64,000 bases of DNA, from the NCBI GenBank assembly GCA_949282965.1, contig CASDQW010000007.1, positions 1-64,000 on the forward strand, written 5' to 3'. Made by a program: the position numbers and the translations under genes. This DNA is from an uncultured Lentisphaeria bacterium. GTDB lineage: Bacteria; Verrucomicrobiota; Lentisphaeria; Victivallales; Victivallaceae. Of the stretch, positions 1 to 64,000 are shown piece after piece. The stretch's first letter is position 1. Every line of letters starts with the position of its first letter. The notes under the pieces are model-generated. The model was not told the origin of the DNA and ran no database searches. It worked only from the letters and a program-made list of their open reading frames with translations.

Positions 1-115
1 GGCGCGGCTGCGCGGTACCGGGCGGCCGGTGTCGGAAGGCGTCCGTCAGTCCGGGACAGAATGGCAATGGCAGAGTGTCCCCGGGGAAAGCCGGGAAATA
101 CGCATTCGAAAATAA
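1..115 (+). CDS. C-terminal end of an upstream protein (partial)
   Basis: The second frame is open from the window edge to a TAA at 113-115 and encodes about 37 residues ending in TEWQWQSVPGESREIRIRK. The stop lies 9 bp before the next gene, and the ribosome site AAGGAG of that gene overlaps this end, as expected inside an operon. The aromatic, alternating pattern looks like the last strands of a beta-rich domain, as in secreted glycan enzymes, but too little is present to name a family. That it is coding is inferred from the frame and spacing only. Confidence 0.45.
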   Translation, partial: ARLRGTGRPVSEGVRQSGTEWQWQSVPGESREIRIRK

Positions 116-124
116 GGAGTCCCG

Positions 125-1366
125 ATGAACGAAGATTATAAGATTCTGCGGGAACTGGCTGCGGCTTACGCCGAAGCCGCCGCCAGTCCCTGCAACGAAG
201 AGCGCCGCATCGGCTGGCGCCGGGTCAACGATCTGGAGCGGCACGTCAAGCCCATGCTCTGGATCAATGAGGAGCCGTGGGAGGAATTGAATACGGACGG
301 TTCGCTGACGCTCCGGTGTCGGGATCCCTATCTGCGGCAGGTGGAGGAGGAACTGCGCCGGACGCTGTACCGGTGGCGGCATTTTCCGGGGGATTTGATC
401 GTAGATGGGGTGATCGGGGTGACGCCGGTGACCAATTATGATGAATTCTGCGGCATGAGCATTCAGGAACAGACGATCGCGCACGATCCGCGCGGAGGAA
501 TCGTTTCCCATCACTACGACACCCAGTTCCATACGCTCGACGACGTGGAAAAGATCCGGATGATCACCATCCGGTATGACCGGGAAGAGACGGAACGCCG
601 CCTGCGGCTGCTGCGGGAGGCTGTCGGCGATATTGTACCGGTGGAACTGCGCAAATACGGGTTTCTGCATTTTTCCCCCTGGGACAAGATCGCCATGTGG
701 TACAATCCGATGGAGCTGCTGATGGACCTGGTGCTCAAGAGCGACCTGATGCACGCGCTCGTCGGGCGTTATACGGCGGCCATGCTGCATCAGCTGGACC
801 AGCTGGATGCGTTGAACCTGCTGGGGCGGACCGACAACAACCAGCGGATCGGGTCCGGCGGGCTGGGGTTCGTCAGCGATCTTCCCGGACGGGATTATGA
901 TCCGGAGCATATTCATCCGATCAATCAGTGGGGGAATGCCATGCCCCAGATTTTCAGTGATGTGTCGCCGGAAATGCATGAGGAGTTCGCCCTGCAGTAC
1001 GACCGGCGGTGGCTGGAACGGTTCGGGCTGAGTTACTACGGGTGCTGCGAGCCGCTGCATCAGAAGCTCGGTATTTTGAAGTCGGTCCGGAATTTGCGGA
1101 AAATTTCCGTCAGCCCCTGGGCCGATCTGGAAAAAATGGTCGAGGGCACGCAGGGCAGCTATGTGCTTTCCGTCAAGCCGTCGCCGGCGTTTCTGGCGGA
1201 AGACCGCTGGCGTCCGGAACAGGTCCGGCAGGACATCCGGCGCAAACTTGAGATGATCGGCGACCTGCCCTGTGAGTTCATTCTCAAGGACATCAGCACC
1301 TGCCGGGAACAGCCGGAACGGATTACCGAATATTTGCAGATCATCCGCGAGGAGGTGGAAAAATGA
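125..1366 (+). CDS. Uroporphyrinogen decarboxylase (URO-D)-like protein
   Basis: The 413-residue product resembles the divergent URO-D superfamily proteins that are abundant in Lentisphaerota and related sugar-degrading bacteria, not the haem enzyme itself. The C-terminal half has the barrel-like pattern of that family, with a region around residues 300-320 containing YYGCCEPLHQK and a final segment (SVKPSPAFLAED) seen in URO-D-like methyltransferase-type proteins. The start is supported by AAGGAG 7 bp upstream. The stop overlaps the next start by 4 bases (ATGA). Its neighbours (DUF1961, SGNH esterase, Gfo/Idh oxidoreductase) suggest a role in carbohydrate or methylated-compound metabolism. 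The reaction is unknown; true haem synthesis is unlikely from context. Confidence 0.75.
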   Translation: MNEDYKILRELAAAYAEAAASPCNEERRIGWRRVNDLERHVKPMLWINEEPWEELNTDGSLTLRCRDPYLRQVEEELRRTLYRWRHFPGDLIVDGVIGVTPVTNYDEFCGMSIQEQTIAHDPRGGIVSHHYDTQFHTLDDVEKIRMITIRYDREETERRLRLLREAVGDIVPVELRKYGFLHFSPWDKIAMWYNPMELLMDLVLKSDLMHALVGRYTAAMLHQLDQLDALNLLGRTDNNQRIGSGGLGFVSDLPGRDYDPEHIHPINQWGNAMPQIFSDVSPEMHEEFALQYDRRWLERFGLSYYGCCEPLHQKLGILKSVRNLRKISVSPWADLEKMVEGTQGSYVLSVKPSPAFLAEDRWRPEQVRQDIRRKLEMIGDLPCEFILKDISTCREQPERITEYLQIIREEVEK

Positions 1367-2205
1367 TGATGGCGACCACACTTTTGAGCATGGGATTGAT
1401 GTTGGCGGCGGCTGCGGCGGATTCTGCCGCGCCCGCGCCGCTTCTCTCCATGGAAGAATTGAAGGCCTACCGGAAGGAACACCTGCGTACATTGTCCACT
1501 GTTAACGCCCAGGGAGAGCGGGAGTGGGCGAAAACGGATCCGCTGCCGCCTTTGCCGGAGCGTTCGGACCGGGTGCTGTATGCGGACAAGTTCACTTCGC
1601 TGAAGAACTGGCATCACGAGGGGACGGGGCGTCTGACGCTGGAGCCCGGGGGGATTCTCCAGCTTAACTGTATCGGATCCAGGCAGGGGGCGGCGGGCTG
1701 CATGGCGTTCTGCCGGACCGATTTCCCGGACAATATCTGCATCGAATATGAATTTCAGGCGTTGACGACCCGGGGGCTGCTGATTACGTTCATTGCCGCG
1801 GCCGGGCGGCGCGGAGAGGATATGATCCTGGACCTGCCGCCGCGCAGCGGGGTTTTCCCGGACTACATCTACAGCGAATATCTGCGCTGTTATCACCTGA
1901 GTGTCAGCCGTTACGACGATGACGGCGTGCATACCGGCACGAGCAACTGGCGGCGCAACCCCGGATTTTTCCTGATGGCCGGGCAGGAGGATCTGTGCAG
2001 GAAACCCCGGACCTGGTATCGGATGGCCATTTACAAGAAAGGGCCGCTGCTGTTGTTGACCGTGGACGGCAAACCCGCCGGCGGGTTTCTGGACCCACAG
2101 ACCATCCCGGAAGAGATTCCCCGGGCCGGGAAGATCGGATTCCGGGCCATCGGCCGCGACGTGGTGATTCAAATCCGCAACCTGAAAGTGACCGCACTGC
2201 AATGA
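1363..2205 (+). CDS. DUF1961 family secreted protein
   Basis: This 280-residue protein starts at the first of two ATGs, placed 7 bp after GGAGG, followed by a third ATG in frame two codons on. A signal peptide is apparent (a hydrophobic run, then an Ala-rich cleavage region near residue 20-25), so it should be exported. Residues from about 65 to the end match the DUF1961 family: a jelly-roll, concanavalin-like fold with YADKFTSLKNWHHEG at its start and a final strand VVIQIRNLKVTAL. DUF1961 genes usually sit in polysaccharide-use loci, which fits the flanking esterase and oxidoreductase. Whether it binds or cuts a glycan cannot be told from sequence. It is translationally coupled on both sides by ATGA overlaps. 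Confidence 0.8.
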   Translation: MMMATTLLSMGLMLAAAAADSAAPAPLLSMEELKAYRKEHLRTLSTVNAQGEREWAKTDPLPPLPERSDRVLYADKFTSLKNWHHEGTGRLTLEPGGILQLNCIGSRQGAAGCMAFCRTDFPDNICIEYEFQALTTRGLLITFIAAAGRRGEDMILDLPPRSGVFPDYIYSEYLRCYHLSVSRYDDDGVHTGTSNWRRNPGFFLMAGQEDLCRKPRTWYRMAIYKKGPLLLLTVDGKPAGGFLDPQTIPEEIPRAGKIGFRAIGRDVVIQIRNLKVTALQ

Positions 2206-2954
2206 AACGACTGCTGATTTCGGTACTGCTGGCAGGCGTCTCCGCCCTGTCGGCGGCGCCTGCGATCTGGATACTGGGGGATTCCACCACGGCGCGTTAC
2301 AATGGAAAATATCTGCCGCGCGCCGGCTGGGGCGTCGGGCTGGAACAATGGGTCAAACCCGATGTCCGGGTGGAAAATTACGGTCGCGGAGGCCGCAGTA
2401 CCAGAAGTTATCTGGACGAAGGGCATTTTGCGCTGGTGCTGCGGCGCGCCCGGAAAGGGGATTTTGCCTTTATTCAGTTCGGGCACAATGACGGCAAAAA
2501 GGACATTGCCCGGCTCTACGCGCCCGCGGACGGCGCCTATCGCGACAATCTCCGGCTGATGGTGAGCCGGCTTCGGGAAAAGGGGATTCATCCGATCATC
2601 GTCACGCCGGTTTCCCGATGTTCGTTCCGGGACGGGAAGATCTACAATTCGCTGAGCGACTATCCCCAGGCGGCTCGGGCGGTGGCGGCGGAACTGCGGG
2701 TGCCGCTGGTCGACCTGAACGCGATCAGTACGGAGAAACTGGCCGGGATGGGGGAGGAAAAAGCACTCCAACTGTATATGGTTCTGAAGCGCGGCGAACA
2801 CCCCAATTACCCCGATGGTCTGAATGACCGCACGCATTTCCGGGATTCCGGAGCGGTGGTGGTCGCCTCCTGGGTGGTGGTATCCTGCCGGGAACAGAAG
2901 CTGCCGGTCGCGGAACTTTTCCGGGAACCGGGCGCGCCGGCTGAAGCGAAGTGA
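2202..2954 (+). CDS. SGNH/GDSL hydrolase, rhamnogalacturonan acetylesterase type
   Basis: The 250-residue product begins with a signal peptide (MKRLLISVLLAGVSALSAAP) and then the block I motif IWILGDSTTA, which carries the nucleophile Ser. Block III is FIQFGHNDGKKD (Gly and Asn of the oxyanion hole), and block V is DRTHF, giving Asp and His of the triad. This order and length match the rhamnogalacturonan acetylesterase-like SGNH family, which removes acetyl groups from pectin-type glycans outside the cytoplasm. The ATG at 2202 overlaps the stop of the DUF1961 gene. An in-frame upstream extension exists but would overlap that gene by about 200 bp and remove the signal peptide, so it was not used. 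Confidence 0.88.
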   Translation: MKRLLISVLLAGVSALSAAPAIWILGDSTTARYNGKYLPRAGWGVGLEQWVKPDVRVENYGRGGRSTRSYLDEGHFALVLRRARKGDFAFIQFGHNDGKKDIARLYAPADGAYRDNLRLMVSRLREKGIHPIIVTPVSRCSFRDGKIYNSLSDYPQAARAVAAELRVPLVDLNAISTEKLAGMGEEKALQLYMVLKRGEHPNYPDGLNDRTHFRDSGAVVVASWVVVSCREQKLPVAELFREPGAPAEAK

Positions 2955-2968
2955 GGAGACGCAGGACC

Positions 2969-4081
2969 ATGAAGCCAATATTGAAAGCAGCTGTGGTCGG
3001 CCTGGGACGCATTGCCTGGAGCGACCACCTGCCGGGAATTCTCGAACATCCCGGGTTTCAGCTCGCGGCGATCGTCGATCCCATCCCCGCCAGGTGCGCC
3101 GAAACCCGGCAACGGTTCGGAGCCTGTCCGTCGTTTGACGATCTGGAGACCATGCTTCGGAACGTGCGGCCGGACGTGACCGTGATTGCCTCGCCGACCT
3201 GGCTTCATGCCGCCCAGACGCTGACGGCATTGGAATACGGAAGCCATGTCTTCTGCGACAAACCGGCCGGTCTGCATGCGGAGGAGGTGAGATCCATGTT
3301 TCGGCGGGCCGGGCAATGCCGGAGAAAGCTGATGATTTACCAGCCGCGCCGTTATTTTCCCGAAGCGCTGGCCATTCGCCGGTTGACGGCCTCGGGGAAA
3401 CTGGGACCATGGTATGGCTTGAAGTTTCAGATCGACAACTATGTCCGGCGCAGCGACTGGCAGGCTCTGCGCCGCAGCGGCGGCGGCATGCTGCTCAATT
3501 ACGGGGCGCATTATCTGGATCTGATGCAGAATCTGGCGGGAGCGCCGCTGGTTCGCGCGGAGTGTTTTGCGGACCGCATTCTCTCCCTGGGGGACGCCGA
3601 CGATGTGGTGCTGATCACGGGACGGACCCGGAACGGACTGTTGCTGCAGCTGCAGATCAACCAGGCGGCGGCGATCTCCGGGCCCGCCTGGCAGGTATTC
3701 GGGCGCTCCGGTGCTGCGGTCAGTCATGACGGCAGACACTGGCGGCTGCGTTATTGCGACTATGAGCGGCTCGCCGAAGTCCGGCTGGAAGAGGGCGGTG
3801 CCGCGGCCGGTCGCCGTTACCCTGAGGATGAGATTGCATGGTGCGAAGAATCCTTCGATCTGGGGAACTCTTACCCGAAGGCGTATCAGGTGTTTTACCG
3901 GAATTTGTACGAATGGATGACGGCGGATGCCGCGCCGCTGGTCAGTGCCGCGGAAAGCGTGGCGCTGGCGGAGCTGCTGGACGCCTGCCGTACCGGGCAT
4001 TATCCGCCGACGCCAATGTCGTCGGAATCGCTACGTCCAAACACGGGAAAAACTCTCGGAAGGGCGGCAGTGTCCTGTTGA
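2969..4081 (+). CDS. Gfo/Idh/MocA family oxidoreductase
   Basis: This 370-residue cytoplasmic enzyme has an N-terminal Rossmann motif (AAVVGLGRIAW), a region equivalent to the family EKP motif (CDKPAGLHAEEV, with Asp for Glu), and the C-terminal alpha/beta domain with GGGMLLNYGAHYLDL, where the conserved His lies. These enzymes oxidise or reduce sugars and inositols with NAD(P). The start at 2969 is preferred over a GTG six codons earlier because GAGGAG sits 10 bp before the ATG. It is the last gene of the sugar-related operon. The substrate cannot be read from sequence. Confidence 0.88.
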   Translation: MKPILKAAVVGLGRIAWSDHLPGILEHPGFQLAAIVDPIPARCAETRQRFGACPSFDDLETMLRNVRPDVTVIASPTWLHAAQTLTALEYGSHVFCDKPAGLHAEEVRSMFRRAGQCRRKLMIYQPRRYFPEALAIRRLTASGKLGPWYGLKFQIDNYVRRSDWQALRRSGGGMLLNYGAHYLDLMQNLAGAPLVRAECFADRILSLGDADDVVLITGRTRNGLLLQLQINQAAAISGPAWQVFGRSGAAVSHDGRHWRLRYCDYERLAEVRLEEGGAAAGRRYPEDEIAWCEESFDLGNSYPKAYQVFYRNLYEWMTADAAPLVSAAESVALAELLDACRTGHYPPTPMSSESLRPNTGKTLGRAAVSC

Positions 4082-4118
4082 AAACAAAGGCTGTGGAAAC
4101 GTTCCGGGAACGATTATT

Positions 4119-5588
4119 TCAGCGGCGGAAGCGGCAGATCTGTTCCCGGTCGGAAAAGGGATGCCGCACACCGTTGATTTCCTGATAGGTTTCGTGGCCT
4201 TTTCCGGCGATCAGGACGACATCTCCGGCGCGTGCCTCCTGACAGGCCCGGGCAATGGCTTTCGCCCGGTCCGGTTCGATTACGCAGTCGGTGCCGGCGG
4301 GGATTCCTGTCCGGATATCGGCGATGATCGCTTCCGGGATTTCGGTGCGGGGATTGTCGCTGGTGACGATCAGGCGGTCGGCGTATTCCGCGGCCACCCG
4401 CCCCATGCGGGGGCGTTTGGTCCGGTCCCGGTCGCCGCCGCAGCCGAATACCGTCGTCAACCGGCCGGCAGTCAGCGGACGCAAGGTGGTCAGCACCTGC
4501 TTGAGCGCGTCGTCGGTATGGGCATAATCGACGAACACCGTGGCGCCGGAGGGCAACCGGATCGGTTCCAGGCGTCCGGGGACCGGGCGGGTTTCCGGCA
4601 GGAGCGTCAGCAGCGCGTCCCAATCTCCGCCCACGCAGGCGGCGGCCAGCAGTGCCCCCAGCAGGTTGTGCAGATTGTGTTCCCCGCACAGGGGGGTGTG
4701 CAGGCGGTATTCGCGTTCACTGCGGCGAATGATGAAATCGGATCCGGCGGCGCTCAGCCGGATATCGGTCAGGCGGAAGTCCGCATCCGGATTTTTGCCG
4801 AAGGTGACGATTTTGCGACCTCCCATCTCCGCAGCCAGGACGGCGCCGAAGGGGTCGTCGAGATTGAGCACCGCGGTACCTTCCGGAGCGAGCAGTTCCA
4901 GAAACAGCCTTTTCTTGGCCGCGAAATAGGCTTCCATGGTTTTGTGATAGTCCAGGTGGTCGCCGGTCAGGTTGGTGAAGACCGCCGCCTGAAACCGCAC
5001 CCCGTCCGTGCGGTGCTGGTCCAGGGCGTGGCTGGAGAGCTCCATGGCGGCGAAATCGCCGCCTTCCGCCGCCGTGCGCGCCAGCAGCGGGAAGAACTCT
5101 TCCGGTCCCGGCGTCGTTCGCCCGGCCGGAAACACCGTCTCCGGCGTCCGGTATTCCACCGTGGAAATCAGGCCGCCGCGCCGACCGGAACGGCGCAACA
5201 GGTCTTCAATCAGGTAGGCGGAGGTGGTTTTGCCATTGGTTCCGGTCACGCCGATCAGCTGCAATGGTTCGTCGGGTCGGTGATGGAATTCCCGTACCGC
5301 CAGGGACAGCGCTTCACGGATGCGGTTTTCCGGCACTCTCAGACCGGAAACGCCCGGCGGCAGCGCGGTTCCCGGACGGGAATAAAGAACGGCGACAGCC
5401 CCCGCCGCCACTGCCGCCGGAATGAAAGCGTGGGCATCCGTACTGACCCCCGGCAGGGCGACGAACAGGCTGCCGGGAACCACCCGGCGGGAATCGGCCG
5501 TCACCCCGGCGATGGCGGGGTTGTTGACCGGGTGGTCCTCCAGGGTCATGCTCAAAAGCAGTTGCCGGTAATGCTGCCAGTTGTACAT
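4119..5588 (-). CDS. murE: UDP-N-acetylmuramoyl-L-alanyl-D-glutamate-2,6-diaminopimelate ligase
   Basis: This 489-residue Mur ligase adds the third residue of the peptidoglycan stem peptide in the cytoplasm. Visible are the N-terminal UDP-binding domain with VTADSRRVVPGSLFVALPG, the ATP loop VTGTNGKTTSAYLIED, the central SSHALDQHRTDGV segment, FTNLTGDHLDYHKTMEAY, and DNPRTE, the motif read as specificity for meso-diaminopimelate. The ATG at 5588 has GGAGG 7 bp upstream; a longer in-frame start would run into the neighbouring gene. It lies 52 bp downstream of the purF-family gene on the same strand and is not in a mur/fts cluster. Only the product family is certain; co-transcription with purF is inferred. 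Confidence 0.96.
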   Translation of the reverse strand: MYNWQHYRQLLLSMTLEDHPVNNPAIAGVTADSRRVVPGSLFVALPGVSTDAHAFIPAAVAAGAVAVLYSRPGTALPPGVSGLRVPENRIREALSLAVREFHHRPDEPLQLIGVTGTNGKTTSAYLIEDLLRRSGRRGGLISTVEYRTPETVFPAGRTTPGPEEFFPLLARTAAEGGDFAAMELSSHALDQHRTDGVRFQAAVFTNLTGDHLDYHKTMEAYFAAKKRLFLELLAPEGTAVLNLDDPFGAVLAAEMGGRKIVTFGKNPDADFRLTDIRLSAAGSDFIIRRSEREYRLHTPLCGEHNLHNLLGALLAAACVGGDWDALLTLLPETRPVPGRLEPIRLPSGATVFVDYAHTDDALKQVLTTLRPLTAGRLTTVFGCGGDRDRTKRPRMGRVAAEYADRLIVTSDNPRTEIPEAIIADIRTGIPAGTDCVIEPDRAKAIARACQEARAGDVVLIAGKGHETYQEINGVRHPFSDREQICRFRR

Positions 5589-5640
5589 CGGGCGTCCTCC
5601 GCCGGTTTGCTCCGCTGTCTGTCGGACGAGTGCCGGAACG

Positions 5641-7077
5641 TCAACCGATGGTGGGCGGGACGGATTCCACATCGCGTCCGGTCCAGCAATAGGTACAGAC
5701 CTTTTCCGGCGGCAGACCGATTGCCGCGAGGAGTTTTTCCAGCTGCTGATATTTCAGGGTGGTCAGATGCAGTTCCTTGCGGATGTATTCCACCATGGCG
5801 TTGTATTCGGGGGTGCCGAACGTCATGTAACGGTCAAGGGTTTCCCGGGTGATCTCGCCCTTTTCCAGGTGGGCGATGGCGCGCCGGGCGGCGAGGTCCA
5901 TTTCCGATTTGGACCGGGAGAAGTTCAGAAACGGGCAACCAAACAGAAGCGGCGGACAGGCGGAACGCATATGTACTTCCCGGGCGCCGCGTTCATAAAG
6001 GCGCTTTACCGTGTCCCGCAACTGGGTTCCCCGCACGATGGAGTCGTCGCAGAACAGCAGTTTTTTCCCCTCGATCTGATCTTGTACCGGAATCAGTTTC
6101 ATGCGGGCAACCAGATCGCGCATCTGCTGGTTCTGGGGCATGAAGGAGCGCGGCCAGGTCGGCGTGTATTTGACGAACGCACGCAGATAGGGTTTGCGGG
6201 CGGCGTTGGAATAGCCGATGGCATGGGGAATGCCGGAATCGGGAATGCCGCAGACCGAATCGATTTCCACATCGTCATCAGCGGCGATGGAGGCGCCGTT
6301 CCGGCAGCGGGCGATTTCGGCATTGACGCCTTCATAGGTGGAGGAGGGATATCCGTAGTAGACCCAGAAGAACGCGCACATTTTCATGGTGTCGCCCGGA
6401 GCTTTTTTCTGAACGACGCGATGATTGGTGATATGGACGATTTCGCCGGGGCCGAGTTCGTACTTCTGGTGGTAGTCCAGGTTCGGGAATGCGGTGCTTT
6501 CCATGCTGACGGCCAGCGCCTCGTCTTTTTCCCCGATGATGACCGGAGTGCGCCCGTAGCGGTCGCGCGCGGCGTAGATACTCTCTCCGTGGAGCAGCAG
6601 CATGGAGCAGGAGCCGTCAATCACTCTCTGCGCCAGTTCGATGCCGGCGGCAATGTTGTCCGCGCGGTTGATCAGGGAGGCGACCACCTCCGTGGGGTTG
6701 AGTTCGCCCTCGCTCATTTCCGCAAAGTGAATGTGCCCGCGTTCAAAGGCCTGGTGGGCCAGCTCTTCCAGATTGTTGATCCGGCCGACCGTGACGATCG
6801 AATAAGTGCCGAAACGGGAGGTGATGATCAGGGGCTGATCTTCGTAGTCGCTGATAATGCCGATGCCGCAATTGCCTTTGAAGTCGTCCAGATCCTCGTC
6901 AAATTTGGACCGGAACTGGGCATTGGTGATGTCATGGATCCGTCGGACGATTTTGCCGTCCGGTCCGAGGACCGCCATGCCGCCGCGTTTGGTGCCGAGG
7001 TGTGAATGATAATCGGTCCCGTAAAACAGGTCGCATACGCAATCTTCTTTGGAAACCACGCCGAAAAAACCGCCCAT
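5641..7077 (-). CDS. purF: Amidophosphoribosyltransferase family protein lacking the N-terminal glutaminase Cys
   Basis: The 478-residue product aligns with PurF (glutamine PRPP amidotransferase, first step of purine synthesis). It has the PRPP-binding motif LLFCDDSIVRGTQLRD and cysteines placed like the iron-sulphur ligands of the Bacillus-type enzyme: CGIPDSG, GCPF and C-terminal CTYC. The N-terminus, however, reads MGGFFGVVS where PurF normally has MCG(V/I)FG after processing, so the nucleophilic Cys is absent. As I recall, a homologous clade with the same MGGFFG start occurs in Bacteroidota and is annotated as PurF. GTKRGGMAV replaces the usual QHRGQES region. The start at 7077 has GGGAG upstream and matches that clade. 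It may use ammonia, or have another role. Confidence 0.8.
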   Translation of the reverse strand: MGGFFGVVSKEDCVCDLFYGTDYHSHLGTKRGGMAVLGPDGKIVRRIHDITNAQFRSKFDEDLDDFKGNCGIGIISDYEDQPLIITSRFGTYSIVTVGRINNLEELAHQAFERGHIHFAEMSEGELNPTEVVASLINRADNIAAGIELAQRVIDGSCSMLLLHGESIYAARDRYGRTPVIIGEKDEALAVSMESTAFPNLDYHQKYELGPGEIVHITNHRVVQKKAPGDTMKMCAFFWVYYGYPSSTYEGVNAEIARCRNGASIAADDDVEIDSVCGIPDSGIPHAIGYSNAARKPYLRAFVKYTPTWPRSFMPQNQQMRDLVARMKLIPVQDQIEGKKLLFCDDSIVRGTQLRDTVKRLYERGAREVHMRSACPPLLFGCPFLNFSRSKSEMDLAARRAIAHLEKGEITRETLDRYMTFGTPEYNAMVEYIRKELHLTTLKYQQLEKLLAAIGLPPEKVCTYCWTGRDVESVPPTIG

Positions 7078-7222
7078 GAAAAAGCCACTCCCGTATTGAC
7101 CGTAAGAAGAAATCAGAATAAACCGCCGGTCCCCCCTCCCGTTGCGCCTGACGGCCTCCATACAATAACCTCTTTTCGGGGATTCTGCAAGAAATCCGGC
7201 TTGCTTTTTCCCGTAAAATGTG

Positions 7223-7250
7223 TTAGCGTGAAGAAAATAATCGTTATATT
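7223..7250 (+). promoter_or_regulatory. Possible sigma-70 promoter for the BtuF-like gene
   Basis: TTAGCG (7223-7228) and TATATT (7245-7250) are separated by 16 bp, about 57 bp before the start codon. The -35 box is weak. No cobalamin riboswitch box was seen in the leader. Confidence 0.35.
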
Positions 7251-7307
7251 TCGAGCGGATCCAGGCTTCCGGCGGTGAGTGGTTGCCGGAAATGCGGGAG
7301 GCGGGCT

Positions 7308-8180
7308 ATGAAAAAAAGCATCTGGGTGCTGTTGCTGCTGGGAATTTTACAGGGCGGGGTATCCGCGGCGGAGGTCGCCGCTGCTCCGGTGCGCGTGATA
7401 TCGCTTTCGCCGGCCCTGACCGAGCTGATCTGCCATCTCGGCGGAGAGTCGCTGCTGGTGGCCCGGAGCCGGGCGTGCGATCGGCCGGCCTCTGTAACGG
7501 CGCTGCCGGTGGCGGGGGATTTCGGCGTGCCGGAGTTGGAGCGGGTGGTGGCGGTGCGCCCGGATGTGCTGGTGGTCGATACGCTGCAGACGGAGACGGT
7601 CAGGGCGACGCTGGAGGATCTTGGCGTGGCGGTGATGGTGCTGCCGCTGCGGAATTTTGCCGAATATCGTGGTGCGGTTACGGCACTGGGACGGCGCCTG
7701 GGGTTGCAGGCGGCGGCGACGCGGGAACTGGAGCGGCTGGAGCGTACCCTGGAGGAATACCGGCAACTGCCTGTTTCCGGACGGCCCCGGGTGTGGTTTC
7801 TGGCGTGGCATGATCCGTGGATGACCCCGGGGAAGCGGGCATTCATGACGGAAATGGTGGCGCTGGCGGGGGGACGGAGCATCGGGTCGGACCGGGACTG
7901 CGAATATTTCGCCTGTTCCGTCGAATGGGTGTTGCAGCAGCAGCCGGAAGTGATTATTTATCCGGGAGCCGGCGGCGGGCGGACGGAATTTGCCATGCCG
8001 CAGTGGTGGAAGCTGTTGCCGGCGGTTCGGAATGGTCGCTTTTTCCGGCCGGAGGATGAGGCGCTGTTTTTCCGGCTTTCCCCGCGCTTTCCGGAGACGC
8101 TGCGCCTGTTGCGACAATGGCTTCAGCCTTCGGAAAAAGAGCAGCCCGGTCATCCTCAGGACGTCCGGGCTGCCGCTTGA
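7308..8180 (+). CDS. Periplasmic helical-backbone metal/cobalamin-binding protein (BtuF/FepB-like)
   Basis: The 290-residue protein starts with a signal peptide (MKKSIWVLLLLGILQGGVSA) and then RVISLSPALTELICHLGG, the typical opening of class III ABC binding proteins for cobalamin, haem or siderophores. A second lobe follows the helical backbone, with a Trp-rich segment (VWFLAWHDPWMTPGKRAFM) also typical of BtuF-like proteins. The ATG at 7308 is preferred over an upstream in-frame GTG because GGGAGG lies 7 bp before it. No permease or ATPase gene is adjacent, so its transporter must be elsewhere. The ligand is not determined. Its last codons overlap the terminator of the convergent small gene. 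Confidence 0.85.
   Translation: MKKSIWVLLLLGILQGGVSAAEVAAAPVRVISLSPALTELICHLGGESLLVARSRACDRPASVTALPVAGDFGVPELERVVAVRPDVLVVDTLQTETVRATLEDLGVAVMVLPLRNFAEYRGAVTALGRRLGLQAAATRELERLERTLEEYRQLPVSGRPRVWFLAWHDPWMTPGKRAFMTEMVALAGGRSIGSDRDCEYFACSVEWVLQQQPEVIIYPGAGGGRTEFAMPQWWKLLPAVRNGRFFRPEDEALFFRLSPRFPETLRLLRQWLQPSEKEQPGHPQDVRAAA
8132..8173 (-). terminator. Rho-independent terminator of the small gene, inside the convergent CDS
   Basis: A perfect 9-bp stem, GCAGCCCGG (8141-8149) with CCGGGCTGC (8165-8173), is followed on the minus strand by a T-rich run (TCTTTTTCC). It lies 26 bp past the stop of the minus-strand 58-residue gene and within the last codons of the BtuF-like gene. Confidence 0.65.
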
Positions 8181-8198
8181 AATCAGGGGAAGCAGGAT

Positions 8199-8375
8199 TT
8201 ATTTCTTCGCCTTTTCCCAATCTTCCTTGCTGACGAAGGCAGTCAGGCTGCGACCATCTTTCGTTTTGGCCTTGAAGGCATACCGCTTGCGGGTGCCGGT
8301 TCCGTAGGTGACGAAATCGGAAACTTCGGCGGTGACTTTGGCTTTGGCCTTGACATCATAGAACGAATGTTTCAT
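8199..8375 (-). CDS. Small basic hypothetical protein, 58 residues
   Basis: This 58-residue frame starts MKHSFYDVKAKAKV, is followed by a GTGTRKRYAFKAKTKDGR segment and ends SKEDWEKAKK. Composition is Lys/Ala-rich with alternating beta-type residues, suggesting a small cytoplasmic beta-rich, perhaps nucleic-acid-binding, protein; this is a guess from composition. AAGGAAGAAGG precedes the ATG by a few bases, a near-consensus promoter lies at 8422-8449 and a terminator follows, so the gene is well supported as an independent unit. I do not recognise the family. Confidence 0.75.
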   Translation of the reverse strand: MKHSFYDVKAKAKVTAEVSDFVTYGTGTRKRYAFKAKTKDGRSLTAFVSKEDWEKAKK

Positions 8376-8759
8376 GGTTGCCTTCTTCCTTTTTTTGGGG
8401 TTGGAGGTTTCACTGGTACTAATTATAACGCACGACAGGGCAATAACAAGTCAGAAACGGCGGTTTTCCAGAAAAAAACGAAAAAAACTTGCTTTTTCGT
8501 TTTTTCTCGTAAGAAATATTGAAGTTACAACGTAAATCCGGGATATTTTCCGCACGGATTTTCCATGGGATACCAGATGGTGTTTTCCGCAGCGGGAAAG
8601 CCGTTGGAAAATCTTCTCCGGCACTTGCATCCGGGCCCGAAAGATGGCATATTATCGGTATGACGGTCGATCATGACGCGCGCCCGGGAAAAAACGGGAA
8701 AAGCGCTGCGGCCGCGACACCGGTTGTAATCATATTGTCCCCGGGAGAGACCAACAGAA
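8376..8759. other. Divergent intergenic region between the small gene and glnN
   Basis: This 384-bp stretch has no credible gene. It holds the minus-strand promoter at 8422-8449, an AT-rich inverted repeat (8470-8485 with 8493-8507), a possible plus-strand promoter for glnN (TTGCAT at 8625-8630, with TATTAT at 8650-8655 after a long 19-bp spacer), and a GC-rich foldable segment around 8675-8705 in the glnN leader. Confidence 0.6.
8422..8449 (-). promoter_or_regulatory. Sigma-70 promoter of the 58-residue gene
   Basis: Read on the minus strand, TTGTTA (8444-8449), a 16-bp spacer and a perfect TATAAT (8422-8427) lie 47 bp upstream of the ATG. Confidence 0.65.
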
Positions 8760-10898
8760 ATGAGCAACGCAACGCGCAACGACGCCATTGAAACGATTTC
8801 CGGACGCTCCGCCGAAACGGACGAAGCCTGCGAAAAACCGATTACCGAGATTTTCGGGGAAGATGTTTTTCATTTGTCCACCATGAAGAACTTTCTTTCC
8901 AAAAGCGTTTTCCGCAAGCTCCAGCAGACGGTGGAACAGGGCGCGCCGCTGGATCCCGCCATTGCCGACGACGTGGCCAATGCCATGAAACTCTGGGCGA
9001 TTTCCAAGGGGGCGAGCCATTATACCCACTGGTTCCAGCCGCTGACCGGATCGACCGCCGAAAAACACGATGCGTTCATCGAGCCCGACGGCGCGGGCGG
9101 GGTGGTACTCAATTTTTCCGGCAAGAATTTGATCGTCGGAGAATCCGACGCGTCCAGTTTCCCTTCCGGCGGGCTGCGTTCGACGTTTGAGGCGCGCGGC
9201 TACACCGCCTGGGATCCGACCAGTCCGGCCTTCCTGAAAAAAGGACCGACCGGGGCGACGCTGTGCATTCCCACCGCGTTCTGCTCCTATACCGGTGAGG
9301 CGCTCGACAAGAAAACCCCGCTGTTGCGTTCGATTCAGGCGCTCGGGCGTGCCATCAACCGGCTGCTGGCCTGTTTCGGGGAAGGACCGGAACAGGTGGA
9401 GATCACGCTGGGGGCGGAACAGGAGTATTTTCTCATCGACAAGGCTTTTTACCTGGCCCGTCCGGATCTGATCCAGACCGGGCGCACGCTGTTCGGCGCC
9501 CCGCCGCCGAAGCATCAGCAGCTGGAAGATCATTATTACGGCTCGATCAAGCCGCGGGTGCTGGCGTTCATGACCGAAGTGGATCAGGAACTCTGGCGGC
9601 TGGGCATCCCGGCGAAAACCCGGCATAACGAGGTGGCTCCGGCGCAGTTTGAGATCGCCAGTGTATTTGAGGAGCTCAACCTGGCCTCCGACCACAATAT
9701 GATGACCATGGAGGTGCTGCGCCAGGTGGCCGATCGGCACGATTTCGTCTGCTTGCTGCACGAAAAGCCGTTCGCCGGCGTCAACGGCTCCGGCAAGCAC
9801 AACAACTGGTCGCCGGGAACGAAGAAACGCAACCTGCTCAATCCCGGCAGTGATCCGCACCAGAACGCGCTTTTCCTGACCACGCTCTGCGCGGTGATCA
9901 TGGGGGTGGACCGCCACGGAGAACTGTTGCGCGCCGCCACCGCCGGGCCCGGAAACCGGCTGCGGCTGGGAGCGAACGAGGCGCCGCCGGCGATCATTTC
10001 CGTATATCTGGGCGATCAGCTTTCGGCCATCATCGACGAGTTGGAATCCGGCACGCCGTCTTCCGCCCGGAAGCGCGGGACGATGAAGATCGGGGTTGAT
10101 GCGCTTCCGGCGTTTCCGCTGGACACGACCGACCGGAACCGGACCAGTCCGTTCGCCTACACCGGCAACAAATTCGAATTCCGCGCCCCCGGCGCCGGTC
10201 AGACCTGCGCCGGACCGAATGTGGTGCTCAACGTGATTACCGCTGAAGCGCTGGATGACATCGTGGATGAGCTGGAGAAGGCGCCGAAGGAAAAACTCCA
10301 TGAAGCGCTGCAGACGATTCTGCGCAAGGTGATCCGCCGGCACAAGCGGATCATCTTCAACGGCGACAATTATTCCGCGGAATGGATTGCCGAGGCGGAG
10401 CGTCGCGGGCTGCCGCACCTGCGCAACGTGGAGGAGGCACTGGCCGCCTTCATCAGCGACAAAAGCATTGCCATGTTTGAAAAATACGGCGTATTTTCCG
10501 CCGCGGAGCTGCATTCGCGTTATGAGGTATACCTGGAGGAATACCGGAAGCGGGTGCGGATCGAGGCGGAATTGTCGCTGACGATCGCCCGGACCTTGAT
10601 TTTCCCGGCGGTTTCCCGGCAGCTGGGGGAATTGTCGCGCACCGTCAGCGCCATGAATGATGCCGGCATCAGGGCGGGGCTGGCCGAACAGCGGGCGATT
10701 GCCGAAGAAATCGGGCGGCAGCTGGAAGCCATGGTGGCGGCGGAATATGAATTGGAGGCTGCCAACCGTGCCGGCCATCCGGCGGATCAGATCCAGGCGA
10801 TGGACCGGCTCCGGCAGGCCGTGGACACGCTGGAGAAACTGGTGGCGGACGAACTGTGGCCGTTGCCCAAATATCGGGAAATGCTGTTCATTTATTGA
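8760..10898 (+). CDS. glnN: Glutamine synthetase type III
   Basis: At 712 residues this is the size of GSIII, the long dodecameric glutamine synthetase that joins ammonia to glutamate using ATP. Diagnostic segments include FLSKSVFRKLQQTVEQG, the GSIII N-terminal domain, WDPTSPAF, EQEYFLID of the catalytic barrel, RHNEVAPAQFEIA, GVNGSGKHNNWS and ANEAPPAIIS. The start is supported by GGGAGA 10 bp upstream. GSIII is common in Bacteroidota, cyanobacteria and PVC bacteria. No GlnK or nitrogen regulator is adjacent. It is followed 20 bp later by rnhC, probably co-transcribed. Confidence 0.96.
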   Translation: MSNATRNDAIETISGRSAETDEACEKPITEIFGEDVFHLSTMKNFLSKSVFRKLQQTVEQGAPLDPAIADDVANAMKLWAISKGASHYTHWFQPLTGSTAEKHDAFIEPDGAGGVVLNFSGKNLIVGESDASSFPSGGLRSTFEARGYTAWDPTSPAFLKKGPTGATLCIPTAFCSYTGEALDKKTPLLRSIQALGRAINRLLACFGEGPEQVEITLGAEQEYFLIDKAFYLARPDLIQTGRTLFGAPPPKHQQLEDHYYGSIKPRVLAFMTEVDQELWRLGIPAKTRHNEVAPAQFEIASVFEELNLASDHNMMTMEVLRQVADRHDFVCLLHEKPFAGVNGSGKHNNWSPGTKKRNLLNPGSDPHQNALFLTTLCAVIMGVDRHGELLRAATAGPGNRLRLGANEAPPAIISVYLGDQLSAIIDELESGTPSSARKRGTMKIGVDALPAFPLDTTDRNRTSPFAYTGNKFEFRAPGAGQTCAGPNVVLNVITAEALDDIVDELEKAPKEKLHEALQTILRKVIRRHKRIIFNGDNYSAEWIAEAERRGLPHLRNVEEALAAFISDKSIAMFEKYGVFSAAELHSRYEVYLEEYRKRVRIEAELSLTIARTLIFPAVSRQLGELSRTVSAMNDAGIRAGLAEQRAIAEEIGRQLEAMVAAEYELEAANRAGHPADQIQAMDRLRQAVDTLEKLVADELWPLPKYREMLFIY

Positions 10899-10918
10899 CG
10901 GCGGGAGGCGGGAACGCG

Positions 10919-11851
10919 ATGGACGCGAAGCAGACCTCCTTTGTCGTGAAGATCGACGAGCGGCAAGCCGCTGCGCTGGAGCGGGTGCTGCGGGAGCGGG
11001 GGTGGACGTTTTCCACAGCACCCTATGCCCGCTGGCGGGCTGCGGGGGACAAGGTGCAGGCGGTCGCCTACGAGAGCGGCAAACTGACGGTGCAGGGGAA
11101 AAATGCCGCGGAATTTGTAGAATTTACCCTGGAACCGGAAATCCTTGGCTGTGTACTGCCCGGCAATGCGGCGGCGGAAACGGCGGTGGACTGCACGCCG
11201 CACGGGGGGATTGACGAGAGCGGCAAGGGGGATTTTTTCGGGCCGCTGGTCATTGCCGGGGTCTGTACGGATGCGGAGAGCGCGCCGTATCTGGCGCGCG
11301 TCGGCGTCTGTGATTCGAAGCTGATCAAAAGTGCCGCGCGGATCCGACAGCTCGCCGCCGAAATCCGGCGGGCGGTCAACGGTGCGTTCACCGTGGTAAC
11401 CGTCGGACCGGAGAGTTACAACCGGCTTTATGCAAAGATCGGCAATCTGAACCGGCTGCTGGCCTGGGGGCACGCGCGGGTGATCGAAAACCTCCTGGAG
11501 CGCCGCCCGGAATGTCCGCGGATGCTTTCCGACCAGTTCACCGCTGCGCCGCTGATCCAGCGGGCCCTGCTGGAGAAGGGGCGGAGTGTGACGTTCGATC
11601 AGCGGACCCGGGCGGAAAGCGACGTCGCCGTCGCCGCGGCGTCCATTCTGGCGCGGGAGCAGTTTCTCAGTGCCATGGAAAAACTGGGGGCGGAACTGGG
11701 AGTGGAGCTGCCCCGCGGCGCCGGTCCGGCAGTCGCGGCCGCCGCCCGGGAGATCGTCCGCCGACATGGGGCGGATGGTCTGAATCGTTGTGCTAAAACG
11801 CATTTCAAAACCTGTGCGCAAATACTCGGAGAAAGTGATGGAGCCCATTGA
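10919..11851 (+). CDS. rnhC: Ribonuclease HIII
   Basis: This 310-residue enzyme removes RNA from RNA-DNA hybrids during replication and repair. The N-terminal TBP-like domain (residues 1-85) that distinguishes HIII from HII is present, followed by the catalytic motif GGIDESGKGDFFGPLVIAG, which supplies the first Asp and Glu. DSKLIKS (third acid) and AESDVAVAAASILARE (fourth region) follow. The start at 10919 has GGGAGG 8 bp upstream; an earlier in-frame start would lie inside glnN. Its stop overlaps the Fur-family gene by 14 bp. Confidence 0.93.
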   Translation: MDAKQTSFVVKIDERQAAALERVLRERGWTFSTAPYARWRAAGDKVQAVAYESGKLTVQGKNAAEFVEFTLEPEILGCVLPGNAAAETAVDCTPHGGIDESGKGDFFGPLVIAGVCTDAESAPYLARVGVCDSKLIKSAARIRQLAAEIRRAVNGAFTVVTVGPESYNRLYAKIGNLNRLLAWGHARVIENLLERRPECPRMLSDQFTAAPLIQRALLEKGRSVTFDQRTRAESDVAVAAASILAREQFLSAMEKLGAELGVELPRGAGPAVAAAAREIVRRHGADGLNRCAKTHFKTCAQILGESDGAH

Positions 11852-12320
11852 TCAGACGCTGGTGACGGCCTGCCGTTCCAGGGGATTGCGGGTGACGCCG
11901 CAACGCATTGCGGTATACCGGGTGGTGGCTGGAACGACGACGCATCCGGCGGTGGAGACGATCTGGCGCGAAGTGCGGCGGGTATTGCCGGCCATTTCGC
12001 TGGATACGGTGTACCGGACGCTGGATTCGCTGGTGGAACTGGGGCTGGTGGGGCGGCTGGGGGCGCTGGACAAGACCCGGTTTGACGGGGTGACGGCTGC
12101 TCATGATCACTTCATCTGTCTGAAATGCGGACGGATTGCGGATGTGGCGCAAGTTCATCCGCCCGCGCTGCCGGCATTGGATCCGGCGGTGGGCGTGGTG
12201 CGGACGGCTTCGTTGCAACTCTGGGGCGTCTGCCGGAGCTGTCGGAGCAGCGAAGAGACCGGAAAGGCGGAAAACACGTCGAAAAGTGATGCCGGCGGAG
12301 CCGCCGGACAGAGGAAATAG
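11838..12320 (+). CDS. Fur/PerR family metal-dependent transcription regulator
   Basis: The 160-residue protein has the Fur-family winged helix in its first 85 residues (RGLRVTPQRIAVYRVV, then ISLDTVYRTLDSLVELG) and a dimer domain with HDHFICLKCGRI. A second CxxC (CRSC) near residue 136 completes a structural zinc site. Members repress metal-uptake or peroxide-defence genes when loaded with metal. The C-terminal tail after CRSC is low-complexity and may be disordered. GGAG lies 5 bp before the chosen ATG, which overlaps the end of rnhC. Whether it senses iron, zinc, manganese or peroxide cannot be decided. Confidence 0.88.
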   Translation: MEPIDQTLVTACRSRGLRVTPQRIAVYRVVAGTTTHPAVETIWREVRRVLPAISLDTVYRTLDSLVELGLVGRLGALDKTRFDGVTAAHDHFICLKCGRIADVAQVHPPALPALDPAVGVVRTASLQLWGVCRSCRSSEETGKAENTSKSDAGGAAGQRK

Positions 12321-12414
12321 AAGTTTTTTCGCATTCAGCCGCAGCGGTGTTGCCCGGGAGCGACCGGGACGGTGCGGGGAGCGAATGGTTTATGGACGAG
12401 AGGATGTTTGCAGG

Positions 12415-13623
12415 ATGAAGAGTTTGATTTTTCTGGCCGACGGGATGGCGGATCATCCGTTGGCTGAACTCGGTAACAGAACGCCGCTGGAAGCGGCCTC
12501 CACACCGGCGATGGATGCGATCGCGGCACGGGGGATCAACGGCACGTTTTTGACGCTGCCGGATGGGTTGCCGACTTCGTCGGATGTGGCGAATATGTCG
12601 GTGCTGGGCTTTTTTCCGGAACGCAACTATCCCGGGCGCGGGCCGATCGAGGCGGTGAGCCAGGGGATCGCGCTGGGGCCGGACGACGTGGCCTGGCGCT
12701 GCAATCTGGTGACGGTGTCGCCGGAAGGGGTTCTTCTGGATTACTCGGCAGGACACATCGACAACGGGGTGGCGGCGCAGCTGATGGCGGATTTGCAGCG
12801 GGAATTCGACGATGACCGGGTGACGTTCCACTCCGGCGTGAGTTATCGAAATCTGCTGGTGCTGCACGGGCGGGAATTTTCCCGGAACGTCGACTACCAT
12901 AAACCCGATTCTTCCCAGGATCTGCCGGTGGCGGAGCTGCGGCTGAAGCCGCTGGACGATTCGCCGGAAGCGGCGTATACGGTGCGGTTTCTGGAAGAGC
13001 TCGGGAGCCGAGCGCATGAATTTCTGGTGCGGCATCCGCTGAACCGGAATCAGGCGTCACCCGCGACTGACATCTGGCCCTGGAGTCCCGGATACCGGCC
13101 GCAGCTGCCGGCCTTCAGCGAACGTTATGCCGGCAAGAAAGGGGCGATCATCAGTGCGGTGGACGTGATCAAGGGGTTGGGAAAATGCACCGGCATGACT
13201 GTGGTGGAGGTGCCGGGGGCGACGGGATTCCTGGATACCAATTATGCGGGCAAGGTGGCGGCGGCGCTGGCGGCGTTGCGCGATCATGATTTTGTGTATC
13301 TGCACGTGGAGGCGATTGACGAGTGTTCGCATCTGGGGGATTTGAAGCTGAAACTGCGGGCCATTGAAGATTTCGATGCCAAGATCGTCGCGCCGGTTCT
13401 GCGGGCGCTGGAGGGGCAGGATGTCCGTTTCGGGCTGTTGCCCGACCATCCGGTGCCGATTGAACTGCGCCGGCACACTACCACGCCGGTGCCGGTGGCG
13501 GTGTGCGGTTCCGGGATTGAGCCGGACAGCGTGATGCATTACAGTGAACGGCTGGCACCCGGCGGGAAACTCGGTTTTCTCAAAGGGGATGAGCTGGTGA
13601 AGCGGGTTCTGGGGTTGTCATGA
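12415..13623 (+). CDS. apgM: 2,3-bisphosphoglycerate-independent phosphoglycerate mutase, ApgM type
   Basis: The 402-residue protein belongs to the archaeal-type, alkaline-phosphatase superfamily phosphoglycerate mutases, which interconvert 3- and 2-phosphoglycerate. Metal-binding and catalytic parts are visible: FLADGMADHPLAELGNRTPLEAA with the first Asp, PTSSDVANMSVLG with the nucleophilic Ser, YLHVEAIDECSHLGD, and the late LLPDHPVPIELRRHT with Asp/His ligands. Some relatives have been proposed to act in threonine synthesis, so homoserine kinase-like activity is an alternative. AGAGGA stands upstream of the start. The 3' end overlaps trmB by 4 bases. Confidence 0.9.
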   Translation: MKSLIFLADGMADHPLAELGNRTPLEAASTPAMDAIAARGINGTFLTLPDGLPTSSDVANMSVLGFFPERNYPGRGPIEAVSQGIALGPDDVAWRCNLVTVSPEGVLLDYSAGHIDNGVAAQLMADLQREFDDDRVTFHSGVSYRNLLVLHGREFSRNVDYHKPDSSQDLPVAELRLKPLDDSPEAAYTVRFLEELGSRAHEFLVRHPLNRNQASPATDIWPWSPGYRPQLPAFSERYAGKKGAIISAVDVIKGLGKCTGMTVVEVPGATGFLDTNYAGKVAAALAALRDHDFVYLHVEAIDECSHLGDLKLKLRAIEDFDAKIVAPVLRALEGQDVRFGLLPDHPVPIELRRHTTTPVPVAVCGSGIEPDSVMHYSERLAPGGKLGFLKGDELVKRVLGLS

Positions 13624-14261
13624 ACGGCACGATGATGGATCGCCACCCGGAGGACCGGGAAATCGTCTTTTTGACCGGCACGTACCAATTGCTGCCGGAA
13701 GTGGAAATCCTGCGGGAAGCTTCGGCGGTGGAGCTGGATCTCGGCTGCGGCGCGGGGTCTTTTACGGTGGCGCTGGCCCGGCGGTTCCCGGAGCGGCGGA
13801 TTCTGGCGGCGGATGTGATGGTCGGCCGGTTGCGCAAACTGGCCCGGCGTCGCCGGCGGGAGGGGGTGGAAAATCTGACGCTGTATCGGACCGAAGCCCG
13901 GCATCTGGTGGGACTGGCGCTTCCGGACGGTTCGCTGGACCGGATTCATCTCCTGTGTCCTGACCCGTGGCCGAAGGGGCGGCACCGGGGACATCGGTTG
14001 CTGACGTCGGATTTTACCGCGCAGCTGCACCGGGTTTTGAAGCCGGACGGGGTGTTTCATTTTTCCAGTGACGATGACGCCTATTATGACGCGGTGGCGC
14101 GGGTGCTGCCTGCGTCCGGGCTGTTTGCCGTGTGTGCGGCGGATCCCCTGCTGGCGGATCTCAAGAGCGATTTTGAACGCCGCTGGAACGAGCAGGGGAA
14201 AACGGTCCGGCATCTTTACTGCCGCCGTTTGCCGTTGCCGCCGCACACCATCGGGCACTGA
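13620..14261 (+). CDS. trmB: tRNA (guanine-N7)-methyltransferase
   Basis: This 213-residue methyltransferase makes m7G46 in tRNA using S-adenosylmethionine. It shows motif I (ELDLGCGAGSFTVALA), the acidic post-II region (ILAADVMVGRL) and the TrmB signature CPDPWPKGRHRGHRLL. The last part (SDFERRWNEQGK) also fits the family. The ATG overlaps the apgM stop, so the two are translationally coupled. The N-terminus is slightly short compared with E. coli TrmB, as in many Gram-positive-type members. Confidence 0.93.
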   Translation: MNGTMMDRHPEDREIVFLTGTYQLLPEVEILREASAVELDLGCGAGSFTVALARRFPERRILAADVMVGRLRKLARRRRREGVENLTLYRTEARHLVGLALPDGSLDRIHLLCPDPWPKGRHRGHRLLTSDFTAQLHRVLKPDGVFHFSSDDDAYYDAVARVLPASGLFAVCAADPLLADLKSDFERRWNEQGKTVRHLYCRRLPLPPHTIGH

Positions 14262-14884
14262 GGAGCATGCGGCCGGGGGCATGGTCGCGATTCCATGAGC
14301 CGGCTTCCAGCACAACCCCGTTTGGGGGTGATTTTCCCCCTTTATAAAAAAAACGACGGAAAAATGTCGGAATTTAAATGTTTTATATACATGATGTTGT
14401 CTCTTTTTGGGAAGTGACGGATAAAATGACGGATGGGCGGGGGGGGAGGATCATTTGCGATTACTTCCGCCATCGATCCGGTGATTGCCTCAACAGGGGA
14501 AAGATGATGGTAGAAGAGGTCGATGATGAAGTGATCCGGGATTTTTTCAGCGATCGGCTGAATGATCGGAATCAGCGGATGGAGCTGCAATGAATCCGGA
14601 ACGGTGGAGAAAATCCTGATCTGGATTCTGAACGGATTGTACGTTGGATTTGATAAAGACGATAAAAAATGAAAAATCACTTGTAAGAGAGCGCTGATAT
14701 TGTTATACTACTATCTTGTAGCAATTGACTTGAATGAACCAGGAGCATGATGTGCGACAGGCGCGCCTTGACATTCCCCGGCAGGAGTCTCTTATGAAAA
14801 CGTTTTGTCATTCAAGAAAATCTCCATGATAATCGCAGGAATACCAATATCGCTTTGCCATTTGAACACAGAAAGGAAAATAAA
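14262..14884. other. AT-richer gene-poor stretch before the DUF4177 gene
   Basis: No gene of ordinary size is convincing in these 623 bp. A GGGGG...CCCCC hairpin with a short T run (14324-14343) may terminate the trmB transcript. A promoter-like pair lies at 14681-14709. Between it and 14885 are two tiny overlapping frames with ribosome sites: 14747-14797 (16 residues) and 14794-14829 (11 residues). Base composition is clearly AT-richer than the flanking genes. Confidence 0.5.
14681..14709 (+). promoter_or_regulatory. Sigma-70-like promoter upstream of the DUF4177 gene
   Basis: TTGTAA (14681-14686), a 17-bp spacer and TATACT (14704-14709). It would give a leader of about 170 nt before the ATG at 14885. 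Confidence 0.55.
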
Positions 14885-15079
14885 ATGAAGGAATACAAGG
14901 TATTAACTCAAAAGGATAAATGGTTTTCGCAAAAATTTGACCCGGAAGCGTTGGAAAAAGCGCTAAATAGTTACGCTTCTCAAGGCTGGGAAGTGGTTGC
15001 GGCTGTAACCGCCACTTTTCCCGGCTTCATCGGTGGGAACCGGGATGAAATGGTAGTGATTTTGGAGCGTGAAAAATAA
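14885..15079 (+). CDS. DUF4177 domain-containing small protein
   Basis: The 64-residue protein (MKEYKVLTQKDKWF...) matches the DUF4177 pattern: a first strand with K/Y residues, a helix (LEKALNSYASQGWEVVA) and a last strand VVILERE. Function is unknown; the fold is a small alpha/beta unit. AAAGGA lies 7 bp before the ATG, chosen over an upstream in-frame start without a ribosome site. The stop overlaps the next start by 1 base, so the two form a pair. Codon use is AT-richer than in neighbouring genes, hinting at transfer. Confidence 0.75.
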   Translation: MKEYKVLTQKDKWFSQKFDPEALEKALNSYASQGWEVVAAVTATFPGFIGGNRDEMVVILEREK

Positions 15080-15360
15080 TGTACAAAGCAGAATATAAAG
15101 GCGTATTGTTCATCGAAGGGATGCCGGAGGGGTGCACCATTATCCGTAATATTTCAACAGAAATAAATGAGTTTTTTGGGCAAAGTCAATTGAAATCTCT
15201 GGATGACGTCAAGGATAAAATGGTTCACGCCGTCAAGAGGTGCAAGGGAAACGCTGTCGTAGATTTTAAATACGGTCAGAGATCCAGTTTCTGGAAGTCA
15301 CTGGTCGGATTTGATGATGTCATGTGGTATGCTTCTGGAAAGATTGCAATTGTAAAATAA
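15079..15360 (+). CDS. Hypothetical 93-residue protein
   Basis: The protein starts MYKAEYKGVLFIEGMPEG and ends in an aromatic beta-like segment, SLVGFDDVMWYASGKIAIVK. No signal peptide or membrane span is evident. Its pattern (a central KDKMVHAVKRCKGNAVVDF) loosely recalls small pentameric YbjQ-like proteins, but the match is not good enough to claim. It is coupled to the DUF4177 gene (TAATG overlap) and followed by a clear terminator, so the pair is a complete two-gene unit. Composition is AT-richer than the surroundings. Confidence 0.65.
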   Translation: MYKAEYKGVLFIEGMPEGCTIIRNISTEINEFFGQSQLKSLDDVKDKMVHAVKRCKGNAVVDFKYGQRSSFWKSLVGFDDVMWYASGKIAIVK

Positions 15361-15377
15361 AATCAGAATCAATCAGG

Positions 15378-15421
15378 AATCCCGGTCCGTATTCCAACGA
15401 ATGCCGGCCGGGATTTTTTTA
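15378..15421 (+). terminator. Rho-independent terminator after the two-gene AT-rich unit
   Basis: AATCCCGG (15378-15385) pairs with CCGGGATT (15408-15415) and runs directly into seven or eight T residues. Confidence 0.75.
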
Positions 15422-15534
15422 TGTTCCGGAAGATAGAGAAGCGGTTGTTTATTTTGTTGTCCGCTTTGCAATGGGAAAGGGGTACGCGCACGTTTGCCGG
15501 CATTCTCGACTGCCGGGGAAAACACTTGACCAGG

Positions 15535-15563
15535 CAAGAAAAAAGCCAGTCATTTGACTGGCT
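15535..15563 (-). terminator. Rho-independent terminator of the initiator tRNA gene
   Basis: AGCCAGTC/GACTGGCT stem (15544-15563) with a four-base loop. On the minus strand it is followed by TTTTTTCTT, 11 bp beyond the encoded CCA end. Confidence 0.85.
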
Positions 15564-15573
15564 GATCATCATT

Positions 15574-15648
15574 TGGTGGCGGGGATAGGAATCGAACCTA
15601 TGGCCTTCAGGTTATGAGCCTGACGAGCTACCACTGCTCCACCCCGCG
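15574..15648 (-). tRNA. Initiator tRNA-Met (CAU)
   Basis: The 75-nt cloverleaf folds fully: acceptor CGCGGGG/CCCCGCC, D stem GAGC/GCTC, anticodon stem TCAGG/CCTGA with loop CTCATAA, T stem ATAGG/CCTAT, and an encoded CCA. Initiator identity is shown by the unpaired 1:72 position (here C1-C72) and the A11:U24 pair. The anticodon stem has A29:U41 followed by two G:C pairs instead of three consecutive G:C pairs. It has its own promoter and terminator. Confidence 0.95.
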
Positions 15649-15676
15649 GCGTCCATTGCTCATGTGCAATACAGGT

Positions 15677-15705
15677 AATATAGCGTAAAAAAAGCGGCTT
15701 GTCAA
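15677..15705 (-). promoter_or_regulatory. Strong sigma-70 promoter of the initiator tRNA
   Basis: Minus strand: consensus TTGACA (15700-15705), 17-bp spacer, TATATT (15677-15682), about 28 bp upstream of the mature tRNA 5' end. Confidence 0.85.
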
Positions 15706-15722
15706 GCGGGATTGTGATTTTT

Positions 15723-16157
15723 TTACGGATTATGATATTTGCCGCCATGCAGGATCGTGGCCGCCCGGAAGAGCTGTTCACAAAGGAGCAGCCGCGCCAG
15801 CTCGTGCGTGAAGGTCAGCCGCGACAGCGACCAGATCAGATCCGCCCGTTGCTTTACTTCCGGTGCCAGACCGTAAGGCCCGCCGATGACGAACACCTGT
15901 TTGCAATCCGCCGCTCCCAGTCGGGCGGCAAATTCGGCGGAGGTGAATTCCCGCCCTTCTTCGCTTAAGACAACGACCTTGCCGCGCTCTTTGCTCAATT
16001 CCCGCAGAATAGCCTGGCCCTCCTTTTCCACGGTGGAATCCGGCAGTTCCCGGACTTCCACCCGGGCATAGGCCGTCAGCCATTTGAGCCATTCTTCGGC
16101 GCGGGCCTGGAGCGCCCGGTCTTTCCACTTTCCCACCACCACGAGTTTGATCAGCAT
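15723..16157 (-). CDS. rlmH: 23S rRNA (pseudouridine1915-N3)-methyltransferase
   Basis: The 144-residue SPOUT methyltransferase acts on helix 69 of the assembled ribosome. Family features are present throughout: MLIKLVVVGKWKD, KVVVLSEEGREFTSAEFA, FVIGGPYGLAPEVKQRA (the knotted SAM site) and the C-terminal LARLLLCEQLFRAATILHGGKYH. Length is close to the usual 155. It begins 5 bp after the mnmA stop, so it is the last gene of the argH-mnmA-rlmH string. Confidence 0.95.
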   Translation of the reverse strand: MLIKLVVVGKWKDRALQARAEEWLKWLTAYARVEVRELPDSTVEKEGQAILRELSKERGKVVVLSEEGREFTSAEFAARLGAADCKQVFVIGGPYGLAPEVKQRADLIWSLSRLTFTHELARLLLCEQLFRAATILHGGKYHNP

Positions 16158-16162
16158 GATGT

Positions 16163-17218
16163 TTACCCGATGATGCCGCCGCCGAGCAGGTATTCCCCGT
16201 CATAAAACACCGCGGCCTGTCCCGGGGTTACCGCGCGCAGCGGTTCGTCCGGAATCACCGTGCAGGTGGCATTCTCTCCAGGCAACAGCCGGGCCTTGAC
16301 CGGCGTGCCGCGGTAGCGCACCTGCACCTCCAGTCGTTCCGGAAGCGGGAGGTTCGAGTGGCTGATCAGATCCCGGACGGCGAAGGATTGGGAAAACAGC
16401 GCGTCTTCGTCCGTTTCCAGCGTAATGTCACCGGATTGCGGATCGATTTCCACAATGTAGGCCGGTTTGCCGAGCGCTACATTCAGTCCTTTGCGCTGGC
16501 CGATGGTGTACTGATGAATCCCCGTGTGCCGACCCACCGCCCGGTTGCGGTACAGAAAACGGCCCGGTTTCGGCGGCAGCTCGAACAAGCGCCGCAGCGT
16601 TTCTCCGAAACATTCCCCCGGCACCTGAAAACAGGCATCCTGGCTGTCCGGTCGGGAGGCGGTGGGCAGGCCGATTTCCGCGGCGAGGCGCCGCACTTCC
16701 GTCTTGTCCAGCTCCCCTACCGGGAAATACAGTCGTTCCAGCATTGCCTGCGACAGCCGGTAGAGAAAGTAACTCTGATCCCGGCCCGGATCGCTCCCCC
16801 GCCGCAGGCGCGTGCCTCCAGCGCTTCGTTCCAGTCGCGCGTAATGACCGGTCAGCACACCGTCGGCGCCGGTTCCGGCGGCATATTCGAACAGGGTGGC
16901 GAATTTAATGAGCGCATTGCACCGACAGCAGGGGTTCGGCGTGCGGCCGGCGGCATATTCGTCCGCCGCCGGTCGCAGCACCTGCTGCTCGAACTCCGGG
17001 TAGCGGTCAATGAAGTGGTGTTCGATGCCCAGTGTTGCGCAAACGGACTGCACGGCGAGTTCATCGTTTTTTCCCACGCACAGCTGGGCTGCGGAGAATA
17101 ATGGATCCGGATGCCGCAAACGCAGCGTGACACCAATGACTTCGTGCCCCTGCCGTTGCGCCAGCGCGGCGGCCAACGAGGAATCCACACCTCCCGACAT
17201 GGCGGCGATCAGCTTCAT
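16163..17218 (-). CDS. mnmA: tRNA-uridine 2-sulfurtransferase
   Basis: This 351-residue enzyme thiolates U34 of tRNAs for Lys, Glu and Gln. The PP-loop AMSGGVDSSLAAALA binds ATP. The first catalytic Cys is in TPNPCCRCNALIKF and the second in DSQDACFQVPG. YTIGQRKGLN and the C-terminal beta domain (VRYRGTPVKARLLPG, QAAVFYDGEYLLGGG) complete the family pattern. The start at 17218 places the PP-loop at residue 7, as usual; a longer in-frame extension lies inside argH and was not used. Confidence 0.95.
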   Translation of the reverse strand: MKLIAAMSGGVDSSLAAALAQRQGHEVIGVTLRLRHPDPLFSAAQLCVGKNDELAVQSVCATLGIEHHFIDRYPEFEQQVLRPAADEYAAGRTPNPCCRCNALIKFATLFEYAAGTGADGVLTGHYARLERSAGGTRLRRGSDPGRDQSYFLYRLSQAMLERLYFPVGELDKTEVRRLAAEIGLPTASRPDSQDACFQVPGECFGETLRRLFELPPKPGRFLYRNRAVGRHTGIHQYTIGQRKGLNVALGKPAYIVEIDPQSGDITLETDEDALFSQSFAVRDLISHSNLPLPERLEVQVRYRGTPVKARLLPGENATCTVIPDEPLRAVTPGQAAVFYDGEYLLGGGIIG

Positions 17219-17237
17219 GATCCTGAGCCCGCCAGTT

Positions 17238-18614
17238 TCAATCCAGCGCCAGTTCGTGACGCCAGAAGTCCAGCTGCCGCCGTACCTGCTTGTATCCGGT
17301 GCCGCCGGTGATGTCGCGTTTGGCCACGCTGTTTTCCGGGACGAACAGCGAGAGAAACTCCTCCGTCGCCTCCGGAATGGTCTGCCGCATTTCCTCCAGC
17401 GGCACGGCGTCGAGAGCCTTGCCGTGTTCCCGGCAGTATTTGACGAAGGCGCCCACCCGGTGATGGGCATCCCGGAATGGCACCCCCAGCTCCACAAGTT
17501 TTTCCGCCAGGTCGGTTGCCATCAGCGCCGGGTCGGAGGCGGCTTCCCGCATCCGGTCGCGCCGGATGGCCATGGTGGCGATCATCGGCGGGTAGACTTT
17601 CAGGATCATCGCAACGGTATCAAGCGCGTCGAAAATGCGTTCCTTGTCTTCCTGCAGGTCGCGGTTGTAGGTCAGCGGCAGTCCCTTGCAGAGCGTGAGC
17701 AGTGCCATCAGGTCGCCGCAGATCCGGGCGCATTTGCCGCGGGAGAGTTCCGCCACATCCGGGTTTTTCTTCTGCGGCATCAAACTGGAGCCGGTACAGA
17801 AGGTGTCATCAAGTTCGATGAAGCCGAATTCCTGCGAACACCACAGAATCAGGTCCTCCGAAAGACGCGACACGTGCACCCCGAAAATCGCCAGCGCGCT
17901 CAGCAGTTCAATCGCGAAATCCCGGTCGGCCACCGCGTCCATGCTGTTGCGGCTGACCCGGTCGAACCCCAGTTCGGCACAGACGAACTCCCGGTCGATC
18001 GGCAGCGTTGAACCGGCCAGCGCGCCGGACCCCAGCGGCATGACGTTCAAGCGCTTACGACAATCCAGCAGGCGTTCGCGGTCCCGGTCGAACATTTCCA
18101 CATAAGCCAGCAGATGGTGGGCGAACAGCACCACCTGGGCGTGTTGCAGGTGGGTGAAGCCCGGCAGAATCGCGTCGTCATCCGCCGCCGCCCGCTGCAC
18201 CAGCGCCTTCTGGAATTCCCGGAACCCGGCTGCCAGTTCGTCGATCCGGTCCCGCAGATAGAGTCGGATGTCCAGTGCCACCTGGTCATTGCGGCTGCGG
18301 GCGGAATGCACCCGGGCACCTTCCGCGCCGAGCGCGGCGATCAGGGCGCTTTCGATGTGCATGTGAATATCTTCCAGCGCCACCTGATATTCGAAATCAC
18401 CGGCCTCGATCCGTTCCCGGATCCGGTCCAGTTCCGCGCGGATGGCTTCCGCCGTGGCGGCGGGAATGATGCCCTGCTTCGCCAGCATTTTCACATGGGC
18501 TTTGCTGCCGGCGATATCGTGCGCGTAAAGCCGTTTGTCAAAAGAAATCGATTCCGAAAGCAGCGCCACATCCTCCCGTGGATTCGCGCTGAACCTGCCA
18601 CCCCAAAGTGTCAT
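17238..18614 (-). CDS. argH: Argininosuccinate lyase
   Basis: This 458-residue enzyme splits argininosuccinate into arginine and fumarate. Signature parts are the N-terminal LWGGRFSANP, HMHIESAL, HSARSRNDQVALD, GFTHLQHAQ with the catalytic His region, and the fumarase-superfamily loop GSSLMPQKKNPD. GAGGA lies about 10 bp upstream of the ATG. No other arginine genes are adjacent; it precedes the tRNA/rRNA modification genes mnmA and rlmH with gaps of 5-19 bp, so they are probably co-transcribed. Confidence 0.96.
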   Translation of the reverse strand: MTLWGGRFSANPREDVALLSESISFDKRLYAHDIAGSKAHVKMLAKQGIIPAATAEAIRAELDRIRERIEAGDFEYQVALEDIHMHIESALIAALGAEGARVHSARSRNDQVALDIRLYLRDRIDELAAGFREFQKALVQRAAADDDAILPGFTHLQHAQVVLFAHHLLAYVEMFDRDRERLLDCRKRLNVMPLGSGALAGSTLPIDREFVCAELGFDRVSRNSMDAVADRDFAIELLSALAIFGVHVSRLSEDLILWCSQEFGFIELDDTFCTGSSLMPQKKNPDVAELSRGKCARICGDLMALLTLCKGLPLTYNRDLQEDKERIFDALDTVAMILKVYPPMIATMAIRRDRMREAASDPALMATDLAEKLVELGVPFRDAHHRVGAFVKYCREHGKALDAVPLEEMRQTIPEATEEFLSLFVPENSVAKRDITGGTGYKQVRRQLDFWRHELALD

Positions 18615-18671
18615 AAATTATGATTCCTCATTATGTTAGCTGGTTATTGACTTATCTGGTTCGCGCCGCGG

Positions 18672-19085
18672 TCAGCGGCGCGGCGTGCCGGATGAGGGAA
18701 TGAAACGGATTTCGCGGCATCCGCCGCCGATGACGGCATTGACTCGTTTTCGCAGTAAATCGGCGGTCCCCGACAGTTCCCGCAGAAACGCGCTGTGCCG
18801 AACCTCGACACTCAGGACTCCATCCCGGAATCCCCCGACCCGGGTCAGAGCCGCCAGCTGGCGACCGGCGACTTCTTCCCACGCGCCTTCCAGCTCGATG
18901 CGCTGAAGTGTTTCCGGTTGAAAGATCTGGGCTCCGAGTCCGGCGATCACTTCATGGATCGGCTGTGGACGCGGGCTGCAGGCAACGACTTCCGTGCGCG
19001 CAATCTCCTCGCCGTACCAGGCGCTCAGCATCTCCCGGCGCAGCCGTCGGTATTTCATCTCTTTGTATTTGCTGCGGTCCAGCAC
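18672..19085 (-). CDS. DUF721 / DciA-like protein
   Basis: The 137-residue product has the DUF721 (DciA) domain at residues 40-125: IAGLGAQIFQPETLQRIELEGAWEEVAGRQLAALT is followed by a GVLSVEVRHSAFLRELSG strand-helix unit. I describe only the family; DciA proteins load the replicative helicase in bacteria without DnaC or DnaI. A GTG start is chosen because GGAG stands 7 bp upstream; an ATG nine codons later is possible. It sits 15 bp after the small membrane-protein gene and 57 bp before argH. Confidence 0.8.
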   Translation of the reverse strand: MLDRSKYKEMKYRRLRREMLSAWYGEEIARTEVVACSPRPQPIHEVIAGLGAQIFQPETLQRIELEGAWEEVAGRQLAALTRVGGFRDGVLSVEVRHSAFLRELSGTADLLRKRVNAVIGGGCREIRFIPSSGTPRR

Positions 19086-19100
19086 GATGGGACTCCGTCA

Positions 19101-19472
19101 TCAGCCGGTGCCGATGCCGAAGAAGGAAATCGGCAAAAGCAGGGTATGAAACACCAGTTTAAACGGTGCGATACTTCCCTTTACCACGTTTTTCAACCCC
19201 GGGGCGAAACCGCCGAACGGCGCGCCCAGCGTGGCCTGCAGCACCCCCAGCGGCAGCAGCATGATTTCCAGAATATCCACCCCCATGGTGAGCATCTGCC
19301 GCCCGCCACTCATCAGGCCCCGGATCACGTAGGGACGGGCGACCTCGGCGGCTTTCAGGGCCAGCGGCGCCAGAATGGCAATGGTTACCGGGTCGATCGC
19401 CTCCGCCTTCGGCGGCGGAACCAGCGTGAAGATCATGACCGACGCGGTCAGTATCAACAGAAATCTGCGCAT
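19101..19472 (-). CDS. Small secreted or membrane hypothetical protein
   Basis: This 123-residue protein has a strong N-terminal signal or anchor (MRRFLLILTASVMIFTLVPP, then Ala-rich). Further hydrophobic stretches follow: TIAILAPLALKAAEVARPYV, ILEIMLLPLGVLQATLG and a C-terminal FKLVFHTLLLPISFFGIG. I do not recognise a family. AAGG lies 6 bp before the ATG. The gene is preceded by a good promoter and a structured leader of about 90 nt, which is notable for such a small gene. It heads the string leading to the DciA-like gene. Confidence 0.65.
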   Translation of the reverse strand: MRRFLLILTASVMIFTLVPPPKAEAIDPVTIAILAPLALKAAEVARPYVIRGLMSGGRQMLTMGVDILEIMLLPLGVLQATLGAPFGGFAPGLKNVVKGSIAPFKLVFHTLLLPISFFGIGTG

Positions 19473-19564
19473 ATCACCTTATATTCCATCGGGTTTTTTG
19501 CCCAGCAGTCCGCCCCCATAGGGGGCGGTTGTGCGGCACCGCGCGCTTCGCGCGTGCCCGGCTT
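19473..19564 (-). promoter_or_regulatory. Structured 5' leader with stacked hairpins (candidate cis-regulatory RNA)
   Basis: Between the predicted transcription start and the ATG, the minus-strand RNA can form three hairpins in order. The first is GGCA-CGCGCG, loop AAG, CGCGCG-(bulged G)-TGCC (19535-19558). The second is a perfect 8-bp CCGCCCCC/GGGGGCGG with a three-base loop (19510-19528). The third is a small GGG/CCC hairpin with an A-rich loop (19491-19503), 15-20 nt before the ribosome site. It matches no riboswitch consensus that I know. Confidence 0.5.
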
Positions 19565-19570
19565 TTTTCG

Positions 19571-19599
19571 AATATATACCGGTATCCGGCGAAAAGCAA
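19571..19599 (-). promoter_or_regulatory. Sigma-70 promoter for the leader and small membrane gene
   Basis: Minus strand: TTGCTT (19594-19599), 17-bp spacer and TATATT (19571-19576). Transcription would start near 19564, just before the first hairpin. Confidence 0.6.
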
Positions 19600-19670
19600 C
19601 TGCGTCCGGTGCTTTTTTCTTGATAAATGGATTTGAAAAAACCGAAATCGGCGGCAAATTAGGAACAGGA

Positions 19671-19721
19671 ATGAATCATCATGCGGTGGTGCGGCGCGAT
19701 CTCCCGGACATCCGGGCGTGA
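19671..19721 (+). CDS. Possible ilvN leader peptide, 16 residues
   Basis: A 16-codon frame encoding MNHHAVVRRDLPDIRA begins 1 bp after AGGAACAGGA-type ribosome-site bases and ends 31 bp before ilvN. It contains Val-Val, Leu and Ile, as short ilv leader peptides do. Two small hairpins overlap or follow it: CCCGG/CCGGG (19703-19716) and GACGG/CCGTC (19720-19732). No U-run terminator follows, so classic attenuation is not shown; control of ilvN translation is a possibility only. Confidence 0.35.
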   Translation: MNHHAVVRRDLPDIRA

Positions 19722-19752
19722 CGGCTTCCGTCGGAACGTGAATGGAGCAAGT

Positions 19753-20256
19753 ATGGGAAACGACAACGGCGAAAAACATACCATTTCGGTGCTGGTCGCC
19801 AATAAATTCGGGGTGCTGGCCCGGGTGGCCGGTTTATTCAGCGGACGCGGCTACAATATTTCCTCGCTGACGGTCAACGAGACCAACGATCCGAAAGTTT
19901 CCAAAATGACCATTGTTACCTCCGGCGACAGCGCGGTTCTGGAGCAGATCGACAAACAGCTGCGCAAACTGGTGGATGTTATCCGTGTGGCCGACCTGAC
20001 CGGAGAATTCTTTATCGAGCGTGAGCTGGCGCTTTTCAAGGTCAAGGCCGATACGCCGGAGAAGAAGTCCCAGCTGATTCAGGTTGTGGAGATTTTCAAC
20101 GGAAAGTTCGTTTCCGTTCATCCGGACGAGTTCGGGATCGAAATTTCCGGCCGTTCGGACAAGATCGACAACTTTATGGAAATGGTCAAGGATTTCGGCA
20201 TCATCGAAATGGCCCGTTCCGGCCGGGTCGCTATTTCCCGGAAGGCGCATCACTGA
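19753..20256 (+). CDS. ilvN: Acetolactate synthase small (regulatory) subunit
   Basis: This 167-residue subunit activates the large acetolactate synthase subunit and gives valine feedback control in branched-chain amino acid synthesis. The N-terminal ACT domain reads ISVLVANKFGVLARVAGLFSGRGYNISSLTV with the Asn-Glu-Thr loop after it. The second half (ERELALFKVKAD, IEISGRSDKIDNFMEMV, MARSGRVAISR) is the usual C-terminal ACT-like domain. GGAG lies 5 bp before the chosen ATG. The large subunit gene (ilvB) is not adjacent on either side, which is uncommon. Confidence 0.95.
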   Translation: MGNDNGEKHTISVLVANKFGVLARVAGLFSGRGYNISSLTVNETNDPKVSKMTIVTSGDSAVLEQIDKQLRKLVDVIRVADLTGEFFIERELALFKVKADTPEKKSQLIQVVEIFNGKFVSVHPDEFGIEISGRSDKIDNFMEMVKDFGIIEMARSGRVAISRKAHH

Positions 20257-20273
20257 GAAGTGCCATACAGCAG

Positions 20274-20311
20274 AACGCCGTTCCCGGTTTTTCGGGAACG
20301 GCGTTTTTTTT
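20274..20311 (+). terminator. Rho-independent terminator of ilvN
   Basis: A perfect 13-bp stem, AACGCCGTTCCCG/CGGGAACGGCGTT, with a six-base loop is followed by a run of T. It lies 17 bp after the ilvN stop. Confidence 0.93.
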
Positions 20312-20354
20312 ATTGTTTTGTCGTTTTCGCGGCCGCCGTCGCGGCCGCGGAGAG

Positions 20355-23300
20355 TTACTGGAGAACGGTCATTCCGTTCGGAGTCAGCGCTGCGACCGTG
20401 TTTCCGGCAACGGCCAGACGCAGCACCTGCCCGGCAAGACGGTGGCTGCCCAGCACCTTGCCGGTATCGGAGAGTGCGAAGACCTGTCCATCCGCCGTGC
20501 CGGCCCAGAGCCGTCCGCCCTGCACGGCCAGCGCGGTGACGCCGCTGCCGAGGTTGCAGGTCCAGAAGCGCTTCGAGCCATCCGGCGCATAGCAGTACAC
20601 CATGCCGTTCAGCGAACCGCAGTAAATCACCGGCTGTCCGCCCGCCGTGCCGGCAGCCAGCGCCGGAACCTGATCACCGGTTTGAATTTCGGCAACCTTG
20701 GTGCCGTTCCGGAAGAACATGATTTCGCCGCCGTCGGTGCCGAGCGCCAGATTCCGCCAGCGATCGCTGCCCGGTGCGGACGCTGCGCTGAGGCAGCCGG
20801 GCGTGTTGGTGGTGACTTTCCATTTGACCTGGCCTTCCGGAGAAAGCATCATCACGTGGTAGTATTTGGTCCCGACCAGCGCTTCGCCCTTGCCGTCGCC
20901 GTCCAGATCGGCGCAGTGGATGAAACGACCTTCGCGAACCGTTTCAAAATTCCAGAGTTCCCGGCCGTTGCCGTCGATGGCGATGGTACGCCAATTGTTG
21001 TTGGCAATGAGAATTTCCTTTTGGCCGTCGCCGTTGAGGTCGGCGATCTGAACGGCGTTGACCACCGCCTTGTAACGGTAGAACGGAATCTTGTAGCACC
21101 AGAGCTCCTGTCCGTTCAGATTGTAGGCGCGGACGGTTTCGTTTTCCAGCCCGGCGATGATTTCCATCTGGCCGTCGCCGTTGACGTCACCCGCGTCAAG
21201 CGCGTTAACAGAGGCGGGCGCGGTAATGCGGCGTACCGGCCGGGCAGCGGTGTCGAGCAGGGCGATGGTACCGGATTCGTTGCCGACGGCGAACTGGATT
21301 CCGTCAGCGCCGACCACCGTCATACTGCGGGCGCCCTCCAGCGTGATGTGACCGTCGTCCTGGAGCGCCGGATAAGACTTCGCGGCGTCCGCCGTCCGGG
21401 CGGGCGCGGGGGCGGCGTTGACGGCGGGCGCGGCTTTCAACGTCCCCTTGTCCGTGGTAAAGCCCTGATCATCCAGCATGACGGTTATGCGGTCGGCGCC
21501 GGCAGGATGAATGGCGATTTTCCGGTCGCCGAGGGTGAAGGAGACACCGCCGTTCTCCAGTTCGGTCAGGTCGGCGGCCGGAACCGGGCCGTCGGCATTG
21601 CCGTGCCACAGGGTGCAGAGCGTCTGCAATTCGTTCTTGCGCAAAGCGGCGGCGCGGCTGAATTCCACGGAATACACTTCTCCCGGGGCGTGCGGGTACT
21701 CCTGCCAGTTGGCTGCCAGTTCCGGATCGGGGGCGATCAACGGGGATATCCCCGGATTCCCTTCCAGCCGCATTCTGGGGGCGCCCTCCTGGGTCAGTTC
21801 GACCGCGCTGCCGTCGGCGGCGGGGCGACCGACGCAGTTCCATTTCTGGCGCAGGATGGCTTGACCGTCCTGGTGCGGCAGAACCGCGTCCAGGACCGCC
21901 AGCGCGCCGGTTTCCCGCAGCCAGACCAGGTGGCGGATCCAGTCGAACGATTCGCCGGCAAGTTTCATCGACACCACGCCCAGCCGGGCGTCCGCGCCGT
22001 AGTCGATCAATTCAGCGTAAGGACCGTAAGGCGTCCAGAATCCGTCAAACACCACCGTGAGGGAGTTGTGAAAGCGGGTGGCGCCCTGATAGTAATGATT
22101 GTCGCCGAGCCACTGCCGGCCGTAAAGCATCAACCGTTCGATGCTCATGGCGTCGGCATGGCCGTGCCCGCCGCCGTTGACGCCGTCAGTCAACAGATAG
22201 AAGGCATCCCGGTCGAAACTTTGCCGAAAGGAGAGCTTGTCAAAGCATTTCGTTACCGGCGGCACATTGTTTTTCGGCGGTTCGGTTTCGTAGAACGCCG
22301 GGGCCAGCGGCAGGATGTGCACCCCGTCGAAGCCTTCCGGCACCGGTATTTCCGGCTCACCGCCGCGGGTGAAATTGCCCCGGGCCACGCTGCCCCAGAG
22401 TCGGGTTTCATGGCGCCAGCGCTGGTATTTTTCGTTGGCCGCCCATTCGATTACCGGATCGCGGGTGAGGCAGGCGGCAATCCCGATCGGGGTTGAATCT
22501 CCACGATAGCAGGTCCAGAGGCCGGTGTCGCCGAACGGCACCTGATAACGGTCGTTGTCCATGGAGGTGATCAGCATGTCGGCCATGGCGCGGACGACGC
22601 CGTTGCGCAGGACGGTGTCGTCGGGGCGCAGCGCGGCGTAACGCATGACGTGTTCCCAGGTCAGCCACTGGTAGCTGTTGCAGTCGTCATGCACCTTGCC
22701 CGCCACGTTCTGGACCGCGAAAATCCGGTCGCCGGCGCGGAGCAGAATTTTCCCGTCGGGATATTCCGGATAATATTTGGAGAAGTACAAGCCCGCCATC
22801 ACCGCGCCGAGCGCACCATGGGAACCGTGGTTGTGCACGACTTTGAGCGACTGGGTTTCCGCCTTGTTGCGGACTGCCTCGTAGACCCAGTTGTTAAGCA
22901 TCAGCGTGATGTCCAGCCGTTCCTGATCGGTCAGAATCGGGTCGTGTTCGATCATGTCCGCCGCCGAGATGGCGCCGAGCGCGGAAAAGTCACTGTCCTG
23001 CCCCCAGGGCCCGCTGTAACGGCGCGGGTCGGGATGCGCGGCGAATTCCGCATACATCTTCGCCACCGCGGCGAAAAGCCGGGCGTCGGAGGGATCGTGG
23101 GAGACATGATACCGGTCGCCGATTTCGGCCAGCACCTTGGCCAGCGACTGGTGGCGTCCGCTTTCATGAACTTCCCGGGCGTATTTCAGGCCGTCCTCGA
23201 ACGACATTTTTTCCACCATCTTCTCCTGATCGGCGCCGTAGTCGGCGCGGAACAGCAGCGGAGTGACCAGGCTGCCCGGTTTGCCGTGTTCGGCGAGCAT

Positions 23301-24821
23301 GGCGGCGGCGGCTTCCGCGCCTTTGAGCAGTCCGGCATCATCGGAAGCGCCGACCGCCAGAACGTCCACTCCGCGGCGGACCGGTTCCTTGACCGTCGTC
23401 ACGATAAAATGGCCCGCGCCGGGGAAAGTACCGTCGAACAGCACCAGCCGGCGACCGTAAATCAGCGTGAAGGCCGGATTGCTCCAGACATTGCCGAGCA
23501 GAATGGCGGGGGAGGCCAGTTCCCCGTCGGCGCGGACGCCGGGGCGGCTCTGCAATTCGACGCCGCAGGCCTCCTTGACGGCATCGACGATGGTTTTCGC
23601 CGCGGCCCGTCCGGCTTCGCTGTCGGGATGGAGCACCACCGGCGGCGGTGCGCCGTCCGCAATCAGGCGGCTGGCGGGATCCAGTTTCACTGGCTCTTTC
23701 AGGCTGTTGCCGATGTAGCGCACTTCGTCGCCGATGCGGAAATTCCGCAGTTCCAGACTGATCGGTCCGTCCATCCGGGGCGAGATCTGGCCGTAGACCA
23801 GGTCGATGCGGTCCACCTTGTCCGGGGTACCGTCGGAGCTCCAGACTCGGTGCCAGTTGAGGCGGGTGCTGAAATGGCGCTGCAGGGTGACCGTGTTCCA
23901 TTCCGGTTCCAGTTCATCGGCATACGTATGATAGGCCCAGACGGCCTTGGGCTCCCCCTGATTGTAGAGATAGACGTAGCAGAAATCCGACAGGTCTTCG
24001 GAGCGCATGTCGAACGTCAGGGATTTGCCGCGCAGATCCAGCGGCCGGGCAAGGCGCATGGAAATGCGGCGCTGAGACATGGCTCTGCTGTTTCTGGCGG
24101 TCTGGGCGCTGATCTTCAGAACGCCGGTGGCGGGATCGATGGTGATGACTTCATCCCGGCCGCCCCGGACCGAGGCCAGGCCGCCGATGGTGGAAAAGGG
24201 GTTCCGCGCCGGAATGGTGACGGCGGGCGCCGGAGTCGGCGCGGCGGCACGGGCGGAGGAGGGAACGGGGAGGTCTTTGCGGGGGACGAGTTTCACATTG
24301 CGGATTGCCAGCGACAACGGCTCCGCGGGGTGGGGGGCTTTGCGGATGATGGAGAAAAGCAGTCCGCTGACCCGGTTCGGTTTTTCCCCGGAGACGCCGC
24401 GGAAGCCGTAACGCATCCCCTCCGCTCCGTTGAATTGCAGCAGCACCGGCGTCCAGCGGTCGGCGGACATTTCACTGCCGTCGGCGTCGCCGCGCAGGAC
24501 CGGCAGCTTGACGCCTTCGTTGGTGGCGGCGATGATGATGCTGTTGAACCCGGCGCTCGGGCGCAGCTCGAACGAGAGCGCCTTGTCGCTCAGGTCCAGC
24601 GGCTGCTTCAGCTGAAACGAGACGGCGGCGCGGCTGCTGCCGCTGCCCGGGGTGGTGAGGGCCTTGGAAACACAGATTGCGCCATCCGGGCTTTCCTGGA
24701 TTTCGCATCCCCGGTCGACGCCCCGCCGCGCGGTGCCGCCGAGCGCCTCCAGCAGGTCCGCACCGGATGCTGTGCTCAGCAGCATTCCGACCGTGAACAG
24801 CCATGCCATGATTTTTCTCAT
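20355..24821 (-). CDS. Very large secreted heparinase II/III-like protein with C-terminal beta-propeller
   Basis: This 1488-residue protein has a signal peptide (MRKIMAWLFTVGMLLSTASG). Residues about 70-190 and 235-360 are two related beta-sandwich units (LDLSDKALSFELRPS and LDLRGKSLTFDMRSE). Residues about 390-520 resemble the accessory domain before alpha-glucuronidase/heparinase-like modules (GNVWSNPAFTLIYGRR). A helical toroid follows (HNHGSHGALGAVMAGLYFSK, DDCNSYQWLTWEHVMRY), then a heparinase-type beta domain with GGGHGHADAMSIERLMLYG. From about 1180 there are beta-propeller repeats with calcium-loop motifs (DVNGDGQMEII, DLNGDGQKEILIA, DLDGDGKGEALVG). Polysaccharide lyase or hydrolase activity is inferred. 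The GntR-type regulator upstream probably controls it. Confidence 0.8.
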   Translation of the reverse strand: MRKIMAWLFTVGMLLSTASGADLLEALGGTARRGVDRGCEIQESPDGAICVSKALTTPGSGSSRAAVSFQLKQPLDLSDKALSFELRPSAGFNSIIIAATNEGVKLPVLRGDADGSEMSADRWTPVLLQFNGAEGMRYGFRGVSGEKPNRVSGLLFSIIRKAPHPAEPLSLAIRNVKLVPRKDLPVPSSARAAAPTPAPAVTIPARNPFSTIGGLASVRGGRDEVITIDPATGVLKISAQTARNSRAMSQRRISMRLARPLDLRGKSLTFDMRSEDLSDFCYVYLYNQGEPKAVWAYHTYADELEPEWNTVTLQRHFSTRLNWHRVWSSDGTPDKVDRIDLVYGQISPRMDGPISLELRNFRIGDEVRYIGNSLKEPVKLDPASRLIADGAPPPVVLHPDSEAGRAAAKTIVDAVKEACGVELQSRPGVRADGELASPAILLGNVWSNPAFTLIYGRRLVLFDGTFPGAGHFIVTTVKEPVRRGVDVLAVGASDDAGLLKGAEAAAAMLAEHGKPGSLVTPLLFRADYGADQEKMVEKMSFEDGLKYAREVHESGRHQSLAKVLAEIGDRYHVSHDPSDARLFAAVAKMYAEFAAHPDPRRYSGPWGQDSDFSALGAISAADMIEHDPILTDQERLDITLMLNNWVYEAVRNKAETQSLKVVHNHGSHGALGAVMAGLYFSKYYPEYPDGKILLRAGDRIFAVQNVAGKVHDDCNSYQWLTWEHVMRYAALRPDDTVLRNGVVRAMADMLITSMDNDRYQVPFGDTGLWTCYRGDSTPIGIAACLTRDPVIEWAANEKYQRWRHETRLWGSVARGNFTRGGEPEIPVPEGFDGVHILPLAPAFYETEPPKNNVPPVTKCFDKLSFRQSFDRDAFYLLTDGVNGGGHGHADAMSIERLMLYGRQWLGDNHYYQGATRFHNSLTVVFDGFWTPYGPYAELIDYGADARLGVVSMKLAGESFDWIRHLVWLRETGALAVLDAVLPHQDGQAILRQKWNCVGRPAADGSAVELTQEGAPRMRLEGNPGISPLIAPDPELAANWQEYPHAPGEVYSVEFSRAAALRKNELQTLCTLWHGNADGPVPAADLTELENGGVSFTLGDRKIAIHPAGADRITVMLDDQGFTTDKGTLKAAPAVNAAPAPARTADAAKSYPALQDDGHITLEGARSMTVVGADGIQFAVGNESGTIALLDTAARPVRRITAPASVNALDAGDVNGDGQMEIIAGLENETVRAYNLNGQELWCYKIPFYRYKAVVNAVQIADLNGDGQKEILIANNNWRTIAIDGNGRELWNFETVREGRFIHCADLDGDGKGEALVGTKYYHVMMLSPEGQVKWKVTTNTPGCLSAASAPGSDRWRNLALGTDGGEIMFFRNGTKVAEIQTGDQVPALAAGTAGGQPVIYCGSLNGMVYCYAPDGSKRFWTCNLGSGVTALAVQGGRLWAGTADGQVFALSDTGKVLGSHRLAGQVLRLAVAGNTVAALTPNGMTVLQ

Positions 24822-24861
24822 CGCCGTTTTCCTCCATATGTTGGTGTATTGGTCATCAGGA

Positions 24862-25908
24862 TCACTGTTTTTCTGCCGATTGTGTTTCCTGCAGTTCTCC
24901 GGGAAGATAAATTCGTTCCGGCAGACGCCCGGGAGTCATGATCCGGGCGTGGCATTCCTCCAAGGCCCGGGCGCCGACGGTGCGCCAGTCGACGGAAATG
25001 GTCGGAAACACTGGGAAATCCGGATGCAACAGCCGTTTGCCGTCCAATCCGAGCACGACGCATTCCTCTTCGAGGGTTCTGTTGGTTGCTTTCCGAAGGG
25101 CCTGCGCACAGTCGAAAAGCAGATTGTCGGAGGCGAACCACCCGCCCTGCCCCCTGGGAAAGAGCTCTGCCCAGAGCGCCGGATTGCGTTCAGCCGCTTT
25201 CCGCAGTTCGGCAAAATCCAGCGGTTCGCAACGACCGCCGGCACGGCGCCAGGCGGCGGCGAAAATTTCAAAGCGTCGCCGGTAGGTTCCCGTCGATACC
25301 ATGACTGCCCGTACTGTTTTCAGATTGTGCCGCCGGAAAAAGCCCGTGGCGAGTTCCGCGGCGACGAAGGGGTCGATGTCCACGGTCGAAATCCGTCCCA
25401 GATCCGAATTGTCCATCATCACGCCGACACAGGGACGGTGTCGCGGCAGCATTCCGGCGCTGGCGTCCAGTTCACAGAGCAGAATCACGCCGGCACAGCC
25501 TTCGCTCAGTCGTTCCAGCAGGTCCCGGTCCAGGCAGCCCGGCGGCAGCTGGCACAACTGCAGATTCACCCCCCGCCGCGCCGTCTCTTCCCGGATGCCG
25601 CACAGCACGGTCGGATACAAACCGAATGTATCGCTGCGGATGGTGAAAACCGCGACGACCGGGTTGCCGTCGCAAGCGGGCGGTGTGGTGGCGGTGGCTA
25701 CGGAGATGCCGCTGCGCGGATGCTTTTGCAGCAGTCCCCGGCGGCAGAGTTCGTCGATGCCGCTTAATACGGTACCGTAGGAGAGGTGGAACTGCTGCTG
25801 CAGTTCGCGCAGCGAGGGAATCCGGCTGCCGCCGGGATAACGGCCGCAGACGATCTGTTCTTCCAGATAGGCGATCAGTCGATCTGATTTGCGCCCGGGG
25901 GACGGCAT
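24862..25908 (-). CDS. GntR-type helix-turn-helix regulator with LacI-like sugar-sensor domain
   Basis: The 348-residue regulator has a GntR winged helix at residues 8-75 (GGSRIPSLRELQQQFHLSYG, VLSGIDELCRRGLLQKHPRSG) joined to a periplasmic-binding-protein-like sensor (VVAVFTIRSDTFGLYPTVLCGI ... VVLGLDGKRLLHPDFPVFPTISVD). Such proteins, known from AraR-type repressors, bind a sugar and release their operators. The gene lies 40 bp upstream of the heparinase-like gene on the same strand and divergent from a GH4 glycosidase, so control of both is likely. A palindrome within its own promoter suggests autoregulation. The effector is unknown. Confidence 0.85.
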   Translation of the reverse strand: MPSPGRKSDRLIAYLEEQIVCGRYPGGSRIPSLRELQQQFHLSYGTVLSGIDELCRRGLLQKHPRSGISVATATTPPACDGNPVVAVFTIRSDTFGLYPTVLCGIREETARRGVNLQLCQLPPGCLDRDLLERLSEGCAGVILLCELDASAGMLPRHRPCVGVMMDNSDLGRISTVDIDPFVAAELATGFFRRHNLKTVRAVMVSTGTYRRRFEIFAAAWRRAGGRCEPLDFAELRKAAERNPALWAELFPRGQGGWFASDNLLFDCAQALRKATNRTLEEECVVLGLDGKRLLHPDFPVFPTISVDWRTVGARALEECHARIMTPGRLPERIYLPGELQETQSAEKQ

Positions 25909-26256
25909 GCGGTTTGCTCCTGTCGAAACGTATTTGATGATTAATTTTATATCAAAATTGATCAGATGTCAAGTCAAAAAAAACCTAAATTACAAAAAAA
26001 TAGCCAGAAAACTCCGTATTCAATCAACATGTGGCTGAGAAAAAGAAACGATAAAAAAATCAGATTAGATCAGATGGGCCCCGTTCCACCTTCGTTTTTT
26101 TCCCTACGCCATTCTGTGTCGGGGAAACCGGCGAGAGCACAAAAGTACCATTAATAGCAAAATACTACTCTTTACCCGCCTTCCTTTTCCGGCTCTATTA
26201 TAAGAGTCGATCCTGTTTTTCCCGAAAACAAGAAAACACCAGAAAAGAGGAAAAAA
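25909..26256. other. Divergent control region between the GntR-type regulator and GH4 genes
   Basis: This 348-bp AT-rich stretch has no gene. It holds the regulator promoter with an overlapping palindrome (25944-25972), a second GATCAGATG copy at 26069-26077 matching the one at 25960-25968, and a weak TATTAT (26197-26202) upstream of GH4 with no good -35 box at normal spacing. Confidence 0.5.
25944..25972 (-). promoter_or_regulatory. Promoter of the GntR-type regulator with embedded operator-like palindrome
   Basis: Minus strand: TTGACA (25967-25972), 17-bp spacer, TAAAAT (25944-25949). The spacer carries TATCAA-AA-TTGATC (25950-25963), an inverted repeat matching in 5 of 6 positions and well placed to block RNA polymerase. 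Confidence 0.6.
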
Positions 26257-27612
26257 ATGGTCAAGATCGCATTCATGGGGGCCGGCAGTACCGTATTCGC
26301 CAAGAACATTCTCGGAGACTGCATGTGCCGGGAGGCCCTGAAAGACGCCCACTTCGCGCTGTACGACATCGACGCCCAGCGGCTCCGGGAGTCGGAAATG
26401 ATGCTGACCGTGCTGAACCGGAACATCAACAACAATCGCGCGACCATTACCGCCCACTGCGGCGTCCGGTCCCGCAAGGCGGCGCTGCGCGGCGCGAATT
26501 TCGTGGTCAACGCCATTCAGGTGGGCGGTTATGAGCCGGCCACGGTTTCTGATTTCGAGATTCCCAAAAAATACGGCTTGCGTAAGACCATTGCCGACAC
26601 GCTGGGGATCGGCGGCATTTTCCGGGGGTTGCGGACGATTCCGGTAATGCTGGACTTCGCCCGGGACATGGAGGTGGTCTGCCCCGATGCGTGGCTGCTC
26701 AATTACACCAATCCGATGGCGATTCTGACGGGAGCGATGCTGCGCGCCACGCCGATCCGCACCGTCGGGCTCTGCCATTCCGTCCAGGTGGTCGGCCGGG
26801 CGCTGATGGAGGCCGCCGGCGTCTGGAACGAAGCCGAACATGAAGGAAAAATCCGGACCCGGGTCGCCGGAATCAATCACATGGCCTGGCTGCTCGACAT
26901 CCGGGACGAGAACGGGAAAGACCTTTATCCCGAGTTGAAGAAGAAGGCGTTCAAACGGCTGGACGCCTTCCGCCGCGCTCGGAACCCCGAGGCGAAATCC
27001 GGCGACATGGTGCGGGTGGAAATGATGCGCCGTTTCGGCTATTACATTACCGAATCGAGCGAACACAACGCGGAATATTCGCCGCTCTGGATCAAATCCC
27101 GTTACCCGGAACTGATCGCGGAATACAACATTCCGTTCGATGAGTATCCGAGACGCTGCATCCGGCAGATTGAAAACTGGAAGAAACAGTATCAGGAAAT
27201 CTGCGAAGACCCGCATCTTTCCCATACGCTCACCCACGAATACGGCTCCGCCATCATCAACGCCATCGTCACCAACACTCCCTGCCGGATCGGCGGCAAC
27301 GTCCTCAATCACGGCCTGATCACCAACCTGCCCGCCGAGGCGGTGGTGGAAGTGCCCTGTCTGGTGGACGCCGCCGGCGTTCAGGGAACGTTCGTCGGTG
27401 CGTTGCCGCAGCAGTGTGCCGCATTGAACCGGACCAACATCAACGTGCAGCTGCTTACGATTGAGGCGGCGCTGACCGGTAAACGCGAACACATTTACCA
27501 GGCGGCGATGCTGGATCCGCACACCGCCGCGGAGTTGTCGATCGACGACATCATCGCGCTGTGCGACGATCTGATTGCGGCGCACGGCAATCTTCTGCCG
27601 GCCTATCGCTGA
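26257..27612 (+). CDS. Glycoside hydrolase family 4 (alpha-galactosidase/6-phospho-glycosidase type)
   Basis: This 451-residue GH4 enzyme uses NAD and a divalent metal to cleave glycosides by redox-assisted elimination in the cytoplasm. It has the NAD loop IAFMGAGSTVFAKNILGD, NYTNPMAILTGAM, the metal-binding Cys-His region GLCHSVQ and INHMAWLLDI. These match MelA-like alpha-galactosidases better than the 6-phospho-beta-glucosidases, but specificity is not certain. GAGG lies 7 bp before the ATG. No PTS or permease gene is adjacent. Confidence 0.9.
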   Translation: MVKIAFMGAGSTVFAKNILGDCMCREALKDAHFALYDIDAQRLRESEMMLTVLNRNINNNRATITAHCGVRSRKAALRGANFVVNAIQVGGYEPATVSDFEIPKKYGLRKTIADTLGIGGIFRGLRTIPVMLDFARDMEVVCPDAWLLNYTNPMAILTGAMLRATPIRTVGLCHSVQVVGRALMEAAGVWNEAEHEGKIRTRVAGINHMAWLLDIRDENGKDLYPELKKKAFKRLDAFRRARNPEAKSGDMVRVEMMRRFGYYITESSEHNAEYSPLWIKSRYPELIAEYNIPFDEYPRRCIRQIENWKKQYQEICEDPHLSHTLTHEYGSAIINAIVTNTPCRIGGNVLNHGLITNLPAEAVVEVPCLVDAAGVQGTFVGALPQQCAALNRTNINVQLLTIEAALTGKREHIYQAAMLDPHTAAELSIDDIIALCDDLIAAHGNLLPAYR

Positions 27613-27638
27613 CCTGAAAAATTCGGTCCCTCCGAACT

Positions 27639-27664
27639 CCTTTCCCCTTTTGCGGGGGGAAAGG
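27639..27664. terminator. Hairpin between the convergent GH4 and mfd genes
   Basis: A 9-bp stem, CCTTTCCCC/GGGGAAAGG, with an eight-base loop lies between the two stop codons. Neither side has a good T run, so it is only a possible bidirectional terminator. Confidence 0.4.
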
Positions 27665-27679
27665 GGAAAAGGAAACGGA

Positions 27680-30600
27680 TCAGGATTCCCGGGCCCGGCG
27701 CAGCAGATCCCGCAGAATCGCCAGCCGCAGCGCCGGCGGGTTGGACGGATCGATGGTCGGGATCAGTCCGTTCCGGCGGTAGATGCCCCGACCGTTCTGC
27801 AGCAATACCCTGCCCTCCGCGACGGTCAGCGAATCGTAGCCGGCCAGCGCGGTGAGAATGTTCAACCGCCGCCACTGCAGCAGATTTTCCACCGGTTCCG
27901 GCAGCGGCCCGTAACGGTCCTCCAGTTCCCGGCGGAAATCCTCCAGCGCTTCCTCGCTGTTGAGGGTATTGAGGCGCCGGTAGGCGGCGAGGCGCGGGCG
28001 GACGCCGTCGATGTAACCGGGCGGAATGCCGGCGGCCAGCATGCCGTCGGGCGCCTTGTGGCCGTACACCAGAAAGTCCAGCGTGACCTCCGCCGCCGGC
28101 AGGAATCCGGTGGATTCTCCGCGCAGGGCGGCGACTTCGGCTTTGAGCAGCCGACAGTAGAGGTCGAAGCCGATCACATTCAGGTGGCCGCTCTGTTCCT
28201 GGCCGAGGATGTTGCCGGACCCGCGGATTTCCAGGTCCCGCAGGGCCAGTTGAAAGCCCGAGCCGAGCTGGGAACAGCGCCGGATCGCGGCAATGCGCTT
28301 GCGTGCGTCGCTGGAAATCAGTTCACTGGGCGGCAGCAGCAAATACGCGTAGGCCTGATGGTTGCGTCTGCCCACCCGTCCCCGCAGCTGATAGAGCTCG
28401 GCCAGTCCGAACCGGTCGGCGCGTTCGATGATGATAGTGTTGGCATTGGGAATGTCCAGACCCGATTCGACAATCGTGCTGCAGACCAGACAGTCGATTT
28501 TTCCTTCCAGAAACGCGGTCATGGCGCGGCTCAGTTCCGTCTCCGGCAGCTGACCATGGGCGATGCCGAAACGGACGCCGGGCAGCAGTTCCGCCAGGTG
28601 GTCGCGGCACCGTTCGATGGTTTTGACCCGGTTGTGCAGATAATACACCTGTCCGCCCCGTTCCAGCTCCGTCCGGATGGCGGCGGTGATCACGGCATCA
28701 TCTTCCGGAGCGACGATGGTTTTGACCGGCAGCCGGAAACGGGGGGCGGTCTGGAGTGTGCTCAAGTCGCGCGCTCCCGCCATCGCCAGATACAGTGTTC
28801 GGGGAATCGGCGTGGCGGACATGGTCAGAATGTCCACTTCCGTGCGCATCCGGCGCAAGGTTTCCTTCTGTTTGACGCCGAAACGCTGTTCTTCGTCAAT
28901 CACGACCAGACCGAGGTTTTTGAACTGCACCTCGCGGCTGCAGAGGCGGTGGGTTCCGATGACGATGTCCACGCCGCCGGAACGCAGGCGGGCCAGCACC
29001 GCCGCCTGTTCCTGCGGCGTCTGAAACCGACTGAGGCATTCGATCATCACGGGAAATTCCGCGAAACGCTCCCGGAACGAATAGAAATGCTGCTGCGCCA
29101 GCACAGTGGTCGGCGCCAGCACCGCCACCTGAAAACCGGCGGAAACGGCTTTAAACGCGGCCCGCATCGCCAGCTCGGTTTTGCCGTAGCCGACGTCGCC
29201 GCAGAGCAACCGGTCCATCGGACGGGGGCGTTCCATGTCCGCCTTGATTTCCCGGGTGGAGCGTTTCTGGTCGGGGGTGTCGGAATAGGGGAACGCGCCT
29301 TCGAACAGGCGGTTTTCCAGGGAGTCGGGGGGGAAGGCGATACCGGGTGACGCTTCACGCACCGCCTGAAGGCGGAGCATATCGGCGGCATAGGCGCGTA
29401 CGGCCCGCCCGGCGGCGGCCTTGTCATTGTTCCAGCGGCTGCCGCCGAGGCGATGCAGCCGGACCCGCCCCGCCGCGCCGAGGTATCGGCTGACCTGATC
29501 GGCCTGATTTAACGGGACGTACAGCAGGGCGCCGTCTTGAAATTCCAGTTTCATGGCCTCCCGGCGGATGCCGCGGTTTTCCGCTTCGACGATGCCGCGG
29601 AAGAGACAGATCCCGTGCTGAAGGTGCACGGCGTAATCCCCTTCGTCCAGATCCGCCAGAAGCCGATGTTCGCCGGTTTCGAGCGTTTCCGGCAGGGGCG
29701 TCGGCGCCGCGTCCTCGCGATTTTCCGCGACGGCGGCCGGACGCTGAAACGCATTGACGGTAAATAATTCCCGCTCGGTCAACAGGACCAGTTTCCGGTC
29801 CGGAAAGAGATAGCCGCACCCGGGATCGGCCTGGATCAGCTGCAATGCGGGATGGTGGAGCTGGTGGGCATCGCACCACTGCTTGAGGTGGTGGAGTTTT
29901 TCCTGACCGGGCGCGGCGAGGCAGACAAGGTACCCGCCGTCCAGCCACTGATGCAGCTGCGTGAACAGAAGATCCCGCATCAGTTCCAGGGCACCGAATC
30001 GCAGTTCCGGCGGCAGTTCTCCGCCCAGGTGAGCGAGCGGAGGGTAACACCCCGCGGGGACGGCTTCCGGCGGGACGGCGGTTTCCGCCGGAGAGGTGAA
30101 CTGGGTCCAGTTGCCGGCCTGTTCCGCCCGTTGCCGAATGGTTTCGACGCGTTGGATGGTGTCATCGTCCGCGTATTTCTCCAATCGATCGCGGCATTCC
30201 GTCGGATGCAGCAGCACCATCCGGCAGGCTTCCGGCGGCCAGTAGTCGAAGAAGTCGCTTTTCTCCGCGGTCTGCCGCAGGGCGTCGGCGGACGGGTGAG
30301 GGGCGATGATCCGGTAATCGGTGACCGGGCCGGTGGAACGCTGTGTTTCCGGATTGAAAAGACGCATGGAATCGATCTCGTCACCGAAGAATTCCAGTCG
30401 GCAGGGAGCCGGATGCGCCGGTGAAAACACGTCGATGATGCCGCCGCGCCGGGAAAACTCGCCGGAGATGGTGACTTCCAGTTCGTCATCGTAATCCAGG
30501 GCCACCAGTTTTTCCAGCAGCTCCTGCTGCGAAATTCGGTCTCCGGTATGCAATGTGAAGGCGGCCCGGCTGGTTCGCTCCGGCGTTGGTGCGGCCGCGG

Positions 30601-30952
30601 TCAGTGCGTGAATGCTGGCAATCAGAATATCCGGCGGATTTTCCAGCGATTCCAGCAGAATATCGGCCCGGCGGCTTTCCCCGCCGGAGACGATGAGGCG
30701 CCCCCGGACCGTTTCCGGAAGATGGCGGATTTTCAGGCCGCAGCCGAGTTCCGCGTTCAGCGCCGCCATTTCGGCCGCGAGTTGTTCCGCCGCCGCCAGA
30801 TCCGAGGTCGCGACCAGCAGCGGCCGGCCGCGATGGGTCAATGCCTCCCGCAGCAGCGGCGCGGCGGCAGCCGCCGCGTCAACGCCGGCAAGCGGGCCTG
30901 AAACGGGGCTGTGGAGATAACCCAGCAGGTTTTTTTTCCAGTTTTTCAACAA
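27680..30952 (-). CDS. mfd: Transcription-repair coupling factor
   Basis: This 1090-residue translocase removes RNA polymerase stalled at lesions and recruits UvrA. It shows the UvrB-like N-terminal region (SGEFSRRGGIIDVFSP), the CarD-like RNA polymerase interaction domain (EGDYAVHLQHGICLFRGIVE), the ATPase motif LLCGDVGYGKTELAMRAAFK, Walker B-type DEEQRFGVKQKE, and motif VI-type QLRGRVGRR followed by the TRCF C-terminal domain. It is slightly shorter than the E. coli protein (1148). Its start lies 180 bp from the divergent sigma factor gene. Confidence 0.96.
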   Translation of the reverse strand: MLKNWKKNLLGYLHSPVSGPLAGVDAAAAAAPLLREALTHRGRPLLVATSDLAAAEQLAAEMAALNAELGCGLKIRHLPETVRGRLIVSGGESRRADILLESLENPPDILIASIHALTAAAPTPERTSRAAFTLHTGDRISQQELLEKLVALDYDDELEVTISGEFSRRGGIIDVFSPAHPAPCRLEFFGDEIDSMRLFNPETQRSTGPVTDYRIIAPHPSADALRQTAEKSDFFDYWPPEACRMVLLHPTECRDRLEKYADDDTIQRVETIRQRAEQAGNWTQFTSPAETAVPPEAVPAGCYPPLAHLGGELPPELRFGALELMRDLLFTQLHQWLDGGYLVCLAAPGQEKLHHLKQWCDAHQLHHPALQLIQADPGCGYLFPDRKLVLLTERELFTVNAFQRPAAVAENREDAAPTPLPETLETGEHRLLADLDEGDYAVHLQHGICLFRGIVEAENRGIRREAMKLEFQDGALLYVPLNQADQVSRYLGAAGRVRLHRLGGSRWNNDKAAAGRAVRAYAADMLRLQAVREASPGIAFPPDSLENRLFEGAFPYSDTPDQKRSTREIKADMERPRPMDRLLCGDVGYGKTELAMRAAFKAVSAGFQVAVLAPTTVLAQQHFYSFRERFAEFPVMIECLSRFQTPQEQAAVLARLRSGGVDIVIGTHRLCSREVQFKNLGLVVIDEEQRFGVKQKETLRRMRTEVDILTMSATPIPRTLYLAMAGARDLSTLQTAPRFRLPVKTIVAPEDDAVITAAIRTELERGGQVYYLHNRVKTIERCRDHLAELLPGVRFGIAHGQLPETELSRAMTAFLEGKIDCLVCSTIVESGLDIPNANTIIIERADRFGLAELYQLRGRVGRRNHQAYAYLLLPPSELISSDARKRIAAIRRCSQLGSGFQLALRDLEIRGSGNILGQEQSGHLNVIGFDLYCRLLKAEVAALRGESTGFLPAAEVTLDFLVYGHKAPDGMLAAGIPPGYIDGVRPRLAAYRRLNTLNSEEALEDFRRELEDRYGPLPEPVENLLQWRRLNILTALAGYDSLTVAEGRVLLQNGRGIYRRNGLIPTIDPSNPPALRLAILRDLLRRARES

Positions 30953-30958
30953 AATATT

Positions 30959-30986
30959 TTGATTTTTTCAGTTTTTATGTTATAGT
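30959..30986 (+). promoter_or_regulatory. Possible promoter of the sigma-70 gene
   Basis: TTGATT (30959-30964), 16-bp spacer, TATAGT (30981-30986). The leader to the ATG would be about 140 nt and contains an 8-bp CCGGATTT/AAATCCGG hairpin (31053-31093). Confidence 0.5.
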
Positions 30987-31133
30987 AAATAGATTATACG
31001 GAGTAGTGTGTCTGGGTGCCGGGCTTCTGGCCGGTGCCACTCATAATGTACGCCGGATTTGTTTTTTTTACAGTGTCAAGATGAAAAATCCGGGGTATTT
31101 ACTTTTTTGTTGAGGGAATACGGAGCGGCAGGC

Positions 31134-32396
31134 ATGGCGGAAAAAAAAGCAACTTCCAGGGCAAAGAGCGTGACGAAAGCCGAGGAGATGGTGGCGACGG
31201 AAGCCGAAGCGGCAGCGGTTGCCGTCCCCGGTTCTGAAAAACGCGCCGCCGGATCCGGGAAAAAAAGCAGGTCCGCGGGGAAAAAGGCTCCGGCTGAAGT
31301 GGAAGCTGCAGGGAAGCTGGACTCTGCCGCTGTTCTCCCCGCCGGCGCCCCTGTCGAGGCCGGGAATGAGCCGGCGGAGATGGCGGAGATGGCGGAGGTG
31401 GCGGTTGCCCCCCGGGATCATGAACTTGTATTGCCGCCGGACCGGCCGGAAAAGGTGCGTCGCAAAAGCGCTGTCGGCTCCACGCCGGAACACCCGCGTA
31501 CCAAACGGGAAAAAGATACGGCCCGGCGTACCGCGCTGGATTCCAAGGTGACTTCCGGTTCGAAAAACGATACGATGAAGGTCTACATGACCGAGATTGC
31601 TCAGATTTCGCTGGTGTCCAAGAAGGAAGAGGCGGATCTGGCCGAGGCCATCCACGGCGATAATGAAGACCGCCACGAAGAAGCCCGGGCGACGCTGATC
31701 AAGGCGAATTTGCGGCTGGTGGTGAAGATCGCCCACGATTTCAAGGGCTTGGGGCTGCCGTTGCTGGATTTGATTTCCGAGGGGAACATCGGTCTGATGC
31801 GTGCGGTGGAAAAGTTCGACCCGGCGAAAGGTGCTAAATTCAGTTCCTACGCCGCATGGTGGATCAAGCAGTCCATGCGCCGGGCGCTGGCGAACCAGAG
31901 CCGGACGATCCGCATCCCGGTGCAGTCGGCGGGCAAGATCAACAAGATCAAATCGGTGCGCATGAAGTTGACGGAAGAACTCGGTCGCGATCCCACCGAT
32001 GCGGAAATTGCTGAGCATCTGGATTTTTCGGAGCGGACCGTGGCGGGGCTCCGGCTGGCGGATCTGCGGACTTTTTCTCTGCATGACCCGATTCAGCAGG
32101 GGGAAGAAGGCGAATTTCAGGACATCATTCCCGACCGTCACGCCATGACGCCGGATCAGATTCTCGGCGATGTGGAATCGGTCTACCGTCTGATGGATCT
32201 GCTGGAAAAGCTGGAAGACCGGGAACGGAAGATTTTGGAAATGCGCTTCGGCTTGCGCGGCAACCGCCCCCTGACGCTGGAAGAGGTCAGCCAGGAAATC
32301 GGCAGGACCCGCGAACGGGTGCGCCAGATTCAGAACCAGGCGCTTTCCAAATTGAAATCATTGCTTGTGGACGAGGCCGGATTTGCCGCGGATTGA
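31134..32396 (+). CDS. rpoD: Sigma-70 family RNA polymerase sigma factor (primary-type)
   Basis: The 420-residue sigma factor carries regions 1.2 to 4: [20 protein letters not shown] (1.2), [20 protein letters not shown] and [20 protein letters not shown] (2), region 3 ([16 protein letters not shown]), and [20 protein letters not shown] (region 4 helix-turn-helix). The first 145 residues are not sigma region 1.1 but a low-complexity Lys/Ala/Glu-rich extension, probably disordered. GGAG precedes the ATG by 8 bp. It may be the housekeeping factor or a close group 2 paralogue; the symbol reflects the family. bS21 follows 57 bp downstream. Confidence 0.85.
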
Positions 32397-32453
32397 GCCG
32401 CAGCGTTTTCCGGAGAATCAATAATCATCAACCGGTGCAAAGGAGGTGAGATC

Positions 32454-32621
32454 ATGGATACCGAAGTTCGCGTCAAAAAAGGCGAAGCCATCGAACGCGC
32501 GTTGCGCCGGCTGAAGAAAAAGCTTGACAAAGAAGGCACGCTGAAAGAACTCCGCAATCGGCGTCATTACGAAAAGCCGAGCGAAGTCAAACGCCGCGAA
32601 GCCAAACAGCGGCATCGCTGA
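32454..32621 (+). CDS. rpsU: Small ribosomal subunit protein bS21
   Basis: This 55-residue basic protein starts MDTEVRVKKGEAIERALRRL, continues with a Lys-rich helix and ELRNRRHYEKPSEVKRREA, matching bS21, which binds the 30S platform near the anti-Shine-Dalgarno end of 16S rRNA. The ribosome site AAAGGAGGTGA is an almost perfect complement of that rRNA end. It is shorter than E. coli bS21 (71) because the C-terminal tail is missing, which is common outside proteobacteria. It is followed by a strong terminator. Confidence 0.93.
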   Translation: MDTEVRVKKGEAIERALRRLKKKLDKEGTLKELRNRRHYEKPSEVKRREAKQRHR

Positions 32622-32640
32622 GGTCCGGCTTTTGCAGGAA

Positions 32641-32674
32641 AAACACCGGGGAGCATTTCCCGGTGTTTTTTTTT
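32641..32674 (+). terminator. Rho-independent terminator of rpsU
   Basis: AAACACCGGG/CCCGGTGTTT (32641-32650, 32659-32668) with an eight-base loop and a long T run, 19 bp past the stop. Confidence 0.92.
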
Positions 32675-32678
32675 GCCG

Positions 32679-32744
32679 ACTGGAAGATCCGAAGAAAAAA
32701 TTCTGGGGGGGAAAGCGCTTTTGCTTTTCCCCGGACCTTCCAGT
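32679..32744. repeat. Imperfect nested inverted repeat
   Basis: Outer arms ACTGGAAGATCCG (32679-32691) and CGGACCTTCCAGT (32732-32744) match with one mismatch. Inside, GGGGAAAGC (32708-32716) pairs with GCTTTTCCCC (32723-32732) with one bulge. It begins directly after the rpsU terminator. Confidence 0.6.
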
Positions 32745-32873
32745 TCATTTGCAAAAAAAGGCAGTGTGCCTTTGAGGACTACAGAAAAAAACGGAAAAGC
32801 CCGGCAGTCATTATGACGGAAGAAACCCCGGATTGAATATGTATTGTATTGATAATCAAGTGATTCCATAAAT

Positions 32874-32897
32874 CCGTCATTTTCTGGAAAATGACGG
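32874..32897. terminator. Perfect 11-bp hairpin downstream of the TsaC-type gene
   Basis: CCGTCATTTTC/GAAAATGACGG with a two-base centre, 53 bp past the minus-strand stop at 32950. The following T run is weak (ATTTAT), so its terminator role is tentative. Confidence 0.45.
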
Positions 32898-32949
32898 GTT
32901 CTCTCGTCGTTTCCCCCCGGGGCGTTTCCGTGCAGGAATCGCTGGGGGC

Positions 32950-33525
32950 TCAGAGCTTCAAGGCTCCCTGTCGGAGAATGCGGGGCGTGGCGCCCGTGGC
33001 GTCCACTACAGTGGATGCCAGCGCTCCCGGTGCAATGGCGCCGCCGTCTATGACCAGGTCCGGTTCTCCGCGCAATTGCGCCAGCGCTTCAGCGACCGTC
33101 AGGACATTCGGCTGTCCGGAAAGATTGGCGCTGGTGGACGCCAGCGGGAAATCCAGCTCCCGCAGCAGCTTCAGGATGAACGGATGATCCGGGATCCGGA
33201 ACCCCACGGTTCCGCCGTCCAGCCCCGGCGCGATGATGGTAATGGGGCCGGGACAATACTTTTCCGCCAGCATTGCCGGCAGACCTTCTAGCCTGACGCC
33301 GTCAAGCTTCCGCCAGTCCGCGGTGAAAAGGGCCAGCGGCTTGGACGCTTCCCGGTGCTTGAGTTCGTAGATCCGTTTACGGGCCGTTTCGTCCGCAGCC
33401 CGGCAAACCAGACCGTACACTGTTTCTGTCGGGACCAGCACCACGGTTCCCGGACGGCGCAATACCGCCGCGGCTTCCGCCACCGCCGCCTCACAATCAG
33501 CAAACAACTGCAGACACCGGGTCAT
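32950..33525 (-). CDS. tsaC: L-threonylcarbamoyladenylate synthase (TsaC/Sua5/YrdC family)
   Basis: The 191-residue protein matches the YrdC-like family that makes threonylcarbamoyl-AMP for t6A37 of ANN-decoding tRNAs. Visible parts are VVLVPTETVYGLVC, YELKHREASKPLALF (ATP/threonine site Lys-Arg), CPGPITIIAP, and ASTSANLSGQP. It lacks the extra Sua5 domain. Its ATG overlaps the stop of the symporter gene by 4 bases, so it is translationally coupled to that membrane protein, an odd functional pairing. Confidence 0.92.
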   Translation of the reverse strand: MTRCLQLFADCEAAVAEAAAVLRRPGTVVLVPTETVYGLVCRAADETARKRIYELKHREASKPLALFTADWRKLDGVRLEGLPAMLAEKYCPGPITIIAPGLDGGTVGFRIPDHPFILKLLRELDFPLASTSANLSGQPNVLTVAEALAQLRGEPDLVIDGGAIAPGALASTVVDATGATPRILRQGALKL

Positions 33526-35126
33526 TCCACTTCCTCTTCCGGTTCATCCAGTCGCCAGTGAGGAATCCGTTCCCCGAAATAGCTGCAGATGAAAGCCACC
33601 GCCCCGGCCAGAAAACCGTAAACCGCACCGCAGGTCAGAACCCGGCCGAATTCCGCGTGCTGCAACAGCGCGGTGAGATACCCGCTTTTTTGGATTTCCG
33701 CCTCCGCCACCTCAATCCCCACAGCGCCGACAAACATGTAACTCAACCAGACGCCGGTGGCCGTCACCATCGTCGCCCAGGCGCAATTCTTGGAGGCTTT
33801 CGGGACATACAGCGCCGTAACCACTGGAATGAAAATCACCACCAGCTGCGACGCCCAGCTGTTGATCATCAACTGGTAAATGCTGGAAACCTTCAACGCC
33901 AGAAATGTGGCGATGACCGTCAGCAGCAGCGTTGCCACCCGGGTGATGTGCAGCATCCACTGATCCGACAACCGCGGCCAGATCGGGCGAATGACATTAT
34001 TCGTCAGCAGCGAGGAGGCCGCCAACAGCGAACTGTCCGCGGAACTCATGATCGCCGAAATCAGCGCGCTCAAAAACAGAATCAGCACCAGCGGCGACAA
34101 TTTTCCGAGCACAATGACCGCCATGCGCGGCAGCACCTGATCCTCCAGGTTGTCGCCCATGACTTCCGCAGTGATATTGTATTGGGCCAGCACGATCCGG
34201 GCGGCGAAGCCGATGGTGATCGGCACCAGTGCGATCGCCGCATAGAAAAAGCCGGCGATGACGGCACTGGACGCGGCGATTTTTTCATTGCGGCTGGAGA
34301 GCGAACGCTGCACCAGGTCCTGCCCCACCATGCAGCCGAGGCCCATGATGATCCAGGAGCCGATGTAATACACCCAGCTTTCCGATTCCGGTTTGGCAAT
34401 GCTGAGGTGTTCCGGCGGCACATTGGCGAAGACGTTGACCCAGCCGCCCGCCTCCTGCACCGCTCCGGGAACGATCAGGAACAGTCCGACGATGATCAAC
34501 GAAACCTGCACAATATCCGTCAGCGTGACCGCCCACATGCCTCCGGCAATGGTGTAGATCAGCACCACTACCGCCCCGATGAGCGTGCCGTAAGCAAGAT
34601 CCATGCCGGTCAGCACCTGGAGAATCGTTCCCATCCCGAGCACCTGGGCGCCCAGCCAGCCGACATAGACCGGAATCATCCAGGCGGAGGCGTAAACGCC
34701 CGCCCATTTGCCGTAGCGGCGTTCGATGATGTCGGTGACCGTGAGACACTTCAGGCGGCGCAGCAGCCCGACGATGAAAACCCCCGCCAGAATCAGGCTG
34801 AGCGATGCGCCGAACGGATCGGCGATGACCCCTCCCACTCCGTCGGAAAAGACCGTTGCCGCCACCCCCATGCTGGACCCTGCTCCGAACCAGGTGGCCA
34901 GCAGCGTCGCCGTCGCCATCCACAGCGGCAGTCGCCGTCCGGCGACCAGAAAATCGTTCATTCCCTTCACGCGGCGGCTGGCGTACCAGCCGATCAGCAG
35001 CATGCCCAGCACGTAGACGGCGATCCCGCACCACAATAAAGTCTGGGTCCGTTCCGGCAAGCCCAGTCCGGCAACGCCGGCCGCGGAGTTCACCGTTTCC
35101 GTCAGAGGAACAGTCTGATTTTCCAT
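33522..35126 (-). CDS. Sodium:solute symporter family transporter
   Basis: This 534-residue inner-membrane protein of the SSS family has about 13 membrane spans. Characteristic segments are the first span (LLWCGIAVYVLGMLLIGWYA), MNDFLVAGRRLPLWMATATL, LATWFGAGSSMG, YTIAGGMWAVTLTDIVQ (the SSS signature region) and SALISAIMSSADSSLLAASS, where sodium-site Ser residues lie. It imports an organic solute with sodium; the substrate is not predictable. Only a weak ribosome site precedes the ATG. A terminator-like hairpin separates it from the upstream FAH-family gene. Confidence 0.9.
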   Translation of the reverse strand: MENQTVPLTETVNSAAGVAGLGLPERTQTLLWCGIAVYVLGMLLIGWYASRRVKGMNDFLVAGRRLPLWMATATLLATWFGAGSSMGVAATVFSDGVGGVIADPFGASLSLILAGVFIVGLLRRLKCLTVTDIIERRYGKWAGVYASAWMIPVYVGWLGAQVLGMGTILQVLTGMDLAYGTLIGAVVVLIYTIAGGMWAVTLTDIVQVSLIIVGLFLIVPGAVQEAGGWVNVFANVPPEHLSIAKPESESWVYYIGSWIIMGLGCMVGQDLVQRSLSSRNEKIAASSAVIAGFFYAAIALVPITIGFAARIVLAQYNITAEVMGDNLEDQVLPRMAVIVLGKLSPLVLILFLSALISAIMSSADSSLLAASSLLTNNVIRPIWPRLSDQWMLHITRVATLLLTVIATFLALKVSSIYQLMINSWASQLVVIFIPVVTALYVPKASKNCAWATMVTATGVWLSYMFVGAVGIEVAEAEIQKSGYLTALLQHAEFGRVLTCGAVYGFLAGAVAFICSYFGERIPHWRLDEPEEEVE

Positions 35127-35162
35127 CTCACGATGATTCCTTATTTCTGAAGCAGCAAAAAT

Positions 35163-35216
35163 AAAAAAACCGTACTTTCAATAAGCGCCATAACTTACTA
35201 GAAAATACGGTTTTTT
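35163..35216 (-). terminator. Terminator of the FAH-family gene
   Basis: AAAAAACCGTA and TACGGTTTTTT arms pair around a 30-nt loop. On the minus strand the second arm continues into T residues, 87 bp after the stop at 35303. It also works in reverse orientation. Confidence 0.6.
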
Positions 35217-35302
35217 CAATCCGTTATGGAGAAAAATCCCGGTTTTTCGGGGATCTTTCCCGATTTCCCTTTTCAGATTCCGGATCCGCTCCGGCGTGTC
35301 GG

Positions 35303-36100
35303 TCAGGCTTCCACGGTATTCCGCAGCGTACCGATTTCATCGATGACCACTTCCGTGACGTCGCCGGGGCGCAGATAGCGCGGCGGCTCCTGCGCCATGC
35401 CGACGCCGGAGGGCGTGCCGGTCAGAATCACCGTGCCGGGCATCAGCGTGATGCCGTTGGAAAGGTGAGAGATGATACGGCGAAGGCTGAAAATCATGTC
35501 GGAAACCGGCTGGTCCTGCATCAGCTGGCCGTTCAGGAACATTTTGACATGGAGTTTTTCCGGATCGGTGATGCCGGTCACCAGAAACGGACCGACCGGA
35601 GCAAAGGTGTCGAAGGATTTTCCCCGTGCCCACTGGCTGTCGATTTTAAGCTGCACGTCCCGCGCCGAAACGTCGTTGGCGCAGGAGAAACCCAGCACAT
35701 AATCCATGGCGTCTTCTTCGCTGACATAGCTGGCGGTCTTGCCGATGATGATGGCGAGTTCCGCCTCGTAATCCACCGCGTTCGGATAGAGCCGGGGCAG
35801 GCGGATTACGTCGCCGTGTGCGGCCAGTGCGTTGGTGGTTTTGATGAAGACCAGCGGATTGGTCGGCGGTTCGGCATCGCATTCCCGACAATGGTCGACA
35901 TAATTGGCGCCGATGGCGATCACATTCGGGATCGGTACGGGAGTCAAATAAGTCTGGATGGACGCGAGCGGGACGGTTTTCCCGGTTTCGCGGAGCGTGC
36001 CGGCAAAGATGCAGCCATCCAGCAGTTGAACTTCTTCACCTTCGACCCGGCCGAAGCACACTGCGCCGGCCGCATCTTTGAAACGGACGTATTTAGCCAT
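35303..36100 (-). CDS. Fumarylacetoacetate hydrolase (FAH) family protein
   Basis: The 265-residue cytoplasmic enzyme has an N-terminal domain of about 55 residues, then the FAH catalytic domain: VIAIGANYVDHCRE (His-Glu dyad region), DYEAELAIIIGK (metal-binding Glu residues), GFSCANDVSARDVQ, KSFDTFAPVGPFLV and GTVILTGTPSGVGMA. Members cleave or decarboxylate beta-keto acids such as acylpyruvates, oxaloacetate or hydroxyheptadienedioate; the family name does not settle the substrate. AAAGGA precedes the ATG, and a near-consensus promoter lies 100 bp upstream. Confidence 0.9.
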   Translation of the reverse strand: MAKYVRFKDAAGAVCFGRVEGEEVQLLDGCIFAGTLRETGKTVPLASIQTYLTPVPIPNVIAIGANYVDHCRECDAEPPTNPLVFIKTTNALAAHGDVIRLPRLYPNAVDYEAELAIIIGKTASYVSEEDAMDYVLGFSCANDVSARDVQLKIDSQWARGKSFDTFAPVGPFLVTGITDPEKLHVKMFLNGQLMQDQPVSDMIFSLRRIISHLSNGITLMPGTVILTGTPSGVGMAQEPPRYLRPGDVTEVVIDEIGTLRNTVEA

Positions 36101-36201
36101 TTTTCAATCATCCTTTCCGATTTTTGCAGGCGACGCGCCGCATTTTCGTGATTCCGACGCATGACGGGCGTGTCTGCCATGTTATCAAGCATATAAACTA
36201 T

Positions 36202-36230
36202 AATATAGCATTTGTTTCTGCATTCGGCAA
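36202..36230 (-). promoter_or_regulatory. Sigma-70 promoter of the FAH-family gene
   Basis: Minus strand: TTGCCG (36225-36230), 17-bp spacer and TATATT (36202-36207). The leader is about 95 nt. Confidence 0.65.
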
Positions 36231-36284
36231 CCCGGCATAATCTCCGTTTGCGGAGGGATTTTCCGGTTTTTTTCGGAGAACGGC

Positions 36285-36314
36285 TTGGACGATCCGCCGG
36301 TGTCGTGCTACATT
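36285..36314 (+). promoter_or_regulatory. Possible promoter of the lipoprotein-recR unit
   Basis: TTGGAC (36285-36290), 18-bp spacer, TACATT (36309-36314), about 33 bp before an AGGAGGA ribosome site. Confidence 0.45.
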
Positions 36315-36353
36315 ACAAAATGGTTTGAGAGAATCAGCGCAGGAGGATGTTTC

Positions 36354-36791
36354 GTGAAATTCGAGGGTCGATGGGGTGTTGTGGCAGTGCTGGGGACGTT
36401 GCTGCTGCTGACGGGATGTGTCGGTGGGCAGACCGCCGTGGCCCGGATCACGCCTCCGGTCGAGGGTCAGGTGGCATCGGACGGTTCGCCGGTGGTGGCA
36501 AACCTCCTGGTGGAAAATCGCGGTGTCTATCTTTTCAACTGGCTGCCGGTGTGGTCCGGAAATCCGAACCGCCCGAATTTGCGCAAGTACCATCTGTTCC
36601 GGGACAGTATGCGTCCGATTCATATCCGGTTGATGCTGGAAACGGCGACTGAGAAAGCCGGAGCCGGCCGTTATCTGGATCAGAAAACCGTCACCGAGGA
36701 GACGGGGGCGTTTTCCCTGTGGCTGTTCTGGAACCGCACCATACGCAGTACCGCGGTTGCCGTTGACCGCCTGAACGCGGAGGAGAAGTGA
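36354..36791 (+). CDS. Small lipoprotein
   Basis: The 145-residue product uses a GTG start, 6 bp after the strong site AGGAGGA. A hydrophobic stretch (VVAVLGTLLLLTGC) ends in the lipobox LTGC at about residue 20, so it should be a lipid-anchored envelope protein. The mature part is rich in Arg and Trp (FNWLPVWSGNPNRPNLRKY) and ends LWLFWNRTIRSTAVAVDRL. I do not recognise a family. It ends 2 bp before recR and is co-transcribed with it. Confidence 0.75.
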   Translation: MKFEGRWGVVAVLGTLLLLTGCVGGQTAVARITPPVEGQVASDGSPVVANLLVENRGVYLFNWLPVWSGNPNRPNLRKYHLFRDSMRPIHIRLMLETATEKAGAGRYLDQKTVTEETGAFSLWLFWNRTIRSTAVAVDRLNAEEK

Positions 36792-36793
36792 GT

Positions 36794-37402
36794 ATGGCGG
36801 ACGGTGAACTGCCCGGTGCGCTTGAGGAGCTGGTCGAGCTGCTGCGGAAGCTGCCCGGGATCGGGCGACGCGGCGGCGAACGCATGGCGCTGGCATTGCT
36901 CCGGTGGCCGGAAGAAAAACTTCACGCACTGGGAACCTTGCTTGCCACGTTGCCGGAAACAGTCGGGTATTGTCCCGAATGCGGCGCACTGGCCGCTGCA
37001 GGAGAACGTTGTCGAATCTGCCGGATGTCCGGTCGGGATCGGACGCTGTTGTGTGTGGTGGAGGAGCCGCAGCAGATCTTTGCCATTGAGAAGAGCGGCC
37101 AATACCGGGGGTTGTATCACGTGCTCGGCGGCAAGTTGTCGCCACTGGAAAACCGGAATGGCGAAGATCTTCATACGGATTCCTTGCTGGAGCGCGTGGC
37201 TTCCGGGGCGTTTCGGGAGGTCATTCTGGCATTGAGTGCCGATGTGGAGGGGCGCGCTACGGCGGTGTATGTCGGGGAACTGCTGAAACCGACCGGCGTC
37301 CGAGTTTCCCAACCGGCGCTGGGCTTGCCGGCGGGGGCCAGTCTGTCTTATGCCGATGCTGCCACCATCGGTGCGGCTCTGGTCGGAAGAAGAGAGATGT
37401 GA
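36794..37402 (+). CDS. recR: Recombination mediator protein RecR
   Basis: The 202-residue protein helps load RecA at gaps together with RecO. An N-terminal helix-hairpin-helix (LLRKLPGIGRRGGERMALALL), a C4 zinc finger (CPECGALAAAGERCRIC), a TOPRIM domain (LLCVVEEPQQIFAIEKSG, YHVLGGKLSPLEN) and a C-terminal ATP-site-like part (ALGLPAGASLSYADAATIGAAL) are all in place. GGAG is 8 bp before the ATG. It is not next to dnaX or a YbaB gene, unlike in many genomes. Confidence 0.96.
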   Translation: MADGELPGALEELVELLRKLPGIGRRGGERMALALLRWPEEKLHALGTLLATLPETVGYCPECGALAAAGERCRICRMSGRDRTLLCVVEEPQQIFAIEKSGQYRGLYHVLGGKLSPLENRNGEDLHTDSLLERVASGAFREVILALSADVEGRATAVYVGELLKPTGVRVSQPALGLPAGASLSYADAATIGAALVGRREM

Positions 37403-37450
37403 CGGAGTGTAACCTGTTTTCAATAAATTTGATAAAAAAATGACGGAATA

Positions 37451-38917
37451 ATGGCGGAGCAAGGTTGCGGGAGAATTTGCCCGACACCGGCTGATCGGCG
37501 GAGACGGTGGAAGTGGTGCTTGCTTTACGGCAGTATGCTGGTACTGCTGCTGTTCGGTCTGCTGCAGGCGAAGACCGATGTGACGCTGGCGGGCAATGAG
37601 GCGACCCGTTTTGCGACGATCCGGGCGGTCGCGGAGCAGAATACGTTTGCCATTGACGGCAAGGTTTTTCGTTCGGTGGACCGGGTGGTTCGGGACGGGA
37701 AGGTGTATTCCGACAAACCGCCGCTGCTGCCCCTGCTGCTGGGGGGAGCCTGCAAGATTCCGGTGGTGCTGTTCGGCTGGAGCTTTGAAAAGCAATACGG
37801 ACTGCTGATCTATCTGGTGAATTTTCTTTTTTTCACCGGGATCAATCTGGCGATTTTCCTTTTGTTCTTCCGCCGGATTCTGCGTTTGCGGGGGACGCTT
37901 TACGCCAAATGGCTCTTTGCCTTTTCCCTCTGCGCGGGCAGCTGGCTGCTCTCCTATTCGGTGACGCTCAACAATCATACGCCCGCCGCTCTGCTGTTGT
38001 TGCTCTGGTTCCTGGGACTGGAGAAAGCCTGCCGGGAACGGAGTGCCGGATATGCTCTGGGGGCCGGAGTGGCTGCGGGACTGGCGTTCGCAATGGAAGT
38101 TCCGGTCGGCGTAATCATCGGTCTGGCGGGGCTGCCCGCTGTCTGGCAGTCGAACGATGAGATGCGCAGGCGGATGCCGCTGGCGTACTGCCTTGGCGGA
38201 GCTGGTGCCGCCGCGCTGTTTCCGGGCGTGAATTATCTGGCTTACGGCACGGTTGTGCCGCTGTATCTGGCTGGAGCGGGAACGTACCAGCCGGGATCGG
38301 CCTTCCATTTTCAGGGCGTGTACTGGTGGGAGACGCTGTTCGGGAGGCGCGGGCTGTTTTCCTACCAGCCGCTGGTGCTGGGGGCGCTGCCCCCCCTGCT
38401 GTGGTGGAAGGGGTTGAAGCGTCCGGACAAGGCGCTTGCCGGCGGCTGCGGCGCCATTATGATTTTCTATCTGGTGTTCACCAACGAGTACGGCGGCTGG
38501 GCCTATGGATTCCGCTACCTGGTCGCGGTGCTGCCGGGGTTGTGGTTTCTGGCGGCGCGACGTTGGTTGCCGGTCTGTCGCGGGATCGGGCGGCAGGCGT
38601 TGCTGACGGTACTGGCGGGGGTGGGGGGCCTTACCGCTGTGGTGGGGAGCTACAATCCGTTCTGCAGCGGCTACGAAGGGTACCGCTCCCCGCCGGGCAC
38701 GATCGACCACGAGGTGCGTAATTCCTTCGCCGCCAATCTTCTGGCCGCTTCTTTCGAGCAGGATCCGGAAGGCGGTTTGACCCGGTTGCTGTTTCGTTTC
38801 TACGGGGAACCGGTGGCGCTGCGCTATTTGTACGAGGCCTACACCAACACCAAAAACATTGAGATGCTGGCGATGGTGCATGACCGGTTGCAGGATCTTT
38901 ACGAAAGAAAGGAGTGA
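37451..38917 (+). CDS. Multi-spanning membrane protein, possible glycosyltransferase-like
   Basis: The 488-residue protein has about 10-12 hydrophobic spans (WCLLYGSMLVLLLFGLLQA, LIYLVNFLFFTGINLAIFLL, LAYCLGGAGAAALFPGVNYL and others). An early periplasmic loop carries VYSDKPPLLPLLLG, reminiscent of the DKPP loop of ArnT/PMT-type lipid-linked sugar transferases. Later YGGWAYGFRYLVAVLPGLW also resembles this class. The C-terminal 60 residues are soluble and helical. Catalytic acids are not certain, so the role is a suggestion. The ribosome site is weak. It ends 6 bp before the AmpG-like gene. Confidence 0.7.
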   Translation: MAEQGCGRICPTPADRRRRWKWCLLYGSMLVLLLFGLLQAKTDVTLAGNEATRFATIRAVAEQNTFAIDGKVFRSVDRVVRDGKVYSDKPPLLPLLLGGACKIPVVLFGWSFEKQYGLLIYLVNFLFFTGINLAIFLLFFRRILRLRGTLYAKWLFAFSLCAGSWLLSYSVTLNNHTPAALLLLLWFLGLEKACRERSAGYALGAGVAAGLAFAMEVPVGVIIGLAGLPAVWQSNDEMRRRMPLAYCLGGAGAAALFPGVNYLAYGTVVPLYLAGAGTYQPGSAFHFQGVYWWETLFGRRGLFSYQPLVLGALPPLLWWKGLKRPDKALAGGCGAIMIFYLVFTNEYGGWAYGFRYLVAVLPGLWFLAARRWLPVCRGIGRQALLTVLAGVGGLTAVVGSYNPFCSGYEGYRSPPGTIDHEVRNSFAANLLAASFEQDPEGGLTRLLFRFYGEPVALRYLYEAYTNTKNIEMLAMVHDRLQDLYERKE

Positions 38918-38923
38918 GTTCTG

Positions 38924-40225
38924 ATGTCATTCTCCCGTTCCCGGGCCTGGCGCTGGGTGCCCAGTCTCTATTTTGCCGAAGGGGTCCCCTATGCCATTGT
39001 CGGCACGGTTTCGGCTGTTTTGCTCAAGAACCTGGACATGACCAACCGGGAACTGGCAGTCTGGACCAGCCTGCTGACGTTTCCCTGGGTGATCAAACCG
39101 CTCTGGGCACCGCTGCTGGATTTGTTCAGCACCAAGAAGCACTGGTTCGTCGTCATGCAGGTGCTGATGGGGGCGGGATTCGCCGCGGCGGCACTGATGC
39201 TGCCGTTCCGTTTTTCCGACCGTCTGCTGATTGCGGTACTGATGCTGATTGCGTTTGCTTCGGCGACGCACGATGTGGCGGCGGACGGTTTTTACCTGAT
39301 CGGTCTGGACGCGCATGAGCAGGCGTGGTTCACCGGGATGCGTTCGACCGCCTACCGGATCGCCACGGTGACGGCGCAGGGACTGCTGGTCATGCTGGTC
39401 GGTATGCTGCAGGAATATACCGGCGACATTCGCATGGCCTGGATGATCGGATTGCTGGCTGCGGGGGGGCTGATGGGGGGGCTTGCGCTCTGGCACGGAC
39501 GGGTGACGCCGGCGGTGGAAAATGCCGCGGCGCATCCCGGGTTGCGGGAGGTCTTCACCGGTTTCGGGGCGGCATTCTCCGCCTTTTTCCGGAAGAAACA
39601 TGTGGGACGGGCTTTGGCCTTTCTGCTGCTGTACCGCCTGGGCGAGTCGCAGCTGGTTCGGCTGGCCGCGCCGTTCATGCTGGACGGCCGGGAGGCGGGA
39701 GGCATGGGCCTGAACAATGTCCAGCAGGGTTTCATTTACGGTACGGTCGGCGTGCTCTGTCTGCTGGCGGGGGGGATTCTCGGGGGGATGGTCATCGCCC
39801 GGGACGGGATGCGGCGCTGGCTCTGGCCGATGGCGCTGGCGATCAACCTGCCGGACCTGGTGTACGTGTATCTGGCCTGGCGGATGCCGGAGTCGCTGTG
39901 GACCGTCGGCGCGGCGGTGGCGGTGGAACAGCTCGGATATGGTTTCGGCTTTACGCTTTACATGCTGTTTATGGTGGCATTCGCCGAAGACAGCGGTCGG
40001 TTTAAAACGAGTCATTTCGCGTTAATGACCGGATTCATGGCGCTGGGAATGATGATACCGGGAATGATTTCCGGGGATATTCAGAGCCGGATCGGGAATT
40101 ATCTGGGCTTTTTCTGGTATGTCATCGTTTGTACGCTGCCGAGTTTCGGGGTGGTCGCATTGATTGCGAACGTGATTCCGGCGGATTTCGGCTGCAAATC
40201 CCGGAGCGAAACCGAAGCACAGTAA
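38924..40225 (+). CDS. AmpG-like major facilitator permease
   Basis: The 433-residue transporter has 12-14 spans and opens with WVPSLYFAEGVPYAIVGTVSAV, followed by WVIKPLWAPLLDLF and ASATHDVAADGFYLIGL. These are typical of the AmpG/SLC33-like subfamily, which imports anhydro-muropeptides in proteobacteria and has relatives of unknown cargo in Bacteroidota and PVC bacteria. GGAG lies 8 bp before the ATG. A role in cell-wall recycling is plausible but unproven. A 12-bp hairpin after the stop separates it from the convergent PDZ gene. Confidence 0.85.
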   Translation: MSFSRSRAWRWVPSLYFAEGVPYAIVGTVSAVLLKNLDMTNRELAVWTSLLTFPWVIKPLWAPLLDLFSTKKHWFVVMQVLMGAGFAAAALMLPFRFSDRLLIAVLMLIAFASATHDVAADGFYLIGLDAHEQAWFTGMRSTAYRIATVTAQGLLVMLVGMLQEYTGDIRMAWMIGLLAAGGLMGGLALWHGRVTPAVENAAAHPGLREVFTGFGAAFSAFFRKKHVGRALAFLLLYRLGESQLVRLAAPFMLDGREAGGMGLNNVQQGFIYGTVGVLCLLAGGILGGMVIARDGMRRWLWPMALAINLPDLVYVYLAWRMPESLWTVGAAVAVEQLGYGFGFTLYMLFMVAFAEDSGRFKTSHFALMTGFMALGMMIPGMISGDIQSRIGNYLGFFWYVIVCTLPSFGVVALIANVIPADFGCKSRSETEAQ

Positions 40226-40251
40226 CGGAAGGGCGTTGCCGCCCTTCCGTT
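40224..40251. terminator. Hairpin between convergent genes
   Basis: A perfect 12-bp stem, AACGGAAGGGCG/CGCCCTTCCGTT, with loop TTGC begins at the AmpG-like stop codon and lies 12 bp from the opposing stop. T runs are short on both sides; it probably serves as a bidirectional terminator. Confidence 0.6.
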
Positions 40252-40262
40252 ATATGAGGCGG

Positions 40263-42467
40263 TCATTCCGTTTCCGGGGCGGAGCTCGGGAGCTGGAATT
40301 TCACCACGCGGGTGACGGCGAAACGCCGGACGGCGAGATTGAAACTGTGTTTGTCCTTGATCAGTTTCTCAAATTCCTCCAGGGATTTAACCGGCTGATC
40401 GTCGACGCTGACGATGATTTCGTAGGGTTTGAGGCCGGCCACCGAGGCGGGGCTGCCCGGACGGATTTTGGCGATCAGCATGCCGGGGTCTTCCGCTTTC
40501 ATCCGGAAGTAGTTGCGGACTTCAAACGTGGGGGTGACCACGGTCAGGCCGATGTTCTTGTCGGTGAAACGGGGAGCGTTGCTGAAGTTGACGGGGGCCC
40601 GGGTGACGGTCAGCTGTTTTTCTTCCAGTTTGCCGTCGACGATGACGCCGAGGACGATCCGGTTGCCGATGCCGAGTTTGGTCAGGCGCGTATTCAGTTC
40701 GTTTTCCACCGGCGGCCACGGGGTGGGGATCTGATCGAAATACCGCTCGGGGATTTCGTCATACTGGGCCCACGGGAATTCCTGCAGATATTCGTTCATG
40801 GAGAAGTCATACCCGTTGAGTTCCATGCGCTGCTGGGAGTTTTCCGGGCGCAGGTAAAGCAAAACGTCCCCGGATTTCAGACCGATTTTCGCGGCCGGAG
40901 AATCAGGCAGCACATTGGTGATGAGCAATCCCTTGTTGCCGTTTCCCGTCTGGGACGAGGCGTTGTTGGCGCGCGCGAGTTCCGGGGTCAGGCGCTGAAA
41001 ATCCGCGCCCAGCCAGGCGTTCTGATTGCGGTCGCCGGCTTTTCTGGGGACGTTATTGGCGTCCAGCGCCCGGTCCGATTGCAGCAGGGCGGCGAGGCGC
41101 TCTCCGGTGACCGGATCGGGGTGGTCGGAGGAGTAACGGTCCAGATTGTCCCGGCGGGTCAGCGGCAGCAGCAGCAGACGATGGTCGGGCGTGAACAGAT
41201 AACCGTTCTCCCCGGAGGAATACAGCGGTACCGGAACGAGCATATTGTTATGTCCCGTTTCGAAGCCGATCAGGCGTGTGGGCTGGGTTTTGATCTGGAG
41301 TTTCCCATCAAAGTTCCGGATGGTGGCGACCTGGAGCTGCTGTCCGTACAATGCGCCGGGCCGGCGGTCATAAAGAGCAATGCCTTTGCCGGGGAGCGGC
41401 GAATCCGGTTTGGCCAGCAGCGCGCCGAAATCATTCAGGGAGCCGGCAAAACTGCAATCGATGATTTTGTCGCCGTGGAGGACGAAAATCCGTTCCAGCC
41501 GGGCGGTCTGGTCGGGAGAAAGACGCAAATTAATCAGCAGTTTCCCGTCGGTCAGCTTGATGGCGATGGCATCGAATTCATTTTTATCCTTGCCGTCGTT
41601 GCGGCGCATGATCATGATCTGGGGCGTATTGCTGTTTTGAGACGCTAATCGGATTCGGACCGGATAGATGTTATCCTTCAGGAAGGCGGTCAAGGTTTCC
41701 AGTTGTTTCCTGCGATCTTCCGCGGACTGCCGTTTCCACTCCGCGGGGGGAGCCAGGCGGTCGGCGTCGAGCGGGAATTGTTCACTCATATTGACGGTGG
41801 CGACTTTGCCGGAGTTGTCGACCAGCAGGGTATTGGGTTTGACGAGCTGGTAATCCCGGCCGGTTTCCAGGTTGCGGAAGACGCTTTCGCCGGCGTCCGG
41901 TGCGACTCCGGCAACGGGAATGCCTTCCTCATCCACCAGGAAGAACTGATAAAGACGGCCCTGAACATTGCGGTCGAACTGCAACGGCTTCCAGTCTCCG
42001 GGCGGATTTTCCACTTTCAGCAGGCAGCTTTCCTGTTCCGGGAAAAACGCGATCGGGCGTGCGGAGTATGCTTTCCCCCGGAAGATGACCTCCGTGCGGG
42101 CCACCCATTCCGGCAGCAGGTACAGATCAGTCGCCAGCACTTCATCCGGAGCGACGACGAATCCGGGCTGGGAGACCGGACGGTTTTCCTTGATCAGATC
42201 GTCCACGCCGGCGGTGTGGTACTCATCGCAGTTCGGGCACTTGTAGCGTGTGGTCATTTCCGGCATTTCTCCGGAGGGGGACGTTTTCAGAAACGTTTCC
42301 ACGCGCACCACCGAATCTCCCAGCTCCGCCAGCAGTTTCCGGTTGAGCTTGGCGATTGCGGCGGTCTGCTGCCGCGCTTCCGCGGGGGCGGAGGCGGCGG
42401 TCTGAGCGGAGACGGTGGCCGCGCTGAAGACCAGCGTCAGCAGGAGAATCGCTGAGATGTGTTTCAT
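40263..42467 (-). CDS. Secreted PDZ protein with degenerate trypsin-like domain (pseudo-HtrA)
   Basis: The 734-residue protein has a signal peptide (MKHISAILLLTLVFSAATVSA). A trypsin-like part has lost the catalytic triad: by eye, VLATDLYLL replaces the LLTNYHVI block, ESCLLKVE replaces DLALLRLE, and PNTLLVDNSGK replaces the GNSGGPL block. A CPNC pair lies near residue 75. Two PDZ domains follow (about 500-620, with GLLITNVLPDSPAAKIGLKSGD, and 650-730, with IAKIRPGSPASVAGLKPYE). Its ATG overlaps the stop of the active HtrA gene, so the two are made together. A partner or adaptor role for that protease is inferred. Confidence 0.8.
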   Translation of the reverse strand: MKHISAILLLTLVFSAATVSAQTAASAPAEARQQTAAIAKLNRKLLAELGDSVVRVETFLKTSPSGEMPEMTTRYKCPNCDEYHTAGVDDLIKENRPVSQPGFVVAPDEVLATDLYLLPEWVARTEVIFRGKAYSARPIAFFPEQESCLLKVENPPGDWKPLQFDRNVQGRLYQFFLVDEEGIPVAGVAPDAGESVFRNLETGRDYQLVKPNTLLVDNSGKVATVNMSEQFPLDADRLAPPAEWKRQSAEDRRKQLETLTAFLKDNIYPVRIRLASQNSNTPQIMIMRRNDGKDKNEFDAIAIKLTDGKLLINLRLSPDQTARLERIFVLHGDKIIDCSFAGSLNDFGALLAKPDSPLPGKGIALYDRRPGALYGQQLQVATIRNFDGKLQIKTQPTRLIGFETGHNNMLVPVPLYSSGENGYLFTPDHRLLLLPLTRRDNLDRYSSDHPDPVTGERLAALLQSDRALDANNVPRKAGDRNQNAWLGADFQRLTPELARANNASSQTGNGNKGLLITNVLPDSPAAKIGLKSGDVLLYLRPENSQQRMELNGYDFSMNEYLQEFPWAQYDEIPERYFDQIPTPWPPVENELNTRLTKLGIGNRIVLGVIVDGKLEEKQLTVTRAPVNFSNAPRFTDKNIGLTVVTPTFEVRNYFRMKAEDPGMLIAKIRPGSPASVAGLKPYEIIVSVDDQPVKSLEEFEKLIKDKHSFNLAVRRFAVTRVVKFQLPSSAPETE

Positions 42468-43852
42468 AACTGCTCCTTATGATAATCGTTCAGATAATCC
42501 AGAACCAGCTGGCGTGGGGTACCGTTGCGCAGGATGTTGATGGTTACGCGGGTCTGGGTGTCCAGTTTCCGGAGGGCTTCTTCATAGATCCGCTGGAGTT
42601 CGTCGAGGGATTTGATCGGGACACCGTCGACGGACTGAATGATGTCGTTGCGCATCAGGCGGGCGTTGGCGGCGTTGCCGAAATTTTCCACGCCGTAGAC
42701 GAACACGCCTTCCGGCTGGTAGAAGTACAGGTTCGGCGTATCGAATCGGTTGATGGCCTTGGCGGTGAAGCCCCAGCGGTCGAGCGCGACTTCGTCGCCT
42801 TCGATCCGGCCCTTGGCGCGGGGGGCGGCGGTGAGCGTCAGGTTTTTATCGTTGCGCACCACGGAAAACGACACAGGTTCGTCGAACGGCAGCAATCCGA
42901 GCATACGGCGGACGGCGGGCAGGTCTTCCTGGTTTACAGCCGAAACCGGCTGCCCGTTTACGGCGATGATCCGGTCGTTCGGCTGGAATCCGGCCCGGCG
43001 GGCCGGACTGCCCGGATCCGTACCGGAGACCATGACTCCTTCGGAAAAGTTAAAGTAGATGTTCCGGTCGAAATCATGCAGTGGCTGCAACTGGAACCCG
43101 AACCAGGCCCAGTTGACTTTGCCGTATTCTCGGATGCGCGGCAGCACGATGCGGATGATCGGCGATGGAATGGTAAAACCGATCGTTCCGCCAAGCAGCA
43201 TGCCCAGCGTATTGATGCCGACCACTTCGCCCTGGGTGTTGACCAGGGGGCCGCCGGAATTGCCGGGGGAGATGGAGGCGTCAGTCTGGTACCAGAGCGT
43301 GTACCGGCCATTGGTGGGCAGGTATCGGTTGGCGCAGGAGATAATGCCGATGGCGACGGAGCGGGCCAGGCCCCACGGGGCGCCCATGGCCATGACGAAG
43401 TCGCCTTCATTGACCGGCGCCGCGGCCAGAGGGGCGAACGGCAGAGGCGGAGCGTCATCGGGGCGTTCCAGACGCAACAGGGCCAGGTCGAGATCCTTGT
43501 CGCTGCCGATGATTTTCGCCGGCCAGGCGGAACCGTCATGGAGCAGGCAGCGGATTTCCCGGGCCTTGTCGATCACGTGGTAATTGGTGAGCAATTCCCC
43601 GTCTGCCGAAATCAGTACCCCGCTGCCGGAGACGGCGTTGGCGCTGTTTTTGCCGCTTTCCAGGTCGTCGCTGACGACGCGGATGTACACCACGGCCGGG
43701 AACACCCGTTCACCGGCCTGCCGGACGATCTGCTGGAACTCCGAATCATACAACCCCGCCGGGTTTCCACTCCGGCAGCCGGCCAGTCCGACGGCAGCCA
43801 GGGTCAGGAGAGCGGCGGCCGTTCTGAGCGCAAAATTTCGCATGGATGGCAA
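42464..43852 (-). CDS. HtrA/DegP-type serine protease, lipoprotein
   Basis: This 462-residue S1C protease has a signal with lipobox LAGC near residue 25, so it is likely membrane-anchored in the envelope. The triad is intact: His in LLTNYHVIDK, Asp in SDKDLDLALLRL and Ser in ISPGNSGGPLVN. Two PDZ domains follow (about 260-350, with GTDPGSPARRAGFQPNDRII, and 375-455, with NAANARLMRNDIIQSVDG). It probably handles misfolded envelope proteins. GGGAG lies 8 bp before the ATG. It is translationally coupled to the downstream pseudo-protease. Confidence 0.92.
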   Translation of the reverse strand: MPSMRNFALRTAAALLTLAAVGLAGCRSGNPAGLYDSEFQQIVRQAGERVFPAVVYIRVVSDDLESGKNSANAVSGSGVLISADGELLTNYHVIDKAREIRCLLHDGSAWPAKIIGSDKDLDLALLRLERPDDAPPLPFAPLAAAPVNEGDFVMAMGAPWGLARSVAIGIISCANRYLPTNGRYTLWYQTDASISPGNSGGPLVNTQGEVVGINTLGMLLGGTIGFTIPSPIIRIVLPRIREYGKVNWAWFGFQLQPLHDFDRNIYFNFSEGVMVSGTDPGSPARRAGFQPNDRIIAVNGQPVSAVNQEDLPAVRRMLGLLPFDEPVSFSVVRNDKNLTLTAAPRAKGRIEGDEVALDRWGFTAKAINRFDTPNLYFYQPEGVFVYGVENFGNAANARLMRNDIIQSVDGVPIKSLDELQRIYEEALRKLDTQTRVTINILRNGTPRQLVLDYLNDYHKEQL

Positions 43853-43974
43853 AGACTCCCACGGTTACGCTGTTTTTTCTGGTTTCCTTACTGTAGGCGT
43901 TTTCTTGCGGAAAACCAGTTGCAGAAGCGGAAAAAGGGCAAATTTTCCCTGTTCGGAGATAAAAAGTCTGATTA

Positions 43975-44994
43975 TTACCGCAGTGGTTTCCCCTGTCTCA
44001 GGGCGGAGAGCAGGCCGTTCAAGCCATGCCGTTTCGCAAAAGCCGCCACTTTGCGATAGCCGCCGCCGTAGACCGGATCGGGGTTGCTTTCCATGCGGCG
44101 GACCATTTCCGGCCGGCCGGAAGCGCGGTCGGCCAGGGCGGCCACATATTCGGCGAATCCTTCCCGGATGTCTTCCGGATACCGGGCCCCGGCATGATGT
44201 TGCATCCAGTCGTGGGCGATTTCGTGAGCGCAGCTTTCGATGAAGCGCTCCCGGGGCAGGTGATCGAGCACGTAGATCGCGCAACGGCGGTTGAGCACCC
44301 GTTCCTCGACCGGACGGTCATTCCGGTACAGGATCCGGCTGTTCTGTTCAAAGTGATACAGGCCCAGTTCCTCGTCGGTCCAGTTTCTTCCGGCTTCCTC
44401 CAGACGCCGCTGCAGCAGCGGCCGGTCGGCCAGAAAGAACTGCAACCGGCAGGAGGGCGCGTCGCCGAGCAGTCGAGAGACCAGTTCCCGGGTCTGCTCA
44501 AAGAGTTTCGCGGCCTCTCCGGGATCGGTAATCGCCGCACGGGCGCAGTCTGAACAGAGATGGCGGCCGTCCGGAAGGGTCGTTCCACGGCTGGGCAGAC
44601 GACAGGAAAAACAGCGCGGAAGTGCGGCGCACTCATTGCAGTAAAGCAGTTCGCCGTCGGGCGTGAGCAGTTTGCGATAGGAGCCGACCAGTTTTCTGCC
44701 GCAGACCCGGCATGCGGGCAGTGTCTGCTCCAGGCAGCGCCGGGAACAGAACGCCTTGTCGCCGGAGGTCAGATATTCCGCTCCGCAACGGCGGCCGCAG
44801 ACGCTGCAGCGGGGGCGGGTTTGAGCGAGACAGCGTTCGGAGCAGTAATCTTTTCCGTCCGCGGTCAGGTAATGGCCCCGGATAGGGGTTCCGCAGACGG
44901 CGCATACCGGTGCGGCGGCCGCCGCCGGAACGAGGCTTCCGATCAGACAGAGAAGCCAGACGGCCAGAACCGGAATGTTCACCGGAAGGCTCAT
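43975..44994 (-). CDS. Secreted DA1-like zinc metallopeptidase with LIM-like zinc ribbons
   Basis: The 339-residue protein has a signal peptide, then four Cys-rich LIM-like repeats between residues 30 and 155 (CAVCG, CSVCGRRC, CRVCGRK, CFSC, with CSERC/CSRRC/CNEC/CSDC partners). The C-terminal half is the DA1-like peptidase domain with the metal site CAHEIAHDWMQ and a downstream Glu in EGFAEYVAALA. DA1 is known from plants as a ubiquitin-activated peptidase; bacterial relatives have no known role. Its ATG overlaps the stop of the aldo/keto reductase gene. Confidence 0.85.
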   Translation of the reverse strand: MSLPVNIPVLAVWLLCLIGSLVPAAAAAPVCAVCGTPIRGHYLTADGKDYCSERCLAQTRPRCSVCGRRCGAEYLTSGDKAFCSRRCLEQTLPACRVCGRKLVGSYRKLLTPDGELLYCNECAALPRCFSCRLPSRGTTLPDGRHLCSDCARAAITDPGEAAKLFEQTRELVSRLLGDAPSCRLQFFLADRPLLQRRLEEAGRNWTDEELGLYHFEQNSRILYRNDRPVEERVLNRRCAIYVLDHLPRERFIESCAHEIAHDWMQHHAGARYPEDIREGFAEYVAALADRASGRPEMVRRMESNPDPVYGGGYRKVAAFAKRHGLNGLLSALRQGKPLR

Positions 44995-45983
44995 TCGGCG
45001 AGAATCGCTTCGATTTCGGTCAGTTCCTCCGGAGCGAACGTCGTGTTTTTCCGGGCCTGAACCAGTTCGGTGATCTGTTCCGGACGGCTGGCGCCGACCA
45101 GCGTGGAGGTGACCGCGGGCTGACGCAGCAGCCAGGCGAGCGCCATGGCGCCGAGTGTCTGGCCGCGCCGGGCGGCGACGTCGTTGAGACGGGCGATTTT
45201 CAGTCGCAGTTCCGGGGTGATCCGGTCGGTTTTGAGAAAATGGTTGCGCGTCGCGCGGGAGCCCGCCGGAATGCCGTTCAAGTAACGATCGGTCAGCAGT
45301 CCCTGGGCCAGCGGTGAAAAGACGATCCCCCCAATGCCTTCGCGCGTCAGCAGCTCCAGCAGGCCGTTCTGCTCATAAGTCCGGTCGAATAAATTATAAC
45401 GGAACTGGTGGATGATGAAGGGCGTCCGGGTTTCGCGCAGAATCCGCGCCGCCTCGGCCGTCGCCTCCGGACCGTAGTTGGAAATGCCGACGTAGAGGGC
45501 CTTGCCGCTGCGGACGATCTGTTCCAGTGCTCCCATCGATTCTTCCAGCGGGGTGTCCGGGTCCGGGCGATGGTGGTAGAAGATGTCCACATAATCCAGT
45601 CCCATGCGTTTCAAACTCTGGTCGCAGCTGGCGATCAGGTTTTTGCGTGATCCCCATTCGCCGTAGGGGCCCGGCCACATCAGGTAGCCGGCTTTGCTGG
45701 AGATGATCAGTTCGTCCCGGTGCGCACCGAGCGAATCCTGCAGAATCCGGCCGAAGGTTTGTTCGGCGCTGCCCGGTTCCGGCCCGTAGTTGTTGGCCAG
45801 GTCGAAATGGGTGATGCCCAGATCAAACGCGGTTTCGGCCATGGCGCGGGCGTTTTCATAGACGTCAACGCTGCCGAAATTGTGCCATAAGCCCAGCGAG
45901 ATGGCCGGCAGACGCAGGCCGGAGCGACCGCAGCGGCGATAATTCATGTTTTCATAACGACCGGGATCCGCACAATACGTCAT
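44991..45983 (-). CDS. Aldo/keto reductase (YghZ / L-glyceraldehyde 3-phosphate reductase-like)
   Basis: The 330-residue NADPH-dependent barrel enzyme opens with MTYCADPGRYENMNYRRCGR and shows HFDLANNYGPEPGSAEQ (catalytic Asp and Tyr), the Lys of SSKAGYLMWPGPYGEWGSRK, and the His of FYHHRPDPDTPLE. The SPLAQGLLTDRYL loop and the Kv-beta-like length match YghZ. The start at 45983 overlaps the SGNH gene stop (ATGA); a longer in-frame version would overlap that gene further and has no support. It probably detoxifies or reduces aldehydes. Confidence 0.92.
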   Translation of the reverse strand: MTYCADPGRYENMNYRRCGRSGLRLPAISLGLWHNFGSVDVYENARAMAETAFDLGITHFDLANNYGPEPGSAEQTFGRILQDSLGAHRDELIISSKAGYLMWPGPYGEWGSRKNLIASCDQSLKRMGLDYVDIFYHHRPDPDTPLEESMGALEQIVRSGKALYVGISNYGPEATAEAARILRETRTPFIIHQFRYNLFDRTYEQNGLLELLTREGIGGIVFSPLAQGLLTDRYLNGIPAGSRATRNHFLKTDRITPELRLKIARLNDVAARRGQTLGAMALAWLLRQPAVTSTLVGASRPEQITELVQARKNTTFAPEELTEIEAILAE

Positions 45984-47137
45984 TTTGATGAAAGTCCTTC
46001 CATTTCGTTCAGTTGCAACATGTCGCGCAAGACCGGTGTGAGCGCTTCGGTCATCCGGTAAAAGCCGAGGTCGGTCGGGTGCACTCCGTCCACCGTGCAT
46101 TCATCCCAGTCCTCTCCGAAAAAGCGGCTGCCGTCCACAAAACGGATGGCCCCGTCCCCCGCCGCCCGGCGACGTTCCACCTCGTCGCGTTCCACCGCCT
46201 GGTAACGGGCGCGCAGACCGGCGCGGTCCATGCTCCGGTCTCCGACCGCGTCGCGGCCGTACATGGTGCCGGAAATGACCGCGATCGGCGTCTCCGGATG
46301 GGCTTTTCGGAGAATATCGAGAAAGACCGGCAGCGTCTTTGCCATGTGTTCGACGGTGCCGGTGTTGGCCTCGTAATCGACGAGATAGGCGGCGGGGTTG
46401 GAGATTTCCGCGAGCATTTGCGCGATCTCCGGTTCGCCTTTGCCGCTGCCGGAGAAGCCGAAATTCAGCACCGGCATGTGAAATCGGCGACTCAGTTGCG
46501 CCGGATAACTCATGCCCGGGCGCGAAGCGCAGCCACCATGCAGAATGGAGGTGCCGTAGGCCACGACCGGACGGGAATCCCGCCATGGCGCAGGCGCCTC
46601 CACGCGGGCCTGCTCATCCACGCCGATAAATACGGAATCAACGCCGTTGTACAAGGGGAAATGGATCAGTATTTCCCGCATGTCCTGGGTCAGGTCCCGC
46701 ACCGGCTCGGCGGTATACTCTGTTGCTTGCAATTCAAACCGGGTGACGCCGACGAAACGGAGCATTCCGGCCGGGTCCGAGCAGTACACGTCGAATCCGC
46801 CGCTGCCGGTCTGCGGCATATGGTCCATGACGTATTCGTTTTTCAAATGCACCCGGAGCACGATCCGGCTGCTGTCGGTGCGGAACCGCACTTCCCCGCC
46901 GGCGGTGTGCCAGCTCAGCAATGCCGCTCCGGCGGCGTGCCAGGGTTGTTCCGCGGCGCGGGGCATTCGGGATTCGTCGTTGGGGAGCCGGCGGTAGACG
47001 TGATCGCGGTCGTACCAGTAGAAGCCGGAAAGACGCAACGGCTTTTCTGCCGGGAGAAACCATTTCAACCCGTCTCCGTCGATCGGTTTGAGCGCCATGG
47101 CAGGATCGATTTTGCGGGCATCGCTGTCGGAATTCAT
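45980..47137 (-). CDS. SGNH/GDSL hydrolase with N-terminal beta domain
   Basis: The 385-residue protein has an N-terminal jelly-roll-like domain (about residues 40-190) and a C-terminal SGNH esterase domain beginning PVVAYGTSILHGGCASRPG, where GTS carries the nucleophile. FGFSGSGKGEPEIAQML is block II, and DGVHPTDLGFYRM supplies the catalytic Asp and His. It has no signal peptide with the chosen start, so it may be cytoplasmic. The ATG at 47137 has GAAGG upstream; a TTG eight codons earlier is possible. It resembles esterases linked to sugar de-acetylation in PVC and Bacteroidota genomes. Confidence 0.85.
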   Translation of the reverse strand: MNSDSDARKIDPAMALKPIDGDGLKWFLPAEKPLRLSGFYWYDRDHVYRRLPNDESRMPRAAEQPWHAAGAALLSWHTAGGEVRFRTDSSRIVLRVHLKNEYVMDHMPQTGSGGFDVYCSDPAGMLRFVGVTRFELQATEYTAEPVRDLTQDMREILIHFPLYNGVDSVFIGVDEQARVEAPAPWRDSRPVVAYGTSILHGGCASRPGMSYPAQLSRRFHMPVLNFGFSGSGKGEPEIAQMLAEISNPAAYLVDYEANTGTVEHMAKTLPVFLDILRKAHPETPIAVISGTMYGRDAVGDRSMDRAGLRARYQAVERDEVERRRAAGDGAIRFVDGSRFFGEDWDECTVDGVHPTDLGFYRMTEALTPVLRDMLQLNEMEGLSSK

Positions 47138-47235
47138 CGCCAAAAACCCTTCTTCATTCAATTGTATTTCCGGAAAAAACGCGATAGATTACCATGCATG
47201 AAAAACAATTTACCGGCGGAAGGCGGGCAAGGCAA

Positions 47236-47913
47236 ATGGACAATGCAGATTTTGAGATAAAATTTTCCACGCTCCGCCGGCGTGTTCAGGCACATCTGGA
47301 TGCGGCGCCCGGATGTCATGATTTTGACCACACGCTGCGGGTGTTGCGCAATGCCGAAACCCTCGCCGCCGATACGCCCGGCGCGGATCTCCGGGTGGTC
47401 CGGCTGGCCGCGCTGCTGCACGATCTGGCCCGGCCGGAGGAGATACGGCTCCGGGGCAAGGCCTGTCATGCCCGGCTCGGTGCGGCCATGATTCCGGAGT
47501 TCGTGGCCGACTGCGGTTTCCCGCCTGAGCTGGTGGCCGCCGTGGCCGAGGCGGTGCGGACCCATCGGTATCGGGACGATGCCCGCCCCCGGACGGTGGA
47601 AGGGGCGATCGTCTATGATGCGGACAAGCTCGATTCGCTGGGGGCGGTCGGGATCGGTCGCGCGTTTCTGTTTGCCGGGCGTGCGGGCGCGCGACTGCAT
47701 AACAGTGCGCAGGAGGCGCTTTCTTCACCGCCGTACAGCCGTGAAGATACAGCTTACCGGGAGTATCTGGTAAAACTGCGGAAGCTGCCTGCCGCCATGC
47801 TGACCGATTCCGGCCGGGCAACGGCGGCGGCACGGGCGGCGTTCATGGATGAATTTTTCCGCCGTCTCCATCAGGAGTGCGGCCAGACCCCATCTTCGGA
47901 GGAGGAGGCATGA
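47236..47913 (+). CDS. HD domain phosphohydrolase (YedJ-like)
   Basis: The 225-residue protein has the HD metal site in order: HDFDHTLRVLRNAE, AALLHDLARPEE, a later His (THRYRD) and Asp in YDADKLDSLGAVGIGR. This arrangement is typical of the YedJ group of small HD hydrolases, which cleave phosphoesters or nucleotides of unknown identity. The ATG at 47236 follows AAGG. The stop overlaps the zinc-ribbon gene start by 4 bases, starting a run of coupled genes to 49012. Confidence 0.85.
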   Translation: MDNADFEIKFSTLRRRVQAHLDAAPGCHDFDHTLRVLRNAETLAADTPGADLRVVRLAALLHDLARPEEIRLRGKACHARLGAAMIPEFVADCGFPPELVAAVAEAVRTHRYRDDARPRTVEGAIVYDADKLDSLGAVGIGRAFLFAGRAGARLHNSAQEALSSPPYSREDTAYREYLVKLRKLPAAMLTDSGRATAAARAAFMDEFFRRLHQECGQTPSSEEEA

Positions 47914-48311
47914 AACTGGAGTGTCCATATTGCTGGCAACATTATGAAATCAATGCGGCCGACCGGGATCAGGATTTTGTCTGTCTCTGCTGCGAACAGA
48001 CCTTCAACGGGAAAGACGCCCTGCTGCTGCCGGACACCCGTGGAGGGGAGCGGAAGTGGTGCCGGATTCTGCTGATCGCAGTCCTGCTGCTGGTCGGTTT
48101 GAATCTTGTTCTGTGGCAGCGGTGCGCGGCGAGGGAGCGCCAGGAGGCGGTTGCCGCGGCAAGTGTCGAGCCGCTGGGGCAGCCGTCGCTGGAGCGCGAA
48201 CTCGCGGAACTGCGGGCGCGGCAGACGCGCCTGGAGGAACAGCTCCGGACCCTGCGGGAGGAATTGGGCAATCCGCAGACGCCGATCGGCGATCGGAGTC
48301 CGGCGGAATGA
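47910..48311 (+). CDS. Zinc-ribbon, single-span membrane protein with coiled coil
   Basis: The 133-residue protein has a four-Cys ribbon at its N-terminus (LECPYCWQHYEI then FVCLCCEQTF). A membrane span at about residues 50-70 (ILLIAVLLLVGLNLVLWQ) is followed by a coiled coil (LERELAELRARQTRLEEQLR) ending the protein. The ribbon probably faces the cytoplasm and the coiled coil the periplasm. No family name is known to me. It is coupled by ATGA overlaps to the HD gene before and the C39-like gene after. Confidence 0.75.
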   Translation: MKLECPYCWQHYEINAADRDQDFVCLCCEQTFNGKDALLLPDTRGGERKWCRILLIAVLLLVGLNLVLWQRCAARERQEAVAAASVEPLGQPSLERELAELRARQTRLEEQLRTLREELGNPQTPIGDRSPAE

Positions 48312-49012
48312 ATGGACGATTCTTCAGTTGGGCACTGCTGCTGCCGGTCCTGGCAGCGGGGCTCGGCGGGTGCGGGACAACCGGGAATGTCTATTTCACC
48401 CGGTTCGATCCGAAGCTGGCCGGAGAGCGCCCCGGGTGTGAACTGCTGACGGAGGTACGGCCTTATCAGGCGTGTTCGGAATATCACAGCGGTCCCGCGG
48501 TGGTTTTGACGCTTCTGGATTACTACCGGGTGCCGGGCATCCGGCCGGATGCCGCCACCGAAGAGCGTCTGGCCACCGAACTCGGTACCCGCGGCGACGA
48601 GGCGCGACAGGCCGGCGGTTACGCCGGCACGTCCCCGGAGGAGATGAAAACGCTGCTGGAAAAATACGGGTTTCAGGTGGAGCTTGATTTTGAGAACCGG
48701 CATGACGGGTCGGCGCTGGCGCAGCTCCGGGCCAATTTGCGGAACCGGATTCCGACTCCGGTCAAATGGGTGGATCGCGGCGGTCAGTGGGCGCTGGCGG
48801 TCGGTTATGATGACCGGGGCACCCGGGATACCGGCGACGATGTGCTGATTCTGATCAATCCGGTGGATCGCGGCGATGACTACCGGGACGGTTATACGGT
48901 GGTCAATGCCGAACGTTTTTACGCCATGTGGTTTGATGTTTCCGGGCCGACCATCCATTGGCGTCCGATGCTGACCGCGACACCGCGCGAACGCGCCTGG
49001 AGCGTGCTGTAG
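48308..49012 (+). CDS. Lipoprotein with C39-like peptidase fold, Ser in place of Cys
   Basis: The 234-residue lipoprotein (lipobox LGGC at about residue 20) has a C39-like papain-fold pattern: an N-terminal helix that in active members starts with CGPA, here YHSGPAVVLTLLDYYR. A middle EEMKTLLEKYGF helix and a His region (VKWVDRGGQWALAVGYDD, where the expected His is also not obvious) follow. The changed nucleophile suggests a non-catalytic binding domain, or a Ser variant. It is coupled to the zinc-ribbon gene. The role is unknown; a cysteine 5 residues earlier (ACSEYHSGP) could be an alternative. Confidence 0.65.
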   Translation: MNGRFFSWALLLPVLAAGLGGCGTTGNVYFTRFDPKLAGERPGCELLTEVRPYQACSEYHSGPAVVLTLLDYYRVPGIRPDAATEERLATELGTRGDEARQAGGYAGTSPEEMKTLLEKYGFQVELDFENRHDGSALAQLRANLRNRIPTPVKWVDRGGQWALAVGYDDRGTRDTGDDVLILINPVDRGDDYRDGYTVVNAERFYAMWFDVSGPTIHWRPMLTATPRERAWSVL

Positions 49013-49049
49013 GCCGATCGCTGCATCAGAGAGAGGGAGGTTTTTTAAA

Positions 49050-49850
49050 ATGAGCTGGACGTTGGGAACGATATGGCACGGGGTCGCGGAAAAACTGGGA
49101 CTGGCGTCTCCGGCCGGGACGGGGACCGGGGCCGTGTCGGAGAAGGTACCGGAAACGCCGGGAGACGAAGCGGTTGTTGCGGCGGCCGCCCCGGAAGCGG
49201 CTGCGGCGATTACGCTGGAGCGGGAGCTGGAGCCGTTCGAACGGCTGGCGCTTTCCGGCCCCTGTCGGGCGATCCTGCAATGCGGCGCCTGGAAAAACGC
49301 CGCGATCCTCACCTGCCCGGCAGGAGAAGAGGAACGTTTCACCTGCAAGCGGACCGGAGACAAGCTCACCATTGACTATCGCGGCGCTCCCGGCGCCGTT
49401 CTGGAAGTGAAAAGCACGATGTCCCTTCGCGTGTTGAAATTGCGCAAACACATCCGGGCGCGTGTCCATAATCTTGCCGGTGATGAACTGGTCTGCAAAC
49501 TTTCCGGATCCTCCCGGGTCACGCTGTCCAACGTCGCGTTGACCGCGCTGAAACTGAAACTGGACAACGGTTCCCGTTCCGATTGCCGTGGCGACATTCA
49601 GCGATTGGACCTTTCGGTCGCCAACCGCAGTTCCGCCCGGCTGGCCGGCGCGCTGGATCGCATTCAGGCCAAGATCACCGGCACCTCCCGGCTTCGGGCA
49701 GGCACCATCCGCGATGCTGAAATCGAGGTATCCGGCGGCAGTTCCGCCCGGGTGAAAGTTTCCGGACGTTTGCGCGGTCGTACTTCCGGGTCTTCCCGGT
49801 TGCAGTATTCCGGACCGGTCCGGGACGTGGATATGGCCGGCTCCCGCTGA
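49050..49850 (+). CDS. GIN (DUF2807) domain protein
   Basis: The 266-residue protein matches the putative autotransporter adhesin head GIN domain, a right-handed beta-helix built from short turns. Repeats such as LSGSSRVTLSNV, LDNGSRSD, VANRSSARL, ITGTSRL, VSGGSSARVKV and TSGSSRLQYSG are clear from residue 150 on. Most relatives are exported, but this one has no visible signal peptide; its first 50 residues are Ala/Glu-rich. GGAGG lies 9 bp before the ATG. Function is unknown. Confidence 0.8.
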   Translation: MSWTLGTIWHGVAEKLGLASPAGTGTGAVSEKVPETPGDEAVVAAAAPEAAAAITLERELEPFERLALSGPCRAILQCGAWKNAAILTCPAGEEERFTCKRTGDKLTIDYRGAPGAVLEVKSTMSLRVLKLRKHIRARVHNLAGDELVCKLSGSSRVTLSNVALTALKLKLDNGSRSDCRGDIQRLDLSVANRSSARLAGALDRIQAKITGTSRLRAGTIRDAEIEVSGGSSARVKVSGRLRGRTSGSSRLQYSGPVRDVDMAGSR

Positions 49851-49861
49851 CTTTGGAGGTT

Positions 49862-50551
49862 TCAGGCCGACAGGAAAAACGTCAGTTCTCCGTCCACCGG
49901 CCGGACCAGCGAAATCGGCGCGTCTGCTCCCGCCGGAGCAGGTAAACGCCGTTGCAGCAGGGTCGTCTTGGCAGATCCGGTCGCCAGGACCGCAATCCGC
50001 CGTGCCGCATTGATGACCGGCAGGGTCAGGGTCAGGCGCGGGACTGCCGGCGACGCCGTCCGTGGCGGCGGTACCGCCACGACCGTTTCCCGCGATTCCT
50101 CCAGCGCCGGGGAAAAAGGAAACAGCGATGCGGTATGGCCGTCCAGACCGACCCCCAGCTGCAGATAGTCGAACCGGGGGAAACGGCTATCCGTGTCGAA
50201 CAGCCGTTCTTCATCCGCCAGCAGCGCCCGGTAACGCTCCGCGCCGTCGGCTTTTTCCGCCTCCATGCGATGGAGCCGTTCCGGGGCAAGGTGCAACGGG
50301 TCCGCCAGCAGCCGCCGTGCCCGTCCGAAGTTTGAATCCGGATTTTCCGGCGGCACCGCCCGCTCGTCCACCCAGAACCATTCCACGCGGTTCCAGTGCG
50401 GCCATCCCGCCGCCGCCAGCGCCGCAAACCATCCATCCGGCGTCGTCCCGCCGGAAATCGCCGCCAGGCAGACGCCGTGCCGCGCCAGCGCCGCCGTCGC
50501 CACTTTGAAAAAGTCCGTCGCCGCCTGTTGAAACATCTCTTCTGCTTTCAT
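49862..50551 (-). CDS. pgl: 6-phosphogluconolactonase
   Basis: The 229-residue enzyme hydrolyses 6-phosphogluconolactone, the second step of the oxidative pentose phosphate pathway. It shows LAAISGGTTPDGWFAAL, EWFWVDERAVPPENPDSNFG and the catalytic GVGLDGHTASLFP (Asp-His), then PRLTLTLPVINAA. The start at 50551 agrees with the usual length; a much longer in-frame extension was rejected. It lies 112 bp downstream of zwf, on the same strand. Confidence 0.95.
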   Translation of the reverse strand: MKAEEMFQQAATDFFKVATAALARHGVCLAAISGGTTPDGWFAALAAAGWPHWNRVEWFWVDERAVPPENPDSNFGRARRLLADPLHLAPERLHRMEAEKADGAERYRALLADEERLFDTDSRFPRFDYLQLGVGLDGHTASLFPFSPALEESRETVVAVPPPRTASPAVPRLTLTLPVINAARRIAVLATGSAKTTLLQRRLPAPAGADAPISLVRPVDGELTFFLSA

Positions 50552-50663
50552 ATCCGTCCCATTCTCCGGTTGTTTTACATGGTTTCGCGAAGGCCGGTGG
50601 GAAAGACAAAATTTTTTGCAGAAAGTCTGTTCCCTTTCTCCCCGGGATCGGCGAAACGGTGCT

Positions 50664-52175
50664 TCAGAGCGGGCGCCATTCGCGGTGATCCTGGAAGAGG
50701 AGCCGGGCCGCGGCATCGGGGCCGTCGGTTCCGGCCGGATAAAAGTGGAGCGGCGAACAGTCCGGAGAATCACGCCAGGCGTCCAGTACGGGAGAAAACA
50801 GCTGCCAGCTGGCGGCGATGACGTCGCTGCGGATGAACAGCGTCTGATCGCCGAGGAGCGCGTCAAGCAGCAGCCGGGCGTAGGCGTCGAGGTTGTCGGC
50901 CCCGGCGAATTCGGCGTAATTGAAATGCAAGGTCATGCCGCCCATGCAGAGTTTGGGACCCGGCTGTTTGGCCTGGATGGTCAGGGCCATGCCTTCTTCC
51001 GGCTGAACTTTGAGCACGAGAGTGTCGGGCTCCATGTCGGCGGAACGGATCGGGGAGAAAATGGAATGCGGGACATGTTTGAAGACAATGGCGATTTCAC
51101 TGAGTTTCCGGCCGAGTCGTTTGCCGGAACGCAGATAGAACGGGACGTCGCGCCAGCGCCAGTTGTCAATGAAGAGCCGGGCGGCGACATAGGTTTCGAT
51201 GTTGGAATCGGCGGCGACGCCGGGTTCCTCTCGGTACCCGGGCAGTCCGGCCCCCGCAACGTACTGGGCGCGGACGAAATCGGCGGCGGGACAGGCGGAG
51301 TCGAACGGACGGATGGAGCGGATGAGTTTGAGTTTCTCGTCACGCACGGCGTCGGGCAGAAAACTTTGCGGCATTTCCATCGCGGCCAGCGCCAGCATTT
51401 CCAGCATGTGATTCTGAAACATGTCGCGCAGCAGTCCGGACTGCTCGTAATACCCGGCGCGGTGTTCCACCCCGAGCTCCTCGGCCACGGTAATCTGGAC
51501 GTGGTCGACGTAATGGCGATTCCAGACCGGCTCGAACACGAGGTTGGCGAAGCGGAGCATGGCGATGTTCTGCACCGTCTCCTTGCCGAGATAATGGTCG
51601 ATCCGGCAAATCTGGGATTCGGTAAGTGAGCGGTGCAGTTCGTGGTCGAGCGCCTCCGCGGAGGCGAGGTCGTGCCCGAAAGGCTTTTCCAGCACGACGT
51701 GCCGCCAGGGAACGCCGGATTCTGGTTCCCGCAGCAATCCCGCACCGGCGAGGCGACCGATCACTTCTCCGTACAGAGTCGTGGAGATTGCCAGATAGAA
51801 GAGGTGATTCAGCGGCGTGGCCGATTCCTTGCGGTCCAGAGCCCGCAGTTCAGCGCCGAGCGCCTGATAGGTTTCATCCTGCCGGTAGTCGCCGCGCAGA
51901 TAGTAAATCACATCGAGAAAGCGTTCCCGCGCACCGGGATCGTCCGCTGGAAGCGCCCCTCGAACCTTTTCCCGGAAGGCGGCCGTCTCCAGCGGGGCCC
52001 GGGCGCAGCCGAGGATGACGGAATCTTCATGCAGCAGCCCGCGGCGGAACAGACGATAAAGCGAGGGGAAAAGTTTGCGCTGTGCCAGATCTCCCCCGGC
52101 CCCGAACAGCACCAGCACCGCCGGCGCCGGAGCCACCTCAATACACCATTTCCCCTGCCAGTAATTCTCCTGCAT
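50664..52175 (-). CDS. zwf: Glucose-6-phosphate 1-dehydrogenase
   Basis: The 503-residue enzyme makes 6-phosphogluconolactone and NADPH from glucose 6-phosphate. Features are the coenzyme motif LVLFGAGGDLAQRKLFPSL, the substrate/active-site segment CRIDHYLGKETVQNIAMLRF, VVLEKPFGHDL, and later PFYLRSGKRLG. GAGGG sits 4 bp before the ATG at 52175. Length and order are typical. With pgl it forms an oxidative pentose phosphate pair; no gnd is present here. Confidence 0.97.
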   Translation of the reverse strand: MQENYWQGKWCIEVAPAPAVLVLFGAGGDLAQRKLFPSLYRLFRRGLLHEDSVILGCARAPLETAAFREKVRGALPADDPGARERFLDVIYYLRGDYRQDETYQALGAELRALDRKESATPLNHLFYLAISTTLYGEVIGRLAGAGLLREPESGVPWRHVVLEKPFGHDLASAEALDHELHRSLTESQICRIDHYLGKETVQNIAMLRFANLVFEPVWNRHYVDHVQITVAEELGVEHRAGYYEQSGLLRDMFQNHMLEMLALAAMEMPQSFLPDAVRDEKLKLIRSIRPFDSACPAADFVRAQYVAGAGLPGYREEPGVAADSNIETYVAARLFIDNWRWRDVPFYLRSGKRLGRKLSEIAIVFKHVPHSIFSPIRSADMEPDTLVLKVQPEEGMALTIQAKQPGPKLCMGGMTLHFNYAEFAGADNLDAYARLLLDALLGDQTLFIRSDVIAASWQLFSPVLDAWRDSPDCSPLHFYPAGTDGPDAAARLLFQDHREWRPL

Positions 52176-52270
52176 GGATCCCTCCCCCGTCTCTGGTTTT
52201 TCCGGACAATCCCGCCATCCGGGGGTAAACGCCCCCTGGCTGCCGTCGCCCGGGCGGCGGCTTTTAGAAA

Positions 52271-52675
52271 TCAGTGCCCGGAGCAGCGGCACTTGCCGTC
52301 GCCGTGGCCGTCGCCGTGTTCGTGTCCGTGTTCATGCTCGTGGTGATGATTGCACCGGAAATCGGGATCGGCTTTCAGCGTGCCGCCCAGATACGCGCCG
52401 ACCGCTTCGTCGACGTCTCCGGAGACGCCTCCGATCACCTGAATGCCCGCTTCGGTCAGCGCCTGGATGGCGCCGCCGCCGATGCCGCCGCAGAGCAGCA
52501 GATCGACACCGTGTGTTTTCAGGAGGCCGGCCAGTGCGCCGTGACCGCTGTCGCCGGTGGGGAGTTCCGTTTTTGCGGAAATCAATCCTTCGGAGATTTC
52601 ATAGAGGGCGAACGACGGCGTATGGCCGAAATGCTGAAATACCTGGTTGTTCTGACAGGTGACCGCGATTTTCAT
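52271..52675 (-). CDS. Dinitrogenase iron-molybdenum cofactor biosynthesis (NifX/NafY-like) protein with His-rich tail
   Basis: The 134-residue protein has the NifB/NifX-type domain at residues 1-105 (MKIAVTCQNNQVFQHFG, GVDLLLCGGIGGGAIQALTEAG, VIGGVSGDVDEAVGAYL). These ribonuclease H-like domains bind iron-sulphur or metal clusters. The last 25 residues are extremely His-rich (NHHHEHEHGHEHGDGHG) and end in CRC-SGH, suggesting metal storage or delivery. There are no nitrogenase genes in the window. It has its own promoter (52723-52750) and GGAGG before the ATG. Confidence 0.88.
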   Translation of the reverse strand: MKIAVTCQNNQVFQHFGHTPSFALYEISEGLISAKTELPTGDSGHGALAGLLKTHGVDLLLCGGIGGGAIQALTEAGIQVIGGVSGDVDEAVGAYLGGTLKADPDFRCNHHHEHEHGHEHGDGHGDGKCRCSGH

Positions 52676-52722
52676 GGATGATGCCTCCCTTGTTCGAGAA
52701 TGTTGCGGTGTGTTCTCCGGAC

Positions 52723-52750
52723 AATATAGCGTTTTTCGAACGGCTGTCAA
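52723..52750 (-). promoter_or_regulatory. Sigma-70 promoter of the NifX-like gene
   Basis: Minus strand: consensus TTGACA (52745-52750), 16-bp spacer and TATATT (52723-52728), about 48 bp before the ATG. Confidence 0.7.
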
Positions 52751-52819
52751 CTGTTTTTACCGGCCGCCGCCGCCTCGAACTGCGAAATCGGCGGGAAAAA
52801 TATGAAGCCGAGACTTTTC

Positions 52820-52848
52820 TTGACGGGAGAGACGTGTTATATTATGAT
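52820..52848 (+). promoter_or_regulatory. Sigma-70 promoter of the LptF/G gene
   Basis: TTGACG (52820-52825), 17-bp spacer, TATGAT (52843-52848). It supports the start codon at 52900 because longer in-frame starts would lie upstream of the transcript start. Confidence 0.7.
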
Positions 52849-52899
52849 ACGCTCTATAGGATTCCGGAACGTACAACGCTGAAAGACTATTCCACAACG

Positions 52900-54045
52900 A
52901 TGGATGAAAATACCCGAAAATACCGGTCCCTGGTGGTGATTCCGCGCCGCTGGGGCATCCTGCCGACGCTGGACCTTTATGTGCTCCAGGAATTTCTGAT
53001 CAAATTGAGCGTTCTGCTGCTGGTCTTCATCATTCTGTTCGTGCTGGGGGATGTCTTCAACGAGCTGGGAGATTTTCTGGACGAAGAGGCGCCGATGCGC
53101 GACTTCTTCACGTTTCTGCTGCTGCGGCTGCCGGGCAATATCCGGTTCGTGCTGCCGATTTCCATGCTGCTGGGGTGCATGTGGACCATGGCGACGTTCG
53201 GGAAGAATCTGGAGGTGACCGCGATGCGGGCTTCCGGCGTGTCGCTGTTCCGCTGCGGGGGGCCGATTCTGGTGATGGGGCTGCTCGTAACCGCCGTCAA
53301 CATCTATTTCAATGAGGCGCTGGTACCCTATACGGAACGGGAGGCGATGGTGATCCGCAACACCGCGGTGGAAAAGGGCGAGGATTTGAAAATGCTCACC
53401 TATCGTTCGCCGGACCGCTCCTACAACTGGTTTTTCCGTTCGTTTTCCTCCGGGACCGAAAATTCCGGCGTCACGCTCAAGAAAATGCGGCCGGACGGTT
53501 CGCTGGACTGGGACATTTCCGCCGCCCGGGTGCTCTTCGACGAACACCGGGGCTGGACGTTCGAACGGGTGGTGCGGACCCCGTACAGCCGGGACGGACT
53601 GATGCCGAAACAGTCGGAGCATCTGCCGTCGCTGACGCTGTCGCGCGAGGAGCTGCCGGAGACGCCGGACGATATCTTCAACGCCATCAAGGACGAAGAG
53701 GAGTTGCCCACTTGGGTGATCTGGAGCCTGGTGGCCCGCAACCCGGACATGTCGGACCGGGTGCGCGCCATTTACATGACGGTGTTCTATTACCGGCTGG
53801 CTTTCCCCTGGGCCTGCTTTCTGGCGGTGTTTCTGGGAATTCCGCTGGCGACCAAGAACGAACGTTCCGGCAGCCTGATGGCGATCATCATGGCGGTGGT
53901 GATCATCGTCGCCTACATCGTGATTGCACAGGTGTTTCTGGTGCTGGGCAAGGGCGGCATATTGCCCGCGCCCATTGCCGGGCTGGCGCCGACGATTGCC
54001 TTTATCGCATATGGTTACTGCAAAGTGTTTTACAGCCGGGCTTAG
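52900..54045 (+). CDS. LptF/LptG (YjgP/YjgQ) family permease
   Basis: The 381-residue inner-membrane protein has three N-terminal spans (FLIKLSVLLLVFIILFVLGDVF, FVLPISMLLGCMWTMATFG, PILVMGLLVTAVNIYFNEA), a large periplasmic domain and three C-terminal spans (AFPWACFLAVFLGIPLATKN, LMAIIMAVVIIVAYIVIAQV, GLAPTIAFIAYGY). This is the layout of the LPS-exporting LptBFG complex. MRASGVSLFR is the coupling-helix region. Only one of the pair is here. The start at 52900 is chosen from promoter position; its ribosome site is weak. Presence implies an outer membrane. Confidence 0.9.
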   Translation: MDENTRKYRSLVVIPRRWGILPTLDLYVLQEFLIKLSVLLLVFIILFVLGDVFNELGDFLDEEAPMRDFFTFLLLRLPGNIRFVLPISMLLGCMWTMATFGKNLEVTAMRASGVSLFRCGGPILVMGLLVTAVNIYFNEALVPYTEREAMVIRNTAVEKGEDLKMLTYRSPDRSYNWFFRSFSSGTENSGVTLKKMRPDGSLDWDISAARVLFDEHRGWTFERVVRTPYSRDGLMPKQSEHLPSLTLSREELPETPDDIFNAIKDEEELPTWVIWSLVARNPDMSDRVRAIYMTVFYYRLAFPWACFLAVFLGIPLATKNERSGSLMAIIMAVVIIVAYIVIAQVFLVLGKGGILPAPIAGLAPTIAFIAYGYCKVFYSRA

Positions 54046-54096
54046 CGCGGCGGCGTCCGGTGGCGCCGGCCCGGGCGGAAAATGCGGGAGGTTGGC

Positions 54097-54651
54097 ATGA
54101 ACAGAATTTCCGATGGAGAGCGGGCTGCGATTCTGAGGTTCGTCCGGGCGTGCATCGCCGCGGAATTTTCCGAAGCGGAAACGCCGGCGGTGTCGGACGA
54201 TGCTCTGTTTCGGGCTGACGGGGCCTGCTTCGTGACGCTGCACGAGGCGGATGGGACGTTGCGCGGCTGCATCGGCAACCTGGAGGCGTTTGAGCCGCTG
54301 GGAGAAAATCTCCGCCGCAACGCCTTGAACGCCGCATTCAGCGATCCGCGGTTTCCACCGCTGGAGCCGGAGGAGCTGGAGGAACTCCGGATTGAGGTGT
54401 CGGTGCTGACTCCGGCGCGACCGATTCCGGGACCGGAGGATTTTGAGATCGGCCGGGACGGCATCATTCTGCGCCGCGGAGAGCGGGGGGCGGTGTTTCT
54501 GCCCCAGGTGGCGCCGGAGCAGGGCTGGGACCGGGAGACGACGCTGGGGTATCTGGCGCGCAAGGCCGGACTGCCGCCGGATGCGTGGCGCTCGCCGGAT
54601 GTGCGGTTGTTCACCTTTCAGGCGGAGGTGTTCGGCGAACAGAGAGCGTAA
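54097..54651 (+). CDS. AMMECR1 domain protein (AmmeMemoRadiSam system protein A)
   Basis: The 184-residue protein is a full AMMECR1 domain: GACFVTLHEADGTLRGCIGNLE contains the conserved LRGCIG motif, followed by NALNAAFSDPRFPPLEPEEL and IEVSVLTPARPI, then VFLPQVAPEQGWDRETTLGYL. In bacteria it is often beside Memo and a radical SAM gene, which are not present here. The biochemical role is unknown. GGGAGG sits 5 bp before the ATG, chosen over an ATG five codons earlier that overlaps that site. Confidence 0.93.
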   Translation: MNRISDGERAAILRFVRACIAAEFSEAETPAVSDDALFRADGACFVTLHEADGTLRGCIGNLEAFEPLGENLRRNALNAAFSDPRFPPLEPEELEELRIEVSVLTPARPIPGPEDFEIGRDGIILRRGERGAVFLPQVAPEQGWDRETTLGYLARKAGLPPDAWRSPDVRLFTFQAEVFGEQRA

Positions 54652-54717
54652 CTTGCATCCGGGATGAAAAAAAAGGGGGGGCTTGGATAGTGGTTTCTCG
54701 TTTTTTTGCAGGAGGCC

Positions 54718-54746
54718 TTGCGTTTTTTCAGATTGGAGTGTATTAA
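54718..54746 (+). promoter_or_regulatory. Promoter of the SPFH operon
   Basis: TTGCGT (54718-54723), 17-bp spacer, TATTAA (54741-54746), about 100 bp before the first SPFH gene. Confidence 0.55.
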
Positions 54747-54849
54747 TATAGTCACGGTAAAGGGGAAAAGGCTGGAAAGATACGGGAAGGATTCCCCGGT
54801 TTGCGAATGGACAACGGAGTAGGTTTAACATAAGCGGGAGAAGGACGGA

Positions 54850-56790
54850 ATGGAAAGTAGAAATGATCTGAGGGCTGCGGTGGACCGTTCCCGACTGATG
54901 ATTCGGCTGTCGGTGATCGGCGGCCTGCTGGCCTTTGTGTTGCTGGTGCTGGTGGTGATCATGGGGATCATCAAGGACAGCTTCGCCGGATCGGACGTGT
55001 TTGCGCTGTCGGTGATTCCGTTGACTTTGTCGGTACTGTTCGCCGTGGCTTCCCTGATCTACGGCATGCTGGGCAGCGCGGCCGCCGTCGAGGATGAGGA
55101 GAAATACCTGCTGGAAAAACGCAAGGAAAATCGCGCGCTCAATGTCGAGGAGGACGTGCGTTTCACCGCGGGACGCTCTTTTGAGAATTATAAGAAGTAC
55201 GCCCCTTATGTGGTGACGGTGTTGGCAGCGCTCGGAATGGCGCTGCTCTTGTTTTTGTTCTCCCGTTACTGGCAGGTGCGGCTGGGCGGCGGGCCGAAAC
55301 CGATCAATTCGCTGAATTCGGCTCTGGTGTCGGCGATTCTGATGCTGCTCTGCCTGTTCAGCGGGGCGTTTTTCGTCGGACAGTCCCGGCAGGCGGCGTT
55401 CCGGTGGCTCCGGCCGATGGGGAGCTGGCTGGTCGGAGCGGGCGGGATCCTGCTCTGTGCGGCGGTGGTGTCGATCTGCAATCACAACCAGGTGGCCATC
55501 GACGGGCGGCTGGCACAGGTGGTCTTCTGGCTGCTGGCGGTGTTGAATGCGGAATTCGTCTTGAACTTCATCATCGAATTTTACCGGCCCCGGACGCTGG
55601 AGGAACCCCGGCCGATTTTCGAGAGCCGGCTGCTGGCGCTGTTCACCGAGCCGGGCGGGGTCATGCGCAATATGGCCGATGCGCTGGATTACCAATTCGG
55701 TTTCAAGGTTTCCGGAACCTGGATTTACGGATTCATCGAGCGGTCGCTGTTCCCGCTGGTGGTGATATGGGCGCTGGTGCTGTGGCTGTCCACGTCTGTT
55801 TATGAAGTGGGGCCGGACGAAGTCGGGATTCGGGAACGGTTCGGCCGGGTGGTGTCCGAGACGCCGTTGCGCGCCGGGATTTATTTTGATCTGCCGTGGC
55901 CTTTCGGCAACATCAACCGTTTCAGCTGCACCCGGATTCATGAAGTGGTCGCCGGCGAAAACGAACACGCCGAAAACGCCGCCAATAATGAAAAGAAACC
56001 CGAAGTGATCCTCTGGACCAAGGCACACGCCACCGGAGAAAACAATTTCGTTGTCGCCGTCGAACCGGAAGGCATGCAGCGGAAGCGGGAAGCCGGCGAA
56101 GGGGTCTCGATTGCGTTTCTTTCGCTGTCGATGCCGGTGCAGTACCGGATCCGGGAGGCCCAGCTCATGGATTACGCCTACAGGAACCGGGATCCGGAGG
56201 TGATTCTCAAACGGATCAGTGAACAGGTGGCGACGGAATATCTGGCCAGCTGTTCGTTGATGCACATCATGTCCGACGGACGGCACGAGGCCGCCGACGC
56301 GATGCGGGACCGGATTCAGAAGCTGGCGGACGCGGAAACGCTGGGGATCGATATTGTGGCGGTCAATCTGCTGGGGATTCATCCGCCGGTGGAGAAGGTC
56401 GCGCCCGCCTTCCAGGAAGTGATCGGCGCGATGGAACAGAAGGAAGCCACCGTGCTGGAAGCCCGGGCCTACGCGGCGAAAATTCTGCCCGCCGCCGAAT
56501 CGAAAGCCCGGCAGATTGTCCAGGAGGCGACCTCCTACCGGTATCGGACCAGCAAGGTGGCCGAGGCCGAAAGCCAGCGTTTCGGCAAGCAGTTGCGCTC
56601 CTATCTGGCCATGCCGGAGATGTTCATGCTGAATTCACATCTGGCGCTGTTGGAGAAAGATGCCGCGGATACGCGGAAGTTCATCCTGAGCGCTTCGCTG
56701 CGCAATGAGATTTACGAGCTCAATTTCGAGCAGAAGGAACGGCTCGATCTGGTCGACGCCGATCTCGGAACATTGGTCAACAAGGATTGA
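54850..56790 (+). CDS. HflK-like SPFH protein with multi-span N-terminal membrane domain
   Basis: At 646 residues this is far larger than HflK (about 420). The first 310 residues hold about seven hydrophobic spans (LSVIGGLLAFVLLVLVVIMG, VIPLTLSVLFAVASLIYGML, PYVVTVLAALGMALLLFLFS, AILMLLCLFSGAFFVG, LVGAGGILLCAAVVSIC, VVFWLLAVLNAEFVLNFII, SLFPLVVIWALVLWLST). The SPFH domain follows directly (VYEVGPDEVGIRERFGRVV, LRAGIYFDLPWPFGNINRF), then the coiled region (ILPAAESKARQIVQEATSYR). GGAGAAGG precedes the ATG. It heads an operon with two more SPFH genes. It may anchor an HflKC-like cage or a flotillin-type microdomain; this is inferred. Confidence 0.85.
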   Translation: MESRNDLRAAVDRSRLMIRLSVIGGLLAFVLLVLVVIMGIIKDSFAGSDVFALSVIPLTLSVLFAVASLIYGMLGSAAAVEDEEKYLLEKRKENRALNVEEDVRFTAGRSFENYKKYAPYVVTVLAALGMALLLFLFSRYWQVRLGGGPKPINSLNSALVSAILMLLCLFSGAFFVGQSRQAAFRWLRPMGSWLVGAGGILLCAAVVSICNHNQVAIDGRLAQVVFWLLAVLNAEFVLNFIIEFYRPRTLEEPRPIFESRLLALFTEPGGVMRNMADALDYQFGFKVSGTWIYGFIERSLFPLVVIWALVLWLSTSVYEVGPDEVGIRERFGRVVSETPLRAGIYFDLPWPFGNINRFSCTRIHEVVAGENEHAENAANNEKKPEVILWTKAHATGENNFVVAVEPEGMQRKREAGEGVSIAFLSLSMPVQYRIREAQLMDYAYRNRDPEVILKRISEQVATEYLASCSLMHIMSDGRHEAADAMRDRIQKLADAETLGIDIVAVNLLGIHPPVEKVAPAFQEVIGAMEQKEATVLEARAYAAKILPAAESKARQIVQEATSYRYRTSKVAEAESQRFGKQLRSYLAMPEMFMLNSHLALLEKDAADTRKFILSASLRNEIYELNFEQKERLDLVDADLGTLVNKD

Positions 56791-56829
56791 AATTGCAATA
56801 GGAAAAGCATGCAGGGAGGCGAAGAATTT

Positions 56830-57765
56830 ATGTCGACGAGCAATTTTTTCAAGCATTGGCCGACGGTTCTGCTCGGGGTCATCGTGGCGGTGGTGTTGTT
56901 CATGGCGATCGTCACGTATCAGGTCAATCAGAATGAATGCGCGGTAATCACCACGCTGGGACGGATCGAACAGGTCAGTCCGGAGCCGGGGTTGCATCTG
57001 CGCTGGCCGTATCCGTTTCAACGGATTTATAAATTCGACCGGCGGACCCGCTGTTTTGAAGGCAACGCCGGGAAACTGGAGGAATCCACCACCGCGGACG
57101 GTCAGAACATCCTGATCGGGATCTTCGTCAATTACCGGATCAGCAATCCGGAATTGTTCTTCACCTCGTTCGAACGGATCAGCGAGGCGGAAAAGCAGCT
57201 GAACAACTGGATGCGCGATTCCCGGAACGCCACATTCGGCCGGTATCGGTTCAGCCAGATCATCAATACCGACCCCCAGAAGATGAAACTCGGCGCCATC
57301 CAGGACGAGATCCTCAAGGAACTGGTGGAGCGCGCCGCGCCGTTCGGCCTGGAAATCCAGTCGGTCGGGATCAATACGATCAATGTGCCGACCACGATCA
57401 GCGAAGAGGTGTTCAAGCGGATGATTCAGGAACGCAAGGTGGTGGCGCAGGATTATCTGTCGCGCGGAGCACAGGAAGCCTCCGATATCCGGACCAAGGC
57501 GGAACAGAGCCGGGCGGAAATTCTCACCAATGCCGAAGCAACCGCCAAGAGCATCCGGGCGGAAGGCGACGCCGAGGCGGCCAAGTATTACGAAGTGTTC
57601 AAGGAAAATCCGGAACTGGCGGTCTTTCTGCGCAAGCTCGATTCGCTGCGCCGGATCATGAAGGGGCGTACCACGCTGGTGCTGGACACCAATGCCGCGC
57701 CGTTCGATCTGCTGAAGCCCGGTGCTGAAAAGCTCAAACCCGTAGTCGGCCCGGTCGCCCGCTGA
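56830..57765 (+). CDS. hflC: HflC-like SPFH protease modulator
   Basis: The 311-residue protein has one N-terminal span (VLLGVIVAVVLFMAIVTYQV) followed by the SPFH domain: ECAVITTLGRIEQVSPEPGL, LRWPYPFQRIYKFDRR, and the characteristic EESTTADGQNILIGIFVNYR. The helical segment IRTKAEQSRAEILTNAEATA and AAKYYEVFKENPELAVFLRK follow. In E. coli HflC joins HflK around FtsH and limits degradation of membrane proteins. Length is close to HflC. GGGAGG lies 10 bp before the ATG. FtsH itself is not in the window. Confidence 0.85.
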   Translation: MSTSNFFKHWPTVLLGVIVAVVLFMAIVTYQVNQNECAVITTLGRIEQVSPEPGLHLRWPYPFQRIYKFDRRTRCFEGNAGKLEESTTADGQNILIGIFVNYRISNPELFFTSFERISEAEKQLNNWMRDSRNATFGRYRFSQIINTDPQKMKLGAIQDEILKELVERAAPFGLEIQSVGINTINVPTTISEEVFKRMIQERKVVAQDYLSRGAQEASDIRTKAEQSRAEILTNAEATAKSIRAEGDAEAAKYYEVFKENPELAVFLRKLDSLRRIMKGRTTLVLDTNAAPFDLLKPGAEKLKPVVGPVAR

Positions 57766-57791
57766 AGAACGGCACAGGAGAGACGGCAATC

Positions 57792-58919
57792 ATGACGGAA
57801 ATGGAAAAAAATACAACGGAATTCGACCACAGCGGTCAGTATAATTCCGGTCTGCAGTCCCTGGTGCGCAGTCTGCGCATGGCCTTTTTCTTCCTGCTGG
57901 TGTTGATCATCGGCATGCTGGTGTACTTCTTCACGTTGGGGGGATATGTGGAGGTCAAGCCGCAGGAGGCCGTTATCGTTCTGCGTTTCGGAAAATTTCA
58001 TCAGGTTTACGACATTGGCTGGCACTGGTTTGTGCCCTATCCGGTTACCCGTTTTGTGACGGTGCGGACCAGCCCGCAGTTTCTGCGGGTGGATTTCACT
58101 GCGGCGTCCACTTCGATTGACGGCGGGGATCAGGAGGGGCGACCGCTGGAACCGGGACGGGACGCGTACCTGATGACCGGGGATGCCAATATCATTCATA
58201 CCGCCTGGAACATCGTGTACCAGGTGTCCGACCCGAAAAAGTACTATGAACAACTGCAGACACCGGCGGATCCGACGGCGCCCGATGAACTGGAAAAAGA
58301 CGAATACGGCTATTCCGGTCGCCGCGGACCTCAGACGTTGCTGACCAACTTCTTCCGTCAGGCGGTCATTCAGGTGACTTCCGGGTTGAAGGTGGACGAT
58401 ATTCTCTACACCAAGCAGAGTGCTTACCGGGAAGCGGTGCAGCGGGTGTTTGCCCAGCTGGTGGAAAAAGCTGACTGCGGGATCGAAGTGACCGGCGTGA
58501 CGCTGGATCGTGCGTCGGCACCGCTCAAGACCAAGGCGGCTTTCGACGAGGTGGCGGCGGCCAACAATACGATGTCGACGCTGATCAACGAGGCCAAGGA
58601 ATACATGGTGCGGATCGGCAACGAGGTGAAGGCGGATGAGGTGAGCATCATTGCCGAGGCGGAAACCTATCGCAAGCAGGTGGTGTCGGAAGTCAAGGCG
58701 GAAAGCCAGTATTTCCGGAGCATCAACGAAGCCTATCAGGCCAGTCCGAAGACCGTGTTGATGGCGCTTTACAATCAGACTCTGGCCGATGTGCTGGAGG
58801 CGCAGGAAGGCAAATACATTCTCGGCACTGCGACCTCGGAGGATCGCAAACAGGTTCGACTCAAGATCAATCCGGAACCGCCGCGCCTGGCGAAACCGGC
58901 GAATGCGGAGGCGGAGTAA
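57792..58919 (+). CDS. hflK: HflK-like SPFH protease modulator
   Basis: The 375-residue protein has one N-terminal span (MAFFFLLVLIIGMLVYFFTL) and an SPFH domain opening GGYVEVKPQEAVIVLRFGKF, then HWFVPYPVTRFVTVRT. A TGDANIIHTAWNIVYQVSD segment matches HflK (the TGDEN-type motif). A coiled stretch (EVKADEVSIIAEAETYRKQV) precedes a Pro/Ala-rich tail. It is the third SPFH gene in a row, 26 bp after hflC, and only 3 bp before the P-type ATPase gene. AGGAG lies upstream of the ATG. Confidence 0.85.
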   Translation: MTEMEKNTTEFDHSGQYNSGLQSLVRSLRMAFFFLLVLIIGMLVYFFTLGGYVEVKPQEAVIVLRFGKFHQVYDIGWHWFVPYPVTRFVTVRTSPQFLRVDFTAASTSIDGGDQEGRPLEPGRDAYLMTGDANIIHTAWNIVYQVSDPKKYYEQLQTPADPTAPDELEKDEYGYSGRRGPQTLLTNFFRQAVIQVTSGLKVDDILYTKQSAYREAVQRVFAQLVEKADCGIEVTGVTLDRASAPLKTKAAFDEVAAANNTMSTLINEAKEYMVRIGNEVKADEVSIIAEAETYRKQVVSEVKAESQYFRSINEAYQASPKTVLMALYNQTLADVLEAQEGKYILGTATSEDRKQVRLKINPEPPRLAKPANAEAE

Positions 58920-58922
58920 GCT

Positions 58923-60971
58923 ATGACTACCGAAGTAAAATCCAATTCCTGCCCGGCCTGCGCCGGCAAACATGATCATGCCCATCATGACCATGAACAT
59001 CATGATCACGTTCATGCGCATGAACATCACGACGGCTGCTGTGGGACGGCGGCCGAGACGAAAGGCTTCTGCCCCTGCGGGCATGACGCGCCCGGCGGAG
59101 TCGGACACGACCGCGCCATGGGCCGGGTGGCGTTCGCCCTGCTCGGCGGTATGCTGTGCGCCAATTCCTTCCTGCTGGACTGGCTGCTGCCGGAGCAGCA
59201 GTTTACGGCTATGTTCAGTGCGTTTCTTGGCGCGGTGGTGCTGGCGCTGCCGATCGTCGCCACGGCGGTCAAGGACCTGCTGAACGGCAAGGTTTATATG
59301 AACGAACTGGTGGCGCTGGCGATTTTGGCGGCGCTGGCCAGCGGGGATTTTCAGACGGCGGGGATTATTGCGTTTTTCCTGTTGCTGACCATTATCATTG
59401 AAACGCGGACTGCCAGCGGCGCACAGCGCTCCATCGAAGAGCTGATCAAGCTGACGCCGAACACCGCCCGGAGACTGGACGGCGACCGGGAAGTCGAAGT
59501 CGATGTGGTGGCCCTGCGGATCGGAGACATCATCCGGGTACGTCCCGGAGAGAATTTCCCGGTGGATGCGAGAATCGTGCGCGGGGAAAGCACCGTCAAC
59601 CAGGCCTCCATCACCGGGGAATCGCTGCCGGTGGACAAGGATGTGAACGATGAGGTTTATGCCGGGACGCAGAACCTGACCGGTCTGGTGGATCTGGAAG
59701 TGACCCGGGTCGGTGAAGACACCACGCTTGGCAAGGTGAAGGAAATGATTCTCGCGGCGGAAGGGAGCCGTCCCCCGGTGGTGCGGATCATCGACCGTTA
59801 TGCGGGGTATTACACGCCGACCGTGCTGATGCTGGCGGGGGTTACCTGGTGCTTCACGACCGATATGGACCGGGTGATCACGCTGATGGTGATCGCCTGC
59901 CCGTGTGCGGTGGTGCTGGCCACCCCGACGGCGGTGGTGGCAGCCGTGGCGGCGGCGGCGCGTCTGGGGATTCTGATCAAGAACGTCAGCCACCTGGAGC
60001 TGGCGGCGCGGATTACCGCGTTTGTTTTCGACAAGACCGGGACTCTGACCGATGGGATTCTGTCGGTGGTGAAGCTCAATGCCTTTGCCGGCGTCACGCA
60101 GGCTGAATTGCTGAAGACCGCCGCTTCTGCGGAACGCTACAGCAACCACCCGACGGCGCTGGCGTTGCAGGCGTTGGCGCAGGAGGCCGGAATGCAGCTG
60201 GATTCTGCGGATGACTTTCAGGAAGTGCACGGCAAAGGGGTGCTGGCCCGGGTGGGCAGCGACCTGTGCCGGATCGGCCGGGCGAAGTGGATGGCGGAAC
60301 AGGGGATTGCGATTCCGGAGCATGAGGTTTCCGAACAGGAAGGCATGAGTGTGGTCTATGTGGCCCGCGGCGAACAGCTGTTGGGATGGATCGGCTTCAA
60401 GGATAAGCTGCGGCGGGAATCTGGCGCCATGATCGGCGATCTGCGGAAGCTGGGGGTTCGTTTCGTGGCGATGGTGACCGGGGACCGCGGTTCGGTGGCG
60501 GAAACGGTGGCGCAGCAGCTGCAGCTGGATGAATTCCGCAGCGAATGTCTGCCGGAAGGCAAGGTTGAGTTCGTCGAGGCGGTGAAGAAAAATGCCCGGG
60601 TCGCAGTGGTTGGGGACGGGGTGAACGACGCTCCGGCTCTGGCGGCCGGCGATCTCGGGATCGCCATGGGGGCGATCGGTAGTGACATTGCCATTAACAG
60701 TGCCTCTATTGCTTTGATGACGAACGACTTGCGTCGTATTCCGATGCTGGTTTATCTGTCGCGGAAATCGCGCTTGATCATCAACCAGAATCTGGTGTTC
60801 GGGATGCTGTTCGTCTTCGGCGGGATGGTTTTGTCGGTGTTCGGCTGGATGACGCCGATCTGGGCGGCGGTGCTGCACACGGGCAGTACGCTGATCATCA
60901 TCTTCAACAGTGCGCGTCTGGTGCGTACCGGAGAAGAATTGACATTGGAAGAAAAAGCGCCGGCCGAATAA
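58923..60971 (+). CDS. Heavy-metal P1B-type ATPase with His-rich N-terminus
   Basis: This 682-residue metal pump has no CxxC-type HMA domain; instead residues 15-40 are nearly all His, Asp and Glu (HDHAHHDHEHHDHVHAHEHH), ending HDGCC. All core motifs are present: ITGESLPVDKD (actuator), ACPCAVVLATPTA (metal-binding CPC), FDKTGTLTDG (phosphorylated Asp), SNHPTALA (HP locus) and GDGVNDAPALAAGD. In the last span the usual ZntA Asp is replaced by VLHTGSTLII. Zinc, cadmium or cobalt export fits the His-rich tail; copper is not excluded. It is in the SPFH operon, with GGAG near its start inside the preceding gene. Confidence 0.93.
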   Translation: MTTEVKSNSCPACAGKHDHAHHDHEHHDHVHAHEHHDGCCGTAAETKGFCPCGHDAPGGVGHDRAMGRVAFALLGGMLCANSFLLDWLLPEQQFTAMFSAFLGAVVLALPIVATAVKDLLNGKVYMNELVALAILAALASGDFQTAGIIAFFLLLTIIIETRTASGAQRSIEELIKLTPNTARRLDGDREVEVDVVALRIGDIIRVRPGENFPVDARIVRGESTVNQASITGESLPVDKDVNDEVYAGTQNLTGLVDLEVTRVGEDTTLGKVKEMILAAEGSRPPVVRIIDRYAGYYTPTVLMLAGVTWCFTTDMDRVITLMVIACPCAVVLATPTAVVAAVAAAARLGILIKNVSHLELAARITAFVFDKTGTLTDGILSVVKLNAFAGVTQAELLKTAASAERYSNHPTALALQALAQEAGMQLDSADDFQEVHGKGVLARVGSDLCRIGRAKWMAEQGIAIPEHEVSEQEGMSVVYVARGEQLLGWIGFKDKLRRESGAMIGDLRKLGVRFVAMVTGDRGSVAETVAQQLQLDEFRSECLPEGKVEFVEAVKKNARVAVVGDGVNDAPALAAGDLGIAMGAIGSDIAINSASIALMTNDLRRIPMLVYLSRKSRLIINQNLVFGMLFVFGGMVLSVFGWMTPIWAAVLHTGSTLIIIFNSARLVRTGEELTLEEKAPAE

Positions 60972-61004
60972 GGCGGTCGCATCAACGGAAGGAATTTTCA
61001 CGTA

Positions 61005-62189
61005 ATGGCGCAGCAGTCAACACCGGTGGTCAGCGCCGTCGGCCTGACCAAGGTTTTCCGGGATTTCTGGGGGCGTCCCAAAGCCAAGGCGGTCAATGAC
61101 GTTGACTTCGAAATCCACGAAGGAGAGGTTGTGGGGCTGCTCGGTCCCAACGGCTCGGGCAAGTCGACCACGGTCAAGATGATTCTTGGTTTGCTTTACC
61201 CCACCGGCGGTTCGCTGTCGGTGCTGGGGCGGTCTCCGCGCGCGGTGGAAACCAAGCGCGAGATCGGTTATCTGCCGGAAGAGTCGTATCTGTACAAATA
61301 CCTGACCGCGGAAGAGACGCTGGATTTCTTCGGGGCTCTGTTCAATCTGTCCAGGGCGGAACGGCGTCGCCGCATTGATCAGCTGCTGGAGATGGTCGGG
61401 ATGGCCCACGCCCGGCGGCGTCGGGTCGGGGAATTTTCCAAGGGGATGGCGCGCCGGATCGGTCTGGCGCAGGCGATGATCAACGACCCGGCATTTCTGA
61501 TTCTGGATGAACCGACTTCCGGGCTGGACCCGCTGGGGTGCAAGGAGGTCAAGGACCTGATCACCATGCTGAAAAAACGCGGCAAGACCGTGGTGATTAC
61601 CAGTCATCTGCTCAGTGATATTGAAGACATTTGCGACCGGGTGATCATTCTGTACGGCGGCCGGGTGCGTGCGACGGGGACTTTGCATGACCTGCTTACG
61701 GTCAACGACGAAAATCGGATCATCACTCCGGCGTTGCCGCCAGCGGTGATGACCCGGCTGGTGGCGCTGCTGCGGGAAAATCTTCATGGCGAAGAGTTCC
61801 GGATTGACCATCCGCGCCGGACGCTGGAGGAATTCTTCCTGGAGGTGATCAACCAGGCCAAGGCGGAAAGCATCGAAACCGCCGGGGTGGTTGGCGGCGG
61901 AAAGATTGCCGAATATCTTTCCGAAGAGGAAAAGTCGAATGCCGTGCTGGATGCCTTGATGAGCGAAAGTGCCGCGCCTGCCGCCGATACCGTTGAACCG
62001 GCGTCCGTGTCGGAACCGGCGGCACCGGAGCCGGCCGAACCGGTTCTGGATGAAAAACTGGCGGAATTGACTGGTGAAACCGCCGCTGCCGCACCGGAAG
62101 CAGAGGCGGCGGAAGAGGCGCAGAAGAAGCAGGAAGAACTCGATGCCGTCAATGCCAAACTCGATGATCTGCTGCGCGGCAGGAAGTAA
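61005..62189 (+). CDS. ABC transporter ATP-binding protein with acidic C-terminal extension
   Basis: The 394-residue ATPase has Walker A (LLGPNGSGKSTTVKMILGLL), Q-loop (GYLPEESYLYKYLTAEETL), signature-like FSKGMARRIGLAQAM, Walker B (FLILDEPTSGLDPLG) and the His switch (VVITSHLLSDI). It is closest in style to ABC-2 exporters. After residue 300 it carries a Pro/Ala/Glu-rich extension (VEPASVSEPAAPEPAEPV) and a short coiled end, not part of the ATPase fold. GGAAGGAA precedes the ATG, 33 bp after the P-type ATPase. It pairs with the permease downstream. Confidence 0.92.
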   Translation: MAQQSTPVVSAVGLTKVFRDFWGRPKAKAVNDVDFEIHEGEVVGLLGPNGSGKSTTVKMILGLLYPTGGSLSVLGRSPRAVETKREIGYLPEESYLYKYLTAEETLDFFGALFNLSRAERRRRIDQLLEMVGMAHARRRRVGEFSKGMARRIGLAQAMINDPAFLILDEPTSGLDPLGCKEVKDLITMLKKRGKTVVITSHLLSDIEDICDRVIILYGGRVRATGTLHDLLTVNDENRIITPALPPAVMTRLVALLRENLHGEEFRIDHPRRTLEEFFLEVINQAKAESIETAGVVGGGKIAEYLSEEEKSNAVLDALMSESAAPAADTVEPASVSEPAAPEPAEPVLDEKLAELTGETAAAAPEAEAAEEAQKKQEELDAVNAKLDDLLRGRK

Positions 62190-62228
62190 CGGGACGATCA
62201 GCCGGAAACAGAAGAAGAACGGAAAATT

Positions 62229-63659
62229 ATGAGAGCATTCGCCGCCATAGTGCACTTGACGTTCCGCAACGCGATGCGGTCGCATATTTTCCAGCTGCTG
62301 CTGGGATTGCTGCTGTTGTGCGTCGGATTGATTCCGACGACGATCAGCGGCGACGGAACGGCGACTGGGTTTATCCAGATTTCACTGCTGTACAGCTTGT
62401 CGGCGGTGATGCTGGTGTTGTCGCTGTCATCCGTGTGGCTGGGGTGTTACGTGATGACGCAGGATGTGGACAGTTATCAGCTTCACATGGTGATCACCAA
62501 GCCGGTGTCGCGGGTGACGATCTGGCTGGGGAAATTCAGTGGGATTTTGTTGATCAACACCATTTTGCTGATTTTTTCCACGACCATTATTTACTTCATT
62601 ATGCTGGCGAAGTTCTATCAGCAGGACTTTTCCAAGGAAGACCGGGCGCGTATTGAAAACGAAGTCATGGTCGGGCGCCGGGTGTTCTGGCCGGATCGCC
62701 CTGATCTCGACCAGATCGCGCGCAGCGCGCTGAGTGAAAAGCTCAAGGTGCTGGAGGCCCAGGGCAAGGAAATCGACCGTTCCCCGCAGGGACAGGAAAG
62801 GATGCTGGCCGAAACCAAACGGGAAATCCAGGCCCAGATGTCGGAGCTCAAACCGGGCCAGACCACGTACTGGACTTTTTCGAATATTCCCGCGGATTTG
62901 CAGCGGCCGCTTTACATGCGTTACCGGTTGTACATCGACAAGGTGGCAACCGAGGGGCAGCGGCTGACCCATGGTTTGTGGCAGATCGGCAAGCCGCGCA
63001 TCAACGAGGAGAGAGGTGCCAATGTATTTGAACAGGCACGGCGTCAGGATTATGATCTGCACATGTTCAATTTGAGCGAGATGCCGGAGCAGGTCAAGAG
63101 CGGCGATTTCCATGAAAAGGTTTTCCCGCCGGAATGGGGGATCGTTACGCCGGACGGGAAGGTGGTGCTTGGATATACGAACTTCGACCGGCAGAACGGG
63201 ACTCAGCACTTTCAGCCGGGAGACGGTCCCAAGATTCTGTTGCGGGTCAGCGGGTTTGCGGTCAACTACTTCCGGGCGGTGTTCGTTATTTTCCTGGAAC
63301 TGGTGATCCTGACCGGTCTGGGATGTGCGGCGGCGGCGTTTCTGACCATGCCGACGGCGATTTTCGTGGTGATTTCCTATCTGCTGTTCGGGAGTTTCGC
63401 CTCGTATATGGCTGAAACGAGTTATTTCGGCGGCGCGGCGGATTACATCGGCTACTATGTCGGAAAAATCCTGCTGCTGGTGGTGATTCCGATTCAGAAG
63501 TTCGAAGTCACCAATCTGGTGGCGAACGGCGAACTGGTGGAATTTTCTTTCATCTGGCGGCTGATCTTCGCGTATCTGCTGCTGCGGGCCTTGCCGCTGT
63601 TTTTGTTCGGTATTCTGATGTACCGGCGGCGTGAAATGGGGTTGATTATACGCAAATGA
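62229..63659 (+). CDS. ABC-2 type transporter permease
   Basis: The 476-residue membrane protein has three spans near the N-terminus (HIFQLLLGLLLLCVGLIPTT, LLYSLSAVMLVLSLSSVWLG, SGILLINTILLIFSTTIIYF), a large extracytoplasmic domain at about residues 140-340, and further C-terminal spans (AVFVIFLELVILTGLGCAAA, IFVVISYLLFGSFASYMA, LIFAYLLLRALPLFLFGILM). It is the partner of the preceding ATPase, 39 bp away. The big periplasmic insert is unlike simple drug exporters and could contact envelope proteins. The cargo is unknown. Its stop overlaps the next ATG. Confidence 0.88.
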   Translation: MRAFAAIVHLTFRNAMRSHIFQLLLGLLLLCVGLIPTTISGDGTATGFIQISLLYSLSAVMLVLSLSSVWLGCYVMTQDVDSYQLHMVITKPVSRVTIWLGKFSGILLINTILLIFSTTIIYFIMLAKFYQQDFSKEDRARIENEVMVGRRVFWPDRPDLDQIARSALSEKLKVLEAQGKEIDRSPQGQERMLAETKREIQAQMSELKPGQTTYWTFSNIPADLQRPLYMRYRLYIDKVATEGQRLTHGLWQIGKPRINEERGANVFEQARRQDYDLHMFNLSEMPEQVKSGDFHEKVFPPEWGIVTPDGKVVLGYTNFDRQNGTQHFQPGDGPKILLRVSGFAVNYFRAVFVIFLELVILTGLGCAAAAFLTMPTAIFVVISYLLFGSFASYMAETSYFGGAADYIGYYVGKILLLVVIPIQKFEVTNLVANGELVEFSFIWRLIFAYLLLRALPLFLFGILMYRRREMGLIIRK

Positions 63660-64000
63660 ATCGATTCAGAACACTTGTCATGTATTGTTCGCTCCTGCTG
63701 GTGACGCTGGTGCTGATTTTCGGGATATCCCGGGTGGAGAAGCAGCTGGACGGCATGGTGCGGGAGAATCATCTGCGTTTTACCGGCCAGATCAAGAATG
63801 CCCCGCCGCTGGTGGCATTCACCACGGTGGCGCTGGGCAGCTTCCGGGGGCTGATCGCGGACTTGCTCTGGTTCCGTGCGGGAGGATTGCAGGAGAAGGG
63901 CAACTACTTTGAAATGGTGCAGCTGGCCCGCTGGATCACGGATTTGCAACCGACCTTTTCCGGGGCGACGGCGTATCTGGCGTGGAACATGGCGTATAAC
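63656..64000 (+). CDS. Membrane-anchored protein, N-terminal part (runs off window)
   Basis: The first 115 residues are present. An N-terminal span (VMYCSLLLVTLVLIFGI) is followed by a helical region with LGSFRGLIADLLWFRAGGLQ, YFEMVQLARWITDLQP and TAYLAWNMAYN. This pattern is shared with TPR-like envelope proteins of PVC bacteria that follow ABC-2 permeases, as far as I recall. The ATG overlaps the permease stop, so it belongs to the same operon. The C-terminus is outside the window. Confidence 0.7.
   Translation, partial: MNRFRTLVMYCSLLLVTLVLIFGISRVEKQLDGMVRENHLRFTGQIKNAPPLVAFTTVALGSFRGLIADLLWFRAGGLQEKGNYFEMVQLARWITDLQPTFSGATAYLAWNMAYN

Follow-up and report, generated by a model that had tools for sequence, protein, structure and literature searches.

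Gene content of the locus

The window analysed here, a stretch of 64,000 nucleotides from an uncultured Lentisphaeria bacterium, contains a block of four genes, which we call A to D, with intergenic gaps of 18 (A-B), 26 (B-C) and 3 (C-D) bases as calculated from the coordinates (Table 1). The reading frame of gene A (646 amino acids) is unbroken from 54850 to 56790 on the forward strand, and its relatives across the Lentisphaeria, at 39-95% identity, show the frame to be intact and conserved. In three genomes (L046 9001-11002; G138:C35:46391-48385; L016) a frameshift or stop interrupts gene A, possibly through assembly errors or decay, and versions of 826-885 amino acids (L125, L126, L164) are probably the product of over-extended starts in GC-rich DNA.

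Table 1. Features of the block in the window and of transporter-SPFH fusions at other loci
Feature	Location	Strand	Basis or remark
Gene A, 7TM-SPFH protein, 646 aa	54850..56790	+	ORF and translation, Band_7 match, AlphaFold2 pLDDT 80
Residues 1-245, six-span domain, putative remote and degenerate CDF (cation diffusion facilitator) relative	54850..55584	+	AlphaFold2 pLDDT 88, fold and profile-profile matches
Residues 245-297, cytosolic linker YRPR...ES...F..GG...N....LDYQFGF.VS	55582..55740	+	Invariant or near-invariant residues, 68 sequences
Residues 298-318, TM7, HflK-type anchor span	55741..55803	+	Hydropathy, AlphaFold2
Residues 319-646, HflK-type SPFH domain with long helix, periplasmic by prediction	55804..56787	+	phmmer, Foldseek
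Gene B, HflC-like SPFH protein, 318 aa	56809..57765	+	TIGR01932 hflC, 144 bits, above cut-off of 134
Gene C, HflK-like SPFH protein, 375 aa	57792..58919	+	TIGR01933 hflK, under cut-off at E 1e-39
Gene D, P1B-type (heavy-metal) ATPase, 682 aa	58923..60971	+	TIGR01525; Pfam E1-E2_ATPase, Hydrolase
Gene D, His-rich N-terminal stretch	58971..59034	+	13 His in first 60 residues
Gene D, CPC metal motif, residues 326-328	59898..59906	+	
Gene E, ABC ATPase	61005..62189	+	Behind block in most Lentisphaeria; inverted in L113
Gene F, permease-like membrane protein that pairs with gene E	62229..63659	+	Neighbouring unit
P1B-ATPase-SPFH single ORF	L141 4440-7454		
P1B-ATPase-SPFH single ORF	L159 6637-9609		
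P1B-ATPase-SPFH single ORF	L160 5864-9031		
P1B-ATPase-SPFH single ORF	L161 130-3009		
P1B-ATPase-SPFH single ORF, truncated	L228 1-2635		
CDF-SPFH (HflK-type) fusion, then HflC- and HflK-like genes	L162 3683-5215 (G114)		
CDF-SPFH (HflK-type) fusion, then HflC- and HflK-like genes	L225 5032-6576 (G290)		
CDF-SPFH (HflK-type) fusion, then HflC- and HflK-like genes	L226 5328-6857 (G204)		

The initial annotation had described gene A as an SPFH protein with an approximately seven-span membrane domain in front, and this is borne out by hydropathy over 134 aligned relatives and by AlphaFold2. Seven hydrophobic spans lie within residues 1-316, ahead of an HflK-type SPFH domain, at approximately 18-40, 50-72, 117-138, 154-174, 192-210, 222-243 and 298-318 (mean hydropathy), and the loop charges of the same relatives predict that the N-terminus is inside and the SPFH domain outside, in the periplasm. 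Structure prediction of the protein alone, which had been proposed as a check, gave seven helices (2-41, 55-92, 107-143, 154-178, 187-210, 216-245 and 291-314) followed by an SPFH fold (pLDDT 80 for the full model), and the membrane half modelled by itself (pLDDT 88, pTM 0.82) agreed with this.

Gene A matches the Pfam Band_7 profile (PF01145) at E 6.8e-11, with 43 bits against a cut-off of 23.6, which places it among the SPFH proteins, and it scores 107.8 (E 6e-31) against the NCBIfam hflK model (TIGR01933), under the curated cut-off of 159.4. By these profile scores it is HflK-like yet outside the HflK equivalog, and in place of the single N-terminal span that defines HflK and HflC it has seven by both hydropathy and AlphaFold2. 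The SPFH half matches the E. coli HflK structure 7vhq (phmmer E 4e-19) and 9cz2 (Foldseek E 8e-14), and its H393 and H511 are close to invariant by column counts. As TM7 corresponds to the ordinary HflK anchor, the addition consists of a six-span domain (residues ~1-245) and a cytosolic linker (245-297); no other part of the protein is as conserved as this linker of about 50 residues, which has numerous invariant or near-invariant positions among 68 sequences.

Gene D accompanies gene A at nearly all testable loci

Gene D scores 545.7 bits against TIGR01525 (cut-off 346.25) and carries the CPC motif, which identifies it as a P1B-ATPase. Loci of relatives were annotated with five profiles (one each for the 7TM part, for the A-type SPFH part and for B, C and D), and gene D was found within 7.5 kb and on the same strand at 97 of the 99 testable loci carrying the 7TM domain (109 loci have the 7TM part, of which 10 are cut by the locus or contig end, and the 2 that have no D belong to one genome). 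As a control, 19 ordinary hflK or hflK/hflC loci from the same phylum, some of them short on one side, were annotated as well, and none has D. The initial annotation had named two SPFH partners of gene A and had overlooked this fourth member of the set.

In distant members the CPC motif of gene D is altered to VPA, CPI, CPV, CPM, IPC or LPC (in L115, L142, L118, L120, L134, L129-L132, L139 and L140), with the TM8 region staying similar. In most Lentisphaeria the block is followed by the ABC ATPase, the permease and a further gene (61005-64000 in the window), and since this trio is inverted in L113 it resembles a separate unit; genes E and F are absent or inverted at some loci and were rejected as core members, and gene E probably belongs to a neighbouring unit. 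No conserved palindrome or Zur-type operator was found upstream of gene A in the Lentisphaeria, a search that a differently shaped operator could escape, and the Zur-box search gave a single chance match in L151, distant from the block. The contig also encodes a Fur-family regulator, at 11880-12152 of the window; the genome has three such genes. The genome of the window also has a second SPFH gene pair (G000:C27:5952-8248, L135) with open frames of 516 and 638 amino acids, flotillin-like in length, and similar pairs are present in several relatives.

A probable relation of the six-span domain to CDF zinc transporters

The region of residues 1-310 had been said to lack any recognisable family, and the profile search proposed for it came back empty, no curated family of Pfam or NCBIfam covering it; residues 1-316 likewise gave no match in Pfam, NCBIfam or PDB sequence searches, and gene A did not match PF01545 (CDF) at E 0.1. 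That part of the claim stands, but a probable remote relation to the CDF zinc transporters had been missed. In Foldseek searches with the full model HflK came first and zinc CDF transporters came after the SPFH entries, and with the membrane half only the top seven PDB matches were all zinc CDF proteins (ZnT3, YiiP, ZnT4), with probabilities of 0.96-1.00, E-values of 0.05-0.2, which are not significant by themselves, and TM-scores of about 0.4. An independent profile-profile comparison (hhalign) of the 7TM profile with a CDF alignment gave P 1.2e-4 in local mode, with TM3-TM6 in register, and P 1.4e-5 in global mode, against P of at least 0.05 for all decoys (reversed profiles, four other membrane families and ten block-shuffled CDF profiles); with Lentisphaeria sequences only the match to CDF was weaker (probability 8%, E 0.004).

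The H/DxxxD metal site of TM2 and TM5 is absent from gene A at the aligned CDF positions, where P57, S/A61, W193 and G/A197 are found with no conserved ligands among them, so no CDF metal site is left. Gene A shares with YiiP and ZnT3 the six-span topology, the fold-search likeness and the TM3-TM6 profile similarity, but differs in having neither the metal ligands nor a PF01545 match, in its cytosolic loops and in carrying an SPFH domain in place of the CDF C-terminal domain. These sequence and model comparisons suggest that the six-span domain is likely to be a CDF-derived pseudo-transporter.

Distribution and phylogeny of the block

The architecture had been thought unusual, but it is in fact common in Verrucomicrobiota and is found in Proteobacteria, where it goes under the label "protease modulator HflK". 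Its belonging to a known, widespread SPFH architecture had been named as the outcome that would speak against the claim, and of this the widespread part holds while we found it nowhere already described. The block reaches distant Verrucomicrobiota, being retained down to about 25-30% identity of gene A, and, in the phyla beyond, which were sampled through plasmids only, it occurs on alpha-, beta- and gammaproteobacterial plasmids (Rhizobium, Paraburkholderia, Burkholderia, Klebsiella), their gene A being annotated as above. Ten plasmid records have D at E <= 1e-80 and all ten also carry gene A, and a zinc ABC importer adjoins the Paraburkholderia block. Viral contigs gave no relative of the proteobacterial gene A protein, and E. 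coli genomes gave no match to the A-B-C genes of the Klebsiella plasmid. A-B-C-D is a widespread, conserved bacterial four-gene block that ties an HflK/HflC-like family to a metal ATPase.

In a tree of 108 SPFH domains canonical HflK and canonical HflC each formed a clade, apart from the A, B and C lineages, and the A, B and C subtrees largely matched in their branching, as is expected if the three genes travel together. B was one clade, and A and C each required two or three label changes, in a tree where some deep placements are weak and the sole plasmid A row is a long branch. Gene D formed its own clade in a small P1B-ATPase tree with few reference sequences.

Transporter-SPFH fusions in other Verrucomicrobiota

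Searching for A-type SPFH domains in longer open reading frames revealed proteins in which a transporter and an SPFH domain are joined. A P1B-ATPase and an SPFH domain form a single frame of 959-1055 amino acids, with no stop, in G007, G020, G053 and G114, with the B and C genes behind it, and a fifth such fusion (G302) is cut by the contig end; by simple pattern searches CPC is present in 3 and DKTGT in all 4 of the complete ones. Three further fusions (G114, G204, G290), representing three families, have a complete CDF domain with HxxxD in TM2 and TM5; the G114 protein matches PF01545 at E 1e-24 and the other two are 59-60% identical to it.

The SPFH parts of the fusions cluster with canonical HflK, apart from gene A; on this ground gene A was rejected as an ancestor of the fusion lineages, and the fusions are parallel cases, not direct ancestors. 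The fused P1B-ATPases also separated from gene D (in the small tree with few reference sequences), and since both parts lie apart from A and D, the joining of SPFH trios with metal transporters has probably happened on more than one occasion, as judged from these sequence relationships.

Comparison with known systems

The SPFH half of gene A has its best sequence and fold match in E. coli HflK/HflC (the FtsH-HflKC cage; 7vhq, 7wi3, 9cz2), with which the block shares the SPFH domain, the long helix, the periplasmic side and the pairing of HflK and HflC partners. It differs in several ways: A has six additional spans, the SPFH genes number three and run A-B-C in place of K-C, the linkage to a P1B-ATPase is strict, and A and C score under the hflK model cut-off. 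Gene D is a full P1B-ATPase like ZntA, CopA and CoaT (4umv, 3rfu, 7qbz), with CPC, DKTGT and a CoaT-like H..GST in TM8, and differs from them in forming its own clade (small tree) and in lying beside SPFH genes at nearly all loci examined.

The genes PA2439 (HflK family), PA2438 (HflC), PA2437 (HflC-family SPFH) and PA2435 (HmtA) of Pseudomonas aeruginosa PAO1 are arranged in the order of the block, and gene order and annotation suggest that PA2439-PA2435 are orthologous to it, including the 7TM domain. The likeness of the PA2434-PA2439 cluster lies in this order of HflK-family, HflC, SPFH and P-type ATPase genes and in its regulation by zinc. HmtA is reported to be a P-type ATPase whose overexpression raises cellular Zn and Cu (PMC10393844). 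Loss of znuA increases PA2439-PA2437 and PA2435 by 5.6- to 14.4-fold (PMC4542158), the proteins of the PA2439-PA2435 cluster are more abundant without Zn (PMC11761036), Zur, with Zn, binds to the promoter of PA2439 (PMC8531726) and N-acetylcysteine induces the cluster along with zinc-uptake genes (PMC9431628). As counter-evidence, one study saw no repression of hmtA mRNA when Zn was added (PMC8531726). PA2439, PA2438 and PA2437 correspond to PA14_33070, 33080 and 33110 (PMC9431628), which are PaFlo5-7, and PMC13086221 describes only mild phenotypes for their joint deletion, in tests that do not appear to have covered metal limitation. The papers handle HmtA and the SPFH genes apart, as a zinc transporter or as flotillin-like proteins, and in the open-licence PMC literature no description was found of a single system that combines SPFH proteins and a P-type ATPase or CDF transporter. 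The kinds of component are known and their combination appears to be undescribed.

Interpretation

On balance we favour the explanation that A-B-C-D encodes a single machine, in which an HflKC-like SPFH assembly is specialised for a P1B metal-transporting ATPase. This rests on the architecture, the conserved block, co-inheritance and the SPFH-P1B and SPFH-CDF fusions, and from these we infer co-assembly, docking, metal and direction of transport. A, B and C, with their predicted periplasmic SPFH domains, would probably co-assemble like HflK and HflC and wall off a patch of membrane, in keeping with the initial suggestion, which is plausible, that gene A is the membrane base of an SPFH cage with its two partner SPFH proteins. 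Gene A would be the special subunit, a CDF-type six-span pseudo-transporter with no metal site, whose conserved cytosolic loops may dock or gate the ATPase D inside the cage or at its rim. The cage would confine the periplasmic side of the pump and might control it by shielding, by feeding metal from the enclosed periplasmic space, by preventing leakage or through turnover governed by FtsH; where the transporter is fused directly to an SPFH subunit, the adaptor would not be needed. If the P. aeruginosa hmtA cluster is taken as a guide, Zn2+ (perhaps Cu) is the most likely cargo, and the setting is likely to be metal acquisition under starvation.

The linkage of D to 7TM loci as opposed to canonical ones, the persistence of the block in distant relatives and on plasmids, the matching A, B and C subtrees, the fusions, taken as Rosetta-stone evidence, the CDF relation of the six-span domain, the published zinc responses of the P. 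aeruginosa cluster and the zinc importer beside the Paraburkholderia block were counted for this one-machine explanation; against it stand the hmtA mRNA that added Zn did not lower, the missing Zur box upstream of A in the Lentisphaeria, the altered CPC in several distant D proteins, the position of the fusions outside the A lineage and the CDF fold matches, whose E-values by themselves are not significant. If A-B-C were instead plain HflKC modulators of FtsH, with the 7TM domain as an extra anchor and D merely co-transcribed or one client of FtsH, it would fit that gene B exceeds the HflC cut-off, that the genome of the window encodes FtsH and that G002 and G006 (listed as 99% complete) have only four SPFH proteins each, so that the module may be their sole HflKC. 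This seems unlikely to us given the absence of D from the canonical hflKC loci set against its near-constant presence beside gene A, the canonical-type pair or subunit that G126, G115 and G191 hold besides the module, and the covalent fusions of SPFH domains with P1B and CDF transporters.

P1B-ATPases are usually exporters, and a role in metal export or detoxification, in which D exports Zn, Cd or Co while the cage shelters the pump or sees to its recycling, would agree with the His-rich N-terminus of D and with its best scores being to CopA/ZntA/CoaT-type exporters. We consider this improbable as well, as the P. aeruginosa cluster of matching order is induced by zinc depletion and not by excess (PMC4542158, PMC11761036, PMC9431628) and cells that overexpress HmtA contain more Zn and Cu (PMC10393844). 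Activity of the 7TM domain as a transporter or enzyme in its own right, such as an ion or lipid conduit at the base of the cage, and not a dead CDF scaffold, is suggested by an invariant acidic E235 within TM6 and the many invariant cytosolic residues, but it is quite doubtful, the four CDF metal positions having no conserved ligands and Pfam and NCBIfam giving no match to a catalytic family.

To our knowledge no bacterial guest of HflKC other than FtsH has been well shown. We see an even chance that the proteins described here represent an undescribed class of machine, SPFH cages housing metal transporters, in which HflKC-type assemblies were joined to pumps repeatedly: as a P1B operon via a dead-CDF adaptor, as a P1B fusion and as a live-CDF fusion. 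If true, this would explain why three SPFH genes lie beside HmtA, a P-type ATPase reported as a metal importer, and the covalent fusion of a transporter with a cage subunit would directly show that cages can be built for a specific transporter, besides offering easy targets for cryo-EM. The architecture of gene A and the block around it suggest that in some bacteria metal pumps are enclosed in membrane cages.
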